Position numbers and translations under genes: made by a program. This document shows, one piece after another, positions 1-64,000 of a stretch of 64,000 nt of DNA. The stretch spans positions 2,542,001 through 2,606,000 of the forward strand of contig NZ_CP090371.1 of the NCBI RefSeq assembly GCF_021431925.1, given 5' to 3'. The notes under the pieces are model-generated. The model saw nothing but the letters and a program-made list of their open reading frames with translations, did not search any database and was not told the DNA's origin. How positions within the stretch are numbered: the stretch's first letter is position 1; every line of letters begins with the position of its first letter. Source of the DNA: Halobaculum sp. CBA1158 (GTDB lineage Archaea; Halobacteriota; Halobacteria; Halobacteriales; Haloferacaceae).

Positions 1-542
1 TCGCCGCCGATGCCGATGGCGGTCGTCTGGCCGATGCCGCGCTCGGTGAGGTTCGAGACGACCTGGTACGTGAGGGTCCCCGACCGGGAGACGAGCCCCA
101 CGTTGCCGGCCTCGAAGATGTTGCCGGGGAGGATGCCGAGCTTCGCCTCGCCGGGCGTGATGATGCCGGGGCAGTTGGGACCCAGCAGTTGCGTGTCGAC
201 CTCCGAGAGGCGCTTGTTCACCTTCGCCATGTCCTGGGTCGGGATCCCCTCGGTGATGGCGACCACGAGGTCCAGATCCGTGTCCAGCGCCTCGAAGACG
301 GCGTCGCCGGCGAACGCCGGCGGGACGAACACGACCGAGGCGTCGGCGTCCTCGGCGTCGACGGCCTCGTCGACGGTGTCGTAGACGGGGACGCCGGCGA
401 CCTCCTCGCCGCCCTTGCCGGGCACAGCGCCCGCGACGACGTTCGTGCCGTACGCCAGCATCTGTTCGGTGTGGAACTTGCCTTCCCCGCCCGTGATGCC
501 CTGCACCACGACGCGGGTGTCGTCGTCGACGAAAATGCTCAT
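1..542 (-). CDS. sucD: Succinyl-CoA synthetase alpha subunit, partial (C-terminus off the window)
   Basis: The alpha subunit binds CoA and carries the phosphohistidine in succinyl-CoA to succinate conversion (TCA cycle, cytoplasm). The first ~180 residues are visible: a Rossmann-type CoA-binding domain beginning [18 protein letters not shown] and the segment [18 protein letters not shown], both typical of SucD. The active-site histidine lies downstream, outside the window. The ATG (542-540) overlaps the TGA of sucC, so the two are translationally coupled in one operon. Confidence 0.95.
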
Positions 543-1684
543 TGGGTCACCTCCTGTGCGTTCTTGACCGCACGCTGCACCGCGTCCTCCAGGGTCCCCT
601 CGACCTGCACGAGGTCCTCGTTGAGGATCTCCATTCCCTCCTCGGCGTTCGTCCCCGCGAGGCGGACGACGACCGGCTTGGGTATCTCGTCGAACTGCTC
701 CAGCGCCTCGTTGATCCCCTTGGCGACCTCGTCGCCGCGGGTGATCCCGCCGAAGATGTTGAACACGACCGAGTCGACGTTCTCGTCGGAGAACACCATG
801 TCCAGCGCGTTCGCGACGCGCTCGGCCTTCGCGCCACCGCCGACGTCGAGGAAGTTGGCGGGCGAGCCGCCGTAGTGGTCCACGAGGTCGAGCGTCGTCA
901 TCACCAGGCCCGCGCCGTTACCGATGATGCCGACGTTGCCCGACAGGCGGACGTAGTCGAAGCCGTACTCGTTGGCCTTCGCCTCCAGCTCGTCGCCGGC
1001 GGCCTCGTCTTCCATCTCCGCCAGTTCGGGCTGGCGGAACAGCGCGTCCTCGTCGATGTTCATCACAGCGTCCGCGGCGACGACCTCGCGGTCGGCGGTG
1101 ACCATGACGGGGTTGATCTCGATCTCGGAGGCGTCCTTCGACTCGTACAGGTCGTACAGCGTCCCCAGGATCGACGCCACGTCCATCGCCACGTCGCTCG
1201 GGATGCCGGCCTCGAAGACGACCTTCCGGGCCTGATACGGGTGCAGGCCGAACGCGGGGTCGATGTGCTCGCGGGCGATCTTCTCGGGCGTCTCCTCGGC
1301 GACGGACTCGATGTCGACGCCTCCCTCGGTGGAGACCATCGCGACGGGCTCGCCCTCGTTGCGGTCCATCGTGATGCCGACGTACAGCTCGTTCTCGAAG
1401 TCGACGCCGGCCTCGACGAGGACCGTGTCGACGGTGTAGCCCTTGAGGTCCATCCCCAGGATGGACTCGGCGGCCTCGCGCGCCTCCGCCTCGCTCGTGG
1501 CGATCTCGATGCCCCCAGCCTTCCCACGTCCGCCGACGTGGACCTGCGCCTTGATGGCCGCCGGGTAGCCGATCTCGTCGACCGCGTCCATGACCTCGTC
1601 GACGGTGGACGCGAGCCGCGAGTCCGGGGTCGGGATCCCGGCGTCGGCGAAGACCTGCTTCGCCTGATATTCGTGAAGTTTCAT
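539..1684 (-). CDS. sucC: Succinyl-CoA synthetase (ADP-forming) beta subunit
   Basis: Nucleotide-binding beta subunit of succinyl-CoA synthetase; pairs with SucD for substrate-level phosphorylation in the TCA cycle. It has 381 residues, the usual length. An N-terminal ATP-grasp domain ([18 protein letters not shown], then [14 protein letters not shown]) is followed by a C-terminal CoA-ligase domain with [18 protein letters not shown]-like element on the minus strand (ATTTAA, about 1712-1717) sits ~28 bp before the ATG, which suggests a leaderless or nearly leaderless transcript. Confidence 0.96.
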
Positions 1685-1807
1685 GCGTGTGGGTAGGGGC
1701 CACTCGGGAGGTTAAATCCCGCCGATTCCGGTCGCGTTCGCGGCCGTGCCCGGATCCGCGTTCGCGGCGGCGTCCGACCCGACTCGTCCGGGTTGGCGGC
1801 GGCCGTC

Positions 1808-2092
1808 TCACTCGGCGGCCGCCTGGCCGACCGCGGCGAGAGCCAGTCCGACGACCGTCGCGAGACCCGACCACTGCACCGCCGGACTGAGCGCGAACTC
1901 GTTGCATCCGTCGGTGTACCGCACCGTCGGCGGGACCCCCTCGATCCCGAGGATCGCGTACTCAGTCAGGCGACGCGCCCCCGGACAGAACGCGTCGGTG
2001 CCGCCCCACGCGACCCCGACCGTCACCGCCGAGACGACACACACGAACAGTCCGGCCGCGAAGGTCGTCGCGCCGACGTGCCGGAGTGACAT
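1808..2092 (-). CDS. Small two-helix membrane protein, unknown function
   Basis: A 94-residue protein with two hydrophobic segments, about residues 9-29 and 73-92, joined by a loop containing two cysteines (DAFCPGARR and YTDGCNEF) that could form a disulfide on the outer face. The ATG at 2092 is preferred because upstream in-frame sequence is low-complexity and not protein-like. The gene lies between sucC and the divergent quinone oxidoreductase. No family is recognised. Confidence 0.6.
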   Translation of the reverse strand: MSLRHVGATTFAAGLFVCVVSAVTVGVAWGGTDAFCPGARRLTEYAILGIEGVPPTVRYTDGCNEFALSPAVQWSGLATVVGLALAAVGQAAAE

Positions 2093-2219
2093 ACGAAGGC
2101 GTGTATCGCGGCGGACGATTTCACTCCACCGGTCGCCAGCGGCGACGGTCTCACCCGAGGGGATCCGTGCGTTTCCGCCGTCGCCCGGAGTTAAGTCCTC
2201 GCGGCCGGACATCGATCCC

Positions 2220-3182
2220 ATGCGCGCGGTTCGATTCCACGAGCACGGCGACGAATCGGTCCTCCAGGTGGAGGAACTCGACCGGCCCGACCCGGCCCCC
2301 GACGAGGTGCTCGTCGAGGTAGCCGCCGCGGGCGTCAACCCCGTGGACACGTACTTCCGCGAGGGCTCTTACGAGCCGTACGGTCTGCCCGCGATCCCGG
2401 GCGTCGACGCCGCCGGCGAGGCCGTCGCTGTGGGCGAGGCCGTCGAGGGGGTCGCCGTCGGCGACCCGGTGGTCGCGACCGGGCTCTCCTCGACGATACC
2501 GGGCGGGTACGCCGAGTACGTCGCCGTCCCCGACGACCGATTCGCCGTGCTGCCGGCGGGGGCGGACCTCGTCGCCGCCGGCGGCGCGGGCGTCGCCGCC
2601 GTCACCGCCTGGCGAGCGCTGATCCAGCACGCGACCCTCCGGCCCGCCGAGACCGTGTTGATCCACGGCGGCTCCGGCGGCGTCGGCCACGCCGCCGTCC
2701 AGGTCGCGGCCGCGACGGGCGCACACACGATCGCGACGGCCGCCGAGGGCTACCACGACGCCGTCCGCGGGCTGGGCGCGGACGCCGTGTTCGACTACGG
2801 CCGCGACGATCTCGCCGCGGCGATCACCGACGCCGCCGGCGGCGACGGCGTCGACGTGATCCTCGATCACCGCCTCGACGAGTACCTCGGCTTCGACGCC
2901 GAGGTCGCCGCCCAGGGCTGTCGCGTCGTCGGCATCGGCGAGAACGACCCCGCGATCGGCTTCCCGAACTCCGCGGCCGCCCGCGGCACGGACCTGAACC
3001 TCCAGCTCATGTCGATGTTCAACACGCCGAGCCTGGCGGACGCGCTCGCGGACATCGGGTCGCTGTGGGGCGAGGACGTCTCGATCGAGGTGGCCGACAG
3101 CTACGGACTGGAGGAGGCTGCCGAGGCGCAACAGGACGTGATGACCGAGAGCTTCCTCGGGAAACTCGTCATCGAGCCGTAA
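2220..3182 (+). CDS. NADPH:quinone oxidoreductase, zinc-free MDR family
   Basis: A 320-residue medium-chain dehydrogenase/reductase. It has the N-terminal GroES-like substrate domain (MRAVRFHEHGDESVLQ, AAGVNPVDTYFREG) and a Rossmann domain with the nucleotide-binding motif IHGGSGGVGHAAVQVA. The structural-zinc cysteines of alcohol dehydrogenases are absent, which points to a quinone oxidoreductase (QOR) type that reduces quinones or enones with NAD(P)H in the cytoplasm. The ATG at 2220 matches the family start. It is monocistronic. Confidence 0.88.
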   Translation: MRAVRFHEHGDESVLQVEELDRPDPAPDEVLVEVAAAGVNPVDTYFREGSYEPYGLPAIPGVDAAGEAVAVGEAVEGVAVGDPVVATGLSSTIPGGYAEYVAVPDDRFAVLPAGADLVAAGGAGVAAVTAWRALIQHATLRPAETVLIHGGSGGVGHAAVQVAAATGAHTIATAAEGYHDAVRGLGADAVFDYGRDDLAAAITDAAGGDGVDVILDHRLDEYLGFDAEVAAQGCRVVGIGENDPAIGFPNSAAARGTDLNLQLMSMFNTPSLADALADIGSLWGEDVSIEVADSYGLEEAAEAQQDVMTESFLGKLVIEP

Positions 3183-3202
3183 GGCGAATCGTCGCCGGCG
3201 AC

Positions 3203-3394
3203 CTACTCCGTCGCCGCGTAGAACCTGACCAGCCCGCACTCGGGACAGACGACCGTCTCGACGTACGTCCCTTTCAGATCGAGAGCCCCTAACAGCCCTC
3301 CCGAGGTGTTCACTCGGAGTCCGTCACCGCTGTACGTCGTCTTGTGGCTCGTCTCGCTCATCTCCACGTCGCAGTCCGGGCAGGTGCGGGTCAC
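3203..3394 (-). CDS. Zinc-ribbon micro-protein
   Basis: A 63-residue protein with two CPxC knuckles, CPDC near residue 5 and CPEC near residue 50, separated by a beta-rich middle (TTYSGDGLRVNTSGG). This is the layout of the small CPxCG-type zinc-finger proteins common in haloarchaea. The start is GTG (3394-3392). Function is unknown; RNA, DNA or protein binding is possible. Confidence 0.75.
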   Translation of the reverse strand: MTRTCPDCDVEMSETSHKTTYSGDGLRVNTSGGLLGALDLKGTYVETVVCPECGLVRFYAATE

Positions 3395-3442
3395 CCGACA
3401 TCGAACGGCCGGTCGGCGGATAACGCTGGCGCGGTCGACGGC

Positions 3443-3589
3443 TCAGTTCTTCTTCGCGCGGACGGTCTTGCCGCGCCGGACCATGTCCTCGCAGTGGGGA
3501 CACGCGCGGGGCTGCGTGACGCCTTCGGGCTCGAACACCTTCACGTATCGCTCGGTGACGAACGATTCGCAGTTCTGGCAGGTCGGCAT
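3443..3589 (-). CDS. Zinc-finger micro-protein with Cys4 site
   Basis: A 48-residue protein. CQNC near the N-terminus and CPHC at residues 30-33 form a Cys4 zinc site, followed by a basic tail (RRGKTVRAKKN) that could contact nucleic acid. The basic tail is unusual in an acidic proteome. The ATG at 3589 gives the compact protein; longer in-frame extensions have no protein-like composition. It lies ~50 bp before the other zinc micro-protein on the same strand, so the two may be co-transcribed. Confidence 0.72.
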   Translation of the reverse strand: MPTCQNCESFVTERYVKVFEPEGVTQPRACPHCEDMVRRGKTVRAKKN

Positions 3590-3677
3590 ACTCCCTCGGC
3601 GGAGCACGCGCGGTAAACGAATTACGGTTGCCGGCGGGGCGATGGCCCGACTGGTGTCCCCGAGTGTCGCCCGCCGG

Positions 3678-4595
3678 TCACGACGCGAGCAGAACCAGGG
3701 GTTGGTCGCCGTCGTCGGACTCCTCGACCTCGACGAGACCGTCGGCGGCGAGGTCGGAAAGGAGACCACGCAGCCACTCTCGCCCGTGCTCCCCATCAGG
3801 AGTGTAATCCACTCGGATCCGATGACCGAGCGTGTCCAGGTCCATCTCGTCGTGTTCTCCGAGGAGTCGAACGATCCGTCCGCGGAACTGGCGACGACTC
3901 CCCTCGAAGCTCGGTTGTGTCGGAACGTCGGGTGCCGTGAAGTCACCGGTCTGGTAGGCGTGACACCACTCGCGCCACGGGCACCCTTCCTCGTCACACC
4001 GCGGGTTCTTTCCGCAGGCGACGCCGCCCAGTTCCATGATCGCGTTGTTCCAGACCCGGGACTCCCCGTCCGGCATGAGCGCCGACGCCGCCCGTTCGAA
4101 CGCCGAGTCGTCGTCGGGAACGCCGAACGCGCGGTACAGCACCCGCTTGACGTTCGTGTCGACCACGGCGTCGCCGTTGTCGAACGCGAACGACGCGACC
4201 GCGTTGGCGGTGTACGGTCCGACGCCCATCAGCTCCTGCAGTTCGTCGGGCTCCTCGGGGAACTCCCCCCCGTACTCCTCGACGACCTGCGTGGCCGCCT
4301 CGTGGAGGTACGTCGCGCGGTTGTTGTAGCCGAGGGAGTGGTCCGACCAGAACGCCACCACCTCGCCGCGGTCGGTGGCTGCCAGATCCGACACCTCCGG
4401 CCAGCGCTCGAGGAAGTCTGCGTACGCCTCCTCGACCCGAGACAGCTGGGTCTGCTGGCTCATCACCTCCGAGACGAGGATCCGATAGGCGTCGTCGGTT
4501 CGCCGCCACGGGAACTCGCGGTGGTCGGCCTCGTACCACTCGATCAGCGCCTCCCGCACCGCCTCGCGGTCGTCGTCGGGGAGGTGTTCGCTCAT
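3678..4595 (-). CDS. mutY: A/G-specific adenine glycosylase, MutY type, without the NUDIX-like domain
   Basis: A base-excision repair enzyme that removes adenine mispaired with 8-oxoguanine. The HhH-GPD domain spans about residues 25-190: EVMSQQTQ with the catalytic Glu43, the hairpin LMGVGPYTANAVA, and VVDTNVKRV with Asp146. A [4Fe-4S] loop follows with Cys194, Cys200, Cys205 and Cys211, spaced 5-4-5 rather than the common 6-2-5. The last ~75 residues look like a winged helix rather than the usual NUDIX-like 8-oxoG reader. The ATG at 4595 is preferred, but the frame stays open upstream through a 30-bp tandem repeat. Confidence 0.88.
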   Translation of the reverse strand: MSEHLPDDDREAVREALIEWYEADHREFPWRRTDDAYRILVSEVMSQQTQLSRVEEAYADFLERWPEVSDLAATDRGEVVAFWSDHSLGYNNRATYLHEAATQVVEEYGGEFPEEPDELQELMGVGPYTANAVASFAFDNGDAVVDTNVKRVLYRAFGVPDDDSAFERAASALMPDGESRVWNNAIMELGGVACGKNPRCDEEGCPWREWCHAYQTGDFTAPDVPTQPSFEGSRRQFRGRIVRLLGEHDEMDLDTLGHRIRVDYTPDGEHGREWLRGLLSDLAADGLVEVEESDDGDQPLVLLAS

Positions 4596-4690
4596 TGGAG
4601 ATGGCTGTCCCCGGGCGCGGAAGGTGCTGACGGTTCCCCACGGCGACTGCGTCGCCGGCGCGGTTGCCGCCGGTCGCGTCGCGGATACGT

Positions 4691-4784
4691 CGCTGTCGCG
4701 GTCGCCGTCGCCGTCGTCGTCGCTGTCGCGGTCGCCGTCGCCGTCGTCGTCGCTGTCGCGGTCGCCGTCGTCGTCGCTGTCGCG
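4691..4784. repeat. 30-bp tandem repeat upstream of mutY
   Basis: Two perfect 30-bp copies (4691-4720 and 4721-4750), a third shortened to 24 bp (4751-4774) and a 10-bp partial (4775-4784). Every unit length is a multiple of three. Read on the minus strand, the repeat encodes the ten residues RDSDDDGDGD in the same open frame as mutY. It lies in the 234-bp gap between mutY and the divergent gene at 4830. Confidence 0.9.
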
Positions 4785-4829
4785 GGACGGAGCGTAACGG
4801 GTATCCGGCGGCCGCCGCTTGCATCGGCC

Positions 4830-5171
4830 ATGAGCCTCGACGACCTCGACGCCGCGATCACCGAAGAGTACGGCGACCTCGACGACGAGGTCGGCGTCGA
4901 CCTCGATCGCGAGACGAAACACGAACTCGCCCTCCTGGCGGCGGCGCTGGGCACCGACCGCGACGAACTCGTGCGCCGCGGGATCCACGCGCTGTTCCGG
5001 CGGACCCTCGACACCGGCGACCTCGATTTCCACCTCAGGCAGGCGTTCGACGTGACGTACGACGAGTACCTGTCGGGGATGACGTACGACGAGATGACCG
5101 GCGGCGCTGGCGGCGCGGGCGGGGGCGGCGGCTACCCCGAGCGAAACGACGAGCGTCGCTACCAGCAGTAA
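4830..5171 (+). CDS. Conserved haloarchaeal protein of unknown function
   Basis: A 113-residue acidic protein. Residues 1-75 look helical (DLDAAITEEYGDLDD, LALLAAALGTDRDELVRRG), with a pattern like a short DNA-binding or dimerisation module. The C-terminus has a Gly-rich linker (GGAGGAGGGGGYP) and a polar tail. It is divergent from mutY across the tandem repeat. I do not recognise the family. Confidence 0.65.
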   Translation: MSLDDLDAAITEEYGDLDDEVGVDLDRETKHELALLAAALGTDRDELVRRGIHALFRRTLDTGDLDFHLRQAFDVTYDEYLSGMTYDEMTGGAGGAGGGGGYPERNDERRYQQ

Positions 5172-5198
5172 CCGTTCGGATCGCGTCGCCGACGCGGT

Positions 5199-6548
5199 TC
5201 AGTTCACGTCGCCGACGGCCTCGATCAACAGTTCGGCACCCATCGCGATCTCCCGTTCAGTCACGTCCAGCGGCGGGAGAACGCGGATCACCGTCGACCC
5301 GCACGCGAGCGTGAGCAGGCCGCGCTTCAGCGCGGCTTCCTGCACCCCGTCTCGCAGGTCCCCCGACTCGAACTCGACGGCGAGCATCAGCCCCTCCCCG
5401 CGCACGTCCGTCACGCCCGAGAGGTCGGCGTCGCGGACGGTCTCTTTGAACTGCTCGCCGCGGACGACCGCGTTCTCTAACAGGTCGTACTCATCGATAG
5501 CGCGCAGAGTGAACACGCCCTGCGCGGAGGCGACGACGTCGCCCGCGCCCCACGTCGAGGAGAGACGCGCGCGCTCCTCGGGGAAGGTGTCCTCGTTCGC
5601 GATGGTCGCGCCCACGCGCATCCCCTTCGCGCCGGTGATCACGTCCGGCTCGACGGGGTAGTGATCCGAGCCCCACCACTCGCCCGTGCGGCCCATCCCC
5701 GACTGGATCTCGTCGGCGACGAGTGGCACGTCGTGGGCCGTCGCGAGGTCGGCGACCTCCTCCATGAACGCCTCCGACGGGAAGCGGTAGCCGCCCTCGC
5801 CCTGGATCGGCTCCATGATGATGTACGAGAGCTCGTCGGGGTCGACGTGGCCGGTCTTCGGGTGGAGTTTCTCCCGGAGGACCGAGGTGTCGCCGTCGTC
5901 GACGAAGAAGCCGCACGAGCACGTCTCCGGCGAGCAGCCGCGGTCGTCACAGAACGGCACGTCGTGGACGCCAGACATCTCGGGGAACTCCCGACGGTAG
6001 ACCGACTTCGAGCGATTCAGCGAGAGCGCCCCGAGCGTCCGGCCGTGGAACGCCCCCTCGAAGGTGACGCCGTACGTCCCGCCGCCGGAGGCGTCATAGC
6101 AGACCTTGATCGCGTTCTCGACGGCCTCGGCACCCGAGTTCGACAGGAACACGGTGTCCAGTCCGTAGTGCCCGGTCCGCTCGACGAGTTCGTGCATCAG
6201 GTCGGCGGGGCCGGGGATCGTCGACTCGCCCGGGTCGGAGCCGTCGGAGACGTAGAAGTCCTGGCCGGCGATCTTCGTCGGGTCGACGAGGTCGAACTCG
6301 GCCATCGGCTCGGTGATCTTGGGGTTGTTGTACCCCAGCGGCGCGGCGGCGACGTGGGACGTGAAATCCAGCAGGACGTTGCCGTCGACGTCGGTGCAGA
6401 ACGGGCCCGCCGATTCGGCCGTGATGTCCCAGACGAAGTCGTACACGTACGTGCTCGTCGCGGCCACCTCGCGGTGGTACGCCGCCCACTCTCGGGCGCG
6501 TTCGCCGGGCATCGACCCGACCCGAACCTCGGCGGTGTCTCGGTCCAT
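5199..6548 (-). CDS. Class III aminotransferase (GabT / acetylornithine type)
   Basis: A PLP-dependent omega-aminotransferase of 449 residues that transfers an amino group from a terminal amine to 2-oxoglutarate or a similar acceptor. Family landmarks are VFLSNSGAEAVENAIK, the FEGAFHGRTLGALSL segment, LVADEIQSGMGRTG with the PLP-contacting Asp, and the Schiff-base lysine in GAKGM at about residue 306. Substrate cannot be assigned. A cysteine-rich insert (CDDRGCSPETCSCGF, about residues 198-212) is atypical and could bind a metal. The ATG at 6548 is supported by a TATA-like box 26 bp upstream. Confidence 0.85.
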   Translation of the reverse strand: MDRDTAEVRVGSMPGERAREWAAYHREVAATSTYVYDFVWDITAESAGPFCTDVDGNVLLDFTSHVAAAPLGYNNPKITEPMAEFDLVDPTKIAGQDFYVSDGSDPGESTIPGPADLMHELVERTGHYGLDTVFLSNSGAEAVENAIKVCYDASGGGTYGVTFEGAFHGRTLGALSLNRSKSVYRREFPEMSGVHDVPFCDDRGCSPETCSCGFFVDDGDTSVLREKLHPKTGHVDPDELSYIIMEPIQGEGGYRFPSEAFMEEVADLATAHDVPLVADEIQSGMGRTGEWWGSDHYPVEPDVITGAKGMRVGATIANEDTFPEERARLSSTWGAGDVVASAQGVFTLRAIDEYDLLENAVVRGEQFKETVRDADLSGVTDVRGEGLMLAVEFESGDLRDGVQEAALKRGLLTLACGSTVIRVLPPLDVTEREIAMGAELLIEAVGDVN

Positions 6549-6568
6549 ACCGAGAGTTGGAACACGTG

Positions 6569-6577
6569 GAAATAAAA
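6569..6577 (-). promoter_or_regulatory. TATA box of the aminotransferase gene
   Basis: The minus-strand sequence TTTATTTCC is centred ~26 bp upstream of the ATG at 6548. This is the spacing of a haloarchaeal promoter giving a leaderless mRNA. Confidence 0.55.
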
Positions 6578-6729
6578 CCGCCGCAGACTGAGAACGGTTC
6601 GAACATTCGGTCCGATGTTGTGTCTGGTACAACTCTTTCGACGGACGACCAGTCCGTGTCGGGTTTTCGGCGTCGCGAACGCGGTCCGATCACGCCCGGC
6701 CGCGGCGACCGCGTTCGCGACGCACGAGA

Positions 6730-8016
6730 TCACAGCATCGCCGCCGCGACCGCGACCGCGCCCGAGACGCCCAGCAACGCGATGCTCCAGGCGACCACCC
6801 GCCGCCTGAACGCCCGCGGACCGGCGAGCGCGAGTCCCGTCTTGACCGCGACGCTGGAGCCGGTCGCCAGCATCACCGCCAGGGCCGCCTCGGCGGCGGT
6901 GACTGTGCCGCCGCGGTACAAAAGCACCGCCGAGGTCGTCGCGCCCGCCGAGGAGACCAGCCCCGAAACGACCGCCGAGGCGTACAGCCCGGCCGTGCCG
7001 AACTGGCCCTCCGCGAGCGTGCTCCCCGCGAGGATGAGGAGGAACACAGCGCCGAACGCCAGCGCGTTTCGCAGCGAGAACGGCGACTCGATCTCGACGG
7101 GGACCGGCTCGCGCCAGTCGGCGGTGACGGCGGCCACGGCGATCGCGCCGATCGCGAGCGCCGTCAACGGGGCGACGACAGCGCCCAGCACCGGCGCGCC
7201 CCCGCCGACGGTGAACGCGACGGCGATTCCGAGGTTCCGCAGGGCCATCGCCGCGTTCGCCAGCAGAACGCCCGCGACCGCATAGGAGACGGCCTCCGCG
7301 CGGTCGCTCGCGTGGTCGAGCATCGTACCGACGACGGCCGTCGAGGAGGCGAGCCCGCCGAAGAAGCCGGTGACGGCGACTCCCCGGCCGCCGTAGGTGC
7401 GGACCAGCGCGTAGTTCGCGATGCCGATGCCGGCGACGGTGACGACCATCAGCCACGCGACCCGCGGTTCCAGGGGAACCCCGAGGACGGTCCGTTCGCC
7501 CGCCGGGAGCAGCGGGTAGACGACGAACGCCAGCACTGCGAACTCCGTCATCGAACGCAGTTCCGTCCGCGAGAGGTCGCCGGCAAACGTGTGTAGCTCC
7601 CGCTTCAACACCAACAGCGCCGACGACAGCACCGCGACGGTCACGCCCTCCAGCACGTAGCCCGCGGCCACGAGCGCGCCGACGCCGTAGGCCGCCAACA
7701 GCGACATCGACGTGGTGAGCGACAGGGAGTTCCCGTCGCCCGTTTGGAGTCCACGAACCGCGAGCAGCGTCCCCTGAACGATCACCAGCAGGCCACCGAC
7801 CGCTAGCAGCCACGCTCCCACGGTCGCGTCCGTCGCCAGCAGCGTGAACACCGCGCCCACGAGGCTGGTGAGCGAGAACGTCCGGATCCCGGCGGACTTC
7901 TCCGACCACTCGCGCTCCAGCCCCAGAAACAGCCCCAGCGCCGCCGCCAGCGCCAGCCGTACCACCGGAATCGCCGTCGGATCCGTCACAAACTGGGTCG
8001 CGCCGCCCGTGCTCAT
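6730..8016 (-). CDS. MgtC/SapB-like membrane protein with DUF4010 domain
   Basis: A 428-residue polytopic membrane protein with about twelve hydrophobic segments. The N-terminal third has the MgtC signature (LALAAALGLFLGLEREW, then AGIRTFSLTSLVGAVF). The remainder matches the DUF4010 layout, with a second Gly/Ala-rich helical bundle (GFFGGLASSTAVVGTMLDH). Members are described as putative Mg2+-homeostasis or transport proteins, but the transported substrate is not established. It is monocistronic and reads away from the divergent AI-2E permease. Confidence 0.85.
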   Translation of the reverse strand: MSTGGATQFVTDPTAIPVVRLALAAALGLFLGLEREWSEKSAGIRTFSLTSLVGAVFTLLATDATVGAWLLAVGGLLVIVQGTLLAVRGLQTGDGNSLSLTTSMSLLAAYGVGALVAAGYVLEGVTVAVLSSALLVLKRELHTFAGDLSRTELRSMTEFAVLAFVVYPLLPAGERTVLGVPLEPRVAWLMVVTVAGIGIANYALVRTYGGRGVAVTGFFGGLASSTAVVGTMLDHASDRAEAVSYAVAGVLLANAAMALRNLGIAVAFTVGGGAPVLGAVVAPLTALAIGAIAVAAVTADWREPVPVEIESPFSLRNALAFGAVFLLILAGSTLAEGQFGTAGLYASAVVSGLVSSAGATTSAVLLYRGGTVTAAEAALAVMLATGSSVAVKTGLALAGPRAFRRRVVAWSIALLGVSGAVAVAAAML

Positions 8017-8160
8017 CGGGGTCTATATCACTACATACCGATATATAGTTCTTCGGTCGAGCGACGACGCCACCGCGGCACGCCGTCGTCGATCCGCGGT
8101 ACTGCTCGTCCCGGCGACGATCCGCGACACGCTTTAGTCGGTTCGCGAGGCGCACACGGT

Positions 8161-9354
8161 ATGGTCCTCTCGGAGGTCGACTGGTCGCGGACGGCGTGGT
8201 GGGGAATCGCCGCCGCGCTGACGGCCGCGCTGGTCTACGTCGTCCACTCGTTCGTCGGCACGTTCGTCTTCGGGGTGTTCATCTACTACGCCGCCCGGCC
8301 CGTGTACGTGCGGATCCGACGGCGGGTCCCCCAGGAGAGCGTCGCGGCCGCCATCGCCATCTTCGCGCTGGCGCTGCCGGTGTTGCTGGTGGGGGGGTAC
8401 GCGCTGCTCATCGTCGTCAACCAGGTGCAGGATCTGGTGGGCAACGGCTACCTCGACCAGATCCCCCTCGGTCAGATCCCGCTCGATCAGGACACGCTCG
8501 ATCTGATCGCCGACCCCGCGACGCTCGCGGCGACCGACTGGACGCAGTACGTCACGGTCGACACCGTCACGGGGATCACCGACTCGCTGTCGGGGGCGGT
8601 CGACACGATCGCGTTCCTCGGCACCGGCGCGGTCCACCTGTTCGTCATGCTCGCGCTCGCGTTCTATCTCCTCCGGGACGGCGGCCGCCTCGCCAGCTAT
8701 CTCGTCCGCTTCACCGACCAGCAGGGCGTGCTCGAGACGTACGGCAGGGCGATCGACCGCGATTTCACCTCCATCTTCTTCGGGAACATCCTCAACGCGA
8801 TCCTCACCGGGACCATCGGCGTCATCGTCTACTCGCTGCTCAACGTGGTTGCGCCTCCCGGTGGCTCGATCCCCGCGGCCGCGCTCGTCGGCCTGCTCGC
8901 GGGCGCAGCGAGCCTGATCCCGATCGTCGGCATGAAGTTGGTGTACGTCCCGGTCGCGGCGTTCCTCGCGGTCCGTGCGGTCGTGACCGACGCGACCGGG
9001 ACGCTGTGGTTCGTCGGCGTTTTCGTGCTCGCGTCGTTCGTCGTCGTCGACACCATCCCCGACCTCGTCCTCCGGCCGTACGTCTCCGGGCGCTCGCTGC
9101 ACGTCGGGGCGGTGATGCTCGCGTACACGCTCGGGCCGCTGCTGTTCGGCTGGTACGGGATCTTCCTGATGCCGATCCTGCTCGTGCTCGTGGTTCACTT
9201 CGCCCGGATCGTCCTCCCGGAGCTGCTGGCCGGCGAGCCGCTTCGGCCGTACGCGGTCGATCCGTCACATTTCACCGACGAGGGGCCGTTCGTCTACGGG
9301 CCGCCGGAGCCGGGACCGGACCCTCCCGCGGAGGGCGACACCGAGGCGGAGTGA
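8161..9354 (+). CDS. AI-2E family permease
   Basis: A 397-residue membrane protein of the AI-2E (YdiK/TqsA) exporter family. Hydrophobic helices occur at about residues 12-45, 60-90 and 155-180, with a cluster from ~210 to 350. The conserved C-terminal region includes GLLAGAASLIPIVGMKLVYVP and LRPYVSGRSLHVGAVML. The C-terminal tail is acidic (DPPAEGDTEAE). Some members export autoinducer-2 and others exchange Na+/H+; the substrate here is unknown. Confidence 0.87.
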   Translation: MVLSEVDWSRTAWWGIAAALTAALVYVVHSFVGTFVFGVFIYYAARPVYVRIRRRVPQESVAAAIAIFALALPVLLVGGYALLIVVNQVQDLVGNGYLDQIPLGQIPLDQDTLDLIADPATLAATDWTQYVTVDTVTGITDSLSGAVDTIAFLGTGAVHLFVMLALAFYLLRDGGRLASYLVRFTDQQGVLETYGRAIDRDFTSIFFGNILNAILTGTIGVIVYSLLNVVAPPGGSIPAAALVGLLAGAASLIPIVGMKLVYVPVAAFLAVRAVVTDATGTLWFVGVFVLASFVVVDTIPDLVLRPYVSGRSLHVGAVMLAYTLGPLLFGWYGIFLMPILLVLVVHFARIVLPELLAGEPLRPYAVDPSHFTDEGPFVYGPPEPGPDPPAEGDTEAE

Positions 9355-9420
9355 CCCGCGAGCGACGCGGCGGGGACCGCGCGCATCGGCGCGCCGCCGG
9401 TCGGCTCACCACGCACCGCC

Positions 9421-9699
9421 TCACTCGATGTCGACGTACTCCGACTCCCAGTCGCGTCGCGCCTCGATCTCGCGTCGTCCGCGGCGCGTGAGGGTGTAGT
9501 AGTTCGTCCGTCGGTCGCGCTGGCCCTTCTCGACGAGGCCCTTGTCGACGAGCGTGTCGAGGTTCGGGTACAGTCGCCCGTGGTGGATCTCCTTCTCGTA
9601 GTACTCCTCCAGTTCCTCCTTGATCGCCAGCCCGTGCGGCTCGTCCTGTCCCGCGATGACGTACAGCAAGTCTCGCTGGAACCCCGTCAGGTCGTACAT
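9421..9699 (-). CDS. PadR family transcriptional regulator
   Basis: A 92-residue winged-helix protein: helix-turn-helix IKEELEEYYEKEIHHGRLYP, then the wing and helix LVDKGLVEKGQRDRRTNYY. It corresponds to the N-terminal DNA-binding domain of PadR proteins, with a short C-terminal helix probably used for dimerisation; single-domain PadR proteins are common in haloarchaea. It converges on the AI-2E permease, and its targets are unknown. Upstream AT-rich sequence near 9733-9742 could supply the promoter. Confidence 0.88.
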   Translation of the reverse strand: MYDLTGFQRDLLYVIAGQDEPHGLAIKEELEEYYEKEIHHGRLYPNLDTLVDKGLVEKGQRDRRTNYYTLTRRGRREIEARRDWESEYVDIE

Positions 9700-9929
9700 C
9701 GGTAATGTCCGTCTCCGTGTTATTCTGGATGATCAATAAACATACCGACGTGTGAATACCGGCGGCCTTGCGGTCGCTCACGGGTATTTGAGCCATCTGA
9801 CCGCGATCGGATCTCACTTCGAGTATTGGACACGTCGACGTTCGTGTCAGGGTCTCCGTCCATCCGTTTCCCTCCGATCACGGGACGGCTTTTGGCCGCA
9901 CGCGACGTGTGTTCCCCTTGGCCGAGGAA

Positions 9930-10113
9930 GTCCTGTTCAGATCTGAGACGACCCAGGACCGATTCGAGTGACGGGGGACGGGTCGCGTGGCCGCCGCTGA
10001 CAGTCGTACGGGCGCGGCGTCGAGAACGAAAGGGGGCGCGCCGCGGAAAACACCCGCGGCGCGCCGCCCGAATCGGTCCCCGCTGACGCTTCGGCCCTCC
10101 AGACGAAGCGTCA
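9930..10113 (-). ncRNA. Candidate structured RNA, unassigned family
   Basis: Perfect inverted repeats nest into a plausible RNA fold. A 10-bp hairpin pairs 10084-10093 with 10104-10113. An 11-bp long-range helix pairs 9956-9966 with 10069-10079. It encloses a 12-bp hairpin (10035-10046 with 10054-10065, loop AAAACAC) and a 6-bp hairpin (9992-9997 with 10014-10019). A further 6-bp stem (9930-9935 with 9954-9959) surrounds the palindrome TCAGATCTGA and competes with part of the long helix. A minus-strand TATA-like TTTATTTCC (10134-10143) predicts a start at ~10113, hence the strand call. It does not match tRNA, SRP RNA or RNase P RNA signatures known to me. A DNA cruciform or 3' UTR structure is possible instead. 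Confidence 0.35.
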
Positions 10114-10133
10114 CCGTGACTTACCTCGGGATC

Positions 10134-10143
10134 GGAAATAAAG
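10134..10143 (-). promoter_or_regulatory. TATA-like box upstream of the structured element
   Basis: The minus-strand TTTATTTCC lies about 26 bp before the first base of the 10-bp hairpin at 10113. It is the same string as the TATA box of the aminotransferase gene at 6569-6577. It sits ~20 bp downstream of the stop of the 50-residue gene. Confidence 0.4.
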
Positions 10144-10164
10144 CTACCGGGGATCGGAACGACC

Positions 10165-10317
10165 CTACATGTGCTCCTCCTCCAACGCCCAGCCGAGCGC
10201 CCGCTTGTAGTGGGTGAACAGTTCGCGGACGCCCTCGTGTCGCATCTCCTCGGAGTCGAGCTGTTCGGCGAGGTACTCGTACTGCTCTCTGATCTCGGCT
10301 TCGTCGCGCACGGTCAC
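10165..10317 (-). CDS. 50-residue haloarchaeal protein of unknown function
   Basis: A GTG-started frame (10317-10315) encodes VTVRDEAEIREQYEYLAEQL and continues to LGWALEEEHM, 50 residues. The protein is highly charged and predicted helical throughout, with good third-position GC and acidic composition, unlike random frames. A second GTG at 10311 would drop two residues. It lies downstream of coxB on the same strand, ~110 bp away. Function is unknown; a small regulator or assembly factor is only speculation. Confidence 0.6.
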   Translation of the reverse strand: MTVRDEAEIREQYEYLAEQLDSEEMRHEGVRELFTHYKRALGWALEEEHM

Positions 10318-10430
10318 CGTTGGAGGGGACGCGACTTAGAAGGTGGCCGACCGAGCGATCGCGCGCCGACGGGGGTGACGCGTCGGCGACGCGGCGTCCG
10401 CGTGTCGTCGACGTGGCGGTCGGACGGCGT

Positions 10431-11204
10431 TCAGGCGTCGCCTTCGCCGTCGGTCTGCCGGTCGACGAAGTCGTCGTAGGTGTCCTGATCCACGACGACG
10501 ACGTTGAAGTACATGTTCGAGTGGGCGACCCCGCAGTACTCAGCACAGTAGCCCTGGTAGACACCCGTCTCCTGGGCGGTCGTCTTGATCGTGTTCTCCT
10601 GGCCGGGAATCGCGTCCTGCTTGAGGCCGAGATCGGGCACGTGGAGCGCGTGGATCACGTCGTCGGAGGTGACGGTGAAGAACAGCTCCTGTCCCTGCGG
10701 GACGACGATGACCGGCCCCTCAAGCCCCTCCGCCTGCGGGATGGCCTCGGTGTCGAGGTCGCCGGCGGTCAACTCGGTGATGTTCGACGTCTCGTAGTTC
10801 ATCCGCCAGTTCCACTGGTAGGCGACCGTCTCGACGTGCACGTCGCCCTCGGCGGGTTCGATATCGTCGGTGCCGCCGGTGTAGGTGACCGACGGGTCCG
10901 CGAGCACGCCGTAGGAGGCCGCGCCCACGAACAGGAGGACGATCGCGGTCGCGACCGTCCAGGTGATCTCCAGGCGACGATTCTCCTTGGTCGGCTTTGG
11001 ATCGTCGCTGTCCTTGAACTTCAGGACCGTGTAGATGAGGATGACCTCGACGAGGATCGTGATCGGAATCGCGACGTACAGCAGGTTCTCGTTCAGGCCG
11101 TTGATGAGCCCCGCCGTCGTCGACGATTGGGCCGCCGCCGGGGTCGCGAGCAGCGCCACCCCGACGAGCGCCGCCGCCAGACTCCCCAGTCGCGTACGCG
11201 TCAT
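10431..11204 (-). CDS. coxB: Cytochrome c oxidase subunit II (CuA)
   Basis: Subunit of a heme-copper terminal oxidase; it carries the binuclear CuA centre that receives electrons from the external donor. It has 257 residues: a signal peptide ending near ATPAAAQSS, two membrane helices (about 38-62 and 80-101), then an extracellular cupredoxin domain. CuA ligands are visible: His185 and the motif CAEYCGVAHSNM with Cys220, Cys224, His228 and Met231. It is divergent from ctaB, which makes the heme cofactor of the same enzyme. No subunit I gene lies nearby. Confidence 0.95.
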   Translation of the reverse strand: MTRTRLGSLAAALVGVALLATPAAAQSSTTAGLINGLNENLLYVAIPITILVEVILIYTVLKFKDSDDPKPTKENRRLEITWTVATAIVLLFVGAASYGVLADPSVTYTGGTDDIEPAEGDVHVETVAYQWNWRMNYETSNITELTAGDLDTEAIPQAEGLEGPVIVVPQGQELFFTVTSDDVIHALHVPDLGLKQDAIPGQENTIKTTAQETGVYQGYCAEYCGVAHSNMYFNVVVVDQDTYDDFVDRQTDGEGDA

Positions 11205-11383
11205 TACATACGCGGTTGGCGCAGGCCACGTAAATACCTACTGTTGTCGCGCCAACCACCCGACGCCGACGCCGTTTTGCGGGCCGGCCGCCGCGGGATT
11301 GCGCGGCCGTTCGGGCCGCCGTGAACCGCCCACTCGACCCGGAAAGCGTCGGGTTGATATGCGGCCGGTCGCTAGTGCGCGTA

Positions 11384-12826
11384 GTGACTTCGAAGCGGTT
11401 CCCGGCCCTGCTCGCGGCGAGCGCGATGGGCGTGTACCTCCTGCTCGTCGTCGGCGCGACCTCGTCGATCACCGACGCGGCGGGGGCGTGTGCGGCCTGG
11501 CCGGCCTGCGGCGACGGCCTCTCGCTGCCGGCGACCGGTCCCGGCTGGGTTGCCCTCGGCCACCGCACGGTCGCGTTCGTCGTCGGCCTGCTCGTGCTCG
11601 TGACGGGGCTCGTCGCCTGGCGTTCGCGACCCGACAGGCGGGTCCGCGCGGCGCTCGCGACCGCGTTCCTGCTGTACCCCGTCGAGTCCCTGTTGGGGGC
11701 GTACGTCGCGACCAGGGGAACGGGCGCGGTCGCGACGGTCGCCGGCGTCGCCGTCGGGGTGTCGACGCTGCACCTCGTCGGCGGGCTCGCGGTGTTCGCG
11801 GGCCTGTTGGCGGCGCTGGCGTGGGAGTTGGAGGCGACGACGGGCGACCCGGACGACGAGCCGAGCGTCGCCTCGACCGGGCCGGACCCGGCGACCGAAC
11901 CGGTCGACGCGGGCGACCGCCTCCGGCACGCTGTGCCCGCCTGGGGCGACGAACCGCTCCGGCGCGGACGCATGGTCGCGGGAGCGTACCTCCGGCTGAT
12001 GAAGCCGCGGCTCATGTGGCTGCTGTGTCTCGTCGCGGGGGCGGCGATGGCGCTGGCGGGCGGACCGGGGCTCACGGTCCCGGTCGTCGCGGCGACGCTC
12101 GCCGGCGGCGCGCTCTCGATCGGGGCGTCCGGAACGTTCAACCACGTGTTCGAGCGCGACGTGGACCGCCGGATGCGACGCACCAGCGACCGCCCGCTCG
12201 CCGTCGATCTGGTGTCGGTGCGCAGCGCCGTCGCGTTCGGCCTGCTGCTCACCGTCGTCTCCGTCGGGCTGTTCGCGTGGGTGAACCTCCTGGCGGCGCT
12301 GCTCGGTCTCGTCGCGATCGTGTTCTACTCGGTCGTGTACACGCTCGTGCTGAAGCCGAACACCGTCCAGAACACCGTCATCGGCGGCGCGGCCGGCGCG
12401 CTCCCGGCGCTCATCGGCTGGGCGGCCGTCACCGGCGAGGTGGGGGTGGGCGGGGTCGCGCTGGCGACGCTCATCTTCCTGTGGACGCCCGCGCACTTCT
12501 ACAACCTCGCGCTGGCGTACAAGGACGACTACGAACGCGGCGGCTTCCCCATGATGCCGGTGGTGCGGGGCGAGACGGCAACCCGACGCCACATCGTCTG
12601 GTACTTCGGCGCGACGCTCGCGGTCGCCGCGGCGATGGTCGGACTGGGACGCCTCGACTGGCTGTTCGCGCTCGCGGGCGTCGTCGTCGGCTCGGCGTTC
12701 CTGTGGGCGATCGTCCGCCTCCACTACGAGCGCGACGAGTCGGCGGCCTTCCGCGCGTTCCACGCCTCGAACGCCTACCTCGGCGTCGTCCTCCTGGCGG
12801 TCGTCGTCGACGCCCTTGCGGTGTGA
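11384..12826 (+). CDS. ctaB: Heme O synthase with a heme A synthase-like N-terminal half
   Basis: Protoheme IX farnesyltransferase for cytochrome oxidase heme. The C-terminal ~290 residues form the UbiA-type prenyltransferase with NHVFERDVDRRMRRT and YKDDYERGGFPMMPV, the two Asp-rich sites. The N-terminal ~150 residues are four membrane helices resembling half of CtaA/COX15: an ACAAWPAC motif and conserved His in LGHRTVAF and LHLVGGLA. A linker of ~60 acidic residues joins them. GTG 11384 is chosen because a TATA-like TTGATAT (11354-11360) lies 26 bp upstream; an in-frame ATG at 11321 would add 21 residues. Confidence 0.9.
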   Translation: MTSKRFPALLAASAMGVYLLLVVGATSSITDAAGACAAWPACGDGLSLPATGPGWVALGHRTVAFVVGLLVLVTGLVAWRSRPDRRVRAALATAFLLYPVESLLGAYVATRGTGAVATVAGVAVGVSTLHLVGGLAVFAGLLAALAWELEATTGDPDDEPSVASTGPDPATEPVDAGDRLRHAVPAWGDEPLRRGRMVAGAYLRLMKPRLMWLLCLVAGAAMALAGGPGLTVPVVAATLAGGALSIGASGTFNHVFERDVDRRMRRTSDRPLAVDLVSVRSAVAFGLLLTVVSVGLFAWVNLLAALLGLVAIVFYSVVYTLVLKPNTVQNTVIGGAAGALPALIGWAAVTGEVGVGGVALATLIFLWTPAHFYNLALAYKDDYERGGFPMMPVVRGETATRRHIVWYFGATLAVAAAMVGLGRLDWLFALAGVVVGSAFLWAIVRLHYERDESAAFRAFHASNAYLGVVLLAVVVDALAV

Positions 12827-12827
12827 G

Positions 12828-13511
12828 ATGAGCGCGCGCACCCTCTCGCTGTCGGCCGGTCCGGTCGCCGTCTCCGTCTCCCGACGCGAACTGCAGGTCG
12901 CGACGCTCGTCGTCAACGTCGAACTCCTCGCGGTGCTCGCGTACTTCGCGCTCACGAACGCGTCGCTCTCCTCGCCGCTGTTCACGCTGTACGGCCTCCT
13001 GTGGGTGAACCTCGCGCTGGTCGTGTTCGCCCGCTACCGACCGGCGGCTGCCGGTCGCCGAACCCGTCGCCGGGCGCTCGCGGTCGTCGCCGGCTATCTC
13101 GCGTTGCTCGCCGTCCTCGGCGGCGTCGTCGGCGTCGCGCCGCCGCGGACGACGCCGGGCGTGGAACTGGCGCTGCTTCCGCCGGGATGGGGGCCGGCGC
13201 TCGTCGTCAACGTCGGCGTCGCCGCCGCCGTGTTGATGCCCGCGAAGGTGCTGGGTTACCTCGCGCTGGCGTACCTCCTGTACGGCGCGCTCGTCGACGC
13301 GGCGGGCGCGGGGATCGCCGGCGTGCTCGGACTGTTCTCGTGCGTCTCGTGTTCGCTCCCGCTGCTCGCGGGGGCGGTCGCGGCGATCGCTGGCGGTGGC
13401 GGGTTCGTCGCCTCCGCGGCCGCCGGCCTCGGCTACGGCCCCTCGACGCTGGTGTTCGCCGTGACCGTCGCGCTGCTGTGGTGGCGACCGGGGATCGATC
13501 TATTCGGATAG
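12828..13511 (+). CDS. Membrane protein with intramembrane CxxC, next to ctaB
   Basis: A 227-residue protein with about six hydrophobic helices and a CVSC motif inside one of them (LGLFSCVSCSLPLLAG, about residues 165-180). The ATG lies one base after the ctaB stop, so the two are coupled. The association with ctaB suggests a role in oxidase maturation or copper handling, but this is inference. I believe it corresponds to a haloarchaeal domain of unknown function and cannot confirm which. Confidence 0.75.
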   Translation: MSARTLSLSAGPVAVSVSRRELQVATLVVNVELLAVLAYFALTNASLSSPLFTLYGLLWVNLALVVFARYRPAAAGRRTRRRALAVVAGYLALLAVLGGVVGVAPPRTTPGVELALLPPGWGPALVVNVGVAAAVLMPAKVLGYLALAYLLYGALVDAAGAGIAGVLGLFSCVSCSLPLLAGAVAAIAGGGGFVASAAAGLGYGPSTLVFAVTVALLWWRPGIDLFG

Positions 13512-13598
13512 CGGACCGCCAATAAATAACTTTCCACGATTACTTCTGACTCGGATACAACCGTCGAGGGTTATTACTCCGGGGTCCGTGACCCATGT

Positions 13599-13838
13599 AT
13601 GGGTCGTCTCCCCCTCCCGCGGTCGCCGCTCCAGCACCGGAAGCGAGCGATCGTCAAGACGCTCTGCTACCGGGCGCTGATGGTAGCGATCACCGTGATC
13701 GTCGCGTGGATGGTCGTCGGCGACGTGAGCGACGCCGTGAACATCGGCTTGGTCGCGAACGTGGTGAAGACGGCGACGTACTACACCTACGAGCGCGTGT
13801 GGGACCGGATCTCCTGGGGCGTGACCGACACGGCCTGA
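13599..13838 (+). CDS. DUF2061 family small membrane protein
   Basis: A 79-residue protein matching the DUF2061 pattern: KTLCYRALMVAITVIVAWMV, then a second helix with NIGLVANVVKTATYYTYERV and WDRISWG. Two membrane helices are predicted. Function is unknown. Its stop (13836-13838) borders the remnant integrase, so it marks the left edge of the mobile island. Confidence 0.88.
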   Translation: MGRLPLPRSPLQHRKRAIVKTLCYRALMVAITVIVAWMVVGDVSDAVNIGLVANVVKTATYYTYERVWDRISWGVTDTA

Positions 13839-14130
13839 AGGAGCCGTTGGACGTCTGTCTCGGAAACCCCGCTGGTGTCGTCTTGGAGGAGATTCCGAAA
13901 CAGATCCGAGAGCGCCCGGACCGTGCGACGTGGGAGAACGCGAAGAAGATCGTGAAGGCGATTCCGAACCCGCGGAACAAGGCGGTCGTTGTGTTGCTAG
14001 CGAAGACCGGGTGTCGGTTGGAGGAGGCGCCAGAGATCAAGATGGACGACCTGATGCTCGACGAAGGATTCATTCGACTGCGTGAGCCGAAAGGTGGGAA
14101 GCAGACAGGAGTGCCGATTGGCCGGGAGGC
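13839..14130 (+). pseudogene. Tyrosine recombinase (integrase) remnant
   Basis: About 97 residues of an XerC/phage-type integrase core: a helical segment (RATWENAKKIVKAIPNPRN), then VVVLLAKTGCRLEEAPEIKM, which contains the first catalytic Arg, and a beta turn (RLREPKGGKQTGVPI). The N-terminal arm-binding domain and the downstream His-x-x-Arg and Tyr are missing. The frame runs into a sequence nearly identical to the end of the IS element at 17580, so the gene is truncated by an IS-derived junction near 14129. It has no start codon of its own. Confidence 0.75.
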
Positions 14131-14150
14131 CTCTGTTGAAATCCTCAGAG
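14129..14150. repeat. Relic of an IS end
   Basis: The 22 bases here match the right terminus of the element at 17580 (read inward, CTCTGTTGAAATCCTCAGAG plus two outer bases) with one mismatch at the second outermost position. Beyond 14150 the match breaks down. It marks an earlier insertion of a related IS that disrupted the integrase. Confidence 0.7.
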
Positions 14151-14296
14151 AGGTACATTTCCGATTTGTGCGATCAAGAGTTACGAAGGGAGCAGGAGCA
14201 TCATCTGTAATGTATCCCTCCTCTCTCAAAATCTGAGTGAACCGGGTCTGAATCCGCCGTAGACTCTCTTCTGTCGGTTCTACAGCGAGGAAGTAC
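14151..14296. other. Lower-GC degenerate sequence left of the cargo element
   Basis: No gene is recognised. Base composition is clearly less GC-rich than the surrounding chromosome. It lies between the IS-end relic and the target-site duplication and probably derives from mobile DNA. Confidence 0.5.
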
Positions 14297-14304
14297 TTTG
14301 CTTT
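14297..14304. repeat. Target-site duplication, left copy
   Basis: TTTGCTTT immediately precedes the left inverted repeat and is repeated exactly at 17581-17588 immediately after the right one. Eight-base duplications are typical of the ISH1 group of the IS5 family. Confidence 0.85.
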
Positions 14305-14321
14305 GGCTCTGTTGAAATCCT
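14305..14321 (+). repeat. Left terminal inverted repeat
   Basis: GGCTCTGTTGAAATCCT, identical to the reverse complement of 17564-17580. The sequence further inward differs between the two ends. Confidence 0.88.
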
Positions 14322-14486
14322 ATTTTTCGACACCTTCCTATCAGAATAGTCTTTATGCAGGTGTGGGACTTCTCGTTAGAGAAATCACCAGTTTCGATAG
14401 ATAATTATTCGAGCGTGCTGGATACAACAGCGCGAGTCGGTCAAAGGGTTAATTGAGTAGGGTCGGCTCCAGACCGAAGGAGCTAT

Positions 14487-14507
14487 GTATATTTAGGTGA
14501 GCCTAAA
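14487..14507 (+). promoter_or_regulatory. Promoter with iron-box-like operator
   Basis: TATATTTA (about 14488-14495) is followed by the dyad TTTAGGTGAGCCTAAA (14492-14507), two perfect 6-bp arms around TGAG. The dyad overlaps the TATA box and ends five bases before the ATG at 14512, so a bound repressor would block initiation. The TTAGG...CCTAA pattern resembles operators of DtxR/IdeR-type metal-dependent repressors. This predicts repression in iron-replete cells. Confidence 0.65.
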
Positions 14508-14511
14508 AGTT

Positions 14512-15723
14512 ATGTCCGAAGATAGCGGTGAACATGAGGCACCGACGCGACGTGACTACATGAAGTACGGCGGGGCAGTCATCGGCGGTGGGCTATTGGC
14601 TGGCTGTACCGGGGATAGCGGGTCCGGGTCAACGGACACGAGCACGGTGACAGAGACAGCCACCGAGACCGCGACTGAGACGGCGACGTCGACCGAATCG
14701 GAACCCTATACGGTGAGTATTCCTCCGATTGGTGATGTAGAGTTCGACTCAATTCCACAGTCATACGCTTCGATGCGTTCCTTTCACGGTGAGATGGGCA
14801 TCGCACTTGGTCAGGCAAACAAGTTCCAGGCTGTATCCAGCCCGGATCAGCTCCCCTTCTGGATGTACGACGAGTTGGGTGTCGAAGTACCCAGCGCAGA
14901 TGACCTCGAAGCTATCCCAAGCCTTGAGAACTACAGCTTTGATGAAGAATGGTTCTACGAGGCCGATCTCGATGTCCATCTAATGGACCCAATCAGTGCG
15001 GCCTGGGCATTCGAGAGTGTTGACTGGGAACGGGTTGCAGAAGAGGTCGGGCCGTTCTTCGGTCATTATGCGCGGCGACGGATGGGCGCTACCCGCGACT
15101 ATCCTTTCCTTAGCCTTTACGAGATTTTCGGGAAGGTGGCGGACGTGTTCAAGCAGCGTGAGCGCTTCGAGGCGTTCAGGTCGTTCCACGACGAGTACAT
15201 CGGACGCATCCAATCGGAACTTCCCCCGCAGTCGGAGCGCCCCGAGATAGCTCTTGCCGCCTTCGGTCAGGGGTCGTTCTACGTCTTCCACGTAGACGAA
15301 GGAACCGGCAAGAAGCAGTACACTGATCTCGGGATTGGGAACGCGATGAGCGATGCGGTGCCGGACGACACCCATCTCGCTGAGGTCGATTACGAGACTA
15401 TGCTTGAATTCGATCCCGAAATCATCGTCGTTCACAACGCGATCCTCTCGTATACTTCTCGTGAGGCCTTCGAGGAGAAAGTCATTGCAAAGATACAGGA
15501 GGACCCAGTTGGAGGTGAATTGTCCGCCGTTAAAAACGATCAGGTGTACATGGGAGGTAACAATTCGCAGGGGCCGATCACGAACCTGTTCCAGACGGAA
15601 GCGGCGGCGAAACAGTTGTTCCCTGAGCAGTTCGGCGAGTTCCCCGGGTGGGGGAACGTCAGTGGAGACGAACGGCTGTTTGACCGCCAGCGGGTCGCAG
15701 ACATCATCAACGGCGACATCTGA
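14512..15723 (+). CDS. Iron-siderophore ABC transporter substrate-binding lipoprotein
   Basis: A 403-residue FecB/BtuF-like binding protein, probably anchored outside the membrane. The N-terminus has a twin-arginine motif (TRRDYMKYGG) and a lipobox ending at Cys32 (GGGLLAGC), then a Thr/Ser/Glu linker (about 33-65). The rest has the two-lobed helical-backbone layout with FDPEIIVVHNAIL and NDQVYMGGNN, as in siderophore-binding proteins. The ATG at 14512 follows the iron-box-like operator. The FAD gene begins two bases after its stop. No permease or ATPase gene is present, so it must use transporters encoded elsewhere. Codon use is less GC-biased than neighbours. Confidence 0.85.
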   Translation: MSEDSGEHEAPTRRDYMKYGGAVIGGGLLAGCTGDSGSGSTDTSTVTETATETATETATSTESEPYTVSIPPIGDVEFDSIPQSYASMRSFHGEMGIALGQANKFQAVSSPDQLPFWMYDELGVEVPSADDLEAIPSLENYSFDEEWFYEADLDVHLMDPISAAWAFESVDWERVAEEVGPFFGHYARRRMGATRDYPFLSLYEIFGKVADVFKQRERFEAFRSFHDEYIGRIQSELPPQSERPEIALAAFGQGSFYVFHVDEGTGKKQYTDLGIGNAMSDAVPDDTHLAEVDYETMLEFDPEIIVVHNAILSYTSREAFEEKVIAKIQEDPVGGELSAVKNDQVYMGGNNSQGPITNLFQTEAAAKQLFPEQFGEFPGWGNVSGDERLFDRQRVADIINGDI

Positions 15724-15725
15724 CC

Positions 15726-16622
15726 ATGTCCACCACCGAAACCGAGTCGGCACACGACTACGACCACGACATCGTCATCGTCGGTGGGGGGCCGGCGGGT
15801 TGCTCAGCAGGTGTGTTCACGGCCCGGTACGGGCTTGACACGATCATCTTCGACCGCGGACGCTCGTCCATCCAACGGTGTGCCCACCTCGAAAACTACC
15901 TCGGGTTCCCCGCGGGCATCGACATCGAAATGTTCTATGAACTGATGCACGAACACGCCGAGACCGCGGGCTGTGAGATCGTCCCGGATCTCGTCGACTC
16001 CGTCGAACAAGCTGACGACGAAGAAGGATTTGTCGTCACACCTCAGGAGGGGGAGGCCGTCACCGCCCGGCGAGTGATCGCGGCGACACGGTACGACGGC
16101 GAATACATGCGCGGGCTCGACGACGCCGCGGCGATGTTCGAACCGCACGACGGCGACGAACACTTCGATCGAACCTACGCAGCCAGTAATGGGACGACAC
16201 CAGTCGATAGGCTGTACGTCGCCTCCCCCTCTAAAGCAGCCGACCGGCAGGCGATTATGGCTGCTGGATATGGTGCCCGCGTTGGATTGCAAGTCATCGA
16301 AGACATCCACCGTGACCGAGGGTATCCTGACGCTATCGTCGAGCACTACGACTGGCTTCGCCGCGACACCGAACTCGAGGGCGAGTGGGGCGACCGTGAC
16401 CGCTGGCGCGAATGGATCGACGGTCAATTCACCGACGAGCACGATCTCAATGAAGACCAGCGTGTCGCGATACGTGAGGAATATATCGACCGCCGATTCG
16501 ACACCTATCTCTCAACCGATGAGACCGCCCATCGTAAAGAACGAGGGCAGAAGGCACTCCTCAAGCACATCGACGACGGGCTCATCCTTGACGCCGCGCG
16601 TGATATTGAGGCTGATCGATAG
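15726..16622 (+). CDS. FAD-dependent thioredoxin reductase-like oxidoreductase
   Basis: A 298-residue protein with the FAD dinucleotide motif IVIVGGGPAGCSAGVF at the N-terminus and the CAHLENYLGFPAGI region typical of thioredoxin reductase folds. The redox CxxC of true thioredoxin reductase and a clear second NADPH motif are missing. The last ~90 residues are highly charged (RRDTELEGEWGDRDRW). It forms a two-gene operon with the siderophore-binding protein, so release of iron by reduction, or siderophore modification, is plausible but inferred. Confidence 0.78.
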   Translation: MSTTETESAHDYDHDIVIVGGGPAGCSAGVFTARYGLDTIIFDRGRSSIQRCAHLENYLGFPAGIDIEMFYELMHEHAETAGCEIVPDLVDSVEQADDEEGFVVTPQEGEAVTARRVIAATRYDGEYMRGLDDAAAMFEPHDGDEHFDRTYAASNGTTPVDRLYVASPSKAADRQAIMAAGYGARVGLQVIEDIHRDRGYPDAIVEHYDWLRRDTELEGEWGDRDRWREWIDGQFTDEHDLNEDQRVAIREEYIDRRFDTYLSTDETAHRKERGQKALLKHIDDGLILDAARDIEADR

Positions 16623-16645
16623 AACCTCTAAGTCGGTCACGGCGA

Positions 16646-16663
16646 TTCTGATGAGAATCAGAA
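16646..16663. terminator. Hairpin between convergent genes
   Basis: TTCTGAT and ATCAGAA form a perfect 7-bp stem around GAGA. It lies 24 bp after the oxidoreductase stop and 44 bp before the transposase stop, so it could serve both strands. Archaeal termination usually relies on T-tracts, so the role is tentative. Confidence 0.35.
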
Positions 16664-16706
16664 AGGTTCGACCCATTTCGCTGTCTCGTTCATCGATACA
16701 CGCTGT

Positions 16707-17528
16707 TCAGAGTGCCTTGTCTATGTTATGAGTGAGACAGCCGACAACGAGTTCACGGAACTGCTTCCACCAGTGTCGTGAGCGGACGAATGCGCCATAT
16801 TTCCGTTTGAGCCGAGAGTTCACTGTCTCATTCTGACTCCGTTGGCCGTAGAGGTCGGCGTCCAGTCGAGCATTCCACGCCTTGTGAAGGGGCGAAAATT
16901 CTCGGTGCTTGATGAGAGGACGAACACCAGCGTCACGGGCTACCGCGCGAACCTTCTGGTCGTCGTATCCTTTGTCACCAAGGAGAATCGTTACTTCACC
17001 GGTATTCCGCTTAATGAGCGACGGTGCGATCTGTGAGTCGTGTTTTCTGGTCGTCGTCACGTGGAGATCGAGGGTAGCATTCGCTCTCGTGTCTACGAGC
17101 AGTGTCACTTTCAACTGCTGAATCGTCAGCTTCGTTCGCTTCGTGTAGTGTTTCGAGGCGTGACTTCGGTCGAAGCCGGAAGCGTCAATCCCCACGACAC
17201 CACTAGTCGGGAGAAGTGTGATCGAGAGATTTAGCAGGACACGCCAGACTGCCATATCGAGTCGGTTGAGCGCTTTACACAGCGTTGAGGGAGAGGGGAG
17301 TTCCTCAAGGCCAATGGCGCTCCGAATGCGGGGCATCTCGATAAGTTCGTCGAGAAGCGTTCGGTACGTCGTATTCTTCCGAACCTTGAGACACAGCAGG
17401 ACAATGTGTTGGCGGAGTGTGTATCGGCGTTTCGAGAACTTTGAGGAGTAACGAGCGACAGCTCGCCGAGCCAAGTGATACGCCTGCTCAACAAATCGGA
17501 GCAACCGAGATTTCGGGAGGGCTTGCAT
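16707..17528 (-). CDS. IS5 family transposase (ISH1-like)
   Basis: A 273-residue DDE transposase. The catalytic triad is visible: Asp115 in VVGIDASGFD, Asp185 in ILLGDKGYDD, and Glu234 within the Y-(2)-R-(3)-E-(6)-K signature (YGQRSQNETVNSRLKRKYG). The N-terminal ~100 residues are helical and basic (KSRLLRFVEQAYHLARR), consistent with terminus binding. It looks intact. The start lies 52 bp inside the right inverted repeat, normal for this family, but the left repeat is 2.4 kb beyond the stop because of the cargo operon. Confidence 0.93.
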   Translation of the reverse strand: MQALPKSRLLRFVEQAYHLARRAVARYSSKFSKRRYTLRQHIVLLCLKVRKNTTYRTLLDELIEMPRIRSAIGLEELPSPSTLCKALNRLDMAVWRVLLNLSITLLPTSGVVGIDASGFDRSHASKHYTKRTKLTIQQLKVTLLVDTRANATLDLHVTTTRKHDSQIAPSLIKRNTGEVTILLGDKGYDDQKVRAVARDAGVRPLIKHREFSPLHKAWNARLDADLYGQRSQNETVNSRLKRKYGAFVRSRHWWKQFRELVVGCLTHNIDKAL

Positions 17529-17563
17529 TCGGTCAAACTACCGGGCGAACCTGTAACCCTCTG

Positions 17564-17580
17564 AGGATTTCAACAGAGCC
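17564..17580 (-). repeat. Right terminal inverted repeat
   Basis: The reverse complement reads GGCTCTGTTGAAATCCT, identical to the left end. The inward continuation CAGAG is shared with the relic at 14129-14150. Confidence 0.88.
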
Positions 17581-17588
17581 TTTGCTTT
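17581..17588. repeat. Target-site duplication, right copy
   Basis: TTTGCTTT, an exact copy of 14297-14304, directly abutting the right inverted repeat. Confidence 0.85.
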
Positions 17589-18007
17589 GATAATGAGTTC
17601 CTCAGAATTTGGTTGGCTGTTCCCCATTATCTCACATAGACCTGACATCCCGAATGCTAGATTTCCATCCACAGGATAGACCGGACCCAGAGCTGGAGCC
17701 ACTCCGGACACATTGGGAGAACAATCTACCCAGAACTTCAGATTCCGAAATACTGCTCATAATCCCGTTAGACCCTTGTGCGAAAAGCACGCTGAGTCTA
17801 ACGTTGGGTATGAGGCCTCGGCACTCATAGGGCTCCCCATCGCACCGGTGCCATCCGGGCTCGGAGCGGTCGCCTCGTCATCGGCCACCCCTACCTACCC
17901 GGTGGCGACGCAAGTGCGTTTCTCCTCGCGTGACCCGTCGCCGGCGACCCCGTCGTCGACCGCCGCGTCCGACAGTTATTGTACCTTCGGGCCTCACCCA
18001 CACACGA
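17589..18007. other. 419-bp gene-free region right of the cargo element
   Basis: The first ~230 bp keep the lower GC of the mobile island. The short open frame at 17609-17830 has no protein-like composition and is not called. High-GC chromosomal sequence resumes near 17830 and leads into the start at 18008. No integrase continuation, tRNA or attachment site is recognised. Confidence 0.5.
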
Positions 18008-19744
18008 ATGAGTTCGACGCGGTCGCTGGACGCCCTCCGACTGAGCAGGCCCGAGGTAGCCGTGTTCGTCTCCGGCGTCGCGAGCATGGGCCTGGAGATC
18101 CTCGCCGGGCGCATGATCGCCCCGCAGTTCGGGAGCAGCATCTACACCTGGGGCACCATCATCGGCGTGTTCCTCGCGGCGCTGAGCTACGGCTACCACC
18201 GGGGCGGCAAGCAGGCGGCCGACCGCGCGACCAACGGCCGGATGGCGCGGGTGTTCCTGTTGACGGCGGCGTACGTCGCGGGGCTGATCCTCGTTGGCGA
18301 CCTCCTGCTTCGCTCGACGGCGGGGTTCCCGCTGCCGAGTCGTGTCGCGTCGCTGCCGGCGGTCACCCTCCTCTTCGGCCCGCCGACGTACCTGCTGGGG
18401 TTCATCAGCCCCTACGCCGCCGAACTCTCCGAGAAGAGCGGGCTGGGCGAGGCGTCGGGGCACGTGTACATGCTCGGCACCGTCGGCAGCATCGTCGGGG
18501 CGTTCGCGACCACGTACTTCCTGATCCCGTCGCTCGGGATCGACCAGATCGCGCTCGTGTTCGGCGGGATCTCGATCGCGGCGGCGGTGGCGGTCGGCCG
18601 GCCGATCGGTCGCGATCGCGCGACGGTGACGGGGTTCGTGGTTCTGCTGCTCGTCGCCTCGGCGGCCACCGGCGCGGCCGGCCTCACCGTCGAAGGGCAG
18701 GTCGTCCACCAGACGCAGACGCCCTATCAGAACCTCCGCGTCGTCGACCTGGGCGACACCCGAACCCTGTACCTCGGCGGCCAGCGCCACAGCGCGATGG
18801 ACCTCGAGGAGCCGAACCGCCACGTGTTCGACTACACGCGCTACTTCCATCTCCCGCTGTTGTTCGCCGAGGACGCCGACGAGATCGACCGGGTGCTGTT
18901 CGTCGGCGGCGGCGGCTTCACCGGTCCCAAGCGCTTCGTCGACGACTACGAGGACGTGACCGTGGACGTGGCCGAGATCGACCCCGAGGTCGTCTCGGCC
19001 GCGAAGGAGTACTTCCGCGTCGAGGAGTCACAGCGCCTGCGGATTCACAACCAGGGAGGTCGGCAGTTCCTCCAGGAGACGGACCGGACGTACGACCTGA
19101 TCGTCATGGACGCCTACCAGAAGGACAAGGTGCCCTTCGAGCTGACGACCCGGGAGTTCATGCGGCTCGCGAGCAGCCGTCTCGACGACGACGGCATCCT
19201 GTTCGCGAACGTGATCTCGGCCGAGAGCGGCCCGGCCTCGCAGTTCTACCGCGCTGAGTATCGAACGATCGACGGGGTGTTCGCGCAGACGTACGCCTTC
19301 CCCACCGTCGGCGGCAGCGTCGTCCAGAACATCGAGGTGATCGCGACGAAGAACGACACCCGGATCGGGGAGGCCGAGTTGCTCGCGCGCAACGACCGCC
19401 GCGACATCGGGATCGATCTCGACGACGAGATCGAGACGTACGCCGACCCGCCGCCGACCGACGACGTGCCCGTGTTACGCGACGACCGCGCACCGGTCGA
19501 CAGCCTGCTCGACCCGATGGTCGGCCAGCGATACGTGATCCAGGAGGCGAACGACGACCGCGGCGGCGACGACGCCGGCGACGGCGACAGCGATGACACC
19601 GGAGGCAACGACACCGCCGGCGGCACTAACGCCACCGGCGACGACACCGCCGGCAGCAATCACATCGCCTGCGACAGCGTGAGCGCGGATCCGGCGTCGC
19701 CGTCGGCGACTGCGCCGGCGGCGCGATCCGCACGGCCGGCGTAG
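18008..19744 (+). CDS. Membrane-anchored spermidine synthase-like methyltransferase-fold protein
   Basis: A 578-residue protein. The N-terminal ~225 residues hold about seven membrane helices, beginning FVSGVASMGLEILAGRMIAP. Residues ~230-510 form a Rossmann SAM-type domain with VLFVGGGGFTGPKRF, VDVAEIDPEVVSAAKEYF and IVMDAYQKDKVPFELTTREF, the polyamine-synthase pattern. The C-terminal ~55 residues are a low-complexity Gly/Asp/Thr tail. Such fusions are annotated as spermidine synthases, but a polyamine substrate is unproven. The ATG at 18008 directly precedes the first helix. Confidence 0.82.
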   Translation: MSSTRSLDALRLSRPEVAVFVSGVASMGLEILAGRMIAPQFGSSIYTWGTIIGVFLAALSYGYHRGGKQAADRATNGRMARVFLLTAAYVAGLILVGDLLLRSTAGFPLPSRVASLPAVTLLFGPPTYLLGFISPYAAELSEKSGLGEASGHVYMLGTVGSIVGAFATTYFLIPSLGIDQIALVFGGISIAAAVAVGRPIGRDRATVTGFVVLLLVASAATGAAGLTVEGQVVHQTQTPYQNLRVVDLGDTRTLYLGGQRHSAMDLEEPNRHVFDYTRYFHLPLLFAEDADEIDRVLFVGGGGFTGPKRFVDDYEDVTVDVAEIDPEVVSAAKEYFRVEESQRLRIHNQGGRQFLQETDRTYDLIVMDAYQKDKVPFELTTREFMRLASSRLDDDGILFANVISAESGPASQFYRAEYRTIDGVFAQTYAFPTVGGSVVQNIEVIATKNDTRIGEAELLARNDRRDIGIDLDDEIETYADPPPTDDVPVLRDDRAPVDSLLDPMVGQRYVIQEANDDRGGDDAGDGDSDDTGGNDTAGGTNATGDDTAGSNHIACDSVSADPASPSATAPAARSARPA

Positions 19745-19876
19745 GCCGACCGAACCGAGCGACGTGGCGGCGACGCGGTCGGCCCTCGCTCGCGGTCGCG
19801 GTCGGTCGTTATTACGGCCGTACGTCGCAGTTGCGTCCGAATACCAATCGCGGGGGCGGGAGTACCCACTCACGAC

Positions 19877-21130
19877 ATGCGTGATCCGTCCCGTACCGGC
19901 GACCGGGCGCTGATTCCGACCGGCCACGACGCCGCGAGCTACACCTGCGTCCGCTCGCTCGCGCGTCGGGGAGTGGGAGCGATCGTCGCCTCCGACAAGG
20001 AGGACGTGCCGACGGCGGCCTCGCGCTTCTGCGACGAGACGGCGCTGCTGCCTGACCCCCGCTCGGGACTGCTCGCGTACCGCGACGCCCTGCTGGATCT
20101 CGCCGCACGCGACGACGTGCGGACGGTGATCCCGATACGCCCCGAGGACTGCTACGTGCTCTCGCGGTACGAATCGGCGTTCGCCGAGCACGTCTCGCTG
20201 GTCGTCCCGACGATGGAGCAGTTGACGGCGGTCCACGACCGCCTCGGACTCGCCGCGATCGCCGAGGAGGCCGGGGTACCCGTACCGGAGACCCGTCCGC
20301 TCTCGGCGGTCGACGACTGGGACGAGGACCTGCTCGTCAAGGCGCGGTACAACGTCCTCACGGACGCGTACCTCGACGACCGCGGACCCGACGACATGGA
20401 CGTGATGAAGGACATCCATCACGTGGTTCGGGAGACGCCGCCCGATCCCGAGGAGCTACGGCGGTCGATGTGTCACGAGCCGATCGTCCAGGAGTTCGTG
20501 CACACGGACGGCGAGTTCATGTTCACCGGCCTGTACGACCGCGGCGAGCCGCTGGCGACGTTTCAACACCGCCAGATCCGCGGCAACTCCTACACCGGCG
20601 GCGGCGGCGTCTACCGGCGGTCGATCCGCGACCCGGAGTTGGAGCGCGTCGGGCGGGCGCTGCTCGACGAACTGGACTGGCACGGGCTCGCGTGCATCGA
20701 GTACATGCGCGACGCCGACACCGGCGAGTTCGTCCTCACGGAGATCAACCCCCGGCTGTGGCAGTCGCTCCCCTCCACGGTGCACGCGGGCGCGGACTAC
20801 CCGGCGTACTACTGGCTGGCGGCGACCGGCCGCGCCGACGAGATCGACCACGACTACCGGGTCGGCGTCGGCACCCACATGCTCCACGGCGAGATCGGGT
20901 ACCTGGTGAGCGTGTTGACCGAGGAGTCGCCGTACGTCGACCGGCCGTCGGTCGCGAGGACGGTCTGGGAGATCGCTTCGTCGATCGTCCGAGAGCCGCG
21001 GTTCGACTACCTCGCGCTCGACGACCCCGGTCCGTTCTTCGCCGGCGTCCGCAACGTCCTCCCCGACCCGCCGATCGGCCGACTCCCGTGGCGGGGGGCG
21101 ACCGACAACAGTCACGTCCGTCGATCCTGA
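19877..21130 (+). CDS. ATP-grasp carboxylate-amine ligase
   Basis: A 417-residue ATP-grasp enzyme. The N-terminal Rossmann-like domain includes TVIPIRPEDCYVLSRY. The ATP-grasp core has DEDLLVKARYN, EPIVQEFVHTDGEFMF and, near the end, CIEYMRDADTGEFVLTEINP with the metal-binding Glu/Asn residues. These enzymes ligate a carboxylate to an amine via an acyl phosphate; the substrate is unknown. The gene is probably monocistronic. Confidence 0.82.
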   Translation: MRDPSRTGDRALIPTGHDAASYTCVRSLARRGVGAIVASDKEDVPTAASRFCDETALLPDPRSGLLAYRDALLDLAARDDVRTVIPIRPEDCYVLSRYESAFAEHVSLVVPTMEQLTAVHDRLGLAAIAEEAGVPVPETRPLSAVDDWDEDLLVKARYNVLTDAYLDDRGPDDMDVMKDIHHVVRETPPDPEELRRSMCHEPIVQEFVHTDGEFMFTGLYDRGEPLATFQHRQIRGNSYTGGGGVYRRSIRDPELERVGRALLDELDWHGLACIEYMRDADTGEFVLTEINPRLWQSLPSTVHAGADYPAYYWLAATGRADEIDHDYRVGVGTHMLHGEIGYLVSVLTEESPYVDRPSVARTVWEIASSIVREPRFDYLALDDPGPFFAGVRNVLPDPPIGRLPWRGATDNSHVRRS

Positions 21131-21277
21131 TCGGCTATCCGGCGAACCGGCTGACTCGAACGGGTCGGGTGACCCGATCGACCCGGGTGATCGAAGCGAA
21201 CGATCCGCCGACGGGCGTGCAATCCTTGGCACGAGCCCCTGGATTCAAGAGCGTTCGCGTGTGTGGTAGCGACACAC

Positions 21278-21385
21278 ATGAGTCTCACCGGCTCCGACCG
21301 CGTCTTCTGTCACGACTGTGGCAGGGGATTCGACTCCGAAGAGGAACTCCAGCGACACGTACGAGACGGAGATCTCGCCGACTAA
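21278..21385 (+). CDS. 35-residue zinc-finger-like micro-protein
   Basis: MSLTGSDRVFCHDCGRGF continues to a TAA at 21383. It contains C-x2-C-x12-H, the first three ligands of a C2H2 finger (CHDCGRGF, then LQRH). No histidine or cysteine follows at the expected place, so zinc would need His12 or another donor, or the finger is degenerate. Composition is halophilic and acidic. The closest gene is dys, convergent, 15 bp away. Confidence 0.55.
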   Translation: MSLTGSDRVFCHDCGRGFDSEEELQRHVRDGDLAD

Positions 21386-21400
21386 GCGGCTACCAGTCGC

Positions 21401-22501
21401 CTATTCGGTCTCGACTCGCTCTCGCGCCGCCGCGACGAGGAGCGGGAGAAACACCGTCGCGTCGCCGTAGACGGACGCGTTTCTGGCGTCCTTCTCCAGT
21501 TTCCCCCACGAGCGCGCCTCCTCCAGCGTCGCCCCTGAGAGCCCGCCGGTCGCCTCGGGGTCCATCGTGATCTGCACAGCGTAGTCGTACGCTCGGGGCG
21601 TCACGAGCATCGTCTGCAGGGTGAAGTTCTTCGGCACGCCGCCGCCGATCAGCAGACAGCCCGCGCCGTCGGCCTCGAACGCCAGGTCGGTCAGCGGCGT
21701 CATGTCGGCCAGCGCGTCGAGCGTCAGGTCCGAGGTCTGGGCGTACATCCACGCCTGGAGGCCGAGCACGGAGTCCTGCACGGCCGGACAGTAGACGGGA
21801 ACGTCGTGTTCGTGGGCGGCGGCCGCGACGCCGGGACCCTCCGAGATGCCCTCGCGTTCGTTCACCTCGGCGTTGGCGCGGCCCAACTCCGCGGTCAACT
21901 CGGCGATCGAGACGGCCCCGTCGCGCTCGGAAAGCGGCGGGAACACCTCCTCGCGGAGGTGCGCCTCGAACTCCGCGAAGTGCTCCTGCGGGAGGTAGAC
22001 GTTGTAGATGCGGTCGACCTCCTCCTCGCGCAGTTGCTCGTCGTGCTCGCGGAGCGACTTGCCCTCCTGTCGCTCCTTGCCGTGGTGGTGTTTCCCGCCG
22101 ATGGCCTCGATCGCGTCGTGGGTGAGGTTCGCCCCCGTCGTCACGAGCGCGTCGACGTAGCCGTCGCGGATGAGGTCGGCCACGATCCGGCGCATTCCCG
22201 TGGGCACCATCGCGCCCGCCAGCGAGACGAACACCGTGCAGTCGTCGTCGGCCCACATCCCCGAGAGCACGTCCGCGGCCTCGTGGACCGACTCCGCACC
22301 GATGCCCGCGTGGCCGTACTGGTCGATCAGTTCCGCGACGGTCATGCCGCCCTCGACCCGCGCGTGACCGAGCGGGTCGTGGTCGAACGCCTCGCGGTGG
22401 GGCGGCTCCCACTCGCCGTCACCGCCCTCACCGCCCTCGCCGCCCTCGTCGCTCTCGGCGTGGTCGCGGTCGTCGCTGCCCTCGGTTCCCTCGTCGCTCA
22501 T
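21401..22501 (-). CDS. dys: Deoxyhypusine synthase-like enzyme
   Basis: A 366-residue enzyme that starts hypusine modification of eIF5A, transferring an aminobutyl-type group to its lysine. Family landmarks are LAGAMVPTGMRRIVADLI, TTGANLTHDAIEAIGGKHHHG, GGGVPKNFTLQTM and the catalytic-lysine region SWGKLEKDA (about residue 332). The N-terminal ~35 residues are an acidic tail. In haloarchaea the enzyme is reported to work with agmatine, and here the agmatinase-like gene lies two genes upstream, with eif5A beyond it on the same strand. Confidence 0.92.
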   Translation of the reverse strand: MSDEGTEGSDDRDHAESDEGGEGGEGGDGEWEPPHREAFDHDPLGHARVEGGMTVAELIDQYGHAGIGAESVHEAADVLSGMWADDDCTVFVSLAGAMVPTGMRRIVADLIRDGYVDALVTTGANLTHDAIEAIGGKHHHGKERQEGKSLREHDEQLREEEVDRIYNVYLPQEHFAEFEAHLREEVFPPLSERDGAVSIAELTAELGRANAEVNEREGISEGPGVAAAAHEHDVPVYCPAVQDSVLGLQAWMYAQTSDLTLDALADMTPLTDLAFEADGAGCLLIGGGVPKNFTLQTMLVTPRAYDYAVQITMDPEATGGLSGATLEEARSWGKLEKDARNASVYGDATVFLPLLVAAARERVETE

Positions 22502-22583
22502 TGCCGGTCGTGCGTCCGGGGGACGCTTGAAGCGCGTGGTTCGTGGGCGTGAGCGTCGTGGTCGCCGTCGGCGGTGCCCGCCG

Positions 22584-23351
22584 TTACAGTCCGGTCGGGT
22601 GGTCGATGTACTGCGTCTCCAGCCCCCAGTCGTCGACCAGCGACTGCAGCGCGCGCACGCCGAACGTCTCGGTCGCGTAGTGGCCCGCCAGGAACACGGA
22701 TATTCCGGCCTCGCGCGCCTCGTGGTACGCCTTCCCCTTCCCCTCGCCGGTGACGAGCGCGTCCAGCCCCAGCGACTCGGCCTCCCGCAGCCAGTCGCTC
22801 CCGCTGCCGGTGACGATTCCCACGTCGGTGATCTCGTCGGGGCCGAACTCGAGCGCCTGCACGCCCTCGCCGGCGTGGTCGAGCTCCGCCTCCAGCACGC
22901 CCGCCAGCTCGCCGGCCGTGTAGCCGTCGGGGGCGACGCCCCGCCGGCCGACGTACTCCGGGCCGACCTCCCCGAACGGCCCCCGGTCGACGAGGCCGAG
23001 CGTGTCCGCGACGCCGGCGGCGTTCCCCAGTTCCGGGTGGCCGTCGAGCGGGAGGTGTGAGACGTACAGCGCCACGTCGTTCGCCAGCAGCGGCGCGATC
23101 CGGTCGTGCTCGCGGCCCGTCACGCGGTCGAGCCCGCCCCACACGACGCCGTGATGCGTGACGAGCGCGTCGGCACCCAGGTCGACGGCGGCCTCGACGG
23201 TCGCCTCGACGGCGTCGACGGCGAACGCGACCGTCTCCACGTCTCCCTCGCGAGCGCCGACCTGGAGGCCGTTCGCTGAGGCGTCGAGGTCGGCGTACGC
23301 GTCGGTGTCCAGTTCCTCGTCGAGTCTGTCGACGAACTCCGAACGCTCCAT
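22584..23351 (-). CDS. NIF3-like dinuclear metal-centre protein
   Basis: A 255-residue protein of the NIF3/YqfO family (also labelled GTP cyclohydrolase 1 type 2 homolog). Metal-binding features are ADALVTHHGVVWGG with paired His, VSHLPLDGHPELGN, and near the C-terminus LAGHYATETFG with His and Glu. Biochemical function is unsettled. The ATG at 23351 gives the family start (MERSEFVDRLDEEL). It lies inside the hypusination cluster, which makes a link to that modification worth testing. Confidence 0.87.
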   Translation of the reverse strand: MERSEFVDRLDEELDTDAYADLDASANGLQVGAREGDVETVAFAVDAVEATVEAAVDLGADALVTHHGVVWGGLDRVTGREHDRIAPLLANDVALYVSHLPLDGHPELGNAAGVADTLGLVDRGPFGEVGPEYVGRRGVAPDGYTAGELAGVLEAELDHAGEGVQALEFGPDEITDVGIVTGSGSDWLREAESLGLDALVTGEGKGKAYHEAREAGISVFLAGHYATETFGVRALQSLVDDWGLETQYIDHPTGL

Positions 23352-23427
23352 GTCCGGGCGGACGGGCGGCGGCCGCTTGTAGCCACCGCGTCGGCCACGT
23401 GGGGCGATCCGGAACAGCGAGGAGCGG

Positions 23428-24300
23428 TCAGTCCGCGTCCGCATGCGAGAACACCGCCTCGCGCAGCAGCTTCCCCGCCAGCGCGGCGGCCTGACCGTCG
23501 TCGCGGTCGTTCACCTCGACGGCGTCGACGCCGACGCAGTCGGGGGCCACGGCGCGCACGGCGTCGCGGATCGCTCGGGGCGAGAGCCCGAACGGCTCCA
23601 TCGTCCCGGTGCCGGGCGCGAACCCGGGGTCTGCGCCGTCGATATCGATCGAGAGGTAGGCGTCGCGGTCGCCGAAGCCGTCGAACTCGCGCGTCCAGTC
23701 GGCCACGTCCTCGGGCGCGACGACGGTCGCGTCGGACGCGTCGGCCCGCTCCCACTCCTCGGGGGAGCCGGTGCGCGCGCCGAGGATCACGACCTCGTCG
23801 ACCGTGGGATAGCCGTCGCCCTCGGCGACGCGGTCGCCGTCCGCGCCGTCGCCGTCGTAGCCGTCGAGACACCGCCGGACGACGCAGGCGTGGTTCAGCG
23901 GGTTGCCGTCGTAGGCGTCGCGCAGGTCGAGGTGCGCGTCGACCGCGACGAGCACGTCGGGGTCGGTCGCGCGCACGCCCGCCCAGGTGACCGTGTGCTC
24001 GCCCCCCACGAGGAGGGGGACGGCGTCGTCGATCACCGCCGCGCGCAACTCGGCGGTGAGGTGATCGAGGTAGGCGTCGAGCGCGTCCCACGCGGGCACG
24101 TCGCCCGCGTCGTGGACGCGGAGATCGGAGAAGAACGAATCGGTTCGTCGGTCGTAGTCGTCGTAGGTCGCGGCGAACTTTCGGACCCGTTCGGGGCCGA
24201 ACCGGGTACCCGGCTGGAACGTCGTCGTCGCGTCGAGCGGTGCGCCCGTGAGGACGTACGCCGCCTCGTCGCGCTCGACGGTCGCGCCGGGGAAGGGCAT
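23428..24300 (-). CDS. speB: Agmatinase / arginase family ureohydrolase
   Basis: A 290-residue ureohydrolase that hydrolyses a guanidino group to urea, using a binuclear manganese site. Ligand motifs are visible: LLVGGEHTVTW, VAVDAHLDLRD and SIDIDGADPGFAPGTG. In halophilic archaea the homolog next to eif5A is implicated in converting an agmatinyl-eIF5A intermediate to deoxyhypusine-eIF5A. The gene starts four bases after the eif5A stop on the same strand, so the two form an operon. Confidence 0.92.
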   Translation of the reverse strand: MPFPGATVERDEAAYVLTGAPLDATTTFQPGTRFGPERVRKFAATYDDYDRRTDSFFSDLRVHDAGDVPAWDALDAYLDHLTAELRAAVIDDAVPLLVGGEHTVTWAGVRATDPDVLVAVDAHLDLRDAYDGNPLNHACVVRRCLDGYDGDGADGDRVAEGDGYPTVDEVVILGARTGSPEEWERADASDATVVAPEDVADWTREFDGFGDRDAYLSIDIDGADPGFAPGTGTMEPFGLSPRAIRDAVRAVAPDCVGVDAVEVNDRDDGQAAALAGKLLREAVFSHADAD

Positions 24301-24304
24301 GGAA

Positions 24305-24682
24305 CTACCCGACGACTTTCCGCTGGCCCTCGTACTCGAGGTACTCGATGTTCTGGTCGGGGGTGAAATCCTCGGTCTCGGGGACGCGCATCGTGAACGT
24401 CTCGTAGGTGTCGAGGTCCATCACCTGGGCGTCGTCGCCGGAGACGGAGACGACCTGCCCCTGTTTGCGCTGGATGATCGGGACCCAGACCTTCGCGTCG
24501 ACGGGCTGGGAGAGCGAGCGCTTCTTGTCATCGAACACGCCCTTACCCTCGATACGGGCCTTCGCGCTCCCGTGCTTCCCGGGCTTGGCGGTGCTGTAGG
24601 CGTTGATCTTGCAGGGGGAGTCCTCCATCATCACGTAGCTCCCCTCTTGCAGTTCGCGGACCTGCTTCTGCTCTCTCGGCAT
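24305..24682 (-). CDS. eif5a: Translation initiation factor 5A
   Basis: A 125-residue factor that binds the ribosome and relieves stalling. The N-terminal SH3-like domain holds the hypusination loop [12 protein letters not shown] with the modified Lys36; the C-terminal domain is OB-like ([20 protein letters not shown]). A TATA-like box on the minus strand (about 24703-24713) lies 26 bp upstream of the ATG, consistent with a leaderless message. It is the first gene of the hypusination cluster. Confidence 0.96.
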
Positions 24683-24810
24683 GCCTCGGGATTCCCGTCC
24701 AGGCGGTATAAACGGTTTGATAGCGCCGGAGCCGGCGGGAACGGCGACCTTCGACAGCGGTGAACACGACTCACTACGATCGTATGCTCGCGCTCGGCGA
24801 CTCTCGTCGT

Positions 24811-25233
24811 ATGGACGACACGAGCCACGCCGACCGCGACGCGGATTCGGGGAGCGAGACGCCGACGACGAGCCCGGATCCGGAGCAGGCGGCAGACCCT
24901 GAAACGGGACAGGGTACCGAGCAACGGGGCGAGCCGAAGCCGCTCGACGGGACCATCGGTACGGTCGACGACGACGCGGTCGCGAAGGTGTACTACGAGG
25001 AGGGCGAGCCGGTCGTGCTCGCGGCGGCGTTCGTCATCGAGGACTGGCCGTGGGTGATCGGCTTCGACCAACTGGGGACCGAGGGGTACGACTACGTCTC
25101 GATCCCGAGCGAGCGCGTCGTCGGCGTCATGAGCCGACGGTACACCAGTTTCTCGCACAACGGCCGGCGGGTGACCGCCTACGGCGTCATGGACGAGGAG
25201 GTCCGCGAGTTCCGCGACCTCCTCCCGCTGTAA
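24811..25233 (+). CDS. Conserved protein of unknown function with acidic N-terminus
   Basis: A 140-residue protein. Residues 1-45 are disordered and rich in Asp, Glu, Thr and Pro. Residues ~48-140 look like a compact alpha/beta domain ([39 protein letters not shown]). The start is uncertain: ATG 24784 and GTG 24760 are in-frame alternatives. It is divergent from eif5A. No family is recognised. Confidence 0.65.
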
Positions 25234-25288
25234 CCGAGCGCGTCGCGGCCGAACGCCCGGTCTGTCCTCGCGCCGTGGCGGTCGGCGC

Positions 25289-26098
25289 TCACCACTCGAT
25301 GACCTCGCGGTCGCGCCAGAACCGCCCGCCCGGGCCGTCGCGAAAGCGCGCGAGCCACGTCGGCGTCTCCGCGCCCTCCGCGGGCGTTCGCGGGGCTTTC
25401 TCGCCGCCCATCTCCGTGTCGACCCACCCGGGACACGCCGAGTTGGCGATGAGCCCCTCGTCGGCGTACTCGCCGTGGAGGTACGTCGTCAGCCCGTTGA
25501 TCCCGGTCTTCGTAATACGGTAGGCGGGCGACCCGCCGGACTGGTCCTCGCCGAGCGCGCCCATCCCCGAGGAGAGGTTCACGATCCGCGGAGCGTCGGT
25601 GTTCAGCATCGGCGGAAGCGCGTACTTGCACAACAGCATCGGCCCGCGGAGGTTCACCGAGATGGAGTGGTCGATGTGGTGGGTCTGCTCCTCGTGCAGC
25701 GGCGCGCCGAAGTGGCCCACCCCGGCGTTGTTGACGAGGATGTCGAGGCCGTCCTCGGACTCCCCGATCCGGTTCAGCGCGTCCTGAATGTCGCCCTCCT
25801 GGCTCACGTCGAGGGTGACGCGCTCGTACTCGTCGGGGAGGTCGTAGGTGACGCTCCTGACGCCGGCGTAGACGGTCGCGCCCAAGTCGGCGAGGTTGCG
25901 GGCGATCTCCGCGCCGATGCCGCGGTTCGCGCCGGTCACGAGCGCCGCCTGCCCCGAGAGGTCGTCGTACAGCTCCGGCTCCGTCCGGGCGTCGCCGCCG
26001 TCGGCGACGGCGCGCGGACGCGCGCCGGTCCCGTCGACGGCACCGGCGGCGTCGGCCGCGTCGGTGTCGGTCATACCCGTCGTTTGCGACCGAGCCAT
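25289..26098 (-). CDS. Short-chain dehydrogenase/reductase (SDR)
   Basis: A 269-residue classical SDR: cofactor motif LVTGANRGIGAEIA, NNAG in DILVNNAGVGHFG, and the catalytic YRITK preceded by NLSSGMG. The first ~45 residues are an acidic extension. It reduces or oxidises an unknown alcohol/ketone with NAD(P)H. The ATG overlaps the TAA of the upstream JAMM gene (TAATG), so translation is probably coupled. A second Met at 26074 is possible. Confidence 0.86.
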   Translation of the reverse strand: MARSQTTGMTDTDAADAAGAVDGTGARPRAVADGGDARTEPELYDDLSGQAALVTGANRGIGAEIARNLADLGATVYAGVRSVTYDLPDEYERVTLDVSQEGDIQDALNRIGESEDGLDILVNNAGVGHFGAPLHEEQTHHIDHSISVNLRGPMLLCKYALPPMLNTDAPRIVNLSSGMGALGEDQSGGSPAYRITKTGINGLTTYLHGEYADEGLIANSACPGWVDTEMGGEKAPRTPAEGAETPTWLARFRDGPGGRFWRDREVIEW

Positions 26099-26619
26099 TA
26101 CGGCGTTTCGACCCGGAGCGGCCGGAACGACTCGCCGGTCCACCGGAACGCGGCCACGTCCTCGGGCGCGACGATGGCGTAGACGTACCCCGTCCACGTC
26201 GCCCGGTCGCGGTCCGTCGCCGAGGGCTCGGCCGGCCCGCGCGGGTGGCTGTGATAGAAGCCGACCACGTCGCGGCCGCGGGACTCGGCGTCGTCGACGA
26301 CCGCGACCGTCTCCGCCGGGTCGAGCTCGTAGCGGCGGTCGGCGTCGGCGGCGACGTTGGCGACGGCGACCGCCTCGGCGACGCGGTCGGCCGGAGCGTC
26401 ATCGCCGGCGGTGCGGTCGCCGCCGCCGTCGTCGTCGCCGCGGTCGGTGTGGGCCGCCTCGTCGCTACCGCGGTCGGTGGCGGCCGCATCGTCGCCGTCC
26501 GCGTCGCCCGCGCGGTCCCCGAGGAGCACGCCGCACACCTCCGCGGGCGCGCCGGCGACGCGTCGCTCGTGGAGGGTCTCGCGCACGTCGGCCGGCAGCA
26601 GCAGGCGATCGGCCGACAC
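26098..26619 (-). CDS. JAMM/MPN+ metalloprotease, desampylase-like
   Basis: A 173-residue Zn-dependent isopeptidase-type protein. The full JAMM motif is present: Glu27, then His123-x-His125, Ser133 and Asp136 (HSHPRGPAEPSATD). Archaeal relatives cleave SAMP ubiquitin-like modifiers from proteins. An insert of ~45 residues (37-82), rich in Asp, Gly and Ala, separates the Glu strand from the rest. The start is GTG (26619-26617), ten bases after the idi stop; the stop overlaps the SDR start. Confidence 0.85.
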   Translation of the reverse strand: MSADRLLLPADVRETLHERRVAGAPAEVCGVLLGDRAGDADGDDAAATDRGSDEAAHTDRGDDDGGGDRTAGDDAPADRVAEAVAVANVAADADRRYELDPAETVAVVDDAESRGRDVVGFYHSHPRGPAEPSATDRDRATWTGYVYAIVAPEDVAAFRWTGESFRPLRVETP

Positions 26620-26629
26620 GGTCGCCGGC

Positions 26630-27223
26630 CTACTCCAGGTCGCGCCGCATCGCGATCTCGAACCACGGGCACAGCCGCAGTTGCCGGTACCACTCGGGGT
26701 GCTCGTGGAGGTGCTCGTAGTCGACCCACAGCAGGCCCGCGATCTCGTCCTCGTCGGGGTCGATCGCGTCGTCCTCGAGCGTGACCTTCAGCACGGCACA
26801 CACCTCCCACTCCAGCCCGGCGTTCTCGAAGTAGCGCTTGTACTCGAACCGGTCGGTGACACGCACGTCGCCGTACTGGTCGGGGGTGATGCCGAGTTCC
26901 TCCTCGAGTCGCTGGCGGGTCGCCTCCTCTTGCGTCTGTCCCTCGACGGGGTGGGAGGCGACCGTGCCGTCCCAGTAGGTGCCCCACAGGCGCTTGCCGG
27001 GTGCGCGCTGGCCCAGCAGGAGCCGACCGTTCGAGTCGAAGACGAGGCAGGTGAACGCCCGGTGCCGGATGCCGTCGCCGGTGTGGGCGTCGAGTCGGTT
27101 GACCGTCCCCTGCGGGGTGTCGTCGCCGTCGACGGCGATCACGTCCTGGAGGGCGTTCTCGTGGTCCGGGTCCTCGCTCGCGGTCGCCGCGGCGTCGCTC
27201 GCACCGGCGTCCTCTGTGCTCAT
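26630..27223 (-). CDS. idi: Isopentenyl-diphosphate delta-isomerase type I (NUDIX fold)
   Basis: A 197-residue enzyme interconverting IPP and DMAPP for archaeal lipid and carotenoid synthesis. It has RHRAFTCLVFDSNGRLLLGQ, then YWDGTVASHPVEGQT, which replaces the Cys-containing segment of bacterial IDI, and ATRQRLEEELGI, the NUDIX-box helix. The ATG at 27223 is preferred. It leads a three-gene transcription unit with the JAMM protease and SDR. A plain NUDIX hydrolase is the alternative. Confidence 0.8.
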   Translation of the reverse strand: MSTEDAGASDAAATASEDPDHENALQDVIAVDGDDTPQGTVNRLDAHTGDGIRHRAFTCLVFDSNGRLLLGQRAPGKRLWGTYWDGTVASHPVEGQTQEEATRQRLEEELGITPDQYGDVRVTDRFEYKRYFENAGLEWEVCAVLKVTLEDDAIDPDEDEIAGLLWVDYEHLHEHPEWYRQLRLCPWFEIAMRRDLE

Positions 27224-27386
27224 ACGCCGTGGGTCGTAAGCGCGGACCATGACCGCTTCGGTCGACCGCGAGCGGGCTGACGACGACGCGGGCGGTCGCG
27301 GACGCGATCCGCGCGAGCAGGACGGAGCCGGCGCTCCGACCCGACGGCCACGGAACGGACTCGGGGGACGGCTCGCGACACCCGCG

Positions 27387-27800
27387 TCAGCCGAGCCGTT
27401 CGTCCAGAATGAGCCGCGTCTTCGTGCCCTCGATCTCGTCGAGCTCTCGGGCGCGCGTGATGAGTTCGTTCACGGCGCGGGTGTCGACGCAGTCGACGAT
27501 GAGCACGATGTCCTCCTGTCCGGACACCTGCCAGACGAAGTCGACCTCCTCCCAGTCCGCGAGGCGCTCGGAGACGGCGCTGGTGTTGACGTTCATGTCG
27601 ACGCTGATCTCCACCATCGCCTTCACGTTCCCCGTGCGCGTGGTGACCGTGAAGCGCTCTATCACGCCCTCGTTGGTCATTCGGTCGACGCGGTTTCGTA
27701 CCGTCCCCTCGCTGGTCCCCACCTGCTCTGCGATCTCCGTGTACGGCGTCCGGGCGTCCCGTCGCAGGAGGTTGAGGATGCGCCGGTCGAGGTCGTCCAT
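27387..27800 (-). CDS. Lrp/AsnC family transcriptional regulator
   Basis: A 137-residue regulator. The N-terminal helix-turn-helix is MDDLDRRILNLLRRDARTPY with TEIAEQVGTSEGTVRNRV; the C-terminal RAM ligand domain spans about residues 60-135 (VWQVSGQEDIVLIVDC). It is divergent from carA, with a perfect dyad in the shared intergenic region, so it probably regulates itself and carA in response to an amino acid or nitrogen signal. Confidence 0.92.
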   Translation of the reverse strand: MDDLDRRILNLLRRDARTPYTEIAEQVGTSEGTVRNRVDRMTNEGVIERFTVTTRTGNVKAMVEISVDMNVNTSAVSERLADWEEVDFVWQVSGQEDIVLIVDCVDTRAVNELITRARELDEIEGTKTRLILDERLG

Positions 27801-27831
27801 GCACGCGCTTGCCGGAGCGCCGGCATAGTGA

Positions 27832-27846
27832 TTACGAATTTCGTAA
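27832..27846. promoter_or_regulatory. Palindromic operator between the Lrp gene and carA
   Basis: TTACGAATTTCGTAA is a perfect 15-bp dyad (7-bp arms around a central T). It lies ~32 bp upstream of the regulator ATG, overlapping its expected promoter, and ~20 bp upstream of the carA TATA box. It is a good candidate site for the Lrp-type protein. Confidence 0.65.
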
Positions 27847-27866
27847 CTACGCTTCGAACGACGCAC

Positions 27867-27873
27867 TTATATT
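27867..27873 (+). promoter_or_regulatory. TATA box of carA
   Basis: TTATATT is centred ~27 bp before the carA ATG at 27898, which predicts a leaderless mRNA. Confidence 0.6.
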
Positions 27874-27897
27874 CGACCGCGTGGTTCGTTTCTCGTA

Positions 27898-28965
27898 ATG
27901 GCGGACGCCTACGTCGCCCTGGCGGACGGCCGTGTCTTCGAGGCACGCGCCCGCGCGCCGGGCCGGACACGTGGTGAACTGGTCTTCACGACCGCGTACA
28001 CCGGGTACGAGGAGTCGCTGACGGACCCCTCCTACGAGGAGCAGGTCCTCACGTTCTCCTACCCGTTGATCGGCAACTACGGCGTCCGAGACGAGCGATT
28101 CGAGTCCGACCGCGTCCACCCCAACGCGGCGATCGCTCGGGAGTTCACCGACGACGTGGCCGAGTGGCTCACCGAGGAGGGGATCCCCGCGGTCGATCAC
28201 CTCGACACGCGCGATCTGGTGACGACCGTGCGCGAGGAGGGCGCGATGGCCTGCGGTATCGTCGCCGGCCCCGAGGCGACGCCCGAGGCCGCGAGAGAGG
28301 AACTGTCGGAGTGCAAGGGGATGTCCGAGCACCTCGACATCGGCAAGCAGGTGTCGACGGACGAGCCGTACACGGTCGAGGGCGGCGGCGAGTACGACGT
28401 GGCCCTCGTCGACTGCGGCATGAAGGGGTCGATCGCCTCCTCGCTGGCCGAGCGCGGCGCGGACGTACACGTGCTTCCGTACGACGTGGACGCCGAGACG
28501 GTCGCGGAGTACGACCCCGACGTGCTGTTCGTGTCGAACGGCCCGGGCGACCCCGCGAACTTCGAGTCGACGACGGAACTGGTCGAGACGTTCACCGGCG
28601 AGATCCCGCTGGCGGGCATCTGTCTCGGCCAGCAGATCGTCGCCCGCGCGTTCGGCGGCGAGACCGAGAAGATGGCGTTCGGCCACCGCGGCGTCAACCA
28701 GCCCGTGCGCGATCTGGACACCGACCAAGTCGTGATGACGACTCAGAACCACGGCTACTCGGTCGCCGACCCCGGCGACCTGGAGGTGACGCAGGTGAAC
28801 GTCAACGACGACACCGCCGAGGGACTCGAAAGCGACGAGTACGACGTGGTCACCCGGCAGTACCACCCCGAGGCGAACCCCGGCCCGCACGACTCGCTGG
28901 GCTTCTTCGACGAGGTGCTGGCGCTCGCGGGCGACGACTCGCGGACGGCCGTCACGGCGGACTGA
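27898..28965 (+). CDS. carA: Carbamoyl-phosphate synthase small (glutaminase) subunit
   Basis: A 355-residue subunit that hydrolyses glutamine and channels ammonia to CarB for pyrimidine and arginine synthesis. The N-terminal small-subunit domain (YVALADGRVFEARARAPG, TGYEESLTDPSY) is followed by a class I glutaminase with the nucleophile in LAGICLGQQIVARAFG and the His/Glu pair in QYHPEANPGPHD. carB is not adjacent. It is transcribed from the Lrp-shared intergenic region. Confidence 0.95.
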   Translation: MADAYVALADGRVFEARARAPGRTRGELVFTTAYTGYEESLTDPSYEEQVLTFSYPLIGNYGVRDERFESDRVHPNAAIAREFTDDVAEWLTEEGIPAVDHLDTRDLVTTVREEGAMACGIVAGPEATPEAAREELSECKGMSEHLDIGKQVSTDEPYTVEGGGEYDVALVDCGMKGSIASSLAERGADVHVLPYDVDAETVAEYDPDVLFVSNGPGDPANFESTTELVETFTGEIPLAGICLGQQIVARAFGGETEKMAFGHRGVNQPVRDLDTDQVVMTTQNHGYSVADPGDLEVTQVNVNDDTAEGLESDEYDVVTRQYHPEANPGPHDSLGFFDEVLALAGDDSRTAVTAD

Positions 28966-29154
28966 CGCGAGACGGGCCGTGTCGCCGTCGGCGGTCGCGA
29001 ACCCCATCGGGCACCCGAACGACGACGAGACGGCGTTCTGAGCGTCGACAGATTCGAGGTCCGGATCTCCTGGATATCGATGACGAAGTGACGACCATAT
29101 TACAAAACTTCACTTCCGAGAACCTTCTTCGCCGTCCGCGCTATCGGATATCGT

Positions 29155-31026
29155 ATGGCAGTCGATGACGCGGTCCCCGAGGGGTACAGCGAGGCGGTCG
29201 ACCTCGAGGAACTCCGCGAGGACGGACGCGCGCTGACGGCCGTCGACGGGACGCCGATCGCCGTGTTCTACCACGAGGGCGAGGTCCGCGCCGTGAACAA
29301 CCGCTGTCCGCACATGGGGTTCCCGCTCACCGAGGGGAGCGTCGAGGAGGGCGTGCTCACGTGCCATTGGCACCACGCCCGCTTCGAGCTCTCCTGCGGC
29401 GACACGTTCGATCCGTGGGCCGACGACGTGGACACGTACCCGACCGAGATCCGAGACGGCGTCGTCTACGTCTCCCCCGAACCGCGGCGAGACGATCCGC
29501 CCGCGGTCCATTGGCGCGAGCGCCTCGACGACGGACTCGAACAGAACCTCCGGCTTGTGCTCGCGAAGTCGGCGGTCGCGCTGTCGGACGCCGGCGTCGA
29601 CCCCGACGAGGTCGTCGAGCGCGGCGTCCGATTCGGCGTCGACAACCGAGCCGACGGGTGGAGCTCCGGGCTCACGATACTGATCGCGATGGCGAACCGC
29701 CTGTCGGACCTGGACGAGCAGGACCGCAAGCGCGCGCTGTATCAGGGGCTCACCGAGGTCGCCGGCGACTGCGACGGCGAGCCGCCGAAGTTCGACCAGG
29801 AGGCGTTCGCGGCGACGGACGTGCCCTTCGAACGCCTGCTCGCGTGGTTCCGCGAGAACGTCGAGGTGCGCGACGCCGACGGGGCCGAGCGGGTGCTTCG
29901 GACCGCCGTCGCCGCCGGCTACGGCCCCGAGCGGCTGACCGAACTGCTCGTCACCGCGGCGACCGACCACCGCTACCTCGATACCGGCCACGTCTTCGAC
30001 TTCGTGAACAAGGCGACGGAGGCCCTGGATCTGATCGGCTGGGACGACGAGGCGGTCGTCGCCGACGTGCTCGCGTCGCTCGTGCGGGGACTGGCGACCG
30101 CCGACCGCGCCGAGGAGACCTCCTCGTGGCGACAGCCGGTCGACCTGGCGGCGATGTGCGAGGAGCGCTTCGACCGCCTCGACGAGGTGGTCGCGGACGG
30201 CGAGGGCGAGACGTGGACGGAGCCGGACGACTTCACCCAGCGACTACACGCCTCGGATCCGGAGGCCGTGTTCGACGCCCTCGAGGAGGCGATCCGGGCG
30301 GGCGCGACCGTCGAAGAACTCGCGAGCGCCGTGTCGTTCGCGGCCGCCAAGCGGGTGGCGCTGTTCGCCACGAGCAACGAGTTCGCCGACTGGAACACGG
30401 TCCATCACACGTTCACGTTCGCGAACGCGGTCCACCGCGCCGCCGAACGGACGGACGCGAGAGCGCTGTACCGCGGCGTGTTCGACGCCGCCGCCAACGT
30501 CTACCTCGACCGCTTCCTCAACACCCCGCCCGCGCCCGAGCCGACGGGCGACCCCGACGCCGACCCGGACGCCGCCCTGGCGGACCTCCGGACGGCGTTC
30601 GAGCAGCAGGGGAGGGTGCAGGCGGCCGGCGACGCCGTCGCCGACTACCTGGCCGCCGACGGCGACCCCGACCGACTGAAGGCCGAACTCGGGAACGCGC
30701 TGCTGGTCGAAGACACGAACTTCCACACGTTCCAGGCGTACGAGGCCGCCTGCCGCCAGTTCGATCGTCGCGTCGGCGGCGGCCGCGACGGCGCTGGCAA
30801 CGGCGGCGTCAACGACGGCGACGGCGGCGACGACGGTGACGTTGACGACGACAGCGTCGGCGACGATGCCCGTGACTGTCTCGTCGCCGCCGCGCGCTAC
30901 ATGGCCGCCCACTACCCGACGCGGCGGTCGCGCGAGCAGACGTTCTCCATCGCCGCCCGGCTGTTGCAGGGGGAGGCGGTCCACGACGACGCGGCCGCCG
31001 ACGCCGACGCGGTCGCGGACGACTGA
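29155..31026 (+). CDS. Rieske [2Fe-2S] protein fused to a large helical domain
   Basis: A 623-residue protein. Residues ~15-105 form a Rieske domain with NNRCPHMGFPLTEG and LTCHWHHARFELSCG, giving the two Cys and two His ligands. Residues ~125-620 form an alpha-helical domain with recurrent His-containing helices (NTVHHTFTFANAVHRAAE, DTNFHTFQAYEAACRQF, YMAAHYPTRRSREQTF) and two Asp/Gly-rich inserts. The combination suggests a soluble oxidoreductase in which the cluster feeds electrons to a site in the helical domain; the reaction is unknown. An AT-rich stretch near 29097-29103 may be its TATA box. Confidence 0.8.
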   Translation: MAVDDAVPEGYSEAVDLEELREDGRALTAVDGTPIAVFYHEGEVRAVNNRCPHMGFPLTEGSVEEGVLTCHWHHARFELSCGDTFDPWADDVDTYPTEIRDGVVYVSPEPRRDDPPAVHWRERLDDGLEQNLRLVLAKSAVALSDAGVDPDEVVERGVRFGVDNRADGWSSGLTILIAMANRLSDLDEQDRKRALYQGLTEVAGDCDGEPPKFDQEAFAATDVPFERLLAWFRENVEVRDADGAERVLRTAVAAGYGPERLTELLVTAATDHRYLDTGHVFDFVNKATEALDLIGWDDEAVVADVLASLVRGLATADRAEETSSWRQPVDLAAMCEERFDRLDEVVADGEGETWTEPDDFTQRLHASDPEAVFDALEEAIRAGATVEELASAVSFAAAKRVALFATSNEFADWNTVHHTFTFANAVHRAAERTDARALYRGVFDAAANVYLDRFLNTPPAPEPTGDPDADPDAALADLRTAFEQQGRVQAAGDAVADYLAADGDPDRLKAELGNALLVEDTNFHTFQAYEAACRQFDRRVGGGRDGAGNGGVNDGDGGDDGDVDDDSVGDDARDCLVAAARYMAAHYPTRRSREQTFSIAARLLQGEAVHDDAAADADAVADD

Positions 31027-31074
31027 GGGGTCGGCGGCCGGGCGACAGCGGTCGTCGGCCGGACGGCGGCCCGC

Positions 31075-31836
31075 TCAGTCGGTCAGGTCGCCCGCCTCGA
31101 CGCCGGCCGCCCCCGAGGAGTCGATCCGGACGTCCCAGTCGACATCGCCCGCGCGGTCCCGATCCCGGTCCCGGTCCGGGTCGCAGCCGACGCCGGGAAG
31201 TTGATCGAGGCGCTCGACGCGGTGGTCGGCCATGACGCAGCGGCCGCGCTCCTCGTGGCCGTGGCGCTCGACGTGGATCGCGTCGAGGTCGGCGTTCCAG
31301 GCCGCGCCCACGTCGCTCGCGCCGTCGCCGACGTACACGCCGCGGCCGGTGACCGGGTCGACGCCGATGTCGGCCATCGCGCGCTCCAGCGGGCCGGGAT
31401 CGGGCTTCCACCCCGTCTCGTCGGAGCACGACAACACCGTGTCGAAGCGGTCGCGGAGGTCGAGCCGGTCGAGGACGGGGTCCGCGAGGAACTCCGCACA
31501 GTGGGTGACCAGCCCGGTGGGAGGGTCGCGGGCGTCGACGCGCGCGAGCAGGCGCTCTGCGTCGGGGTGGAGGAACGTCGCCGACGCGCGGGCGGCCGGG
31601 TCCTCGACGGCGTGGAACGCCGGCCAGAACTCCGCCGGGTCGAGCCCCCACTCTCGGAGGAGGGGATCGCGAGCGCCGGTGAGCCCGTGCCACAGCAGTT
31701 CCGCCTCGCGGTCGGAGAAGCCGTACCCGATGCGGTCGCCGACGCGGTCGAACACCTCGCGGGTGTAGCTCCACTCGGCGTCGACGAGCGTGCCGTCGAG
31801 GTCGAACAGCCAGAAGTTGTACGTGTCGGGGACCAT
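31075..31836 (-). CDS. HAD-superfamily phosphatase (phosphoglycolate phosphatase-like)
   Basis: A 253-residue HAD hydrolase with motif I FWLFDLDGTLVDAEW, motif II LVTHC, motif III lysine in TGWKPDPGP, and motif IV VYVGDGASDVG; a helical cap lies between I and II. The C-terminal ~60 residues include an Asp/Arg repeat (DPDRDRDRDRAGD). The substrate is a small phosphorylated metabolite, unspecified. The ATG at 31836 is preferred over longer forms with unlikely composition. Confidence 0.83.
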   Translation of the reverse strand: MVPDTYNFWLFDLDGTLVDAEWSYTREVFDRVGDRIGYGFSDREAELLWHGLTGARDPLLREWGLDPAEFWPAFHAVEDPAARASATFLHPDAERLLARVDARDPPTGLVTHCAEFLADPVLDRLDLRDRFDTVLSCSDETGWKPDPGPLERAMADIGVDPVTGRGVYVGDGASDVGAAWNADLDAIHVERHGHEERGRCVMADHRVERLDQLPGVGCDPDRDRDRDRAGDVDWDVRIDSSGAAGVEAGDLTD

Positions 31837-31957
31837 CCGAGGAACCGTTCCTTGGTCGCTACCGGGTATATATGTTCGCACGATAACGGCGTCGAGACGG
31901 TGACTAACCGGCTGCCGGCGGACGGCCGAGTCGACTCCGTTCTCCGGTAGGCGTCGG

Positions 31958-32422
31958 CTACTCCGCCCGATCGTCGGTCGCGTCACCGCCGGCGGCGTCA
32001 GTCGCGTCGACCTCGCGGTCGCCGTCGCCGTCGGCGGCGTCGGTCGCGTCGGCGTCGACGACGCGGATCGACGACCCGAGGTACTTGTGGAGCGCCTCGC
32101 GGGCCGAGTCCGACCGGACGGCCGCGAGGTCGTCGCCGACGGCCGCCCGCAGCGCCGCGAGGTACGCCTCGTCGGTCTCCAGCTCCCGGAACTCCGCCGA
32201 CAGCACCTCCACGCCCTCGGGGAGGCGATCGCCGCACAGCCGGCGGACGTGGTCAGCGTCGTTCGCCTCGCCGCGCCACAGCGCGTCCCGAAACAGCAGC
32301 CACCCCTCCTCGCCGGGTGTCGCCGCGGGGATCCGCAGCGTCGTCTCGAACGACTCCGGGTCGATCCGCGCGCGACGCGGCGAGAGCGTGAAGCGGACGC
32401 CGAAGACGTACGCGGCCTCCAT
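31958..32422 (-). CDS. LWR-motif haloarchaeal protein
   Basis: A 154-residue protein with the segment LLFRDALWRGEANDADHVR, which contains the Leu-Trp-Arg motif that names a halophile-specific family (LWR-salt protein, as I recall it). Residues ~1-115 look folded; the last ~35 are an Asp/Ala-rich low-complexity tail. It starts nine bases after the pterin dehydratase stop and is likely co-transcribed with it. Function is unknown. Confidence 0.72.
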   Translation of the reverse strand: MEAAYVFGVRFTLSPRRARIDPESFETTLRIPAATPGEEGWLLFRDALWRGEANDADHVRRLCGDRLPEGVEVLSAEFRELETDEAYLAALRAAVGDDLAAVRSDSAREALHKYLGSSIRVVDADATDAADGDGDREVDATDAAGGDATDDRAE

Positions 32423-32431
32423 CGGGACCGA

Positions 32432-32716
32432 TCAGTCGGCGAGTTCGTTCAGCCGCCCCGCGAGGTCGATGTCTTTCTCCGTAATGCCGCCGGCGTCGTG
32501 GGTAGTGAGCCGCACCTCCACCTCGCGCCAACCGATCGTGATCGTCGGGTGGTGGAACGCCTCCTCAGCGATCCCGCCCGCGCCCGCGGCGAACCCCACC
32601 CCCTCGAGATACGAGTCGAACTCGAAGGTGCGCGCGATCTCGTCGGTCTCGGCGTCGTGGTGCCAGCCGTCGGGACACTCAGCTTCGATCTCGTCGGCGT
32701 CGAGCACGTCCGTCAT
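32432..32716 (-). CDS. Pterin-4a-carbinolamine dehydratase
   Basis: A 94-residue enzyme of the PCD/DCoH family that dehydrates 4a-hydroxytetrahydropterin. The active-site pattern is clear: EEAFHHPTITIGWREVEVRL then THDAGGITEKDIDLA. The length matches the family. It suggests pterin-dependent hydroxylation, or a moonlighting role, since no aromatic hydroxylase lies nearby. The repeat-rich region 32750-32860 is directly upstream. Confidence 0.92.
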   Translation of the reverse strand: MTDVLDADEIEAECPDGWHHDAETDEIARTFEFDSYLEGVGFAAGAGGIAEEAFHHPTITIGWREVEVRLTTHDAGGITEKDIDLAGRLNELAD

Positions 32717-32775
32717 GTCCGATCGATCGGCCCGGGGCGGCAAAAGCGTACCCCGACTCTCGCTCCGGCGACTGC

Positions 32776-32839
32776 CTCCGACGGCGACCCCCTCCGACAG
32801 CGACTCCCTCCGACAGCGACTGCCTCCGACGGCGACCCC
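32776..32839. repeat. 16-bp tandem repeat
   Basis: Four consecutive 16-bp units of the form CTCCGACRGCGACYSC at 32776-32791, 32792-32807, 32808-32823 and 32824-32839, with degenerate partial units on both sides. It occupies the gap between the pterin dehydratase start and the stop of the next gene upstream. Confidence 0.85.
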
Positions 32840-32901
32840 CTCCGGCGACGACCCTCTCTCTTCCGACGCCGACTGCCCTCGGTCCCGGTCCGGCCGAGCG
32901 A

Positions 32902-33816
32902 CTATCGGTCGCCGGCGACGGTCGCGACCGTCGACTTCGCGTCCTCGAGCAGCGTGAGCGTCCCCGCGCCGACCGACAACACCGGGTACGGCGTGGGCAG
33001 CGAGTCGTAGAGGTACTCGAACCAGTGGGCGCGCTCCCCTTCCGTGTCGTGAATGCGCGCCTGCCGGTCGGTCAGCAGCGTCTCGACGCGTCGCTCGTGC
33101 CACTCCAGCCGGTCGTGTTCGGCGATGAGGTCGCCGTACTCAGCGTCCGCGAGGTCGCCGTCGACGACGCGCTCGCCCGCCTCGACGGCCGGCGCGAGCG
33201 TCGACTCCGCGTCCGTCAATGCCGAGCGCTCCGTCTCCAGCGTCGACAGCAGGTCCGCCCGTTCGTCGCTGGCGCGTTCAGCGCCGCGCGCGAGCGTCGC
33301 CCGCAGCGCCGGCGTCAAGGCTCCCCCCTGCTCGACGAGCGCGCCCGCGACCGCGCCGGAGAACTCCTCGGCGACGTTCTCGACGAGCGTCTCGTCGTAC
33401 TCCTCGTCGTAGTGGGCCGTCGACATCACGGTCTCTCTGTACGCCTCGCGCGCCGCGGCCAGTCCCTCGCCGTCGTCGACGGTCCTCGCGGTCGCGAGCA
33501 CGTTCGTCCCGGCACCCACCGGCGTCGCCGCCGCCAGCTCCCCCGGCTCCAGGCGCGCGACGCGGCGGCTGAACCGCTCGAACGCCTCGCGCTCGGCCCG
33601 CGTCCGCGACGCCTCGACCGCGACCGCCTCGCGGGCGTCGTCGAGACGCGAGAGCGCCACTCCGACCACCAGCAGGAAGACGGCCGTCACCCCCAGGACG
33701 GCCAGGCCGACGGCGACGTCCGGGTGATCGCACGCCGCCGCCCGGCAGACGGACTCCACTCCCTCCTCGACCGGGCCGGTCGATATCCGACCGACCCCGT
33801 GACTCGTTCCACGCAT
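32902..33816 (-). CDS. Membrane-anchored coiled-coil protein, unknown function
   Basis: A 304-residue protein with one strong membrane helix at about residues 34-57 (VAVGLAVLGVTAVFLLVVGV), then ~250 residues rich in Ala, Glu, Arg and Leu with heptad-like patterns (RTRAEREAFERFSRRVARL). The C-terminus is presumably outside or in the cytoplasm according to helix orientation, which is not clear. It resembles haloarchaeal DUF proteins of this layout. The ATG at 33816 is favoured. Confidence 0.68.
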   Translation of the reverse strand: MRGTSHGVGRISTGPVEEGVESVCRAAACDHPDVAVGLAVLGVTAVFLLVVGVALSRLDDAREAVAVEASRTRAEREAFERFSRRVARLEPGELAAATPVGAGTNVLATARTVDDGEGLAAAREAYRETVMSTAHYDEEYDETLVENVAEEFSGAVAGALVEQGGALTPALRATLARGAERASDERADLLSTLETERSALTDAESTLAPAVEAGERVVDGDLADAEYGDLIAEHDRLEWHERRVETLLTDRQARIHDTEGERAHWFEYLYDSLPTPYPVLSVGAGTLTLLEDAKSTVATVAGDR

Positions 33817-33921
33817 ACATACGAGTGCAACGGCATCGCACATCACCCTTTCCCCGAGCGAATTCGGTCCGGTCGCTCGGCGTGAAAATCACCTGACTGA
33901 AGCCCGAAGCCCGCGAACCGA

Positions 33922-35259
33922 TCAGTCGTCGGAGAGCCGTTCGAGAACGTGCGCGGGGATCCCTCCGGCGTCGTCGGTTCCGCCGGCGGGCTCGCCGCCG
34001 TGGGTCGCGACGGCGTCGTCGAACTCGGGGTCGAACAGCTCCATCGCGGTGTGGATCGTCGTCCAGTCGTCTTCGGCGGCCGCCTCCCGGAGGCTCTTCG
34101 TCGGCGCGGCCAGCAGCTGCCCGACGAGCGCGTCGGCGAGCCCGGCGACCGTCTCGCGCTGGTCGTCGGTCAGCTCCCCCTGCGCCTCCAGCTTCGCGAG
34201 CGCCTCGTTGAGCTCGCGCCGCTTCGTTCGCTCGGCGGCCTCGTACATCGCCGAGACGGCGTCGTCGGCGCGCTTGCGCTTGAACTCGGCCAGCAGCCGG
34301 TCGAACTCCTCGTCGATCATCTCCTCGACGGCCGTCGCGGCCTGCTCGCGTCGCTCTCGCGTCTCTCCGGTGACGGTCTCGAGGTCGTCGATGTCGCGGA
34401 CGACGACCGCGTCGCCGCCGGCCTCGGGGACCACGTCCCGCGGCTGGCCCAGGTCTATACACAGCGTCTCGCCGGCGTCGCCGACGGTTCCCTCGTCGAC
34501 GACCGGCTCGTCCGCGCCGGTGGCGGTGATGAGCACGTCCGCCTCCGCCGCCAGCGACGACACGGCCGCGAGTCCGACGGCCGTCGAGTCGCTGTCGAGG
34601 TCGGCGACGATGTGTTCGGCGGCGGCGCGGGTCCGGTTGGCGACGACGATCCGCGAGACGGGCGAGGCGTCGAGCGCGCGCGCCGCGAGCGTGCCCATCT
34701 GGCCGGCACCGACGACGAGCGCCGTCGCGTCCGCGAGGTCGGTCTCGCGCTCGGCGAGTTCGACGGCCGCCGAGCCCAGCGAGACCGACCCCTCGTTGAT
34801 CCCGGTCTCCGCGCGGGCCCGCTTGCCCACCTGCAGCGCCTTCGAGAGCGCGTCGTCGAGCACGCCGCCCGACAGCCCGCCCGTCTCGCGCGCGAGCGCC
34901 GCGGCGTCGCTCAACTGCCCGAGGATCTGGTCCTCGCCCAACACGAGCGACTCCAGGCCCGCGGCCACGCGCATGAGGTGCCGGAGGCTCTCCTCGTGGT
35001 CGAGGCGGACGACCGCGCCATCGCGCACGTCGGGCGCGAACGACGACAGCGCCGACCGCGCTGCGGCGTCGTCGTCGGCCGCGACGTACGCCTCCGCCCG
35101 GTTACACGTCTGGAGACAGACCGCCTCCTCGACGCCCTCGCGGGCGATCAGCGACGACACGAGCGTCTCCTCGTCGGTGACCTGCACCGACTCGATCTCC
35201 TCGACGGACGCGAGCGCGTGGCTCACGCTCACCCCCGCGATGACGCCGGTGTCAATCAT
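33922..35259 (-). CDS. hemA: Glutamyl-tRNA reductase
   Basis: A 445-residue enzyme reducing glutamyl-tRNA to glutamate-1-semialdehyde, the first committed step of tetrapyrrole synthesis. Landmarks are the catalytic cysteine in AVCLQTCNRAEAYV, the NADPH-binding ALVVGAGQMGTLAARAL, and the C-terminal dimerisation helices (RRELNEALAKLEAQGELTDD). It overlaps the siroheme synthase gene by 8 bp, so it is in the same operon. Confidence 0.95.
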   Translation of the reverse strand: MIDTGVIAGVSVSHALASVEEIESVQVTDEETLVSSLIAREGVEEAVCLQTCNRAEAYVAADDDAAARSALSSFAPDVRDGAVVRLDHEESLRHLMRVAAGLESLVLGEDQILGQLSDAAALARETGGLSGGVLDDALSKALQVGKRARAETGINEGSVSLGSAAVELAERETDLADATALVVGAGQMGTLAARALDASPVSRIVVANRTRAAAEHIVADLDSDSTAVGLAAVSSLAAEADVLITATGADEPVVDEGTVGDAGETLCIDLGQPRDVVPEAGGDAVVVRDIDDLETVTGETRERREQAATAVEEMIDEEFDRLLAEFKRKRADDAVSAMYEAAERTKRRELNEALAKLEAQGELTDDQRETVAGLADALVGQLLAAPTKSLREAAAEDDWTTIHTAMELFDPEFDDAVATHGGEPAGGTDDAGGIPAHVLERLSDD

Positions 35260-35890
35260 CGATTCTCTCCATGACTCGGTCCGCTTCCTGGCGTGCGTTG
35301 GTGGCTCCCTCTTGTAAAGCCTTCCAAACCGACGACGATCCCACCACCGCTCGAACCGCCTCCCGACGGACCGACGGCGGGTCGCCGGCGGCCTTTCGTT
35401 CGGCCCTGATCTCGGCCACCAGCTCCGCCATCGCCCCCGCGCCGTCGATCTCGGCTTCGATCCGGCGGCGCAGCTCCCGCGAGAGCGCCGGCGCGGCCCC
35501 GCCGGTCGCGACCGCGGCGACGACGGGGTCGTCGTGGACGGTCGCCGGGACGACGACGCTGCCGGCGTCGCGCTCGCCCGATCGGTCCGCGCGGTTCACC
35601 AGCGCGCCCGCGTCGCGGGCGGCCCGCTCGGCGGCGGCGTTGACCGACTCGTCGTCGGTGGCGGCGACGACCAGCGCCGGCGAGAGCCGGTCGACCCAGT
35701 CCGTGACGGCCGGTCCGTCGGGGGCGGCCCGAACCAACTCGGCGTCGCCGAACTCCCGGTCGGCGAAGGCGGGGCTCACGACCACGGTCCGCGCCTCGCG
35801 GGCGAACCGCCGCGCCTTGCGCGCGCCCACCGGGCCGCCGCCGAACACGAGCACCGTCTCCCCGTCGAAGTCGTGCAACAGCGGGATCAC
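35252..35890 (-). CDS. Precorrin-2 dehydrogenase / sirohydrochlorin ferrochelatase
   Basis: A 212-residue Met8/CysG(B)-like protein that oxidises precorrin-2 and may insert iron to make siroheme. The NAD site is TVLVFGGGPVGARKARRF; VVAATDDESVNAAAE and AVATGGAAPALSRELRRRIE are family segments. The start is GTG (35890-35888). It lies between the fused siroheme decarboxylase and hemA on the same strand, the order expected for the siroheme-dependent heme pathway. Confidence 0.92.
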   Translation of the reverse strand: MIPLLHDFDGETVLVFGGGPVGARKARRFAREARTVVVSPAFADREFGDAELVRAAPDGPAVTDWVDRLSPALVVAATDDESVNAAAERAARDAGALVNRADRSGERDAGSVVVPATVHDDPVVAAVATGGAAPALSRELRRRIEAEIDGAGAMAELVAEIRAERKAAGDPPSVRREAVRAVVGSSSVWKALQEGATNARQEADRVMERIDD

Positions 35891-35949
35891 GTCACCACCT
35901 CGCGGTCGCGTGCGACCCTCGTCGCTCGCGCGGAGTCACCTCGCACGGC

Positions 35950-37041
35950 TCACGCGTCGGCCGGGTCCGTCTCCTCGCGCACCTGCGCGTCGGCGCGCTC
36001 GTCGAGACGGATCCCCGTCTTCTTCAGGATGCGCGTGGAGAACAGCGAGTCCCAGTCGTCGTCGGCCACGTCCCAGAACTCGGCCATCGCCTCGCGCACC
36101 TGTTCGATCCGCCGCTCGGACTCCGCCTCGTCGCGGCCGTGCGTCATCGCGAAGAAGTTGTACGGCCACACGCCCTCGTGGCGCGGCCGGTGGTAACAGT
36201 GGGTGACGAACCCCAGCGACGCGACCGCGGGGCCGACCTCCCCGAGCAGGTCGTCGGGCACGTCCCAGACGGTCATGCCGTTCTCGGTGTAGCCGAGTGC
36301 GTAGTGGTTCGGAATGACGCCCACGCGGCGCACCTTCCCCTCCTCGTTGAACCGTCTGATCGTCTCGACGACCCAACTGACGGGCTGGCCGACCGCCTCG
36401 GCCACGTCGGCGTACGGCGTCTCGGTGATCGGGAGGCCGCCCTGGACCTCGACGACGAGGTCGCGCTCGCGGGCGGTGATCCCCCGCTCGTCGGAGGGCT
36501 CCACGTCGGGGCCCAGATGCGACAGGTCCAGGTCGCCGTCGCTCACGGGGCCCTCGAGCAGGAACTTCGCGCCGACGTGGAACTCCTCCCGCTTGGGGAG
36601 GTTGTACGTCTCCTGGCCGGTCGCCTCCTCGATCTCCGAGAGCACGCGCTCCACCTCGTCCTCGCTGGCTACGCTAACGACGAACCACATGTTGAGGTGC
36701 GGGTGCTCGCGCTCGTAGTTGTGCGCCACCTCGCGGAAGCCGTTGACCGTCTCGGCGATCTCCTCGTAGCGCTCCTCGGGCGCGTGCATCGCCACGAGCG
36801 TCGCTGTGCCGCCGATCTCCTCGGCGTTGACGAGCGCGCCGAACCGCGAGAGCACGCCGCGCTCGTCGAGGTCCCGCACCGTCGCGAGCAACTCCCCGGC
36901 GTCGACGTCGACGCCGCGCTCGGTCAGCGCCGCCGCCGCCGGCTCCCAGGGCCGCCGTGTGACGGGGAAGCCGCCCTGAAAGGCGTTGACGACGGCGCGT
37001 TCGCGCGTCGAGAGGTCGACATCGGCCCCGACTTCGTCCAT
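35950..37041 (-). CDS. Fused siroheme decarboxylase (AhbA-AhbB)
   Basis: A 363-residue protein made of two Lrp/AsnC-like repeats, about residues 8-165 and 190-350. Each has a winged helix (STRERAVVNAFQGGFPVT; TARERDLVVEVQGGLPIT) and a RAM-like domain. The second includes HCYHRPRHEGVWPYNFFAM and the first NYEREHPHLNMWFVV, the heme-contacting regions of siroheme decarboxylase subunits. In archaea these usually are two proteins that convert siroheme to didecarboxysiroheme. Neighbouring hemA and siroheme synthase support this over a regulator role. Confidence 0.88.
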   Translation of the reverse strand: MDEVGADVDLSTRERAVVNAFQGGFPVTRRPWEPAAAALTERGVDVDAGELLATVRDLDERGVLSRFGALVNAEEIGGTATLVAMHAPEERYEEIAETVNGFREVAHNYEREHPHLNMWFVVSVASEDEVERVLSEIEEATGQETYNLPKREEFHVGAKFLLEGPVSDGDLDLSHLGPDVEPSDERGITARERDLVVEVQGGLPITETPYADVAEAVGQPVSWVVETIRRFNEEGKVRRVGVIPNHYALGYTENGMTVWDVPDDLLGEVGPAVASLGFVTHCYHRPRHEGVWPYNFFAMTHGRDEAESERRIEQVREAMAEFWDVADDDWDSLFSTRILKKTGIRLDERADAQVREETDPADA

Positions 37042-37117
37042 GCGAACACCTGAGAACGCCGCGAGGATAAGCGTCGCGCTCGCGGGCGTCGACGCCGGTG
37101 TGGATCGGAGCCGCCGG

Positions 37118-37516
37118 TCACGGAACGACCGTCACGTCGCGCACGCCGTCGAGGGCGGTCACGCTCTCGGCGAGCGATTCCTGGTCGACCGGGGCCTCGT
37201 AGTAGAACACCAGGTCGAAGCTCCCGTCGCGCAGGAGCTGTTGACACTCCCAGACGAACGACTCGTCGTCGACGGTTCGACCCTGGAACTGGTTGGAGGA
37301 GAAGTCGGTGTCCTCGTTGCCGGCGTGGATGTACGTCTCGCCCTTGTCCGCGTGGTCGGCGATCTCCTCGTTGAGTTCGACGGTGAGCTCGTGCATCTCC
37401 AGGTCCTCCTCGCCCCCGAGGGACGTGTGGACGACCATGCCGAGCAGTTCGATCTCGCCGGGCTCCAGCAGGGCCTTGGTCCGCTCGTAGAGGTCGCGGT
37501 CGACGGTGTCGCTCAT
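37118..37516 (-). CDS. Conserved haloarchaeal protein of unknown function
   Basis: A 132-residue acidic alpha/beta protein: an N-terminal helix (DLYERTKALLEPGEIELLGM), a middle strand-rich part and a C-terminal segment DGVRDVTVVP. It resembles a small haloarchaeal family (DUF5778, from memory). It lies ~75 bp from the siroheme decarboxylase start on the same strand and divergent from the MoaD-like gene. Confidence 0.72.
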   Translation of the reverse strand: MSDTVDRDLYERTKALLEPGEIELLGMVVHTSLGGEEDLEMHELTVELNEEIADHADKGETYIHAGNEDTDFSSNQFQGRTVDDESFVWECQQLLRDGSFDLVFYYEAPVDQESLAESVTALDGVRDVTVVP

Positions 37517-37692
37517 GGTCGTACTCGGCGCGTCGGGGCCATACCGGTGACGGTTCGCTCGTGGCGTCGCCGGCAGCGTCGCCGGCGGCGTCGACGGTCG
37601 ACCGTGGCAGTCGGAGCCAGCGCGCAACGCTCGGGTGCGACGCTCGCGACCGTCGCCTCCTTTTTTATTCGTCCTCCTCCTGGATCGGGACG

Positions 37693-38280
37693 ATGGAACT
37701 CACCCTGAAGTTCTTCGCCACCTTCCGCGAGGCGGTCGGCTCGAAGACCGTCGAGCGGGAGTTCCCCGACGCCGACACCGTCGGGGACGTGCTCGCCGCC
37801 CTGGAGGCCGAGCACGACGGGCTGGCGGGGAATCTCCTGGCGGACGGGGATCTCAAGCCGCAGATAAACGTCCTGCTCAACGGCCGGGAAGTGCTCCACA
37901 TCGACGGCGTCGACACCGCGGTCGAGGACGGCGACACCCTCGCCGTGTTCCCCCCGGTCGCCGGCGGCGTCGACGACGGGGACGACGAGACCGGCGACCG
38001 CGACGGCGACCTCGTGACGCGCGTCGAGTCGTATCGCGGGATCTCGCGCCGGCTCGCGGTCCATTACCTCCGGAACCTCGGCGGCGACGCCGACGGCCCG
38101 GACGAGGAGGCGACGACCGTCGACGGCGACGGCTGGCGCGCGACGGTCGCGGCCGAGTCGGTCACGGCCGCCGGCAGCATCACGCTCACCGAGGTCACGG
38201 TCACCTTCCGGGGCGAGGCGTCCGTCCTCGACGACCTGATCGACCGGTTCGGACAGAAGGCGATGCGCGCCGGCGGCTGA
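37693..38280 (+). CDS. MoaD/SAMP-like ubiquitin-fold protein with extra C-terminal domain
   Basis: A 195-residue protein. Residues 1-92 are a beta-grasp MoaD/ThiS/SAMP domain (MELTLKFFATFREAVGS) ending FPPVAGG, the diglycine that in SAMP1 or MoaD is the C-terminus. Here an acidic linker and a second ~85-residue domain follow (VESYRGISRRLAVHYLRNLG, ITLTEVTVTFRGEASVLDDL), and that domain itself ends AGG at 194-195. It may act in molybdopterin synthesis or protein conjugation, perhaps after cleavage. The next gene overlaps its stop (TGATG). Confidence 0.8.
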   Translation: MELTLKFFATFREAVGSKTVEREFPDADTVGDVLAALEAEHDGLAGNLLADGDLKPQINVLLNGREVLHIDGVDTAVEDGDTLAVFPPVAGGVDDGDDETGDRDGDLVTRVESYRGISRRLAVHYLRNLGGDADGPDEEATTVDGDGWRATVAAESVTAAGSITLTEVTVTFRGEASVLDDLIDRFGQKAMRAGG

Positions 38281-38741
38281 TGGCCGGCGACGGACCCGAG
38301 GAGGACGGCAAGAACCCGGACGGCGGCAGAGCCGGTAGCGACCCGGACTACGACCCGGAGACTCGGGGGACCGGCCACCCGATCGACTCCAACGCGCTGC
38401 TGGTCGCCGCCGCGAAGGCCAGCGTCGGCCCCGGACGACTGCCGGAGTTACTTCGGGCGGCCGACGATCACCTCCGGGAACGCGCCGGCGAGTACGAGCG
38501 GACGTACGAGCGCGTCGACGACGCGACGGACGGCGAGAGCGGCGAGGCGGCCGCGACGTATCTCGTTCCAGAGGGCCACTGGGCGGAGATCGGGGACGCG
38601 CTCGAGTTGAACCGCCGCGAGGCGGACGCGCTCCGGCGGGCCCACGAGCAGCACCTCCTGCGCGTCGGGACCCGACGGCGGCGCAGGCGGGAGTTCGAGT
38701 CGGCGCTGGAACTGCGCGAGGCGGTCGTCATCGAGGAGTGA
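38280..38741 (+). CDS. Uncharacterised protein coupled to the MoaD-like gene
   Basis: A 153-residue protein whose ATG overlaps the TGA of the preceding gene, so the two are coupled. Residues 1-35 are polar and disordered; 40-150 are helical and charged (RLPELLRAADDHLRERAGEY, DALELNRREADALRRAHEQH) with an Arg run (TRRRRRREFESAL). No family is recognised. Confidence 0.65.
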   Translation: MAGDGPEEDGKNPDGGRAGSDPDYDPETRGTGHPIDSNALLVAAAKASVGPGRLPELLRAADDHLRERAGEYERTYERVDDATDGESGEAAATYLVPEGHWAEIGDALELNRREADALRRAHEQHLLRVGTRRRRRREFESALELREAVVIEE

Positions 38742-38772
38742 TCGCTCGATCGAATCGGCGTCGTATGAGTTA

Positions 38773-38782
38773 AATTTAATAT
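38773..38782 (+). promoter_or_regulatory. TATA box of the response regulator gene
   Basis: AATTTAATAT is centred ~27 bp upstream of the GTG at 38804 in an AT-rich patch. It supports a leaderless GTG-started message. Confidence 0.55.
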
Positions 38783-38803
38783 CGGCCGGACCTGTCACTC
38801 CTC

Positions 38804-39238
38804 GTGAACGAACGCGTGCTCGTCGTGGAGGACTCCGCCTTCCAGCGCGCGCGGCTTCGCGACCGGCTCGAGCCGACGTTCGAGGTGGTGGCGGAGGCCG
38901 GCGACGGCGAGGAGGCGGTCGCCGCCTACCGGGAGCACGACCCCGACGCGGTGACGATGGACTTCGCGCTCCCCGTGATCGACGGCCCGTCGGCGACGGC
39001 GGCGATCAAGGAGTTCGATCCCGGGGCGGTCGTGGTGTTCTGTACGTGCGTGAGCCAGCAGGCGCAGCTCAAGCGAGCGATCCGCGCCGGCGCGGACGAC
39101 TACGTCCGCAAGCCGGTGAGCGACGGCGCGCTCGTCGAGGCGGTTCGGTCCGCGGTCGACGAGGTCGGCGAGCACCGGACGGGGCCCGAACGGATCGACG
39201 CGACCGATCGACCTGACCGACGCGACCGATCGACCTGA
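38804..39238 (+). CDS. CheY-like response regulator receiver
   Basis: A 144-residue stand-alone receiver domain. The acidic pair Glu9-Asp10, phosphoacceptor Asp53 (VTMDFALPVIDG), Thr81 and Lys103 (VRKP) are all present, so it should be phosphorylated by a histidine kinase. No kinase or output domain lies nearby; it may control motility or another signalling partner. The last ~12 residues derive from a 22-bp tandem repeat (IDATDRPDRRDRST). The start is GTG. Confidence 0.88.
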   Translation: MNERVLVVEDSAFQRARLRDRLEPTFEVVAEAGDGEEAVAAYREHDPDAVTMDFALPVIDGPSATAAIKEFDPGAVVVFCTCVSQQAQLKRAIRAGADDYVRKPVSDGALVEAVRSAVDEVGEHRTGPERIDATDRPDRRDRST

Positions 39239-39248
39239 CCGACGCGAC
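39197..39248. repeat. 22-bp tandem repeat at the 3' end of the receiver gene
   Basis: Two perfect 22-bp copies (39197-39218 and 39219-39240) and an 8-bp partial (39241-39248). The gene's stop lies inside the second copy. Since 22 is not a multiple of three, a change in copy number would alter the C-terminus. Confidence 0.85.
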
Positions 39249-39342
39249 TCGGCGGCCGACCGGCCGAATCCGGCCGTCCGAGCGGTCCCGTCGCCCCTGC
39301 CGAGACCGACGGCCCCTTGAGTCCGCACGCCGCCCGTCCCGC

Positions 39343-40242
39343 ATGGACAGTCGTCTCCCGCCGGACGTGCGCGACGGGGTCCGGGACGCGCTCCCGCTGT
39401 TGCTCGGGATCGTCCCCTTCGCGCTCGTCGCCGGCGTCGCCGGCGTCGAGGCCGGCCTCACGCCCCTCCAGACGGTCGGGCTCTCGGTGATCGTCTTCGC
39501 CGGCGCGTCGCAGTTAGCCGCCATCGAACTGCTCGGGAGCGACGCCGCCCTCGGCGTCGTCGTGCTGACCGTCGTCGTGATCAACCTCCGAATGCTGATG
39601 TACTCGGCGTCGATCGCGCCGTACTTCCGGGACCTGTCGGCGCGCGTTCGCGCCGGCTGCGCGTACCTGCTCACCGACCAGGCGTACGCGCTGGCGCTGG
39701 CGCGGTACGTCGGCGAACTCGACGGCGACGGTACCGCCGACCGCGACGGCGACCGCACCGTCGACCGCGACAGCGACGCCGACGGCAGCACCGGCGAGGC
39801 CCGAACGCGCCGCCCGTACTACTACCTCGGCGTCGCGCTCACGCTGTGGGTCGTCTGGCAGGCCGGCACGGTCGTCGGCGTCGTCTTCGGCGCGGCCGTC
39901 CCCGACGGCTGGCGGCTCGGCTTCGCGGTCCCGCTGGTGTTCCTCGCGCTGCTCGTCCCGGCGGTGTCGGACGCGCCGAGCCTCGCGGCGGCCGTCGCCG
40001 CCGCCGCGGTCGCCGTCGGCGGAGCGGGGCTGCCGTTCAACGCCGGCCTGATCGCCGGCGGCGTGGTCGGCGTGCTCGTCGGCGTCGGGGCGGAGGCGGT
40101 CGGCCTCGGCGACGACGTTGGTGACGGTGGCAACGGCAACGACGGCGACGGCGACATCGGCGATGACGGCCACATCGGCGATGGCAACGGCGGCGACCGC
40201 GACGGAGGCGAGGACGGCGACCGCGACGGGGGCGACCGATGA
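39343..40242 (+). CDS. azlC: AzlC family branched-chain amino acid exporter subunit
   Basis: A 299-residue membrane protein of the AzlC family with about seven helices, including LLGIVPFALVAGVAGVEAG and VIVFAGASQLAAIELLG. AzlC and AzlD together export branched-chain amino acids or analogues. Residues ~127-157 are an acidic repeat loop (DGDGTADRDGDRTVDRDSDA), and the C-terminal ~45 residues are a Gly/Asp repeat tail; both are low complexity. The stop overlaps the azlD start. Confidence 0.88.
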   Translation: MDSRLPPDVRDGVRDALPLLLGIVPFALVAGVAGVEAGLTPLQTVGLSVIVFAGASQLAAIELLGSDAALGVVVLTVVVINLRMLMYSASIAPYFRDLSARVRAGCAYLLTDQAYALALARYVGELDGDGTADRDGDRTVDRDSDADGSTGEARTRRPYYYLGVALTLWVVWQAGTVVGVVFGAAVPDGWRLGFAVPLVFLALLVPAVSDAPSLAAAVAAAAVAVGGAGLPFNAGLIAGGVVGVLVGVGAEAVGLGDDVGDGGNGNDGDGDIGDDGHIGDGNGGDRDGGEDGDRDGGDR

Positions 40243-40574
40243 CGACCACCCACGGCCCGGGGGTGATCTGGGCGGCGATCGTCGCCGGCGGCGTCGCGAC
40301 GTTCGCGATCCGGCTGTCGTTCATCCACCTGTTCGGCCGGGTCGACGAGGTGCCGCCGGCGCTGCGGCGGCTGCTGACGTACGTCCCCGCGGCCGTGCTG
40401 GCGGCGCTCGTGGCACCGGACTTCGCGCCCGCGAGCGCGACGCTTTCGGGGCTGCTCACGCCGGAGATCCTCGGCGGTGCGGCCGCCGTGCTCGCTGCCT
40501 GGCGGACCGAGGACGTGCTGTGGACCGTCGCCGCCGGGATGGCGGGACTGCACCTCGCGCGCTTCCTGCTGTGA
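40239..40574 (+). CDS. azlD: AzlD domain membrane protein
   Basis: A 111-residue partner of AzlC with four hydrophobic helices (VIWAAIVAGGVATFAIRLSF, LLTYVPAAVLAALVAP). The length and AATFAIR/YVPAAVL patterns fit the family. The ATG overlaps the azlC TGA (ATGA), indicating coupled translation of the two-subunit exporter. Confidence 0.88.
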   Translation: MTTTHGPGVIWAAIVAGGVATFAIRLSFIHLFGRVDEVPPALRRLLTYVPAAVLAALVAPDFAPASATLSGLLTPEILGGAAAVLAAWRTEDVLWTVAAGMAGLHLARFLL

Positions 40575-40692
40575 GTCGCCGTCGACCGCCGCGACCGCTG
40601 GGTCCCGACGGCGGTCGGTTCCGGTCCCCGCGGACCCGGCGGCGATTGCCGGAGTGGCCGGGGACATCCGCCGGGGGACGGACCTCCGACCG

Positions 40693-41988
40693 ATGACGGA
40701 GTCGCTGCTGGCCGCCGCGCGCCGGGCCCCGCGCGAGACGTGGGTCGTCGTCGGGGCCGTCTCGGCCTCGCAGTACCTCAACCACGCGTACCTCGTGTTG
40801 TTCCCGCCGATCCTGAGCGTCCTCTCGGGGGAGTTCACCGTCGGGCTGGCGGCGCTGGGCGTCGCGCTCGGCGTCCAGGGCGCGACCAACACAGCGTTTC
40901 AGCTCCCCTTCGGTCACCTCGCGGACCGCTACGACCGGACGATCGCGCTCGGCCTCTCGTCGGTGCTGGGCGCGCTGGGCGTGTTGCTGGCGGCGGCAGC
41001 GCCCACGTTCGAGTGGCTGCTCGTCGCGCAGGCGGTCATCGGCGTCGGCGTCGCGGGCCACCACCCGGCGCACTACCCGCTCATCTCCGATTCGACCCCC
41101 GAGACCCTGATGGGCCGAGCGTACAGCCTCTACGGCTTCGGCGGGTCGGTCGGGTTCGCGACGCCCCCCGTGCTCATCGCCGGCGTCGTCTCGGCCGGCT
41201 ACTCCTGGCGCGTTGGCGTCGGCCTCATCGGCGCGGTCGGGCTCGCGTACGCCGTCGCCGTCACCTGGCTGTTCGCCGCGCGCGTCGACGACGCCGTCAC
41301 CGCTCCGAACCGGAGCCGCGACCGGGGCGACGCCGACGGCTCCGGAAGGGACGCCGACGACGCCGAAAGGAGCCGTACTCGCGGAACGTGGGTCGAGCGC
41401 ACGCGGGCGTACCTGCGCGAGCTCGCGGCCGCACCGGGGATACTCGCCCTGGCGCTTTTGGCGCTCGTGAGCTCCACCGCGGGCTGGGGATTCACCAGCT
41501 ACGTCGTCGTGTTCCTCGAGGACGGCTACGGCCTCTCGCTGTCGCGCGCGAACCTCGCGCTCACCGGGTCGTACCTCGTCGGCGCGCTCGCCGTGTTCGT
41601 CGGCGGCGACCTCTCCGACCGGATCAGCGCCGGGCCGGTGATGGTCGCCAGCTTCGCCGCGGTCGGCGCGCTCGTCGGCCTCCTCGCGCTCGGCGTCGTC
41701 GGTCCGCTGGCGGCGATCGGACTCGTGTTGCTCGTCGGCGGCGCGCGGTCGATCGCCGGGCCGGCGCGCTCGAAGCTCACCGACGCGTTCGCGCCCGACG
41801 GCACCACGGGCACCAGCTTCGCGATCACCACGATCGGCGTCATGCTGGGCAACGCCGTCGCGCCGCCGGCGTTCGGCTACCTCATCGAGACGGCCGGTCG
41901 CCGGGCGGCGTTCCTCGCGGTCGCCGGCGTCTCACTCCTCGCCGTTCTCCTCACCGTCGGCCTCATCGCCCGGTTCGGCGACGCCTGA
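40693..41988 (+). CDS. Major facilitator superfamily transporter
   Basis: A 431-residue MFS protein with twelve predicted helices in two halves, separated by a polar central loop of ~45 residues (RSRDRGDADGSGRDADDAER). The MFS loop motif is present as GHLADRYDRT after helix 2 and GDLSDRISAG in the second half. Substrate is unknown. The 3' end overlaps the convergent gene by 57 bp. Confidence 0.86.
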   Translation: MTESLLAAARRAPRETWVVVGAVSASQYLNHAYLVLFPPILSVLSGEFTVGLAALGVALGVQGATNTAFQLPFGHLADRYDRTIALGLSSVLGALGVLLAAAAPTFEWLLVAQAVIGVGVAGHHPAHYPLISDSTPETLMGRAYSLYGFGGSVGFATPPVLIAGVVSAGYSWRVGVGLIGAVGLAYAVAVTWLFAARVDDAVTAPNRSRDRGDADGSGRDADDAERSRTRGTWVERTRAYLRELAAAPGILALALLALVSSTAGWGFTSYVVVFLEDGYGLSLSRANLALTGSYLVGALAVFVGGDLSDRISAGPVMVASFAAVGALVGLLALGVVGPLAAIGLVLLVGGARSIAGPARSKLTDAFAPDGTTGTSFAITTIGVMLGNAVAPPAFGYLIETAGRRAAFLAVAGVSLLAVLLTVGLIARFGDA

Positions 41989-42315
41989 GGCGGGGCGGTC
42001 GACGCCGTCGACGCCGTCGGCGTCTCCGGTCTCGTCCGCGTCGGCGACGCCGTCCGTCCGCCCCGCGTCGCCCGCGCGGTCGCCGGCGGCGACGGCGGCG
42101 CGGCGTTCCTGTGCGACCGCGATCCGTTCGTGGGCGCGGACGAACCGGTACAGCAGCCACAGCAGGAACGCGACCGAGACGAAGTAGACGACCGCGAGAA
42201 TCTGGCCCAGGATCAGAACGGCGTAGAGGCTGACGAGGACGAACAGCACGACGACCGCGATCCCGGTTCGGGAACTCAGCGACTGTCGGAGGGTGGGCGG
42301 GGACTCGCTTGACAC
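41932..42315 (-). CDS. Small membrane protein with acidic tail
   Basis: A 127-residue protein with a GTG start (42315-42313). Two closely spaced hydrophobic helices (about 18-58: TGIAVVVLFVLVSLYAVLIL) are followed by a cytoplasmic-type basic turn (RFVRAHERIAVAQERR) and a ~55-residue Asp/Gly/Ala tail. Its last 57 bp lie antisense to the end of the MFS gene. Function is unknown. Confidence 0.68.
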   Translation of the reverse strand: MSSESPPTLRQSLSSRTGIAVVVLFVLVSLYAVLILGQILAVVYFVSVAFLLWLLYRFVRAHERIAVAQERRAAVAAGDRAGDAGRTDGVADADETGDADGVDGVDRPASGVAEPGDEADGEENGEE

Positions 42316-42749
42316 GGACCGCGATCCTCACGGGGGGGTGATAAATCGGGGCGGTAGGTGGGAACGGAAGGCGAGCGGACGACGAAGCTGAGAGTCAACC
42401 GATCACTAGCAGTTGTACCGCGAGCGAGGGCCGTCAGGCCCGAGCGAGCGGCAGTTTTGTCATTACGGGAAATCTTCGATTTCCCGTCAGCAGTCGGAAC
42501 GCTCCGCGTTCCGACGGCATGAACGGGTTTTCAATGAGGGTTCCCGCAGGCCGCCGGAGGCGGCCGAGGAAACCCTCATCCGAAAAGCGGTTCTTTGTGG
42601 GCGGCTCGGGCCACGCGGCCTCACTCCGTTCGGCCGCGCACACCTCGCCGTTCACGAGAGCTCCGCTCTCGTGAGCTCACGAGACGCGCAGCGTCTCGTG
42701 AACGCCGGACCGCCGAGGTCTCGCTCGCTCCGCTCGCTTCGACCTCGCC
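42316..42749. other. 434-bp gene-free region with a hairpin array
   Basis: No protein gene is called on either strand. The first ~110 bp carry the promoter side of the small membrane protein gene. From 42428 to 42747 nearly the whole sequence consists of inverted repeats, listed in the following entry. Confidence 0.6.
42428..42747. repeat. Array of unrelated perfect hairpins
   Basis: Stems identified: 42465-42474 with 42478-42487 (10 bp, loop TTC); 42493-42502 with 42506-42515 (10 bp, loop TCC); 42534-42542 with 42571-42579 (9 bp) enclosing GGCCGCC/GGCGGCC around GGA; 42615-42620 with 42632-42637 (6 bp); 42652-42661 with 42665-42674 (10 bp, loop TCC); 42677-42687 with 42691-42701 (11 bp, loop GCA). 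Outer pairs also exist near 42428-42441 and 42714-42747. Stem sequences differ but loops are almost always three bases. The array lies just after the 3' end of the aldehyde oxidoreductase gene. Confidence 0.8.
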
Positions 42750-44678
42750 TCAGTCGTCAGCGGGCGCGACGCCGGAGTCGCCCGAGGAGACGCCCGTGCC
42801 CGGCCCGACCTCGATGTCGAGCTCGTCGAGCTTCTCGTCGGGGACGACGCCGTCGACCCAGCCGCGCGTCTCGTAGTACTCCTCTTTCATCTCGGGGAGC
42901 TCGCAGTACTCGCCCTCGGAGCCGCCCTGGCCGCGGATGCCGTCCTCGAGGAACCGCGCCGGCAGGGAGTCGTCGCTGCCGTCGAAGCCGTTGAGGTTGT
43001 TGTAGTAGCGCTCCAGGTTGTAGACGCGCTCGCCGGCCTCGATCAGGTCGTCCTCGGTCACGTCGCGGCCGGTCATGCCGTTGTACTGCATGACGTACTC
43101 CTCGATGCCCTCGGCGAACGCGTTGAACTTGCAGATGTCGAACGAGTCAGAGATGGCGTGCAGGTCCTGGAAGGTGACCGTCAGCTCGCCTTTGCCCTCG
43201 TGCTCGTAGGGGTCGACCTTCTGCGGGATGCCGAGGATCTCCGCGGCCGGCGTGTACGCGCGCAGGTGGCACGCGCCCCGGTTGGAGGTGGCGTACGCGA
43301 TGCCCATGCCCTTCATGCAGCGCGGGTCGTACGCCGGGATCGTCTGGCCCTTGACCGCAAGCGAGTTGTCGTGGGCGTCGAAGCGCTCGGCGAGGCCGTT
43401 CGCGCCCTCCGCCAGCGCGTCCGGGAGTTCGCCCTCGCGACGGGCCGTCTCCTCGATGAGGTCGATCATCCGCTCTGAGTCGCCCCAGTCGAGTTGCTCG
43501 TCGAGGTCGTCGAGCTTGCCCTCCTCGGACATCTCCATCGCCATGGCCATCATGTTGCCCATCTCGATGGTGTCGACGCCCATGTCGTTGCACCGCTGGA
43601 TCATCACGGCGATCTCGTCGCGGTCGGTGTGTGCGGAGTTCGGACCCAGCGCGAACGCCGACTCGTACTCGTAGGACTCGGTGCGCACGTTGAGGTCCTC
43701 GCCCTTGTGCGTCACCGACACCTCGACCTCCTTCTTACACGCGACCGGACAGGAGTGGCAGGTCGGCTCGTCGACGAGGATGTTCTCGCGGACGTTCTCG
43801 CCGGAGACGCGCTCGGCGTCGATGTCGACGCCCTCGGAGCCGCTGTAGGCGCTCGTCGAGGTGTACTTGCCGTTCTTCGTCGGCAGGCCGTCCATCTCCT
43901 CGGTCGCGTTCATCAGGACGTTCGTCCCGTACAGCGAGAGGCCGCCCTCGTTGGGCGCGGTCACGTCCGACTCCTGGATCACCTCCATCGCCTGCTGGTA
44001 CCCCTCCTGGAACGTCTCCGGCTCGGCCGGCTTGGGCATCTTGGTGCCCGACTTGACGACGACCGCCTTCAGGTTCTTCGAGCCCATCACAGCGCCGGTG
44101 CCGCCGCGGCCCGAGGCGCGGTCGTCCTCGTTGACGATGCAGGCGTACTTGACGCCGTTCTCGCCGCCGGGACCGATCGCCATCACCGAGACGTTGCGAC
44201 CGACGGTGCCGTCGACCTCCTCGCCGAGGGTGTCGATGGTGTCGTGGACGCCCTCGCCCGCCACGTGGGAGGCGTCGCGCAGTTCGACCTCACCGTCCTC
44301 GACGACCGCGTACACCGGCTCGTCGCTCGCGCCGTCGAACACGAGGCCGTCGAAGCCGGCCCACTTGAGTCGCGCCCCCGACCAGCCGCCGTGGTGACTG
44401 TCGGTGACGGTCCCCGTGAGCGGGGACTTCGTCACGACCGCGATCCGGCCGGACATCACCGTCTGCGTTCCCGTGAGCGGCCCGTTCATGAAGCAGAGCC
44501 GGTTGTCCGGCCCCATCGGGTCCACGTCGGGACCCGCGTCGAACACGTACTTCACGCCGAGGCCGCGCGCGCCGATGTACTTGCGCGCGTCGTCGTCGTC
44601 GACGCCCGCATACGATACGTCACCGTCCGAGAGGTCCACGTGGGCGACGTGGTCCCTGAATCCACCGAGGTCGGTCAT
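42750..44678 (-). CDS. aor: Aldehyde:ferredoxin oxidoreductase (tungsten/molybdenum pterin)
   Basis: A 642-residue enzyme oxidising aldehydes to acids with ferredoxin as acceptor. It has the AOR N-terminal fold (VDLSDGDVSYAGVDDDDARK, GARGLGVKYVFD), pterin-binding RASGRGGTGAVMGSKNLKA, and [4Fe-4S] ligands CHSCPVACK (about 305-313) with a later Cys in FDICKFNAF. The last ~20 residues are an acidic tail. Which aldehyde and whether W or Mo is used cannot be told. It is monocistronic. Confidence 0.93.
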   Translation of the reverse strand: MTDLGGFRDHVAHVDLSDGDVSYAGVDDDDARKYIGARGLGVKYVFDAGPDVDPMGPDNRLCFMNGPLTGTQTVMSGRIAVVTKSPLTGTVTDSHHGGWSGARLKWAGFDGLVFDGASDEPVYAVVEDGEVELRDASHVAGEGVHDTIDTLGEEVDGTVGRNVSVMAIGPGGENGVKYACIVNEDDRASGRGGTGAVMGSKNLKAVVVKSGTKMPKPAEPETFQEGYQQAMEVIQESDVTAPNEGGLSLYGTNVLMNATEEMDGLPTKNGKYTSTSAYSGSEGVDIDAERVSGENVRENILVDEPTCHSCPVACKKEVEVSVTHKGEDLNVRTESYEYESAFALGPNSAHTDRDEIAVMIQRCNDMGVDTIEMGNMMAMAMEMSEEGKLDDLDEQLDWGDSERMIDLIEETARREGELPDALAEGANGLAERFDAHDNSLAVKGQTIPAYDPRCMKGMGIAYATSNRGACHLRAYTPAAEILGIPQKVDPYEHEGKGELTVTFQDLHAISDSFDICKFNAFAEGIEEYVMQYNGMTGRDVTEDDLIEAGERVYNLERYYNNLNGFDGSDDSLPARFLEDGIRGQGGSEGEYCELPEMKEEYYETRGWVDGVVPDEKLDELDIEVGPGTGVSSGDSGVAPADD

Positions 44679-44817
44679 GGTAATCTACAATCGTTATATA
44701 GTGCCGGAGTCTGTTAGCCGTTGCCACAGCGGGGTAACCGGTATCGATTAAGCCCTGCTCACTACGCCGACGGCGAGGCCGGCGCTGTTTTCCCGAAGCA
44801 GTCCCGTGATCCGAGCG

Positions 44818-45339
44818 ATGGACGCGTTCGAACGCCGGGCGGCAATCGTCGCCGCGATCACGACGGTCGTCGTTACGGCCTCGCTCCTCCCGATGCCGAC
44901 CGGGAGCGAGGCCGGCGGCACCGTCGCTCCGCCCGGGAGCGACCTCGTCATGCACGCCGTCGGCTACGCCGCCGTCGCGTACACGCTCGCGCGGACGCTC
45001 CCGACGCGGGGGCGTCGTCGGTCACTTCTCGCGCTCGTCGGCGTCGCCGTCGCGGCGACGGGGATCGGCGCGGGCGTCGAACTCGCGCAGGAGTTCGTGC
45101 CCGGGCGGACGCCCTCCCTGCTCGACGGCGTCGCCAACGCGGTCGGCGCGGTCGGCGGGGCGCTGCTGTGGCTCCGGCGAGACCGCGGCGGCGACCGCGA
45201 CAGCGACGCTGACCGCGAGGTCGACGGCAACGCCGACAGCGACAGCAACGCCGACAGCACCGCCGACCGCGACCGCGACGGCGACAGCACCGCCGACCGC
45301 GACCGCGACAGCGACGACGACCCCCGACCCATTCGGTGA
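44818..45339 (+). CDS. VanZ-like family membrane protein
   Basis: A 173-residue protein with four hydrophobic helices. The VanZ-like core is SDLVMHAVGYAAVAYTLAR and ELAQEFVPGRTPSLLDGVAN, with the conserved His and Glu-x2-Gln. The last ~50 residues are an Asp/Arg/Ser repeat containing two exact 30-bp DNA units (45253-45282 and 45283-45312, differing in the final codon). Function is unknown. ATG 44818 is chosen; an in-frame GTG at 44806 is possible. Confidence 0.78.
   Translation: MDAFERRAAIVAAITTVVVTASLLPMPTGSEAGGTVAPPGSDLVMHAVGYAAVAYTLARTLPTRGRRRSLLALVGVAVAATGIGAGVELAQEFVPGRTPSLLDGVANAVGAVGGALLWLRRDRGGDRDSDADREVDGNADSDSNADSTADRDRDGDSTADRDRDSDDDPRPIR
45253..45312 (+). repeat. 30-bp tandem repeat inside the VanZ-like gene
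   Basis: Two adjacent 30-bp units encoding DSTADRDRDG and DSTADRDRDS, differing only in the last codon. It is in frame and adds to the disordered charged tail. Confidence 0.85.
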
Positions 45340-45391
45340 CCGAGACCGGTCGAGCGAAGCCGTTTTCCGCGGGAGTCGCTCACTCCCGCCA

Positions 45392-46468
45392 ATGAGCCAG
45401 CCGAGCCCCGAGGTCTACGAGCGCGACCGCGGGATGGACGCCCACAACGCGGTCATGCGCGACATCCGGGCCGAGCGCGACGAGACGTACGACCCGCACG
45501 AGCCGACCCGGGTGTGGCTCGACGAGGACAACACGCCCGACGGCGTCAAGACGAGTCTGACGATCATCCTCAACACCGGCGGCTGCCGGTGGGCCCGCGC
45601 CGGCGGCTGTACCATGTGCGGCTACGTCGCCGAGTCCGTCGAGGGCGGAAGCGTCTCCCACGAGGCGCTCATGGACCAGATCGACGTCTGCCTCGACCAC
45701 GAGGACGAGAACGCGGACGACCCCGCCGAGCTGATCAAGATCTACACCTCCGGCTCCTTCCTCGACGAGCGCGAGGTGTCCGCCGAGACGCGCGCGGCCG
45801 TCGGCGAGGCGTTCGCCGACCGCGAGCGCATCGTCGTCGAATCGCTCCCCGACTTCGTCGCCGGCGAGAAACTGGCCGACTTCACCGACCACGGCCTCGA
45901 GACCGATGTGGCCGTCGGCCTGGAGACGGCGACCGACCGCGTCCGCCACGACTGCGTGAACAAGTACTTCGCCTTCTCGGACTTCGAGGACGCCTGCGCG
46001 GAGGCCGCGGAGGCGGGCGCGGGCGTGAAGGCGTACCTCCTGATGAAGCCGCCGTTCCTCGCGGAGTCGGAGGCGCTGGCGGACATGGTCTCCTCGGTCG
46101 AGCGGTGCGCCGCCGTCGACAACTGCCACACGGTCTCGATGAACCCCTGCAACGTCCAGCGGTACACGATGGTCGACGAACTCCACTTCCGCGGGGGCTA
46201 CCGCCCGCCGTGGCTGTGGTCGGTCGCGGCCGTGCTGGAGCGGACGGCCGACGCCGACGCCATCGTCGTCTCCGACCCTGTGGGCCACGGGAGCGACCGC
46301 GGCCCGCACAACTGCGGCGAGTGCGACGACCGCGTCCAGACGGCGATCAAGGACTTCGACCTCCGGCAGGACCCCTCGGTGTTCGAGCAGGTCTCCTGCG
46401 AGTGCGAGCGCACCTGGGAACTCGTGCTCGAGGAGGAGACGGCGTTCAACCAGCCCCTGACGCGGTAG
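45392..46468 (+). CDS. Archaeosine biosynthesis radical SAM protein RaSEA
   Basis: A 358-residue radical SAM enzyme that acts with ArcS to form archaeosine at position 15 of archaeal tRNAs. The cluster-binding region GGCRWARAGGCTMCGY shows the long-spaced Cys pattern characteristic of this family, followed by LIKIYTSGSFLDEREV and VGLETATDRVRHDCVNK. The C-terminal zinc-ribbon-like region has NCGECDDRV and SCECERTW. It is monocistronic between the VanZ-like and VOC genes. Confidence 0.9.
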   Translation: MSQPSPEVYERDRGMDAHNAVMRDIRAERDETYDPHEPTRVWLDEDNTPDGVKTSLTIILNTGGCRWARAGGCTMCGYVAESVEGGSVSHEALMDQIDVCLDHEDENADDPAELIKIYTSGSFLDEREVSAETRAAVGEAFADRERIVVESLPDFVAGEKLADFTDHGLETDVAVGLETATDRVRHDCVNKYFAFSDFEDACAEAAEAGAGVKAYLLMKPPFLAESEALADMVSSVERCAAVDNCHTVSMNPCNVQRYTMVDELHFRGGYRPPWLWSVAAVLERTADADAIVVSDPVGHGSDRGPHNCGECDDRVQTAIKDFDLRQDPSVFEQVSCECERTWELVLEEETAFNQPLTR

Positions 46469-46619
46469 ACGACCCGAAGGGTCGGACCGCCGGCCCGGCG
46501 ACGAGGCGGCGGAGGCGAACGCGGGCCGGACTTATGTGCTCCCATCGCGACGGACCGTCCGTGATCCGGACAGCACCGCGCAGGCGACGCAGTACCCGAA
46601 CGGCGACCCGGAGGAGTCG

Positions 46620-47003
46620 ATGAATCTCACCGGGCTGGACCACCTCGTCCTCCGCGTCGAAGACGTCGAGGAGTCGCTCGCGTTCTACGAGTCGATCGGC
46701 GGCGAGCCGGTCACCTTCGGCGAGGGCCGACGCGCCGTAGCGCTCGGCGACCAGAAGATCAACCTCCACCCGCTCGATCCCGACGTGGAGCCCGTCGCGG
46801 CCGCGCCGACCGTCGGGAGCGGCGACCTCTGCGTGCTCACGGACGAGCCGATCGAGTCGGTCGAGCGCGACCTGGCGGAGCGGGAGATCGAGGTGATCAC
46901 GGGGCCGATCGAACGCTCGGGCGCTGTCGGCCCGATCGAGTCGGTGTACGTCCGCGACCCCGACGGGAACCTCGTCGAGATCGCCGCGTACGTCGACGGG
47001 TGA
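46620..47003 (+). CDS. VOC superfamily (glyoxalase/dioxygenase) protein
   Basis: A 127-residue vicinal oxygen chelate protein with two beta-alpha-beta-beta-beta units. Metal ligands are probably His8 (GLDHLVLRV), His in INLHPL and Glu in DPDGNLVEIAAY. The family includes glyoxalase I, dioxygenases and resistance proteins; the specific reaction is not evident. The ATG at 46620 fits the family start. Confidence 0.87.
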   Translation: MNLTGLDHLVLRVEDVEESLAFYESIGGEPVTFGEGRRAVALGDQKINLHPLDPDVEPVAAAPTVGSGDLCVLTDEPIESVERDLAEREIEVITGPIERSGAVGPIESVYVRDPDGNLVEIAAYVDG

Positions 47004-47072
47004 GGCCGCTGGGACGACGACGAGCACGGACGCGACCGCGGACCGAAGCGTGTCGACGACCGCGACCGCGAC

Positions 47073-47750
47073 CTACTCCGCGAACGCCCGCAACACGCCC
47101 TGTCCGTCGGTGCCGCCCACGTCCGGGAGCGTCGCGCGCTCGGGGTGGGGCATCATCACCGCGACCGTCTCTCGCGCGCCGAGGATCCCCGCGACGTTCG
47201 CCGTCGAGCCGTTGGGGTTCGCCGCGTCGGTGACCGCGCCCTCGGCGTCGCAGTAGCGGAACAGCACGCGGTTCTCGTCCTCCAGCGTCGCCAGGCGGTC
47301 CTCGCGGATCTCGAAGCGGCCCTCGCCGTGGGCGATCGGCACCTCGATCACGTCGCCGGCGTCGTACGCCGCGGTCCACGGCGTGTCCGCGCGCTCGACG
47401 CGCAGGTGGACGTGTTCACACCGGAACCGCGCCGTGCGGTTCGTCGTGAACGCGCCCTCGGTCAGCCCGGCCTCGCAGCCGATCTGCGCGCCGTTGCAGA
47501 CGCCAAGCACCGGCGTCCCCGCCTCAGCCGCCTCGCGCACCTCCGCCATGATCGGCTGGCGGGCGGCCATCGCACCCGCCCGGAGGTAATCGCCGTAGGA
47601 GAACCCGCCGGGGACGACGACGCCGTCGGTGTCGGCCGGGAGGCCGTCGGCGTGCCAGACACGCTCGGCGTCGACGCCGAGGTGCGAGAGCGCGCTGACG
47701 GCGTCGCGGTCGCAGTTGGAGCCGCCGAACTGGATCACAGAGACCGTCAT
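47073..47750 (-). CDS. purQ: Phosphoribosylformylglycinamidine synthase, glutaminase subunit PurQ
   Basis: A 225-residue class I glutamine amidotransferase supplying ammonia to PurL in step four of purine synthesis. The nucleophilic cysteine lies in PVLGVCNGAQIG and the His-Glu pair in MMPHPERAT. The length is normal. Its ATG overlaps the purS stop by 4 bp (ATGA). purL is not in the window. Confidence 0.95.
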   Translation of the reverse strand: MTVSVIQFGGSNCDRDAVSALSHLGVDAERVWHADGLPADTDGVVVPGGFSYGDYLRAGAMAARQPIMAEVREAAEAGTPVLGVCNGAQIGCEAGLTEGAFTTNRTARFRCEHVHLRVERADTPWTAAYDAGDVIEVPIAHGEGRFEIREDRLATLEDENRVLFRYCDAEGAVTDAANPNGSTANVAGILGARETVAVMMPHPERATLPDVGGTDGQGVLRAFAE

Positions 47751-48001
47751 TCGCGCGCCTCGACCGCCACCTCGTAGTCGTGGATGGTCGGGTTCGCGAG
47801 CAGCCGTTCGGCCATCTCGTCGGCGCGCTCGCCCGCCTCGTCGGCGTCGGCTGCGTCGAGGTCGATCTCGAAGCGGTCGGCCGAGCGGAGGTCCTCGAGG
47901 TCGAACCCGAGGCGCTCGAGCGCTCCCTGGGTCGTCTCGGCCTCGGGGTCGAGCACCCCCCGCTTCAGCCGCACGGTCACCGTGGCGGTGTAGCCGGTCA
48001 T
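47747..48001 (-). CDS. purS: Phosphoribosylformylglycinamidine synthase subunit PurS
   Basis: An 84-residue PurS protein (MTGYTATVTVRLKRGVLDPE, ETTQGALERLGF) that bridges PurL and PurQ in the archaeal FGAM synthase complex. ATG 48001 gives the usual N-terminus; ATG 48022 would add seven residues. It is coupled to purQ and divergent from purU. Confidence 0.93.
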   Translation of the reverse strand: MTGYTATVTVRLKRGVLDPEAETTQGALERLGFDLEDLRSADRFEIDLDAADADEAGERADEMAERLLANPTIHDYEVAVEARE

Positions 48002-48122
48002 CGATCGAACCTGCGAGTCCATGCGTAAAATCCGTTTCGGGACGCCCACGATACACACGTTCGTGTACGGCAGTCGTCGCGCGGAGCGACACCGGTTTAC
48101 TCGCCGACGAGGAAACGGACGT

Positions 48123-49043
48123 ATGGAAGCGGCCGACCGTCCGACACCGAGGCGCTGGGACACCGAGATCGTCGTCGTCGGGGACGACGCGACCGGACTG
48201 GTCGCCCGCGTCACCTCCCTGCTGTTCGAGCGCGGCTGCAACATCGAGGACCTCGACCAGGACGTGCGCGACGGCGTGTTCCGGATGCGCCTCCACGCCG
48301 ACACCGACGGGATGGTGTGCAAGCCCGCGACGCTGGAGGAGGACCTGCAGGACCTGGGCGACGAACTCGGCGTCGACATCCGGGTGCGCCTCGCCGACGC
48401 CGACGCCGCGCGCAAGGCCGCGCTGCTCGTGACCAAGGAGGACCACGCGCCGCGGGCCGTCTTGGAGGCGTGTGCGGACGGCACCCTCGACGCGGAGGTG
48501 CCGGTGATGATCGGCAACCACGACACGCTGTCCCCCCTCGCCGACGAGTACGACGTGCCGTTCGTCGACGTGGGCGACGACGGCGGCTCCCACGACGAGC
48601 GCGAGCTGCTGCGCGTGCTCGACGAGTACGACGTGGACTGCCTGGTGCTCGCGCGGTTCATGCGCATTCTCTCGCCCGAGATCGTCTTCCGGTACGAGGG
48701 ACGGATCCTCAACGTCCACCCCTCGTTGCTGCCGGCGTATCCCGGCGCGGAGGCGTACCGGCAGGCCGTCGAAGGCGGCGCGCGCGTCCACGGCGCGACC
48801 GCCCACTACGTCACGACCGACCTCGATCAGGGGCCGATCATCGCCCAGCGGGCGTTCCGCGTCGACCCCGACGACGGCCCCGAAGACCTGAAAGCGCGCG
48901 GCCAGCCGCTGGAGGCGGAGGCGCTCGTGGCGGGCCTGCGGGCGCACCTCGACGACGCGGTCGTCGTGCGTCGCGGGCGGACCCACTTCCGCGAGGGCGT
49001 CGACCCCGACGCCTACGATCTGGGCGGCGTCGCCGCCGAGTAG
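48123..49043 (+). CDS. purU: Formyltetrahydrofolate deformylase-like protein
   Basis: A 306-residue protein with an N-terminal ACT domain (DTEIVVVGDDATGLVARVTS) and a C-terminal formyltransferase-fold domain. Catalytic features are the IGNHD Asn-His, NVHPSLLPAYPGAEAYRQAV and TTDLDQGPII with the Asp. PurU releases formate from 10-formyl-THF; a GAR transformylase role is less likely because of the ACT domain. It is divergent from purS and purQ. Confidence 0.9.
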   Translation: MEAADRPTPRRWDTEIVVVGDDATGLVARVTSLLFERGCNIEDLDQDVRDGVFRMRLHADTDGMVCKPATLEEDLQDLGDELGVDIRVRLADADAARKAALLVTKEDHAPRAVLEACADGTLDAEVPVMIGNHDTLSPLADEYDVPFVDVGDDGGSHDERELLRVLDEYDVDCLVLARFMRILSPEIVFRYEGRILNVHPSLLPAYPGAEAYRQAVEGGARVHGATAHYVTTDLDQGPIIAQRAFRVDPDDGPEDLKARGQPLEAEALVAGLRAHLDDAVVVRRGRTHFREGVDPDAYDLGGVAAE

Positions 49044-49086
49044 CCGCACGTAACGGTTAATTCACACGCGCCCCCACTATCCGGTC

Positions 49087-49233
49087 GTGACCGGGGGACG
49101 AGCCACGCACGAGCGGTTCGGCGGACGCCTAACGCTGTTCGTCGTGCTGCTGGCGGCGATCGTGCTCGGCGTGTTCCTCTACTACACCGACCGGATCCTG
49201 GCGTCGCTGCCGTCGCCGCTTCCGGTGTTCTGA
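49087..49233 (+). CDS. 48-residue single-helix membrane protein
   Basis: GTG-started (49087). Residues 1-15 are polar and basic (TGGRATHERFGGR), followed by one strong helix (LTLFVVLLAAIVLGVFLYYT) and a Pro-rich end SLPSPLPVF. The basic N-terminus suggests the N-in orientation. It lies between purU and convergent purC. Function is unknown. Confidence 0.62.
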   Translation: MTGGRATHERFGGRLTLFVVLLAAIVLGVFLYYTDRILASLPSPLPVF

Positions 49234-49258
49234 TCCCCGCCCGGGGGCCGGCCGCCGC

Positions 49259-50284
49259 TCACAGGTCGCGGACGGCGTCGACCGCGTCGGCGACGGGCGG
49301 CGCGTCGAACCACTCGGTTCCCGTGTAGGCGTTCGCGCCCGCGGCGTACATGTCGGCGATGCGATCGACCGCGTCCGGGTCGAGCGCCGGCGGCTCGATC
49401 GAGCACAGCGACCGCCAGTCGGCGACGTTCTCCTCGTCGGCCCGCGCCTTCGCCTCGCTCACGGCCTCGACCCACGCCGGGGCGACCCGCTTGTAGTGCT
49501 GGCGGACGACCTCCTTGGACACCTCCTGGCCGTCGTACGCGAAGCGGTTCTCGTCGAACGTCCCCACCACGTCGGCGACGCGCACCTCGCCGTCGACGTA
49601 CACGCACTCGATCTTGCCGTCCTCGTGGACGAACCCGGCCTCGGCGGCGCGCGCTGTCACGACCTCGTTCACCTCGCGGGCGACCGACTCCAGCGCGGCG
49701 ATCCGGGCCGCCCCGGCGATCCGGTCGGCCTCGTCGCGGTCGAGGTAGCGGTCCTGTTCCTCGTACTTCGTCGAGAACTCGACGACCGGCTCGGGGAGGT
49801 CGACGACCCCGTCGGGCCACTCGTCGCGGTCGACGCCCGCCTCGCGCGGGGTCGCCCGCGATCTGAGGCTGGAGCCGACGGGGACCGTGTTGCGAAAGAC
49901 GATCTCCAGGGGGATCACGTAGCCGGCGGCGTCGCGGACGGCGTCGTGGAAGGCGTCGTAGTCGTAGGTCCCCGTCGCCTCGCGGAAGGGGAGACCCGGC
50001 ACCGTCGCGAGATCGATAGCGAGCTCTCGAGGCGGCTCGTCGACCGCCGACAGCGGCTCGGCGTCCGGGCCGACGCCGCGGTAGTGCGTGGGGACGCCGG
50101 CGTCCTCCAGCAGCTCGAAGTTGTACGCGCCCATCGTGCAGAGGCTCGCGCCCTTGCCAGGGATCGGGTCGGGCATCTTCCCCCAGTCGAACACGGAGTA
50201 GTCGTCGGTGAAGGCGAACCGGCCCGCGCCGAGGTCGTCGTCGGTCGGCTCGCGCTCGACGACGAACTCCTTGACGCTCGTCAT
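49259..50284 (-). CDS. purC: SAICAR synthetase (phosphoribosylaminoimidazole-succinocarboxamide synthase)
   Basis: A 341-residue enzyme joining aspartate to CAIR in purine synthesis. Family segments include [37 protein letters not shown] and [20 protein letters not shown]. It is longer than bacterial PurC (about 240 residues), as is usual in haloarchaea, with a C-terminal extension carrying AMP-site-like residues. It belongs to the local purine set with purS and purQ but has its own promoter. Confidence 0.93.
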
Positions 50285-50387
50285 GGTCGGAGGCGCGGGC
50301 GCGGAGGTGAAGAATCCTTCCACTCTCGTGCGTATATCTGGAGAGGCGGAACCCCATATATCCATGTTCGTGGGACGATCGCGGGCG

Positions 50388-51815
50388 CTACTCGTCCGGC
50401 ACGACCGTCCCGGGGTTGAGGGTCCCGTTCGGATCCAGCGCGTCCTTGACCGCCCGCATCGCCTCGACGGCGGCCTCGCCGTGTTCCCGTTCCAGGTACG
50501 TCCGCTTGCCCGCGCCGATGCCGTGTTCGCCGGTGGCGGTGCCGCCGAGTTCCAGCGCACGCTCGACCAGTTCGCCGTAGGCGGCCTCCGCGCGGGCGAC
50601 CTCGTCGGGATCGTCCGGGTCCCGGAGGACGAAGTAGTGGAGGTTGCCGTCGCCGGCGTGGCCGAAGCAGGGGACGAACAGGTCGTACTCGTCGGCGACG
50701 TCCTTCACCGCCCGGATCATCTCCGGGTACGAGCCGATCGGGACGGTCACGTCGCCCGGCTGGCCCATCTCGCGGTCGGGGTCGTACGCCTCGGCCGCGT
50801 ACGTGATGTCCTTGCGCGCCTGCCACAGCTCCCCCATTCGGTCGCCGGCGGCCATCTCGAACGCCGCCACGTCGTGGGCCTCGAAGACCGCCCGGCAGAA
50901 GTCGATCTCCTCGTCGATCCCGTGGTTCGCGTGGAACTCGACGAACACCATCGGACGCTCGGGGAGGGCGGCGTCGCTGTAGTCGTTGGCGAGCATCGCG
51001 GTCTCGGCGTCGAACAGTTCGATCTTCGCCACGTCGACGCCGGCGGTGACGGCGTCGGAGATGGCCGCGGTCGCGTCGTCGAGCGTCGGGAAGGTCGCGC
51101 GGCCGCCCCGGATCTGCTCGGGGCGACCCGCCAGTTCCAGGGTGGCGCGCGTGACGATCCCGAGGGTTCCCTCGCCGCCGACGATCAGCTCCTTCAGGTT
51201 GTAGCCGGAGGAGGACTTCGCGGCCTTCGAGCCCACGGTCGTGACCGAGCCGTCGGCGAGCACGACCTCCAGTTCGAGCACCCAGTCGGCCACCTCGCCG
51301 TACTTCACCGTCCCCATTCCGGAGGCGTCGGTGGCGATCATCCCGCCGATCGTGGAGATGTCGCCGGAGGAGGGCAACGGCGGGAAGAACAGCCCGTGGC
51401 TCGCGACCGCCTCGTCCACGTCCGCGCCGATCGCGCCCGGCCCCACGTCGACCTGGAGGTCGTCGGGGCGGATCTCGCGGACCTCGTCCATCCGGGTCAC
51501 GTCGAGGCTGATCCCGGCGCGTGCGGGGACAGCACCGTCCTCCAGCCCGGTGCCGGCGGCGTAGGGCGTCACGGGGACGCCGCGCTCGTCCGCGGCGGCG
51601 ACGACCGACGACACGTCCGCGGTCGACTCCGGGTACACGACCGCGTCGGGTCGGACGGCGTCGGCGTCGTCGGTGGCGTAGTCGGTGGCGTGGTCGTCGC
51701 GGTCGGCGTTCCCGAGGCTGACCTCCCCGTCGAGCGCGAGGTCCGCGAGGAAGCCCACGTCGTGGTCGAGTCGGGCGGGCGACGCGTCCCCCGCCGCTCC
51801 CGTCTCGCGTGTCAT
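50388..51815 (-). CDS. FAD-linked 2-hydroxyacid dehydrogenase (GlcD / D-lactate type)
   Basis: A 475-residue FAD-linked oxidase. The PCMH-type FAD domain (about 55-230) has [20 protein letters not shown] and [39 protein letters not shown] and [20 protein letters not shown] are family hallmarks. The C-terminal cap has [16 protein letters not shown] and [18 protein letters not shown]. It oxidises D-lactate or glycolate with a quinone or electron-transfer acceptor. No GlcE/GlcF-like genes are adjacent. Confidence 0.9.
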
Positions 51816-51933
51816 TACCTCACACGCACGTCCGGGCCGGCATCAACGCATCGGTGCCGCGGGCGGTGTGCCGAGGACAGTTCCGAGAGTCCGCGGCCGC
51901 CACGTTTACTTCCGCAGCCGGGGGAGCCCGACC

Positions 51934-52452
51934 ATGACGGCGCAGCCGCGGGCCGGCGAGATGCTGGTCGGAGCGTACCTCAAGCTGATCGAGGAGTGCG
52001 AGATCGTCGCGTACGGGCAACACTCCCCGCTGGAGGGCGAACAGATCGAGGTCGACGTGATCGGCGTCCAACCGAGCGGCGACCGGGAGGTCGTCACCTG
52101 CGAGGTCGCGACCCACCTTCGGGGCCTCGGGTACGGCACCGCCGAGGAGAACGGCGACCGGGTGGCGGCGAAGTTCGAGAACGCGGAGCGGTACGTCGAC
52201 CGCGTGTTCGGACCCGCCGAGACGCATCGCTTCCAGTTCTGGAGCCCGAACGTGCCGCCGGCGTCCGAGGCGGCGCTCCGAGAGGTCGCGACCGACTTCG
52301 GTTCGCGGAACGACTCCGAACTCGAGTTGGTCGTCAACGACGAGTACGCCGACCGGGTCGAGGAGCTGCGGGCGGCGGCGGCCTCGACGTACGCCCAGCG
52401 GAACGAACTCGCGTTCCGGTTCCTCCAGATACTGGAGCACGTCCGGGAGTGA
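51934..52452 (+). CDS. Conserved protein of unknown function, possible nuclease-like fold
   Basis: A 172-residue protein. Residues 5-70 show a helix (GAYLKLIEECEIVAYGQHSP) followed by strands with acidic residues (QIEVDVIGVQPSGDREVVTC, then EVATHLRGLGYG), an arrangement reminiscent of the PD-(D/E)xK fold, but the canonical lysine is missing. The C-terminus is helical (QRNELAFRFLQILEHV). It is 56 bp upstream of cofH on the same strand. Assignment to any family is uncertain. Confidence 0.65.
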   Translation: MTAQPRAGEMLVGAYLKLIEECEIVAYGQHSPLEGEQIEVDVIGVQPSGDREVVTCEVATHLRGLGYGTAEENGDRVAAKFENAERYVDRVFGPAETHRFQFWSPNVPPASEAALREVATDFGSRNDSELELVVNDEYADRVEELRAAAASTYAQRNELAFRFLQILEHVRE

Positions 52453-52508
52453 GGCGACGGTGGCCGCGACCGGCCCGTTTTTCACGGCGTGTCGACACCG
52501 ATCCGACG

Positions 52509-53900
52509 ATGACGCGACCGTCAGCCGCGAACCTCGAGCCCGACGACCTGGGGTTCGAGCACGTCCCCGAGACCGACCAGTCGTTCGAGAACGCGCTGGC
52601 GAAGGCGCGCGACGGGACACGGCTGACGGTCGACGACGCGGTCGAACTGCTCACCACCGGCAGCGACGCCCCCGGTATCGACCGCGAGCGCAAGGAGGCG
52701 GTGCTGGAGACCGCCGACCGCCGCCGCGCCGAGGTCGTCGGCGACGAGGTGACGTTCGTCGCCAACCTCAACAACAACGTCACGACCGCCTGCAATACCG
52801 GCTGTCTGTTCTGCAATTTCAAGGACACCGCCCACCGGTTCGAGGCCGACCACGACGGCGAGCACGCGGGGTTCACCAAGACGCCCGCGGAGTCGCGAGA
52901 GGCCGTCGCCGCCGCCCTCGACCGCGGGATCTACGAAGTCACGTCCGTCTCCGGGCTCCACCCGGCGTTCGCGCTGAACGACGAGCACCACGAGATCCTC
53001 CGCGGCGTCGAGGACGCCGCCAGCGCGGTGAACTACAAGCCGCCGGAGACGTACGCGACCGACCCCGGCACCTACGTCGAGCAGATGAACGCGATGAGCG
53101 TCGACGGCGTCCACCTCCACTCGATGACGCCCGAGGAGGCGTACCACGCGCGACGGGGCACCGACTGGGACTACGAGCAGGTGTACCGGGCCCTCGCCGA
53201 CGCCGGCCTCGACTCCGCCCCCGGCACCGCCGCCGAGATCCTCGTCGACGAGGTTCGGGACGTGATCTGCCCCGGGAAGATCGACACCGGCGACTGGATC
53301 GAGGCGATGGAAGGCGCGATGGCCGCCGGGCTCGACACCACCGCGACGATCATGTACGGCCACGTGGACAACGAGATGCACCGCGCGATGCACCTGAAGC
53401 GCGTGCGCGACCTCCAGGACCGCACCGGCGGCATTACGGAGTTCGTTCCCCTCTCCTTTGTCCACGAGCGCACGCCGCTGTACGAGCACGGCGTCGTCGA
53501 CGGCGGCGCGAGCGACGCCGAGGACGAACTGCTGATCGCCGTCTCCCGGCTGTTCCTCGACAACGTCGAGAACGTTCAGACCTCGTGGGTGAAGTACGGC
53601 GACGAGAAGGCGCTGAAGACGCTCTCGTGTGGCGCGAACGACTTCATGGGCACCATCCTCTCCGAGGAGATCACCAAGCGCGCGGGCGGCTCCTACGGCG
53701 AGTTCCGAAGCTTCGACGACTACGTCGACCTGATCACGTCGGTGGGTCGGATCCCGGTCGAGCGCTCGACCGACTACCGGACCCGCCGCCGGATCGACCC
53801 CGACGAGGGTCCGCCGTTCGGCCCGACGCTCGGCCCGAGGGCCGACGGGACGCCCCTCCTCAGCGAGCGCGAGCGCGCGGAGCGAGGCCGAGCGAAGTGA
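52509..53900 (+). CDS. cofH: 5-amino-6-(D-ribitylamino)uracil-L-tyrosine 4-hydroxyphenyl transferase (FO synthase subunit 2)
   Basis: A 463-residue radical SAM enzyme of coenzyme F420 synthesis. The [4Fe-4S] motif is TACNTGCLFCNF (C-x3-C-x2-C). VDGVHLHSMTPEEAYHARRG and FVPLSFVHERTPLYEHG are CofH-like rather than CofG-like. The partner cofG is not in the window. The last ~25 residues (LLSERERAERGRAK) merge with the common CGAGCG-type downstream sequence, so the true C-terminus may be shorter functionally. Confidence 0.87.
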   Translation: MTRPSAANLEPDDLGFEHVPETDQSFENALAKARDGTRLTVDDAVELLTTGSDAPGIDRERKEAVLETADRRRAEVVGDEVTFVANLNNNVTTACNTGCLFCNFKDTAHRFEADHDGEHAGFTKTPAESREAVAAALDRGIYEVTSVSGLHPAFALNDEHHEILRGVEDAASAVNYKPPETYATDPGTYVEQMNAMSVDGVHLHSMTPEEAYHARRGTDWDYEQVYRALADAGLDSAPGTAAEILVDEVRDVICPGKIDTGDWIEAMEGAMAAGLDTTATIMYGHVDNEMHRAMHLKRVRDLQDRTGGITEFVPLSFVHERTPLYEHGVVDGGASDAEDELLIAVSRLFLDNVENVQTSWVKYGDEKALKTLSCGANDFMGTILSEEITKRAGGSYGEFRSFDDYVDLITSVGRIPVERSTDYRTRRRIDPDEGPPFGPTLGPRADGTPLLSERERAERGRAK

Positions 53901-54182
53901 GGCCTCGATGGGAACGGGGAGGGACGACCCGTGAGCGAGCGGGCGGGAGAGACGGCGACGGCAGACGACTGAGGCGAAGGTGCGCCATCCGAGCCCTCGG
54001 CGACCCGGACGGCGCGCGTTTCTTGACTGACAACCATCGCATACGGGTCAGTCCGGTCGCGACGATCCCCCGTCCGAGCCACGGGTGGGACTGAAAGGGG
54101 CCGGGGGCTTTCGCGGTCGTCGTCGTCGCAGTCGATGCCGCGGTATCCGCACCGCGGATGTCTCCACAAACGAACCCGAGGA
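53901..54182. other. 282-bp gene-free region with short repeats
   Basis: Contains purine-rich, hairpin-prone CGAGCG/GGAGCGAG sequence near 53860-53990 and the string GTGGGACTGAAAGGGG at 54085-54100 followed by a GC-rich tract. No gene is supported. Confidence 0.5.
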
Positions 54183-54572
54183 CTAGTCCTTGCCGAACCG
54201 GATCCCGTCGTCCACCAGCCGGTAGTTCCGTTCCCGGTCGATCCGTTCGGCGAGCCAGTCGACCTCGTACACCTGTCCCGCGAGTTCGATGTAGAGGTCG
54301 CGCCACGCGATGGCGTAGATGGGCGACTGCCCCCACGCTCGCAGTTCGGGGACGAACTCGTCGTACGTCTCGGCGCGCCCCTCGGCGTACTCCAGGAAGT
54401 CGACGGCGACCGAGGCCGCCTCGGCCTCGTCGGCGGCGGCCTCGAAGCCCTCCTCCAGCGCGCGCCGGTAGCCGGCGACCGCCCGACGGAGGTCCTCCTC
54501 TGCGGTACCGTCGTCGTCGGGCAGCGATTCGAGCACGCCCCGGGGGATCCCCAGGTCGACATCGACGTCCAT
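54183..54572 (-). CDS. Conserved haloarchaeal protein of unknown function
   Basis: A 129-residue acidic, mostly helical protein (EDLRRAVAGYRRALEEGFEA, VAVDFLEYAEGRAETYDEFV) with a C-terminal aromatic segment (AIAWRDLYIELAGQVYEVDW). The ATG at 54572 is the only good start. No family is recognised. Confidence 0.68.
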   Translation of the reverse strand: MDVDVDLGIPRGVLESLPDDDGTAEEDLRRAVAGYRRALEEGFEAAADEAEAASVAVDFLEYAEGRAETYDEFVPELRAWGQSPIYAIAWRDLYIELAGQVYEVDWLAERIDRERNYRLVDDGIRFGKD

Positions 54573-54617
54573 GCCATCGGGTTCGCCGGGCGCGAGTAAA
54601 GGCTTCCGTCGCCGGGG

Positions 54618-54703
54618 TCGCGACCCGTCGAGAATCGTCGCGACCCGTCGAGAATCGTCGCGACCGGCTGCTGAGAATCGTCGCGACCGGCCGTCGAGAG
54701 ACC
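54618..54703. repeat. 20-bp tandem repeat with variants
   Basis: TCGCGACCCGTCGAGAATCG occurs twice in a row (54618-54637 and 54638-54657). A 23-bp variant (54658-54680) and a diverged copy (54681-54703) follow. It lies between two minus-strand genes. Confidence 0.8.
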
Positions 54704-54706
54704 TCG

Positions 54707-54892
54707 TTACGGTCCGTCCGAGGACGCCGCCATCGACGATCCGTCGAGAAACGCCGAGAGGTCGCGGGCGCACGACCGACACAGTAGCACCCGGAGGTCG
54801 CCGTCGGGCGCGATCCCGTCGATCGCGGCGTACTCGTCGCCCGGGCGGATGCTCGCCCCGCAGCGGTCGCAGTCGTGAGCGCGTCTGAGCAC
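54707..54892 (-). CDS. Zinc-finger micro-protein with Cys4 site
   Basis: A 61-residue protein: CDRCG near residue 8 and CRSC near residue 38 make a Cys4 zinc site around a beta hairpin (GDEYAAIDGIAPDGDLRVLL). The start is GTG (54892-54890). The C-terminal ~15 residues are polar. Its fold resembles LIM- or HNH-like knuckles of small haloarchaeal zinc proteins. Function is unknown. Confidence 0.7.
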   Translation of the reverse strand: MLRRAHDCDRCGASIRPGDEYAAIDGIAPDGDLRVLLCRSCARDLSAFLDGSSMAASSDGP

Positions 54893-54928
54893 GGTCGCCT
54901 CACCGGATGGCCGGGCGACGCCGGACGA

Positions 54929-55114
54929 TCAGATGTACCCCAGCGTGCTCGCCACCAGGCCGATGACGAACAGCGCGACCGCGACCGTCGTCAGTTCCAT
55001 TCTGATCGTCCCGTCGCTCCCCTCGCCGCTGGCGCGGAGCACGACGACCAGGCCGACGAGCGCGACGATCAACACGACGGCGCTGTACACCGTGTTCAGT
55101 AGCGCAGATACCAT
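54929..55114 (-). CDS. 61-residue two-helix membrane protein
   Basis: Two membrane helices (about 6-27, LNTVYSAVVLIVALVGLVVV, and 41-60, LTTVAVALFVIGLVASTLGY) joined by a short polar loop (RASGEGSDGTIRME). Starts with ATG at 55114. It is upstream of the zinc micro-protein on the same strand. Function is unknown. Confidence 0.68.
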   Translation of the reverse strand: MVSALLNTVYSAVVLIVALVGLVVVLRASGEGSDGTIRMELTTVAVALFVIGLVASTLGYI

Positions 55115-55208
55115 GCCCCGTGGGTCACACCGACGGCTAATAAACGTCGGTGTCGTCGGCGCTTCCGCGGGAGGAATCTATATCCGGCCGGGACGCCGAC
55201 GGCGGGGT

Positions 55209-55613
55209 ATGCGAATGGAACTGCGGGTCTGCAAGCACTGTCTCGCCGGCGAGCACGGCAACCCCTCGAAGACGAAGGTCTCCAACGACATGGTGGAGTG
55301 CGCCGAGACGGTCCGGGAGTACAAGGACCTCATCGGCCTCGACGCCATCTACATCACGAAGGTCACAGAAGGCGACAGCGGCGCGGCCCAGGCCCTGCCG
55401 GCGGTCGTCGCCAGCATCGAGGGCAACCAGATCCAGCTGTCGGACACCCAACTGGTCATGGAGGACGACGACGGCAACATGCTGGTGTACCCTGAGCCGA
55501 AGGATATCCTCGAGGTGCTCACGCGCAACGTCGAGCAGGTCAACACCCACACGGACAACGACGTGACCGTCGACCTCAGCGAGGAGGCCCTGAGCCTCGG
55601 CGTCGAGGCGTAA
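55209..55613 (+). CDS. Conserved protein of unknown function with CKHC motif
   Basis: A 134-residue protein. The N-terminus has CKHCLAGEHGNPSKTKV, a Cys-x2-Cys with nearby His that could bind metal, and another Cys in MVECAETV. The middle is alpha/beta (YITKVTEGDSGAAQALPAVV, QIQLSDTQLVMEDDDGNMLV). The C-terminal acidic helix ends SLGVEA. ATGs at 55209 and 55215 are both possible. No family is recognised. Confidence 0.65.
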   Translation: MRMELRVCKHCLAGEHGNPSKTKVSNDMVECAETVREYKDLIGLDAIYITKVTEGDSGAAQALPAVVASIEGNQIQLSDTQLVMEDDDGNMLVYPEPKDILEVLTRNVEQVNTHTDNDVTVDLSEEALSLGVEA

Positions 55614-55670
55614 TCGACTCCGGCCCAGCACGCCCCGGACGCAGCACGCTCCGACCGCTCGAACGGGCGC

Positions 55671-56099
55671 TCAGACCGGTATCGACACGTCCCGCTTCCC
55701 GATCCAGTACTCCCCGGCCGCGAGCGCCGCGTACGCGGGGACGTAGACGGGAGCGAACACGAACACGAAGAGGAACCCCGGGGAGTCGCCCTGTCCCGAC
55801 CCGATCGGCGGGAACTCAACCAACACGTGCCAGAACAGGAGGATCGCGGCCAACAGCACGGCCGGACTCCTCAGGTTCGCCCGAAGCCACAGGAAGACGG
55901 GGACGCCGACCGTCCCGAGGGCGAACGCCGACTGGATCGCGATCGCGTGCCACAGCGTCCCGGAGATCGAGACGCCCGACGACGGGAGCAGGCTGTAGCC
56001 GAACACGACGAGCGTGTAGGCGACGCTGACCGCGCTGGCGACGAGGACGGCGCGGACCGTGCGCTGTTGGACCGGCACGCCGCGATGGAGGGCGCGCAT
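55671..56099 (-). CDS. Four-helix membrane protein, unknown function
   Basis: A 142-residue protein with four hydrophobic helices (VRAVLVASAVSVAYTLVVFG, WHAIAIQSAFALGTVGVPVF, VLLAAILLFWHVLVEF, FVFVFAPVYVPAYAALAAGE). ATG 56099 is chosen; a Met at 56174 would add 25 polar residues. Function is unknown. Confidence 0.62.
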   Translation of the reverse strand: MRALHRGVPVQQRTVRAVLVASAVSVAYTLVVFGYSLLPSSGVSISGTLWHAIAIQSAFALGTVGVPVFLWLRANLRSPAVLLAAILLFWHVLVEFPPIGSGQGDSPGFLFVFVFAPVYVPAYAALAAGEYWIGKRDVSIPV

Positions 56100-56255
56100 G
56101 CGTCGTGACTCGTCGGCGAGGTTGTAAGTCTGATCGTCGCCGAGAACGGGGGAACCCCTGTTCGTCGCCGGCAACGGGAGAGCCGTCGCCCGCGATCGCG
56201 TGAGTCGAGGAAGAACGCGGTGACGGCGCGAGCACGGACGCGCCGCCGTCGGTCC

Positions 56256-56349
56256 GAGCCGGCTTCGCCGGCTCGCCGTGTTCGTTGGCGGCGGACCCCG
56301 AGGAGTCCGCCGCCGTTACTCCGAGACGCTCGCTTCGCTCGCGTCTCGC
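56256..56349. repeat. Hairpin cluster beyond the formate dehydrogenase operon
   Basis: Three inverted repeats in ~95 bp: CGAGCCGGC/GCCGGCTCG with a TTC loop; GGCGGCGGAC/GTCCGCCGCC with an 8-base loop; and CGAGACGC/GCGTCTCG with an 11-base loop. They lie just downstream of the stop at 56351 (minus strand), the same position relative to the gene as the array after the aldehyde oxidoreductase. A transcription-end function is possible. Confidence 0.6.
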
Positions 56350-56350
56350 C

Positions 56351-57358
56351 TCAGTCGTCGGATTCGACGTGCCCGCCGTCGGCGGCGGTCGTCGGCTCCG
56401 AGGCCTCCTGTTCGAGCTGCTTCTGCCAGCGGACGCGCAGGAGGTTGCCGTACATCTGCAGCACCATGCCCAGCAGCAGCACGAACATCCCGGCGTTGAT
56501 CCCGACGGTCAGCAGGATGTCCGTCGGACCCCCGCCGATCGCGATGTCGCGCGGCACGGGATAGCCCTCGTCGAACAGGCTACCCAGCAGCACCGAGACG
56601 ATGCCGATCACCGTCAGCGCGCCGATGACGGTCGACGCCATGTTCCAGGAGGGAGCCAGCTCGAGCCGCTCGATGCCGGTCCCCTCGGCGTCGTCGTCGT
56701 GCTGTTCGGGGATCATCGACTTCGGGATGAACGCCTTGACCTCCACCGGGTACAGCGCCGGGTGGAAGCCGTGCTCGAAGATGTGGAACATCACGCCCAT
56801 CAGCATGATGACGCCCAGCAGGCCGTGGAACGTGACGAACGCCGCGGCGGCGGTCTTCGTCGCCAACAGCCCCATCACGCCGGTCTTCGACCAGATGAGG
56901 ATCCCCGAGATCGAAAGCAGCGTCAGCTCGATCGCGAAGATGAACACGACGCCCTTCCCGATGTAGGTGAGAAGCGGGATCTCGTCGGCCGTGCCGCCCG
57001 CGAACTGGCGGGCGTTCGGGTGGCGCTCGTCCGAGTTCCCCAACAGGAACTGCACGTCCTGGATGAACGCGTCGAAGTCGCTCTTCGACGGCAGGATCTC
57101 GCGGAAGTTCCCGCGGCCGGTGTCGGTCGTGATCATCATCAGCATCCAGAAGACGATGAGCGCGAGCAGGCCCGCGCCGGCGACTCGGTGGACCGCGGAG
57201 ACGCCGGTCGCGCCGCCCATGAGGCCGACCATCCACCACAGTTCGTCGTTGAACATGAGGCTGTAGCCCGAGAAGAACAGGACGAACACGTCCAACGCCA
57301 GCAGCGTGTGGAACGTGGTCGTCATCTTGCTGAACTTCCCGTGGTCGAGTTGCGTCAT
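56351..57358 (-). CDS. Formate dehydrogenase membrane subunit (cytochrome b type)
   Basis: A 335-residue integral membrane protein with six predicted helices. The first four (starting FHTLLALDVFVLFFSGYSLM and VHRVAGAGLLALIVF) carry histidines in the pattern of a formate dehydrogenase-N gamma / cytochrome b556 subunit, including FVTFHGLLGV and HIFEHGFHPALYPVE. Two more helices follow. The tail ends AADGGHVESDD. It should pass electrons from the ferredoxin subunit to quinone. The start overlaps the preceding gene by 4 bp. Confidence 0.85.
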   Translation of the reverse strand: MTQLDHGKFSKMTTTFHTLLALDVFVLFFSGYSLMFNDELWWMVGLMGGATGVSAVHRVAGAGLLALIVFWMLMMITTDTGRGNFREILPSKSDFDAFIQDVQFLLGNSDERHPNARQFAGGTADEIPLLTYIGKGVVFIFAIELTLLSISGILIWSKTGVMGLLATKTAAAAFVTFHGLLGVIMLMGVMFHIFEHGFHPALYPVEVKAFIPKSMIPEQHDDDAEGTGIERLELAPSWNMASTVIGALTVIGIVSVLLGSLFDEGYPVPRDIAIGGGPTDILLTVGINAGMFVLLLGMVLQMYGNLLRVRWQKQLEQEASEPTTAADGGHVESDD

Positions 57359-57798
57359 GGGGCCTCACCTCCGTCGGTCGCGGCGTCGCCGTCGGCCTGT
57401 CCGTCCGCGTCGCCCGCGACGTGGCCGCCGTCGGCGGCGACGGCGCTCGACTCCGAGTCACCGGGCTGGCGCATCCGCGCGGCGAGCCGGCGGAACGCTC
57501 CCCAATGGAGGAACACCATGAACAGGATGAACACGCCCATGATCACGTCGGCCGCGTGCGTGATCGCGATGAGGAAGTCGAGCCAGGCGATCTGGTTCCC
57601 GGAGGTCCAGTCGGAGCCGACGCCCGCGTTCGCGCCCTCGGCGACGGGCTGGATGCGGAACAGCTCCTCGTAGAAGATCGCGAAGTCCGACGCCCACCAC
57701 AGGATCAGCGCCGTCACCGCGACGGCGATCGCGGCGTTGATCGCGATCGCGGCGCGCGGGTACCCCTTCGTCTCCGGGAGGTGGTCGCGGTAGCTCAT
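57355..57798 (-). CDS. Small membrane subunit of the formate dehydrogenase complex
   Basis: A 147-residue protein with two hydrophobic helices (about 16-35, AIAINAAIAVAVTALILWWA, and 75-100, FLIAITHAADVIMGVFILFM). The second helix includes a His that might ligate heme. The tail contains AADGGHV, the same heptapeptide as in the larger membrane subunit. It overlaps both neighbours by 4 bp, so all four genes are translationally coupled or nearly so. The precise role is inferred from position. Confidence 0.75.
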   Translation of the reverse strand: MSYRDHLPETKGYPRAAIAINAAIAVAVTALILWWASDFAIFYEELFRIQPVAEGANAGVGSDWTSGNQIAWLDFLIAITHAADVIMGVFILFMVFLHWGAFRRLAARMRQPGDSESSAVAADGGHVAGDADGQADGDAATDGGEAP

Positions 57799-58487
57799 GC
57801 GTTACTCCCCTCGAACTCCTCGGCGTCCTCGCCGAAGATGATATCCATGGCGACGCTGTTGAAGAAGTGATCCGAGCCGCGGTTCTCGAGTTCGTTCGAG
57901 ATCTCCTCGGCGTCGCCGACCAGCAGCGCGTCGGTCGCGCACTCCTCGGCGCAGGCGGGACCCTTGCCGATGTCCTGGCGCTCCTCGCACATCGTACACT
58001 TGTCCATCGTCCCGCCGTTGCCGAACAGCCGCGCGGCACCGTCGTCGGAGCCGGGGAACTGGGGTGCGCCGAACGGACACGCCGACAGGCAGTACTGGCA
58101 GCCGACGCAGAGGTTGTCGCGAACGTCGACGAAGCCGTTGTCCTTCTTGATCAGCGAGTCGGTCGGACACACCGACACGCAGGGGGCCTCCTCGCAGTGG
58201 TAACACTGCATCGGAATGGCCGTCTCGCCGGGCGAAGAGTCCTCCTGCCCGAGCGCGCCGCCGCTGTTGGTGTTGTACCGCTCCATCGGCTCGGCCGCCT
58301 GTCCCTCCAGCATCGTCGAGATGCTGATGCGCTGTTCGTCCCTGGGCACGTCCCACGTGCGTTTGCACGCGACGACGCACCCGCCGCAGTCGATGCAGGC
58401 TTCGACATCGGGGAAGATCCGAGCATCGTCGCCGGTGCTCATCACTCCCTGCCCCATCACCTGCTCGCTCGTTTCGTTAGTTGCCAT
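57795..58487 (-). CDS. Formate dehydrogenase iron-sulfur subunit
   Basis: A 230-residue ferredoxin-like subunit with four [4Fe-4S] sites: CIDCGGCVVACKRTW, CYHCEEAPCVSVCPTD, CVGCQYCLSACPFG and CTMCEERQ with CAEECATDAL. This is the DMSO-reductase-family beta-subunit pattern, which moves electrons from the molybdenum subunit to the membrane subunit. It has no own signal peptide and would be co-exported with the alpha subunit. It starts six bases after the alpha subunit stop. Confidence 0.92.
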   Translation of the reverse strand: MATNETSEQVMGQGVMSTGDDARIFPDVEACIDCGGCVVACKRTWDVPRDEQRISISTMLEGQAAEPMERYNTNSGGALGQEDSSPGETAIPMQCYHCEEAPCVSVCPTDSLIKKDNGFVDVRDNLCVGCQYCLSACPFGAPQFPGSDDGAARLFGNGGTMDKCTMCEERQDIGKGPACAEECATDALLVGDAEEISNELENRGSDHFFNSVAMDIIFGEDAEEFEGSNA

Positions 58488-58493
58488 TGGGGA

Positions 58494-61400
58494 TCACTGA
58501 ACCGTGCTGTTGTCGCGCACGTCGAAGTCCTTCTGCCGGCCGAAGCCGTCGCGGTCCTGCGGGAACTCGTACGACTCGATGTCGACGACGTTCTCCGAGA
58601 GGCCGTCCTCCTCGACGGGGCGCATCGACAGCTCCTCGACCACCTCCGGGGTGGCCGGCTGGAGCCGGACCATCGACGCTTTGGTCTCTTGCATCTGCGT
58701 CTCCACGTCGTACCCACGGGAGGTGATCGCGTTCACCGGTTCCCCGATGGCGTACGGCACCGTTCCCTCGGGGTAGCGGTCCTCCAGGGACTCGCCCTTG
58801 AACATCCCGCCCCAGTGGAACGGGAAGAACGTCTCGCTGTCGTTCGGGCGGTGGGTGACGCGCGCCTTCACGAGGATCGACCCGCGGTCGGTCGTGGACG
58901 CGACCACGAGGTCGCCGCCGTCGACGCCCAGCCGCTCGGCCATGTCGGGGTTGATCTCCACGTACATGTGCGGCTGGAGGTCGGCGGTGTGCTTGTTCGA
59001 GCGGGTCTCGGAGCCGCCGCCCTGGTGTTCGACCTGGCGGCCGCTCGTCAGGATCGTCCACTCGGCGTCGCCCGACTGTTCGTCGAACGCGCCGGCGTCG
59101 GTGAGCCGCTGCATGGACTCCTCCTGGGTGACGCTGTTGTTCTGGTCGAGGCGGTAGAAGTTCCGCTGCTGGCCGTTCGACGGCCACTGTTCGACCAGGT
59201 CCGGCCGCGGGCTCTCGATCGGCTCGCGGTGGACGGGCGTCGTGTCGAGGAAGCTCCAGACGACCCCGCGGGCGCGACCGCGCCCGGTCGGCGCGTCCGG
59301 CTGCGGGTTGTCGAACTGGCCGTAGAAGTCCATGTCGTAGTCCGCCCAGTCGTACTTCTGGTTCATCGCCTCGGCGGCGTCCGCGACCGACGTGTCCTCG
59401 CGGAGCGCGTACTCGTACGGGACCGTCAGCGCGTCCGCGTTCGAGGGGTCGTCCGGCATCGTCGTCGCGAAGCCGGGGTACTGCGGGACGCCCTCGATCG
59501 TGCCGTCCCACCACTCCGGTTCGTAGGAGTCACGCAGCAGGCTGAGGCCCTCCTCGCCCTGCTGGTCGTACGTCGTCTGCATCGGGTACGGCTCGTCGGT
59601 CGCCATCTCCTCCCACTCCTCGGGGGTGGGCGCTTGCACGCCCCACCGGGTGCGGAAGTCCTGCCCCCCGTCGCGGGGGTCCATGTCGTCGTTCCAGAGG
59701 ATCGGCGTCCCCGGATGCCCCTCGCCCCAGCACGGCCACGGGAGCATCCAGTACTCGCCGTCGACGGGCGTGCCGGGTGCGTCCGCCTTCGTGTCCTCGG
59801 TGGAGAAGGCGTAGTCGTACTCCAGGTGCTGCTGGAGTCGTTCGGGGTCCTGACAGTACCCGATGGTCCGCATGCCGAGGTTGAACTCCCGGATGACGGC
59901 CTCGTACGTCGACTTGCCGTTGTACAGGTCCGGACCCGAGCCCCAGTCGAAGTGCTCGCCCATGCCGAGGTGGCCGGCGAGCTCCTGCATGATCTGCAGG
60001 TCGGGACGCGAGTTGTGACCCGGCGAGCGAACCGGCTCGGACCACTGGGTCGCGCGGTGGGAGTTCGTCAGCGAGCGGTAGTGCTCGTACTGACTGGAGG
60101 CCGCGAGCAGCACGACCTCCGTGTCGGACTGGTCCACGTCGGCCAGCACCGACGCCACCGACGGGAACACGTCCACCACGACCAGCAGGTCGAGGTTCTC
60201 GATGGCCTTGCGCTGTTTCTCCATCTCGGAGATGGAGTTGAGCGAGTGCCCCCACACGATCGCCGCCTTCAGCTCGTTCGGCTGGTAGATCGGCGTCTCG
60301 TTGAGCCGCTCCTCCTGCGGGAGCGCGGCGTCGAACCAGCGGGCCACCGTCAGGCCCTTCTGGAACATCATCGAGTTCTCCGCCGGGAACGACTCGTCGA
60401 TCTCGTCGGCGTTCTCGGTGTTCGTGGACTGCCGGACGTACTTCTCCGGCGGCATCTCACCGTACTCCTCGATGAGGTCCTCGAACTCGATGGTGCCGGA
60501 CGTCTGTGGCGTGCGCGACCAGACGTCACACCAGTACTGCCACGAACCGGGCGAGCCGACCGAGTAGTAGCCCGGCAGGATGTGGCTCGCGACCGCCAGG
60601 TCCGTCGCGCCCTGCACGTTCGCGTGCCCGCGCATGACCTGCAGGCCGCCACCCGACTGGGCCGCCGCGCCGGCACCCAGCGAGAGCATCGCGTACGAGC
60701 GGATGTTCTGGGTCCCGTTGTTGTGCTGGGTCCCGCCCATCGCCCACTCGATCTGCATCTTCGGCTTATTCTCGACGATGAGGTCCGTCAGCTCCTCGAT
60801 CTCGTCGGTCGAGAGCCACGTGATGTCCGACACCGTCTCGATGTCGTAGTCGTCGAGGTCGTTCTCGACGTCGGGCCACGCCTGTACGCGACCCTCGAGC
60901 ATGTCGTCGTCCAGCTCGCCGCGGTCGCGGAGCTGTTTGATGACCCCCATCATGAGGGCCACGTCCGTGCCGGGACGCAGGCGGTAGAAGTAGTCGGCGT
61001 GGGCCGCGGTCTTCGTGAACCGCGGCTCGACGACGACGATGTCCCCGCCACGCTTCTGGCCCTCGAGGATGTGCTGCATCGCGATCGGGTGGGCCTCGGC
61101 GGGGTTCTGCCCGATTATCAGATTCATATCGAAGTTCCGATAATCGTTGATCGAGTTCGTCATCGCCCCGTAGCCCCACGTGTTCGCGAGGCCGGCGACC
61201 GTCGTCGAGTGGCAGATGCGCGCCTGGTGGTCGCAGTTGTTCGTCCCCCACAGCGACGCGAGCTTCCGGAACGCGTACGACTCCTCGTTGGAGTGGTGCG
61301 CGCTCCCGAGCCACATCGTGCTGTCGGCACCGTACTCGTCTTTGATCCGGGTCAGCTCGTCCGCGACCGTGGAGTACGCCTCGTCCCACGAGAGCTTCTC

Positions 61401-61763
61401 CCAGCCGCCGTCGACCTTCCGCATCGGCGACTTCAGCCGCTTCTCGGAGTGCTCCGTCTCGTAGATGCCCGCGCCCTTGGAGCAGAGCGACCCGTTGTTG
61501 ACCGGGTGGTCCTCCCACGGCTCCATTCCGACGAACGCGTCGCCCTTCTTCTCGCCGTGGAAGCCACAGCCGACCGAACAGTAGTTGCAGATCGTCTTCG
61601 TCAGCTCGTTGTGATCTGTGTCTGTCCCGTCCTCTTCCCCGTCGTCGCTCTGCGCAAGCGCCTGTCCGGCGCCGCCGCCACCGAGGGCGACCGCGCCGGC
61701 CAACGCGCTCGCCTTCATGAACGACCGCCTGTCTAGGTCCAGGGAAACTGGTTCCGTGCTCAT
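58494..61763 (-). CDS. fdhA: Formate dehydrogenase alpha subunit, Tat-exported, cysteine type
   Basis: A 1089-residue molybdopterin (bis-MGD) oxidoreductase. The N-terminal Tat signal is DRRSFMKASALAGAVALGGG. The [4Fe-4S] cluster uses Cys59, Cys62, Cys66 and Cys94 (CNYCSVGCGFHG, GSLCSKG). The active-site segment QARICHSTTVAGLANTWGYG has Cys184-His185, the position of Sec/Cys-His in formate dehydrogenases, so this is a Cys enzyme. Export predicts formate oxidation on the outer face with electrons to quinone. It leads the operon. A different molybdo-substrate cannot be fully excluded. Confidence 0.9.
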   Translation of the reverse strand: MSTEPVSLDLDRRSFMKASALAGAVALGGGGAGQALAQSDDGEEDGTDTDHNELTKTICNYCSVGCGFHGEKKGDAFVGMEPWEDHPVNNGSLCSKGAGIYETEHSEKRLKSPMRKVDGGWEKLSWDEAYSTVADELTRIKDEYGADSTMWLGSAHHSNEESYAFRKLASLWGTNNCDHQARICHSTTVAGLANTWGYGAMTNSINDYRNFDMNLIIGQNPAEAHPIAMQHILEGQKRGGDIVVVEPRFTKTAAHADYFYRLRPGTDVALMMGVIKQLRDRGELDDDMLEGRVQAWPDVENDLDDYDIETVSDITWLSTDEIEELTDLIVENKPKMQIEWAMGGTQHNNGTQNIRSYAMLSLGAGAAAQSGGGLQVMRGHANVQGATDLAVASHILPGYYSVGSPGSWQYWCDVWSRTPQTSGTIEFEDLIEEYGEMPPEKYVRQSTNTENADEIDESFPAENSMMFQKGLTVARWFDAALPQEERLNETPIYQPNELKAAIVWGHSLNSISEMEKQRKAIENLDLLVVVDVFPSVASVLADVDQSDTEVVLLAASSQYEHYRSLTNSHRATQWSEPVRSPGHNSRPDLQIMQELAGHLGMGEHFDWGSGPDLYNGKSTYEAVIREFNLGMRTIGYCQDPERLQQHLEYDYAFSTEDTKADAPGTPVDGEYWMLPWPCWGEGHPGTPILWNDDMDPRDGGQDFRTRWGVQAPTPEEWEEMATDEPYPMQTTYDQQGEEGLSLLRDSYEPEWWDGTIEGVPQYPGFATTMPDDPSNADALTVPYEYALREDTSVADAAEAMNQKYDWADYDMDFYGQFDNPQPDAPTGRGRARGVVWSFLDTTPVHREPIESPRPDLVEQWPSNGQQRNFYRLDQNNSVTQEESMQRLTDAGAFDEQSGDAEWTILTSGRQVEHQGGGSETRSNKHTADLQPHMYVEINPDMAERLGVDGGDLVVASTTDRGSILVKARVTHRPNDSETFFPFHWGGMFKGESLEDRYPEGTVPYAIGEPVNAITSRGYDVETQMQETKASMVRLQPATPEVVEELSMRPVEEDGLSENVVDIESYEFPQDRDGFGRQKDFDVRDNSTVQ

Positions 61764-61927
61764 TGTTTCATGTTGACATTCACCACTAGTTGATACGCTA
61801 TCGTAAACCCACCACGAGATCATTTCCCTTTAATCTTCGCCCCTCACGCGCTTGGAATTTTTTGGAGAGCCTAAACCTACCGGAAAGATCACCCGGAAGT
61901 TCGCCGTCGTGCGGTTCACCGACGCAA

Positions 61928-61936
61928 GGTATATAC
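61928..61936 (+). promoter_or_regulatory. TATA box of the polyferredoxin gene
   Basis: GTATATACC lies ~28 bp before the ATG at 61960, suggesting a leaderless message. It is in the 196-bp region divergent from fdhA, whose own promoter is not obvious. Confidence 0.5.
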
Positions 61937-61959
61937 CCGTGAGGGAGTTGGCTCCGACG

Positions 61960-64000
61960 ATGAACGTCGGGGCATTCGTCTGTTCGTGCGGGGGAACCTG
62001 CGACGTGGACCTGGAGTCGGTCCGCGACGGGGTCCGCGACGTCGACGTGGTCGCGTCCTCGGAGCAGTTGTGCCGGGACGCGCTTCCGGCCGTCGACGGA
62101 CTGATCGACGAGTACGACCTCGACCAGTTGATCGTGGGTGCCTGCGACGACGGCTGTAAGTCGAAGCTGGACGACCTGGTCGAGCGCAAGGGGCTCCACC
62201 CGGACGCGGCCGCCTACGTCGACCACCGCGAACGGGCCGGCTGGGTCCACGAGCGCGACGACGCGACCGACAAGACGGCGCGGCTGATCAACGCCCGCCG
62301 AACCGGCATCGAGTACGAGGCGGCCACGCGCACAGTCTCCCGGGAGGCCGGCGAGGAGGTCCTCGTCGTCGGCGACGCCGAAACCGCGGCCGCGCTCGCC
62401 GACACCGCCGACGTGACCCTGCTCGCGGACGGCGCGGAGTACGCGGACGCCGACGCGGATCTCTCGGACGTGAGCGTCGAGCGCGGCCGCCTCGCCGCCG
62501 TCGAAGGGCGGTTCGGCGAGTTCGAGGTGCAGGTGGAGGCGCGCGTCACCGAGGACTGTATCTCCTGTATGAAGTGCGTGAAGGAGGGCCCGGACGGGAT
62601 GGTGACGCGCCGCCCAGTCGACATCCACCCGGACGCCCCGGAGGGCGAGTGGACCGACTGCTGTCCGACCGACGCGATCGATCTGTCGGGCGTCACGAGC
62701 ACCCTCGACGCGGATCAGGTCGTGGACCCGGCGGGCACGTCGACCGCACGAGGTGGCCGAATCGGCTACTACACCGGCCCGGTCGACGCCGGCACGATCG
62801 CGTCGGTCGAGTCGCTGTTGGGCGGGGTCGAGAAGCCGAAGTACCTCGATCTGGAGATGGACGTGTGCGCCGCGGGCGACTCGGGCCAGCAGGGCTGTAC
62901 CGCCTGCGTCGACGCCTGTCCCCACGACGCCGTCGACCGTCCCGCCGTCGACGAGGTCGAGTTCGACCTGACCGCCTGCGAGAACTGCGGCGCGTGCACC
63001 TCCTCGTGCCCGACGGGCGCGACGTCGCTGCGGGAGCCGTCGAACGAGCGGATCGCCCGCGAGGTCGAGGCGCTGCTCAGCCGCGAGACCGACGAGGGCG
63101 GCATCTGGCCGTTCACCGGCGGCGACGACGGCATCGAGACGCCCGTCGTCGCGTTCACCTGCGACGAGCGCGCCGCCGACGCGCTCGACGAGTACGGCCG
63201 CCGCGCGGCCGCCGGCGAGGACATCACCTACCCGCCGGTGCTCCCGGTCGAGGTGAACTGCACCGACACCGTCGGCGAGGCGCACGTCATGCACGCGCTC
63301 GCCGCCGGCGCGGCCGGCGTCGCCATCGTCGGCTGCGGGGGCTCGTGTCTCCACTCCGGCCCGGACCCGAAGGCCGAACTCGTCGAGCGGCTCAACCGCG
63401 CGACGACGGACCTGGGCCTGGGCGAGCGCGTCGGCTTCTTCGCGCCCGACCCCCGCGAACCCGCCGCGTTCGCCGAGGATATCAGCCGGTTCACCGAACT
63501 GACGCTGGACCCGACGCCCGTCCCCGAGGGCGAGCATCGTTCGACGGGCGTCGTCCGCGAGGACAAGCCCAACCCCGCGTTCAACAGCCACGACTGGACG
63601 CTCGAGTCGGTGCGCCGGATCCTCGAGTTCACCGAGCCCGAGCGCGACACGATCCGGGGGCTGAAGGACTTCGGCGTGATGTCCGTCTCCGACGCCTGCA
63701 ACCTCACGCCGACGTGTTCGACGCTGTGTCCGACGGACGCCATCCGCCGGACGAACGACGGGAACCTCCAGTTCAACCACGAGGACTGCGTCAACTGCGA
63801 GCTCTGCGAGGAGGGCTGTCCCGAGACCGCCATCACGATGGAGCAGGGATTAGACCTCTCACGACTGCCGGAGAACCGGACGGCCGGAGAGGGTGCCGTC
63901 GACGCCGACGACCCCCGCTGGGAGACCGTCCACGACGGGGAAATGCTGGAGTGCGCCCGCTGTGGCGACCCGTTCACCTCCGCGGCCTCGGCCGAGCACA
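61960..64000 (+). CDS. Polyferredoxin with hydrogenase iron-sulfur (MvhD-like) domain, partial
   Basis: At least 680 residues, open to the window end. N-terminus FVCSCGGTCDVD resembles HdrA-like starts. Iron-sulfur motifs follow: CISCMKC (~199), CTACVDACPHDA (~312), CENCGACTSSCPTGA (~345), CSTLCPTDA (~588) and CVNCELCEEGCPETA (~610). An MvhD/FlpD-like domain lies at about 393-520 (VVAFTCDERAAD, VNCTDTVGEAHVMHAL, IVGCGGSCLHSG). No signal peptide, so it is cytoplasmic, unlike FdhA. ATG 61960 is preferred; an in-frame GTG at 61939 exists. It probably handles ferredoxin- or disulfide-linked electrons and is divergent from fdhA. Confidence 0.82.
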   Translation, partial: MNVGAFVCSCGGTCDVDLESVRDGVRDVDVVASSEQLCRDALPAVDGLIDEYDLDQLIVGACDDGCKSKLDDLVERKGLHPDAAAYVDHRERAGWVHERDDATDKTARLINARRTGIEYEAATRTVSREAGEEVLVVGDAETAAALADTADVTLLADGAEYADADADLSDVSVERGRLAAVEGRFGEFEVQVEARVTEDCISCMKCVKEGPDGMVTRRPVDIHPDAPEGEWTDCCPTDAIDLSGVTSTLDADQVVDPAGTSTARGGRIGYYTGPVDAGTIASVESLLGGVEKPKYLDLEMDVCAAGDSGQQGCTACVDACPHDAVDRPAVDEVEFDLTACENCGACTSSCPTGATSLREPSNERIAREVEALLSRETDEGGIWPFTGGDDGIETPVVAFTCDERAADALDEYGRRAAAGEDITYPPVLPVEVNCTDTVGEAHVMHALAAGAAGVAIVGCGGSCLHSGPDPKAELVERLNRATTDLGLGERVGFFAPDPREPAAFAEDISRFTELTLDPTPVPEGEHRSTGVVREDKPNPAFNSHDWTLESVRRILEFTEPERDTIRGLKDFGVMSVSDACNLTPTCSTLCPTDAIRRTNDGNLQFNHEDCVNCELCEEGCPETAITMEQGLDLSRLPENRTAGEGAVDADDPRWETVHDGEMLECARCGDPFTSAASAEH

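Follow-up and report, generated by a model that had tools for sequence, protein, structure and literature searches.

The window, a stretch of 64,000 nucleotides from Halobaculum sp. CBA1158, carries on its minus strand a small RNA gene adjoined by a cytochrome oxidase gene, with a short conserved reading frame upstream and a gene for a PadR-family regulator downstream. The features of the locus are listed below in window coordinates.

10165-10317, minus strand: conserved 50-aa open reading frame upstream of the RNA, an ancestral neighbour without Pfam family
10137-10149, minus strand: promoter, comprising a BRE-like CGGTAG (10149-10144) and a TATA box TTTATT (10142-10137)
10021-10115, minus strand: small RNA gene of about 95 nt, predicted 5' end near 10115 and predicted 3' end near 10021
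10084-10113, minus strand: 5' hairpin of 10 bp, from TGACGCTTCG (10113-10104), the loop TCTGGAGGGC (10103-10094) and CGAAGCGTCA (10093-10084), based on alignments A1 and A2
10094-10101, minus strand: invariant loop UGGAGGGC, the same even in copies with a differing stem
10075-10083, minus strand: invariant linker GCGGGGACC, with one exception (L201)
10032-10069, minus strand: GC-rich terminator-like hairpin, variable in sequence between species and constant in shape
10021-10031, minus strand: U/C-rich tail with the predicted 3' end; 88 of 125 relatives have a pyrimidine run close to the end of the stem
9956-9966 with 10069-10079: 11-bp outer helix of the original prediction, not part of the RNA
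9421-9699, minus strand: PadR-family regulator (Pfam PF03551), downstream on the RNA's strand

A DNA search of relatives limited conservation to about 10021-10113, with its peak at 10063-10113. All relatives share a common plan. In minus-strand orientation it runs: some three free bases, the stem strand TGACGCTTCG, a loop made of two to four variable bases and then TGGAGGGC, the stem strand CGAAGCGTCA, the linker GCGGGGACC, usually AATTCAGGGCGGCA, a strong hairpin whose sequence varies, and a pyrimidine-rich tail. The 96-nt minus-strand piece of the window that is common to relatives folds with a z-score of -5.5, matched by 0 of 200 shuffles, and a longer, 231-nt element folds modestly better than its shuffles (z of -2.7 on the minus strand and -3.5 on the plus strand).

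The original prediction had drawn a multi-helix element over 9930-10113, in which the 11-bp helix enclosed a 12-bp and a 6-bp hairpin and was followed by a 10-bp hairpin. The 10-bp hairpin (10084-10093 with 10104-10113) and the 12-bp hairpin (inside 10032-10069) exist: the 5' hairpin, the terminator hairpin and the promoter are real parts of the gene. The outer helix is not part of the RNA; it would join a stretch within the conserved RNA to one well beyond the terminator. Its arms are perfect complements, yet 58 positions of this GC-rich window are the start of a perfect 11-bp inverted repeat whose arms lie within 160 nt, and in ten other Halobaculum loci the best partner matches 7-8 of 11 bases, no more than chance gives. 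The architecture first drawn is wrong, since its long-range helix is a species-specific chance pairing with one arm past the terminator. The half at 9930-10020 does not belong to the conserved RNA, and the 6-bp hairpin lies within this unconserved part. Relatives do conserve the stems of the RNA, although these are other stems than those drawn.

The TATA-like box proposed for the minus strand is present and rightly placed. In 125 relatives the promoter columns read C (91%), G (87%), A (92%), T (97%), T (96%) and A (93%), and of the 94 loci with a match to the box pattern, 86 have one fixed distance from box to hairpin. This pattern is the BRE/TATA layout of archaeal promoters and sets the start within a few bases of 10115. 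We infer transcription from the conserved promoter layout and its spacing; a promoter of its own at a fixed distance is what characterizes an independent small RNA gene. At the other end, the terminator-like hairpin has at least 9 pairs in 125 of 125 relatives, and the transcript would end at this GC-rich hairpin and its U/C-rich tail. Could the locus instead be a DNA element, that is, a mobile repeat or a protein-binding inverted repeat that does not act as RNA? Inverted repeats are indeed present and extra copies lie on plasmids. However, the promoter spacing is fixed, the locus is conserved, genomes hold one or two copies, and the invariant loop and linker are asymmetric; we regard a DNA element as extremely unlikely.

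The covariance model R1, which represents the 5' 58 nt of the RNA, scores the window copy at 72.9 bits (10116-10059) and matches 387 of 391 genomes of the class, or 375 of the 377 of good quality. The RNA occurs in all 79 genomes sampled from the window's family, usually in two copies, and mostly in one copy in other families. Named carriers include Haloferax, Haloarcula, Halorubrum, Natrinema, Halococcus, Haloquadratum and Actinarchaeum. When 393 genomes from across the phylum were sampled, the 80 that match R1 were all within the class, and none of the roughly 310 genomes from elsewhere in the phylum matched. In the class genomes that R1 did not match (families f2, f9 and f11), lenient searches returned only weak hits lacking GGAGGGC and GGGGACC. 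Because the named loci and the 125 representatives were picked by an exact or near-exact core, their core columns are invariant in part through the way they were chosen; the BLAST and model searches do not carry this bias. The exact core is absent from viral contigs, and viral spread was rejected.

The surroundings of the gene are more constant upstream than downstream. A small protein with the C-terminus LGWVLEEEHM or similar stands ahead of the RNA in 67 of 125 loci; in the window it is the 50-aa acidic protein, conserved across the class and without a Pfam match. On the downstream side we surveyed 99 loci and compared strands in 96: the next gene shares the RNA's strand in 48 and lies on the opposite one in 48, 24 of the latter being what we take, from its sequence, to be an amphi-Trp-domain protein. 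These contexts bear on a reading of the RNA as a leader, riboswitch or attenuator of padR, built from the 5' domain, the linker and the terminator. Such a layout of domain plus terminator does resemble an attenuator, and the window, like 29 of the 99 loci, has a PadR gene next in line on the RNA's strand. Yet the RNA has no consistent same-strand gene downstream, and second copies lie elsewhere. We conclude that it is not a leader because so many loci have an opposite-strand gene downstream and the rest vary; the varying contexts speak against padR in particular, and we hold a cis-acting role of this kind to be very unlikely. Protein coding was rejected too: the loop has two extra bases in 89 loci, three in 35 and four in 1, and such single-base changes between species would shift any reading frame.

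The stem is almost constant in the main copies, where pair counts are uninformative. Diverged copies carried by the Halorubrum lacusprofundi plasmid pHLAC01 and by genome G030 have the stems GCGCTCCG/CGGAGCG and GCGCTCTG/CAGAGCG and keep the loop and linker. In a 12-row alignment two stem pairs are changed on both sides, in three cells; 13 of 500 shuffles reach the count of pairs and 0 of 500 the count of cells. The covariation is modest but real, with compensatory changes in the predicted stem.

Several other copies have diverged further. Extra copies (L198; L199/L217 on pHLAC01; L200 and L056 in G030; L145/L209 in Halohasta; L218 on a Haloarcula plasmid), several of them plasmid-borne, keep the loop and linker and are altered in the stem, the upstream region or the terminator. 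The window's genome also holds a degenerate look-alike, TGGAGGGCCGACGCGTCACCGGGGACC, right after G-rich repeats (G000:C1:378690-378745, L011/L214), possibly a decayed copy. In L216 (G115:C31, about 924-1070), broken core pieces stand in tandem, GGAGGGCCGAAGCGTCAAC and then GGAGGGCCGAAGCGTCAGCGGGGACC, as if duplicated and decayed. A CTT insert in the loop of two Haloferax loci (L146 and L072) permits an alternative register, CGCUUUGG with CCGAAGCG around the loop AGGG, which is predicted to be slightly better and is absent from other species.

Does the RNA belong to a described family? It matches nothing in Rfam 15 at gathering score, and no paper searched contains the core sequence. As the original prediction had stated for tRNA, SRP RNA and RNase P, known families do not fit: the Rfam gathering scan and ARAGORN, run on the window, gave no match for these or for tmRNA. 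The sole Rfam match in the window is an sR-tMet C/D box guide RNA at 17814-17886 (minus strand). In the 125 relatives there is no C box (RUGAUGA), which C/D box guides carry together with a D box (CUGA). An ACA near the 3' end, which H/ACA guides have along with a pseudouridylation pocket, occurs in 3, with no Rfam match to such guides.

One copy has probably been reported as an individual transcript. Around the second Haloferax copy the order is an E1-alpha dehydrogenase gene, a 77-aa gene, a TrkA-type gene, a small gene of 78-80 aa, a DUF5813 gene, the RNA and a transducer gene. HVO_2209 is oadhA4 (PMC8305020) and HVO_2212 encodes 78 aa (PMC12850539); counting on from these two, the RNA falls between HVO_2213 and HVO_2214, the listed place of the sRNA hts10 (HVO_2213s, forward strand, 161 nt, H. 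volcanii CHR 2078656-2078816; PMC3956466). The Haloferax copy beside the chemotaxis-transducer gene is therefore probably hts10, an equivalence of locus by gene order and not by H. volcanii sequence. hts10 was seen by sequencing, predicted bioinformatically and reported in 18 other haloarchaeal genomes (PMC3956466). It resembles the second Haloferax copy in gene neighbourhood, in its forward strand and in its conservation in other haloarchaea, but its reported length is 161 nt against about 95 nt, and it was treated as one orphan sRNA; the papers examined describe no family, paralogue or class-wide conservation for it. What had been announced as an undescribed haloarchaeal RNA is thus a conserved minus-strand sRNA gene with a conserved promoter and no Rfam family, of which one copy was probably described as hts10.

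Two further H. volcanii transcripts are candidates for the family's RNA. A 111-nt intergenic sRNA is reported as the most abundant RNA in one dataset, above any mRNA (PMC5892119), and sRNA_61, also of 111 nt, shows high ribosome occupancy and no detectable protein (PMC12482152). Deletion of hts10 led to mild growth changes, with a longer lag and 87% yield on acetate and faster growth in 1.2 M NaCl (PMC3956466). The paralogue near fen1 (HVO_2873), which a gene count from there would place between HVO_2868 and HVO_2869, probably masks the phenotype of a single deletion in this species, where methods for single-gene deletion exist and the family can be tested directly.

The best explanation overall, which we favour with reasonable but far from full confidence, is a free-standing trans-acting sRNA whose working part is the invariant loop and linker. 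Comparison shows the gene to be a member of a class-wide haloarchaeal family, with its own archaeal promoter and a terminator formed by a GC-rich hairpin and a U/C-rich tail. The loop UGGAGGGC of the 5' hairpin and the single-stranded GCGGGGACC would do the work, and the 3' hairpin would be a replaceable terminator and stabiliser. Acting in trans, the RNA would present both of these G-rich, invariant stretches to a single conserved partner. Pairing with a C-rich RNA, with an effect on translation or RNA stability, seems slightly likelier than binding of a dedicated protein because the G-rich single-stranded stretches are kept while the stem is exchangeable. The two paralogues of the window's family, alike in core and different in flanks, may provide dosage or separate regulation.

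Which RNA could be the partner? Complementarity of the loop, linker and stem to rRNA, assessed by duplex folding against the 16S and 23S loci of the same genome, was almost always no better than that of shuffled segments; a single comparison, the 5' stem against the LSU locus, exceeded its eight shuffles, and its site lay in the flank outside the rRNA gene. Seed complements were not enriched around 656 ORF starts, in a comparison of low power. A more specific idea is that the GGAGG of the loop imitates a Shine-Dalgarno sequence by pairing to the end of 16S rRNA that carries the anti-SD. The 16S genes end in GGATCACCTCCA, whose CCTCCA is complementary to UGGAGG, and many sRNAs of H. volcanii are present on ribosomes yet not translated (PMC12482152). 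Such a contact would involve six base pairs only, however, the overall rRNA complementarity is that of shuffles, and covariation is uninformative as neither the rRNA nor the loop varies. A loop reaching the 16S 3' end is attractive but weakly supported, and we consider a ribosome-directed RNA unlikely.

With no RNA partner rising above the controls in rRNA or at gene starts, pairing is preferred over protein binding only by a narrow margin. A protein-bound housekeeping RNA, in the style of 6S or SRP RNA, would use the invariant hairpin and linker as the site of a dedicated protein or as part of a stable RNP, and pairing would not be its main job. The letters of loop, stem and linker are almost fixed over the class; a near-invariant stem is more than a plain antisense seed needs and suits a protein-bound RNA. 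The lack of an outstanding RNA partner points the same way, as does the abundance of the 111-nt sRNA, if this candidate is the family's RNA. On the other hand, the stem letters are open to change, as seen from the compensatory changes of plasmid-type copies, no conserved neighbour gene encodes an obvious partner, and the published single-deletion phenotypes are mild, with a paralogue remaining. We see protein binding as possible, at a probability well short of even.

The trans-acting sRNA that we prefer is of a kind already known, the intergenic archaeal sRNA with its own promoter. The novelty lies in the family, which spans the class, is nearly invariant, occurs in duplicate in one family of genomes, has plasmid-borne relatives and is missing from Rfam. 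Haloarchaeal sRNAs have been described as fast-evolving, and of 27 H. volcanii sRNA genes tested, 22 lacked a homologue elsewhere (PMC3956466); in this case an RNA core is nearly unchanged across the class, together with a promoter, a terminator and a paralogue. The RNA probably does an important job, because its core is almost unchanged in nearly every haloarchaeon and absent from the relatives examined.

Comparison with known systems shows partial likenesses. The best weak covariance match is Caulobacter CC1840 (RF01521), which covers the full length and both hairpins at 25.1 and 29.0 bits; with a gathering score of 50 it falls far short, and it hits both strands, so we rejected it as a GC-rich hairpin coincidence. 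CrfA was set aside in the same search as below threshold, on both strands or GC-driven. Sponge RNAs of the CsrB/RsmZ type present GGA in a hairpin loop, as this RNA does, but with many loops per molecule where the haloarchaeal RNA has one. CsrA itself is absent from H. volcanii (PMC6104027). The ribosome-associated haloarchaeal sRNAs s194, Hts4 and IG1.7 are likewise small and intergenic with defined ends (PMC6104027); they have no known sequence in common with our RNA, and BLAST found no copy of s194 in other haloarchaeal genomes (PMC3956466). It is conceivable, though we would not count on it, that the family is a near-essential housekeeping RNA of haloarchaea, whose fixed G-rich hairpin acts on translation or transcription. 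It would then have been overlooked because work on haloarchaeal sRNAs stressed their poor conservation, and its standing would be comparable to that of 6S or tmRNA in bacteria.
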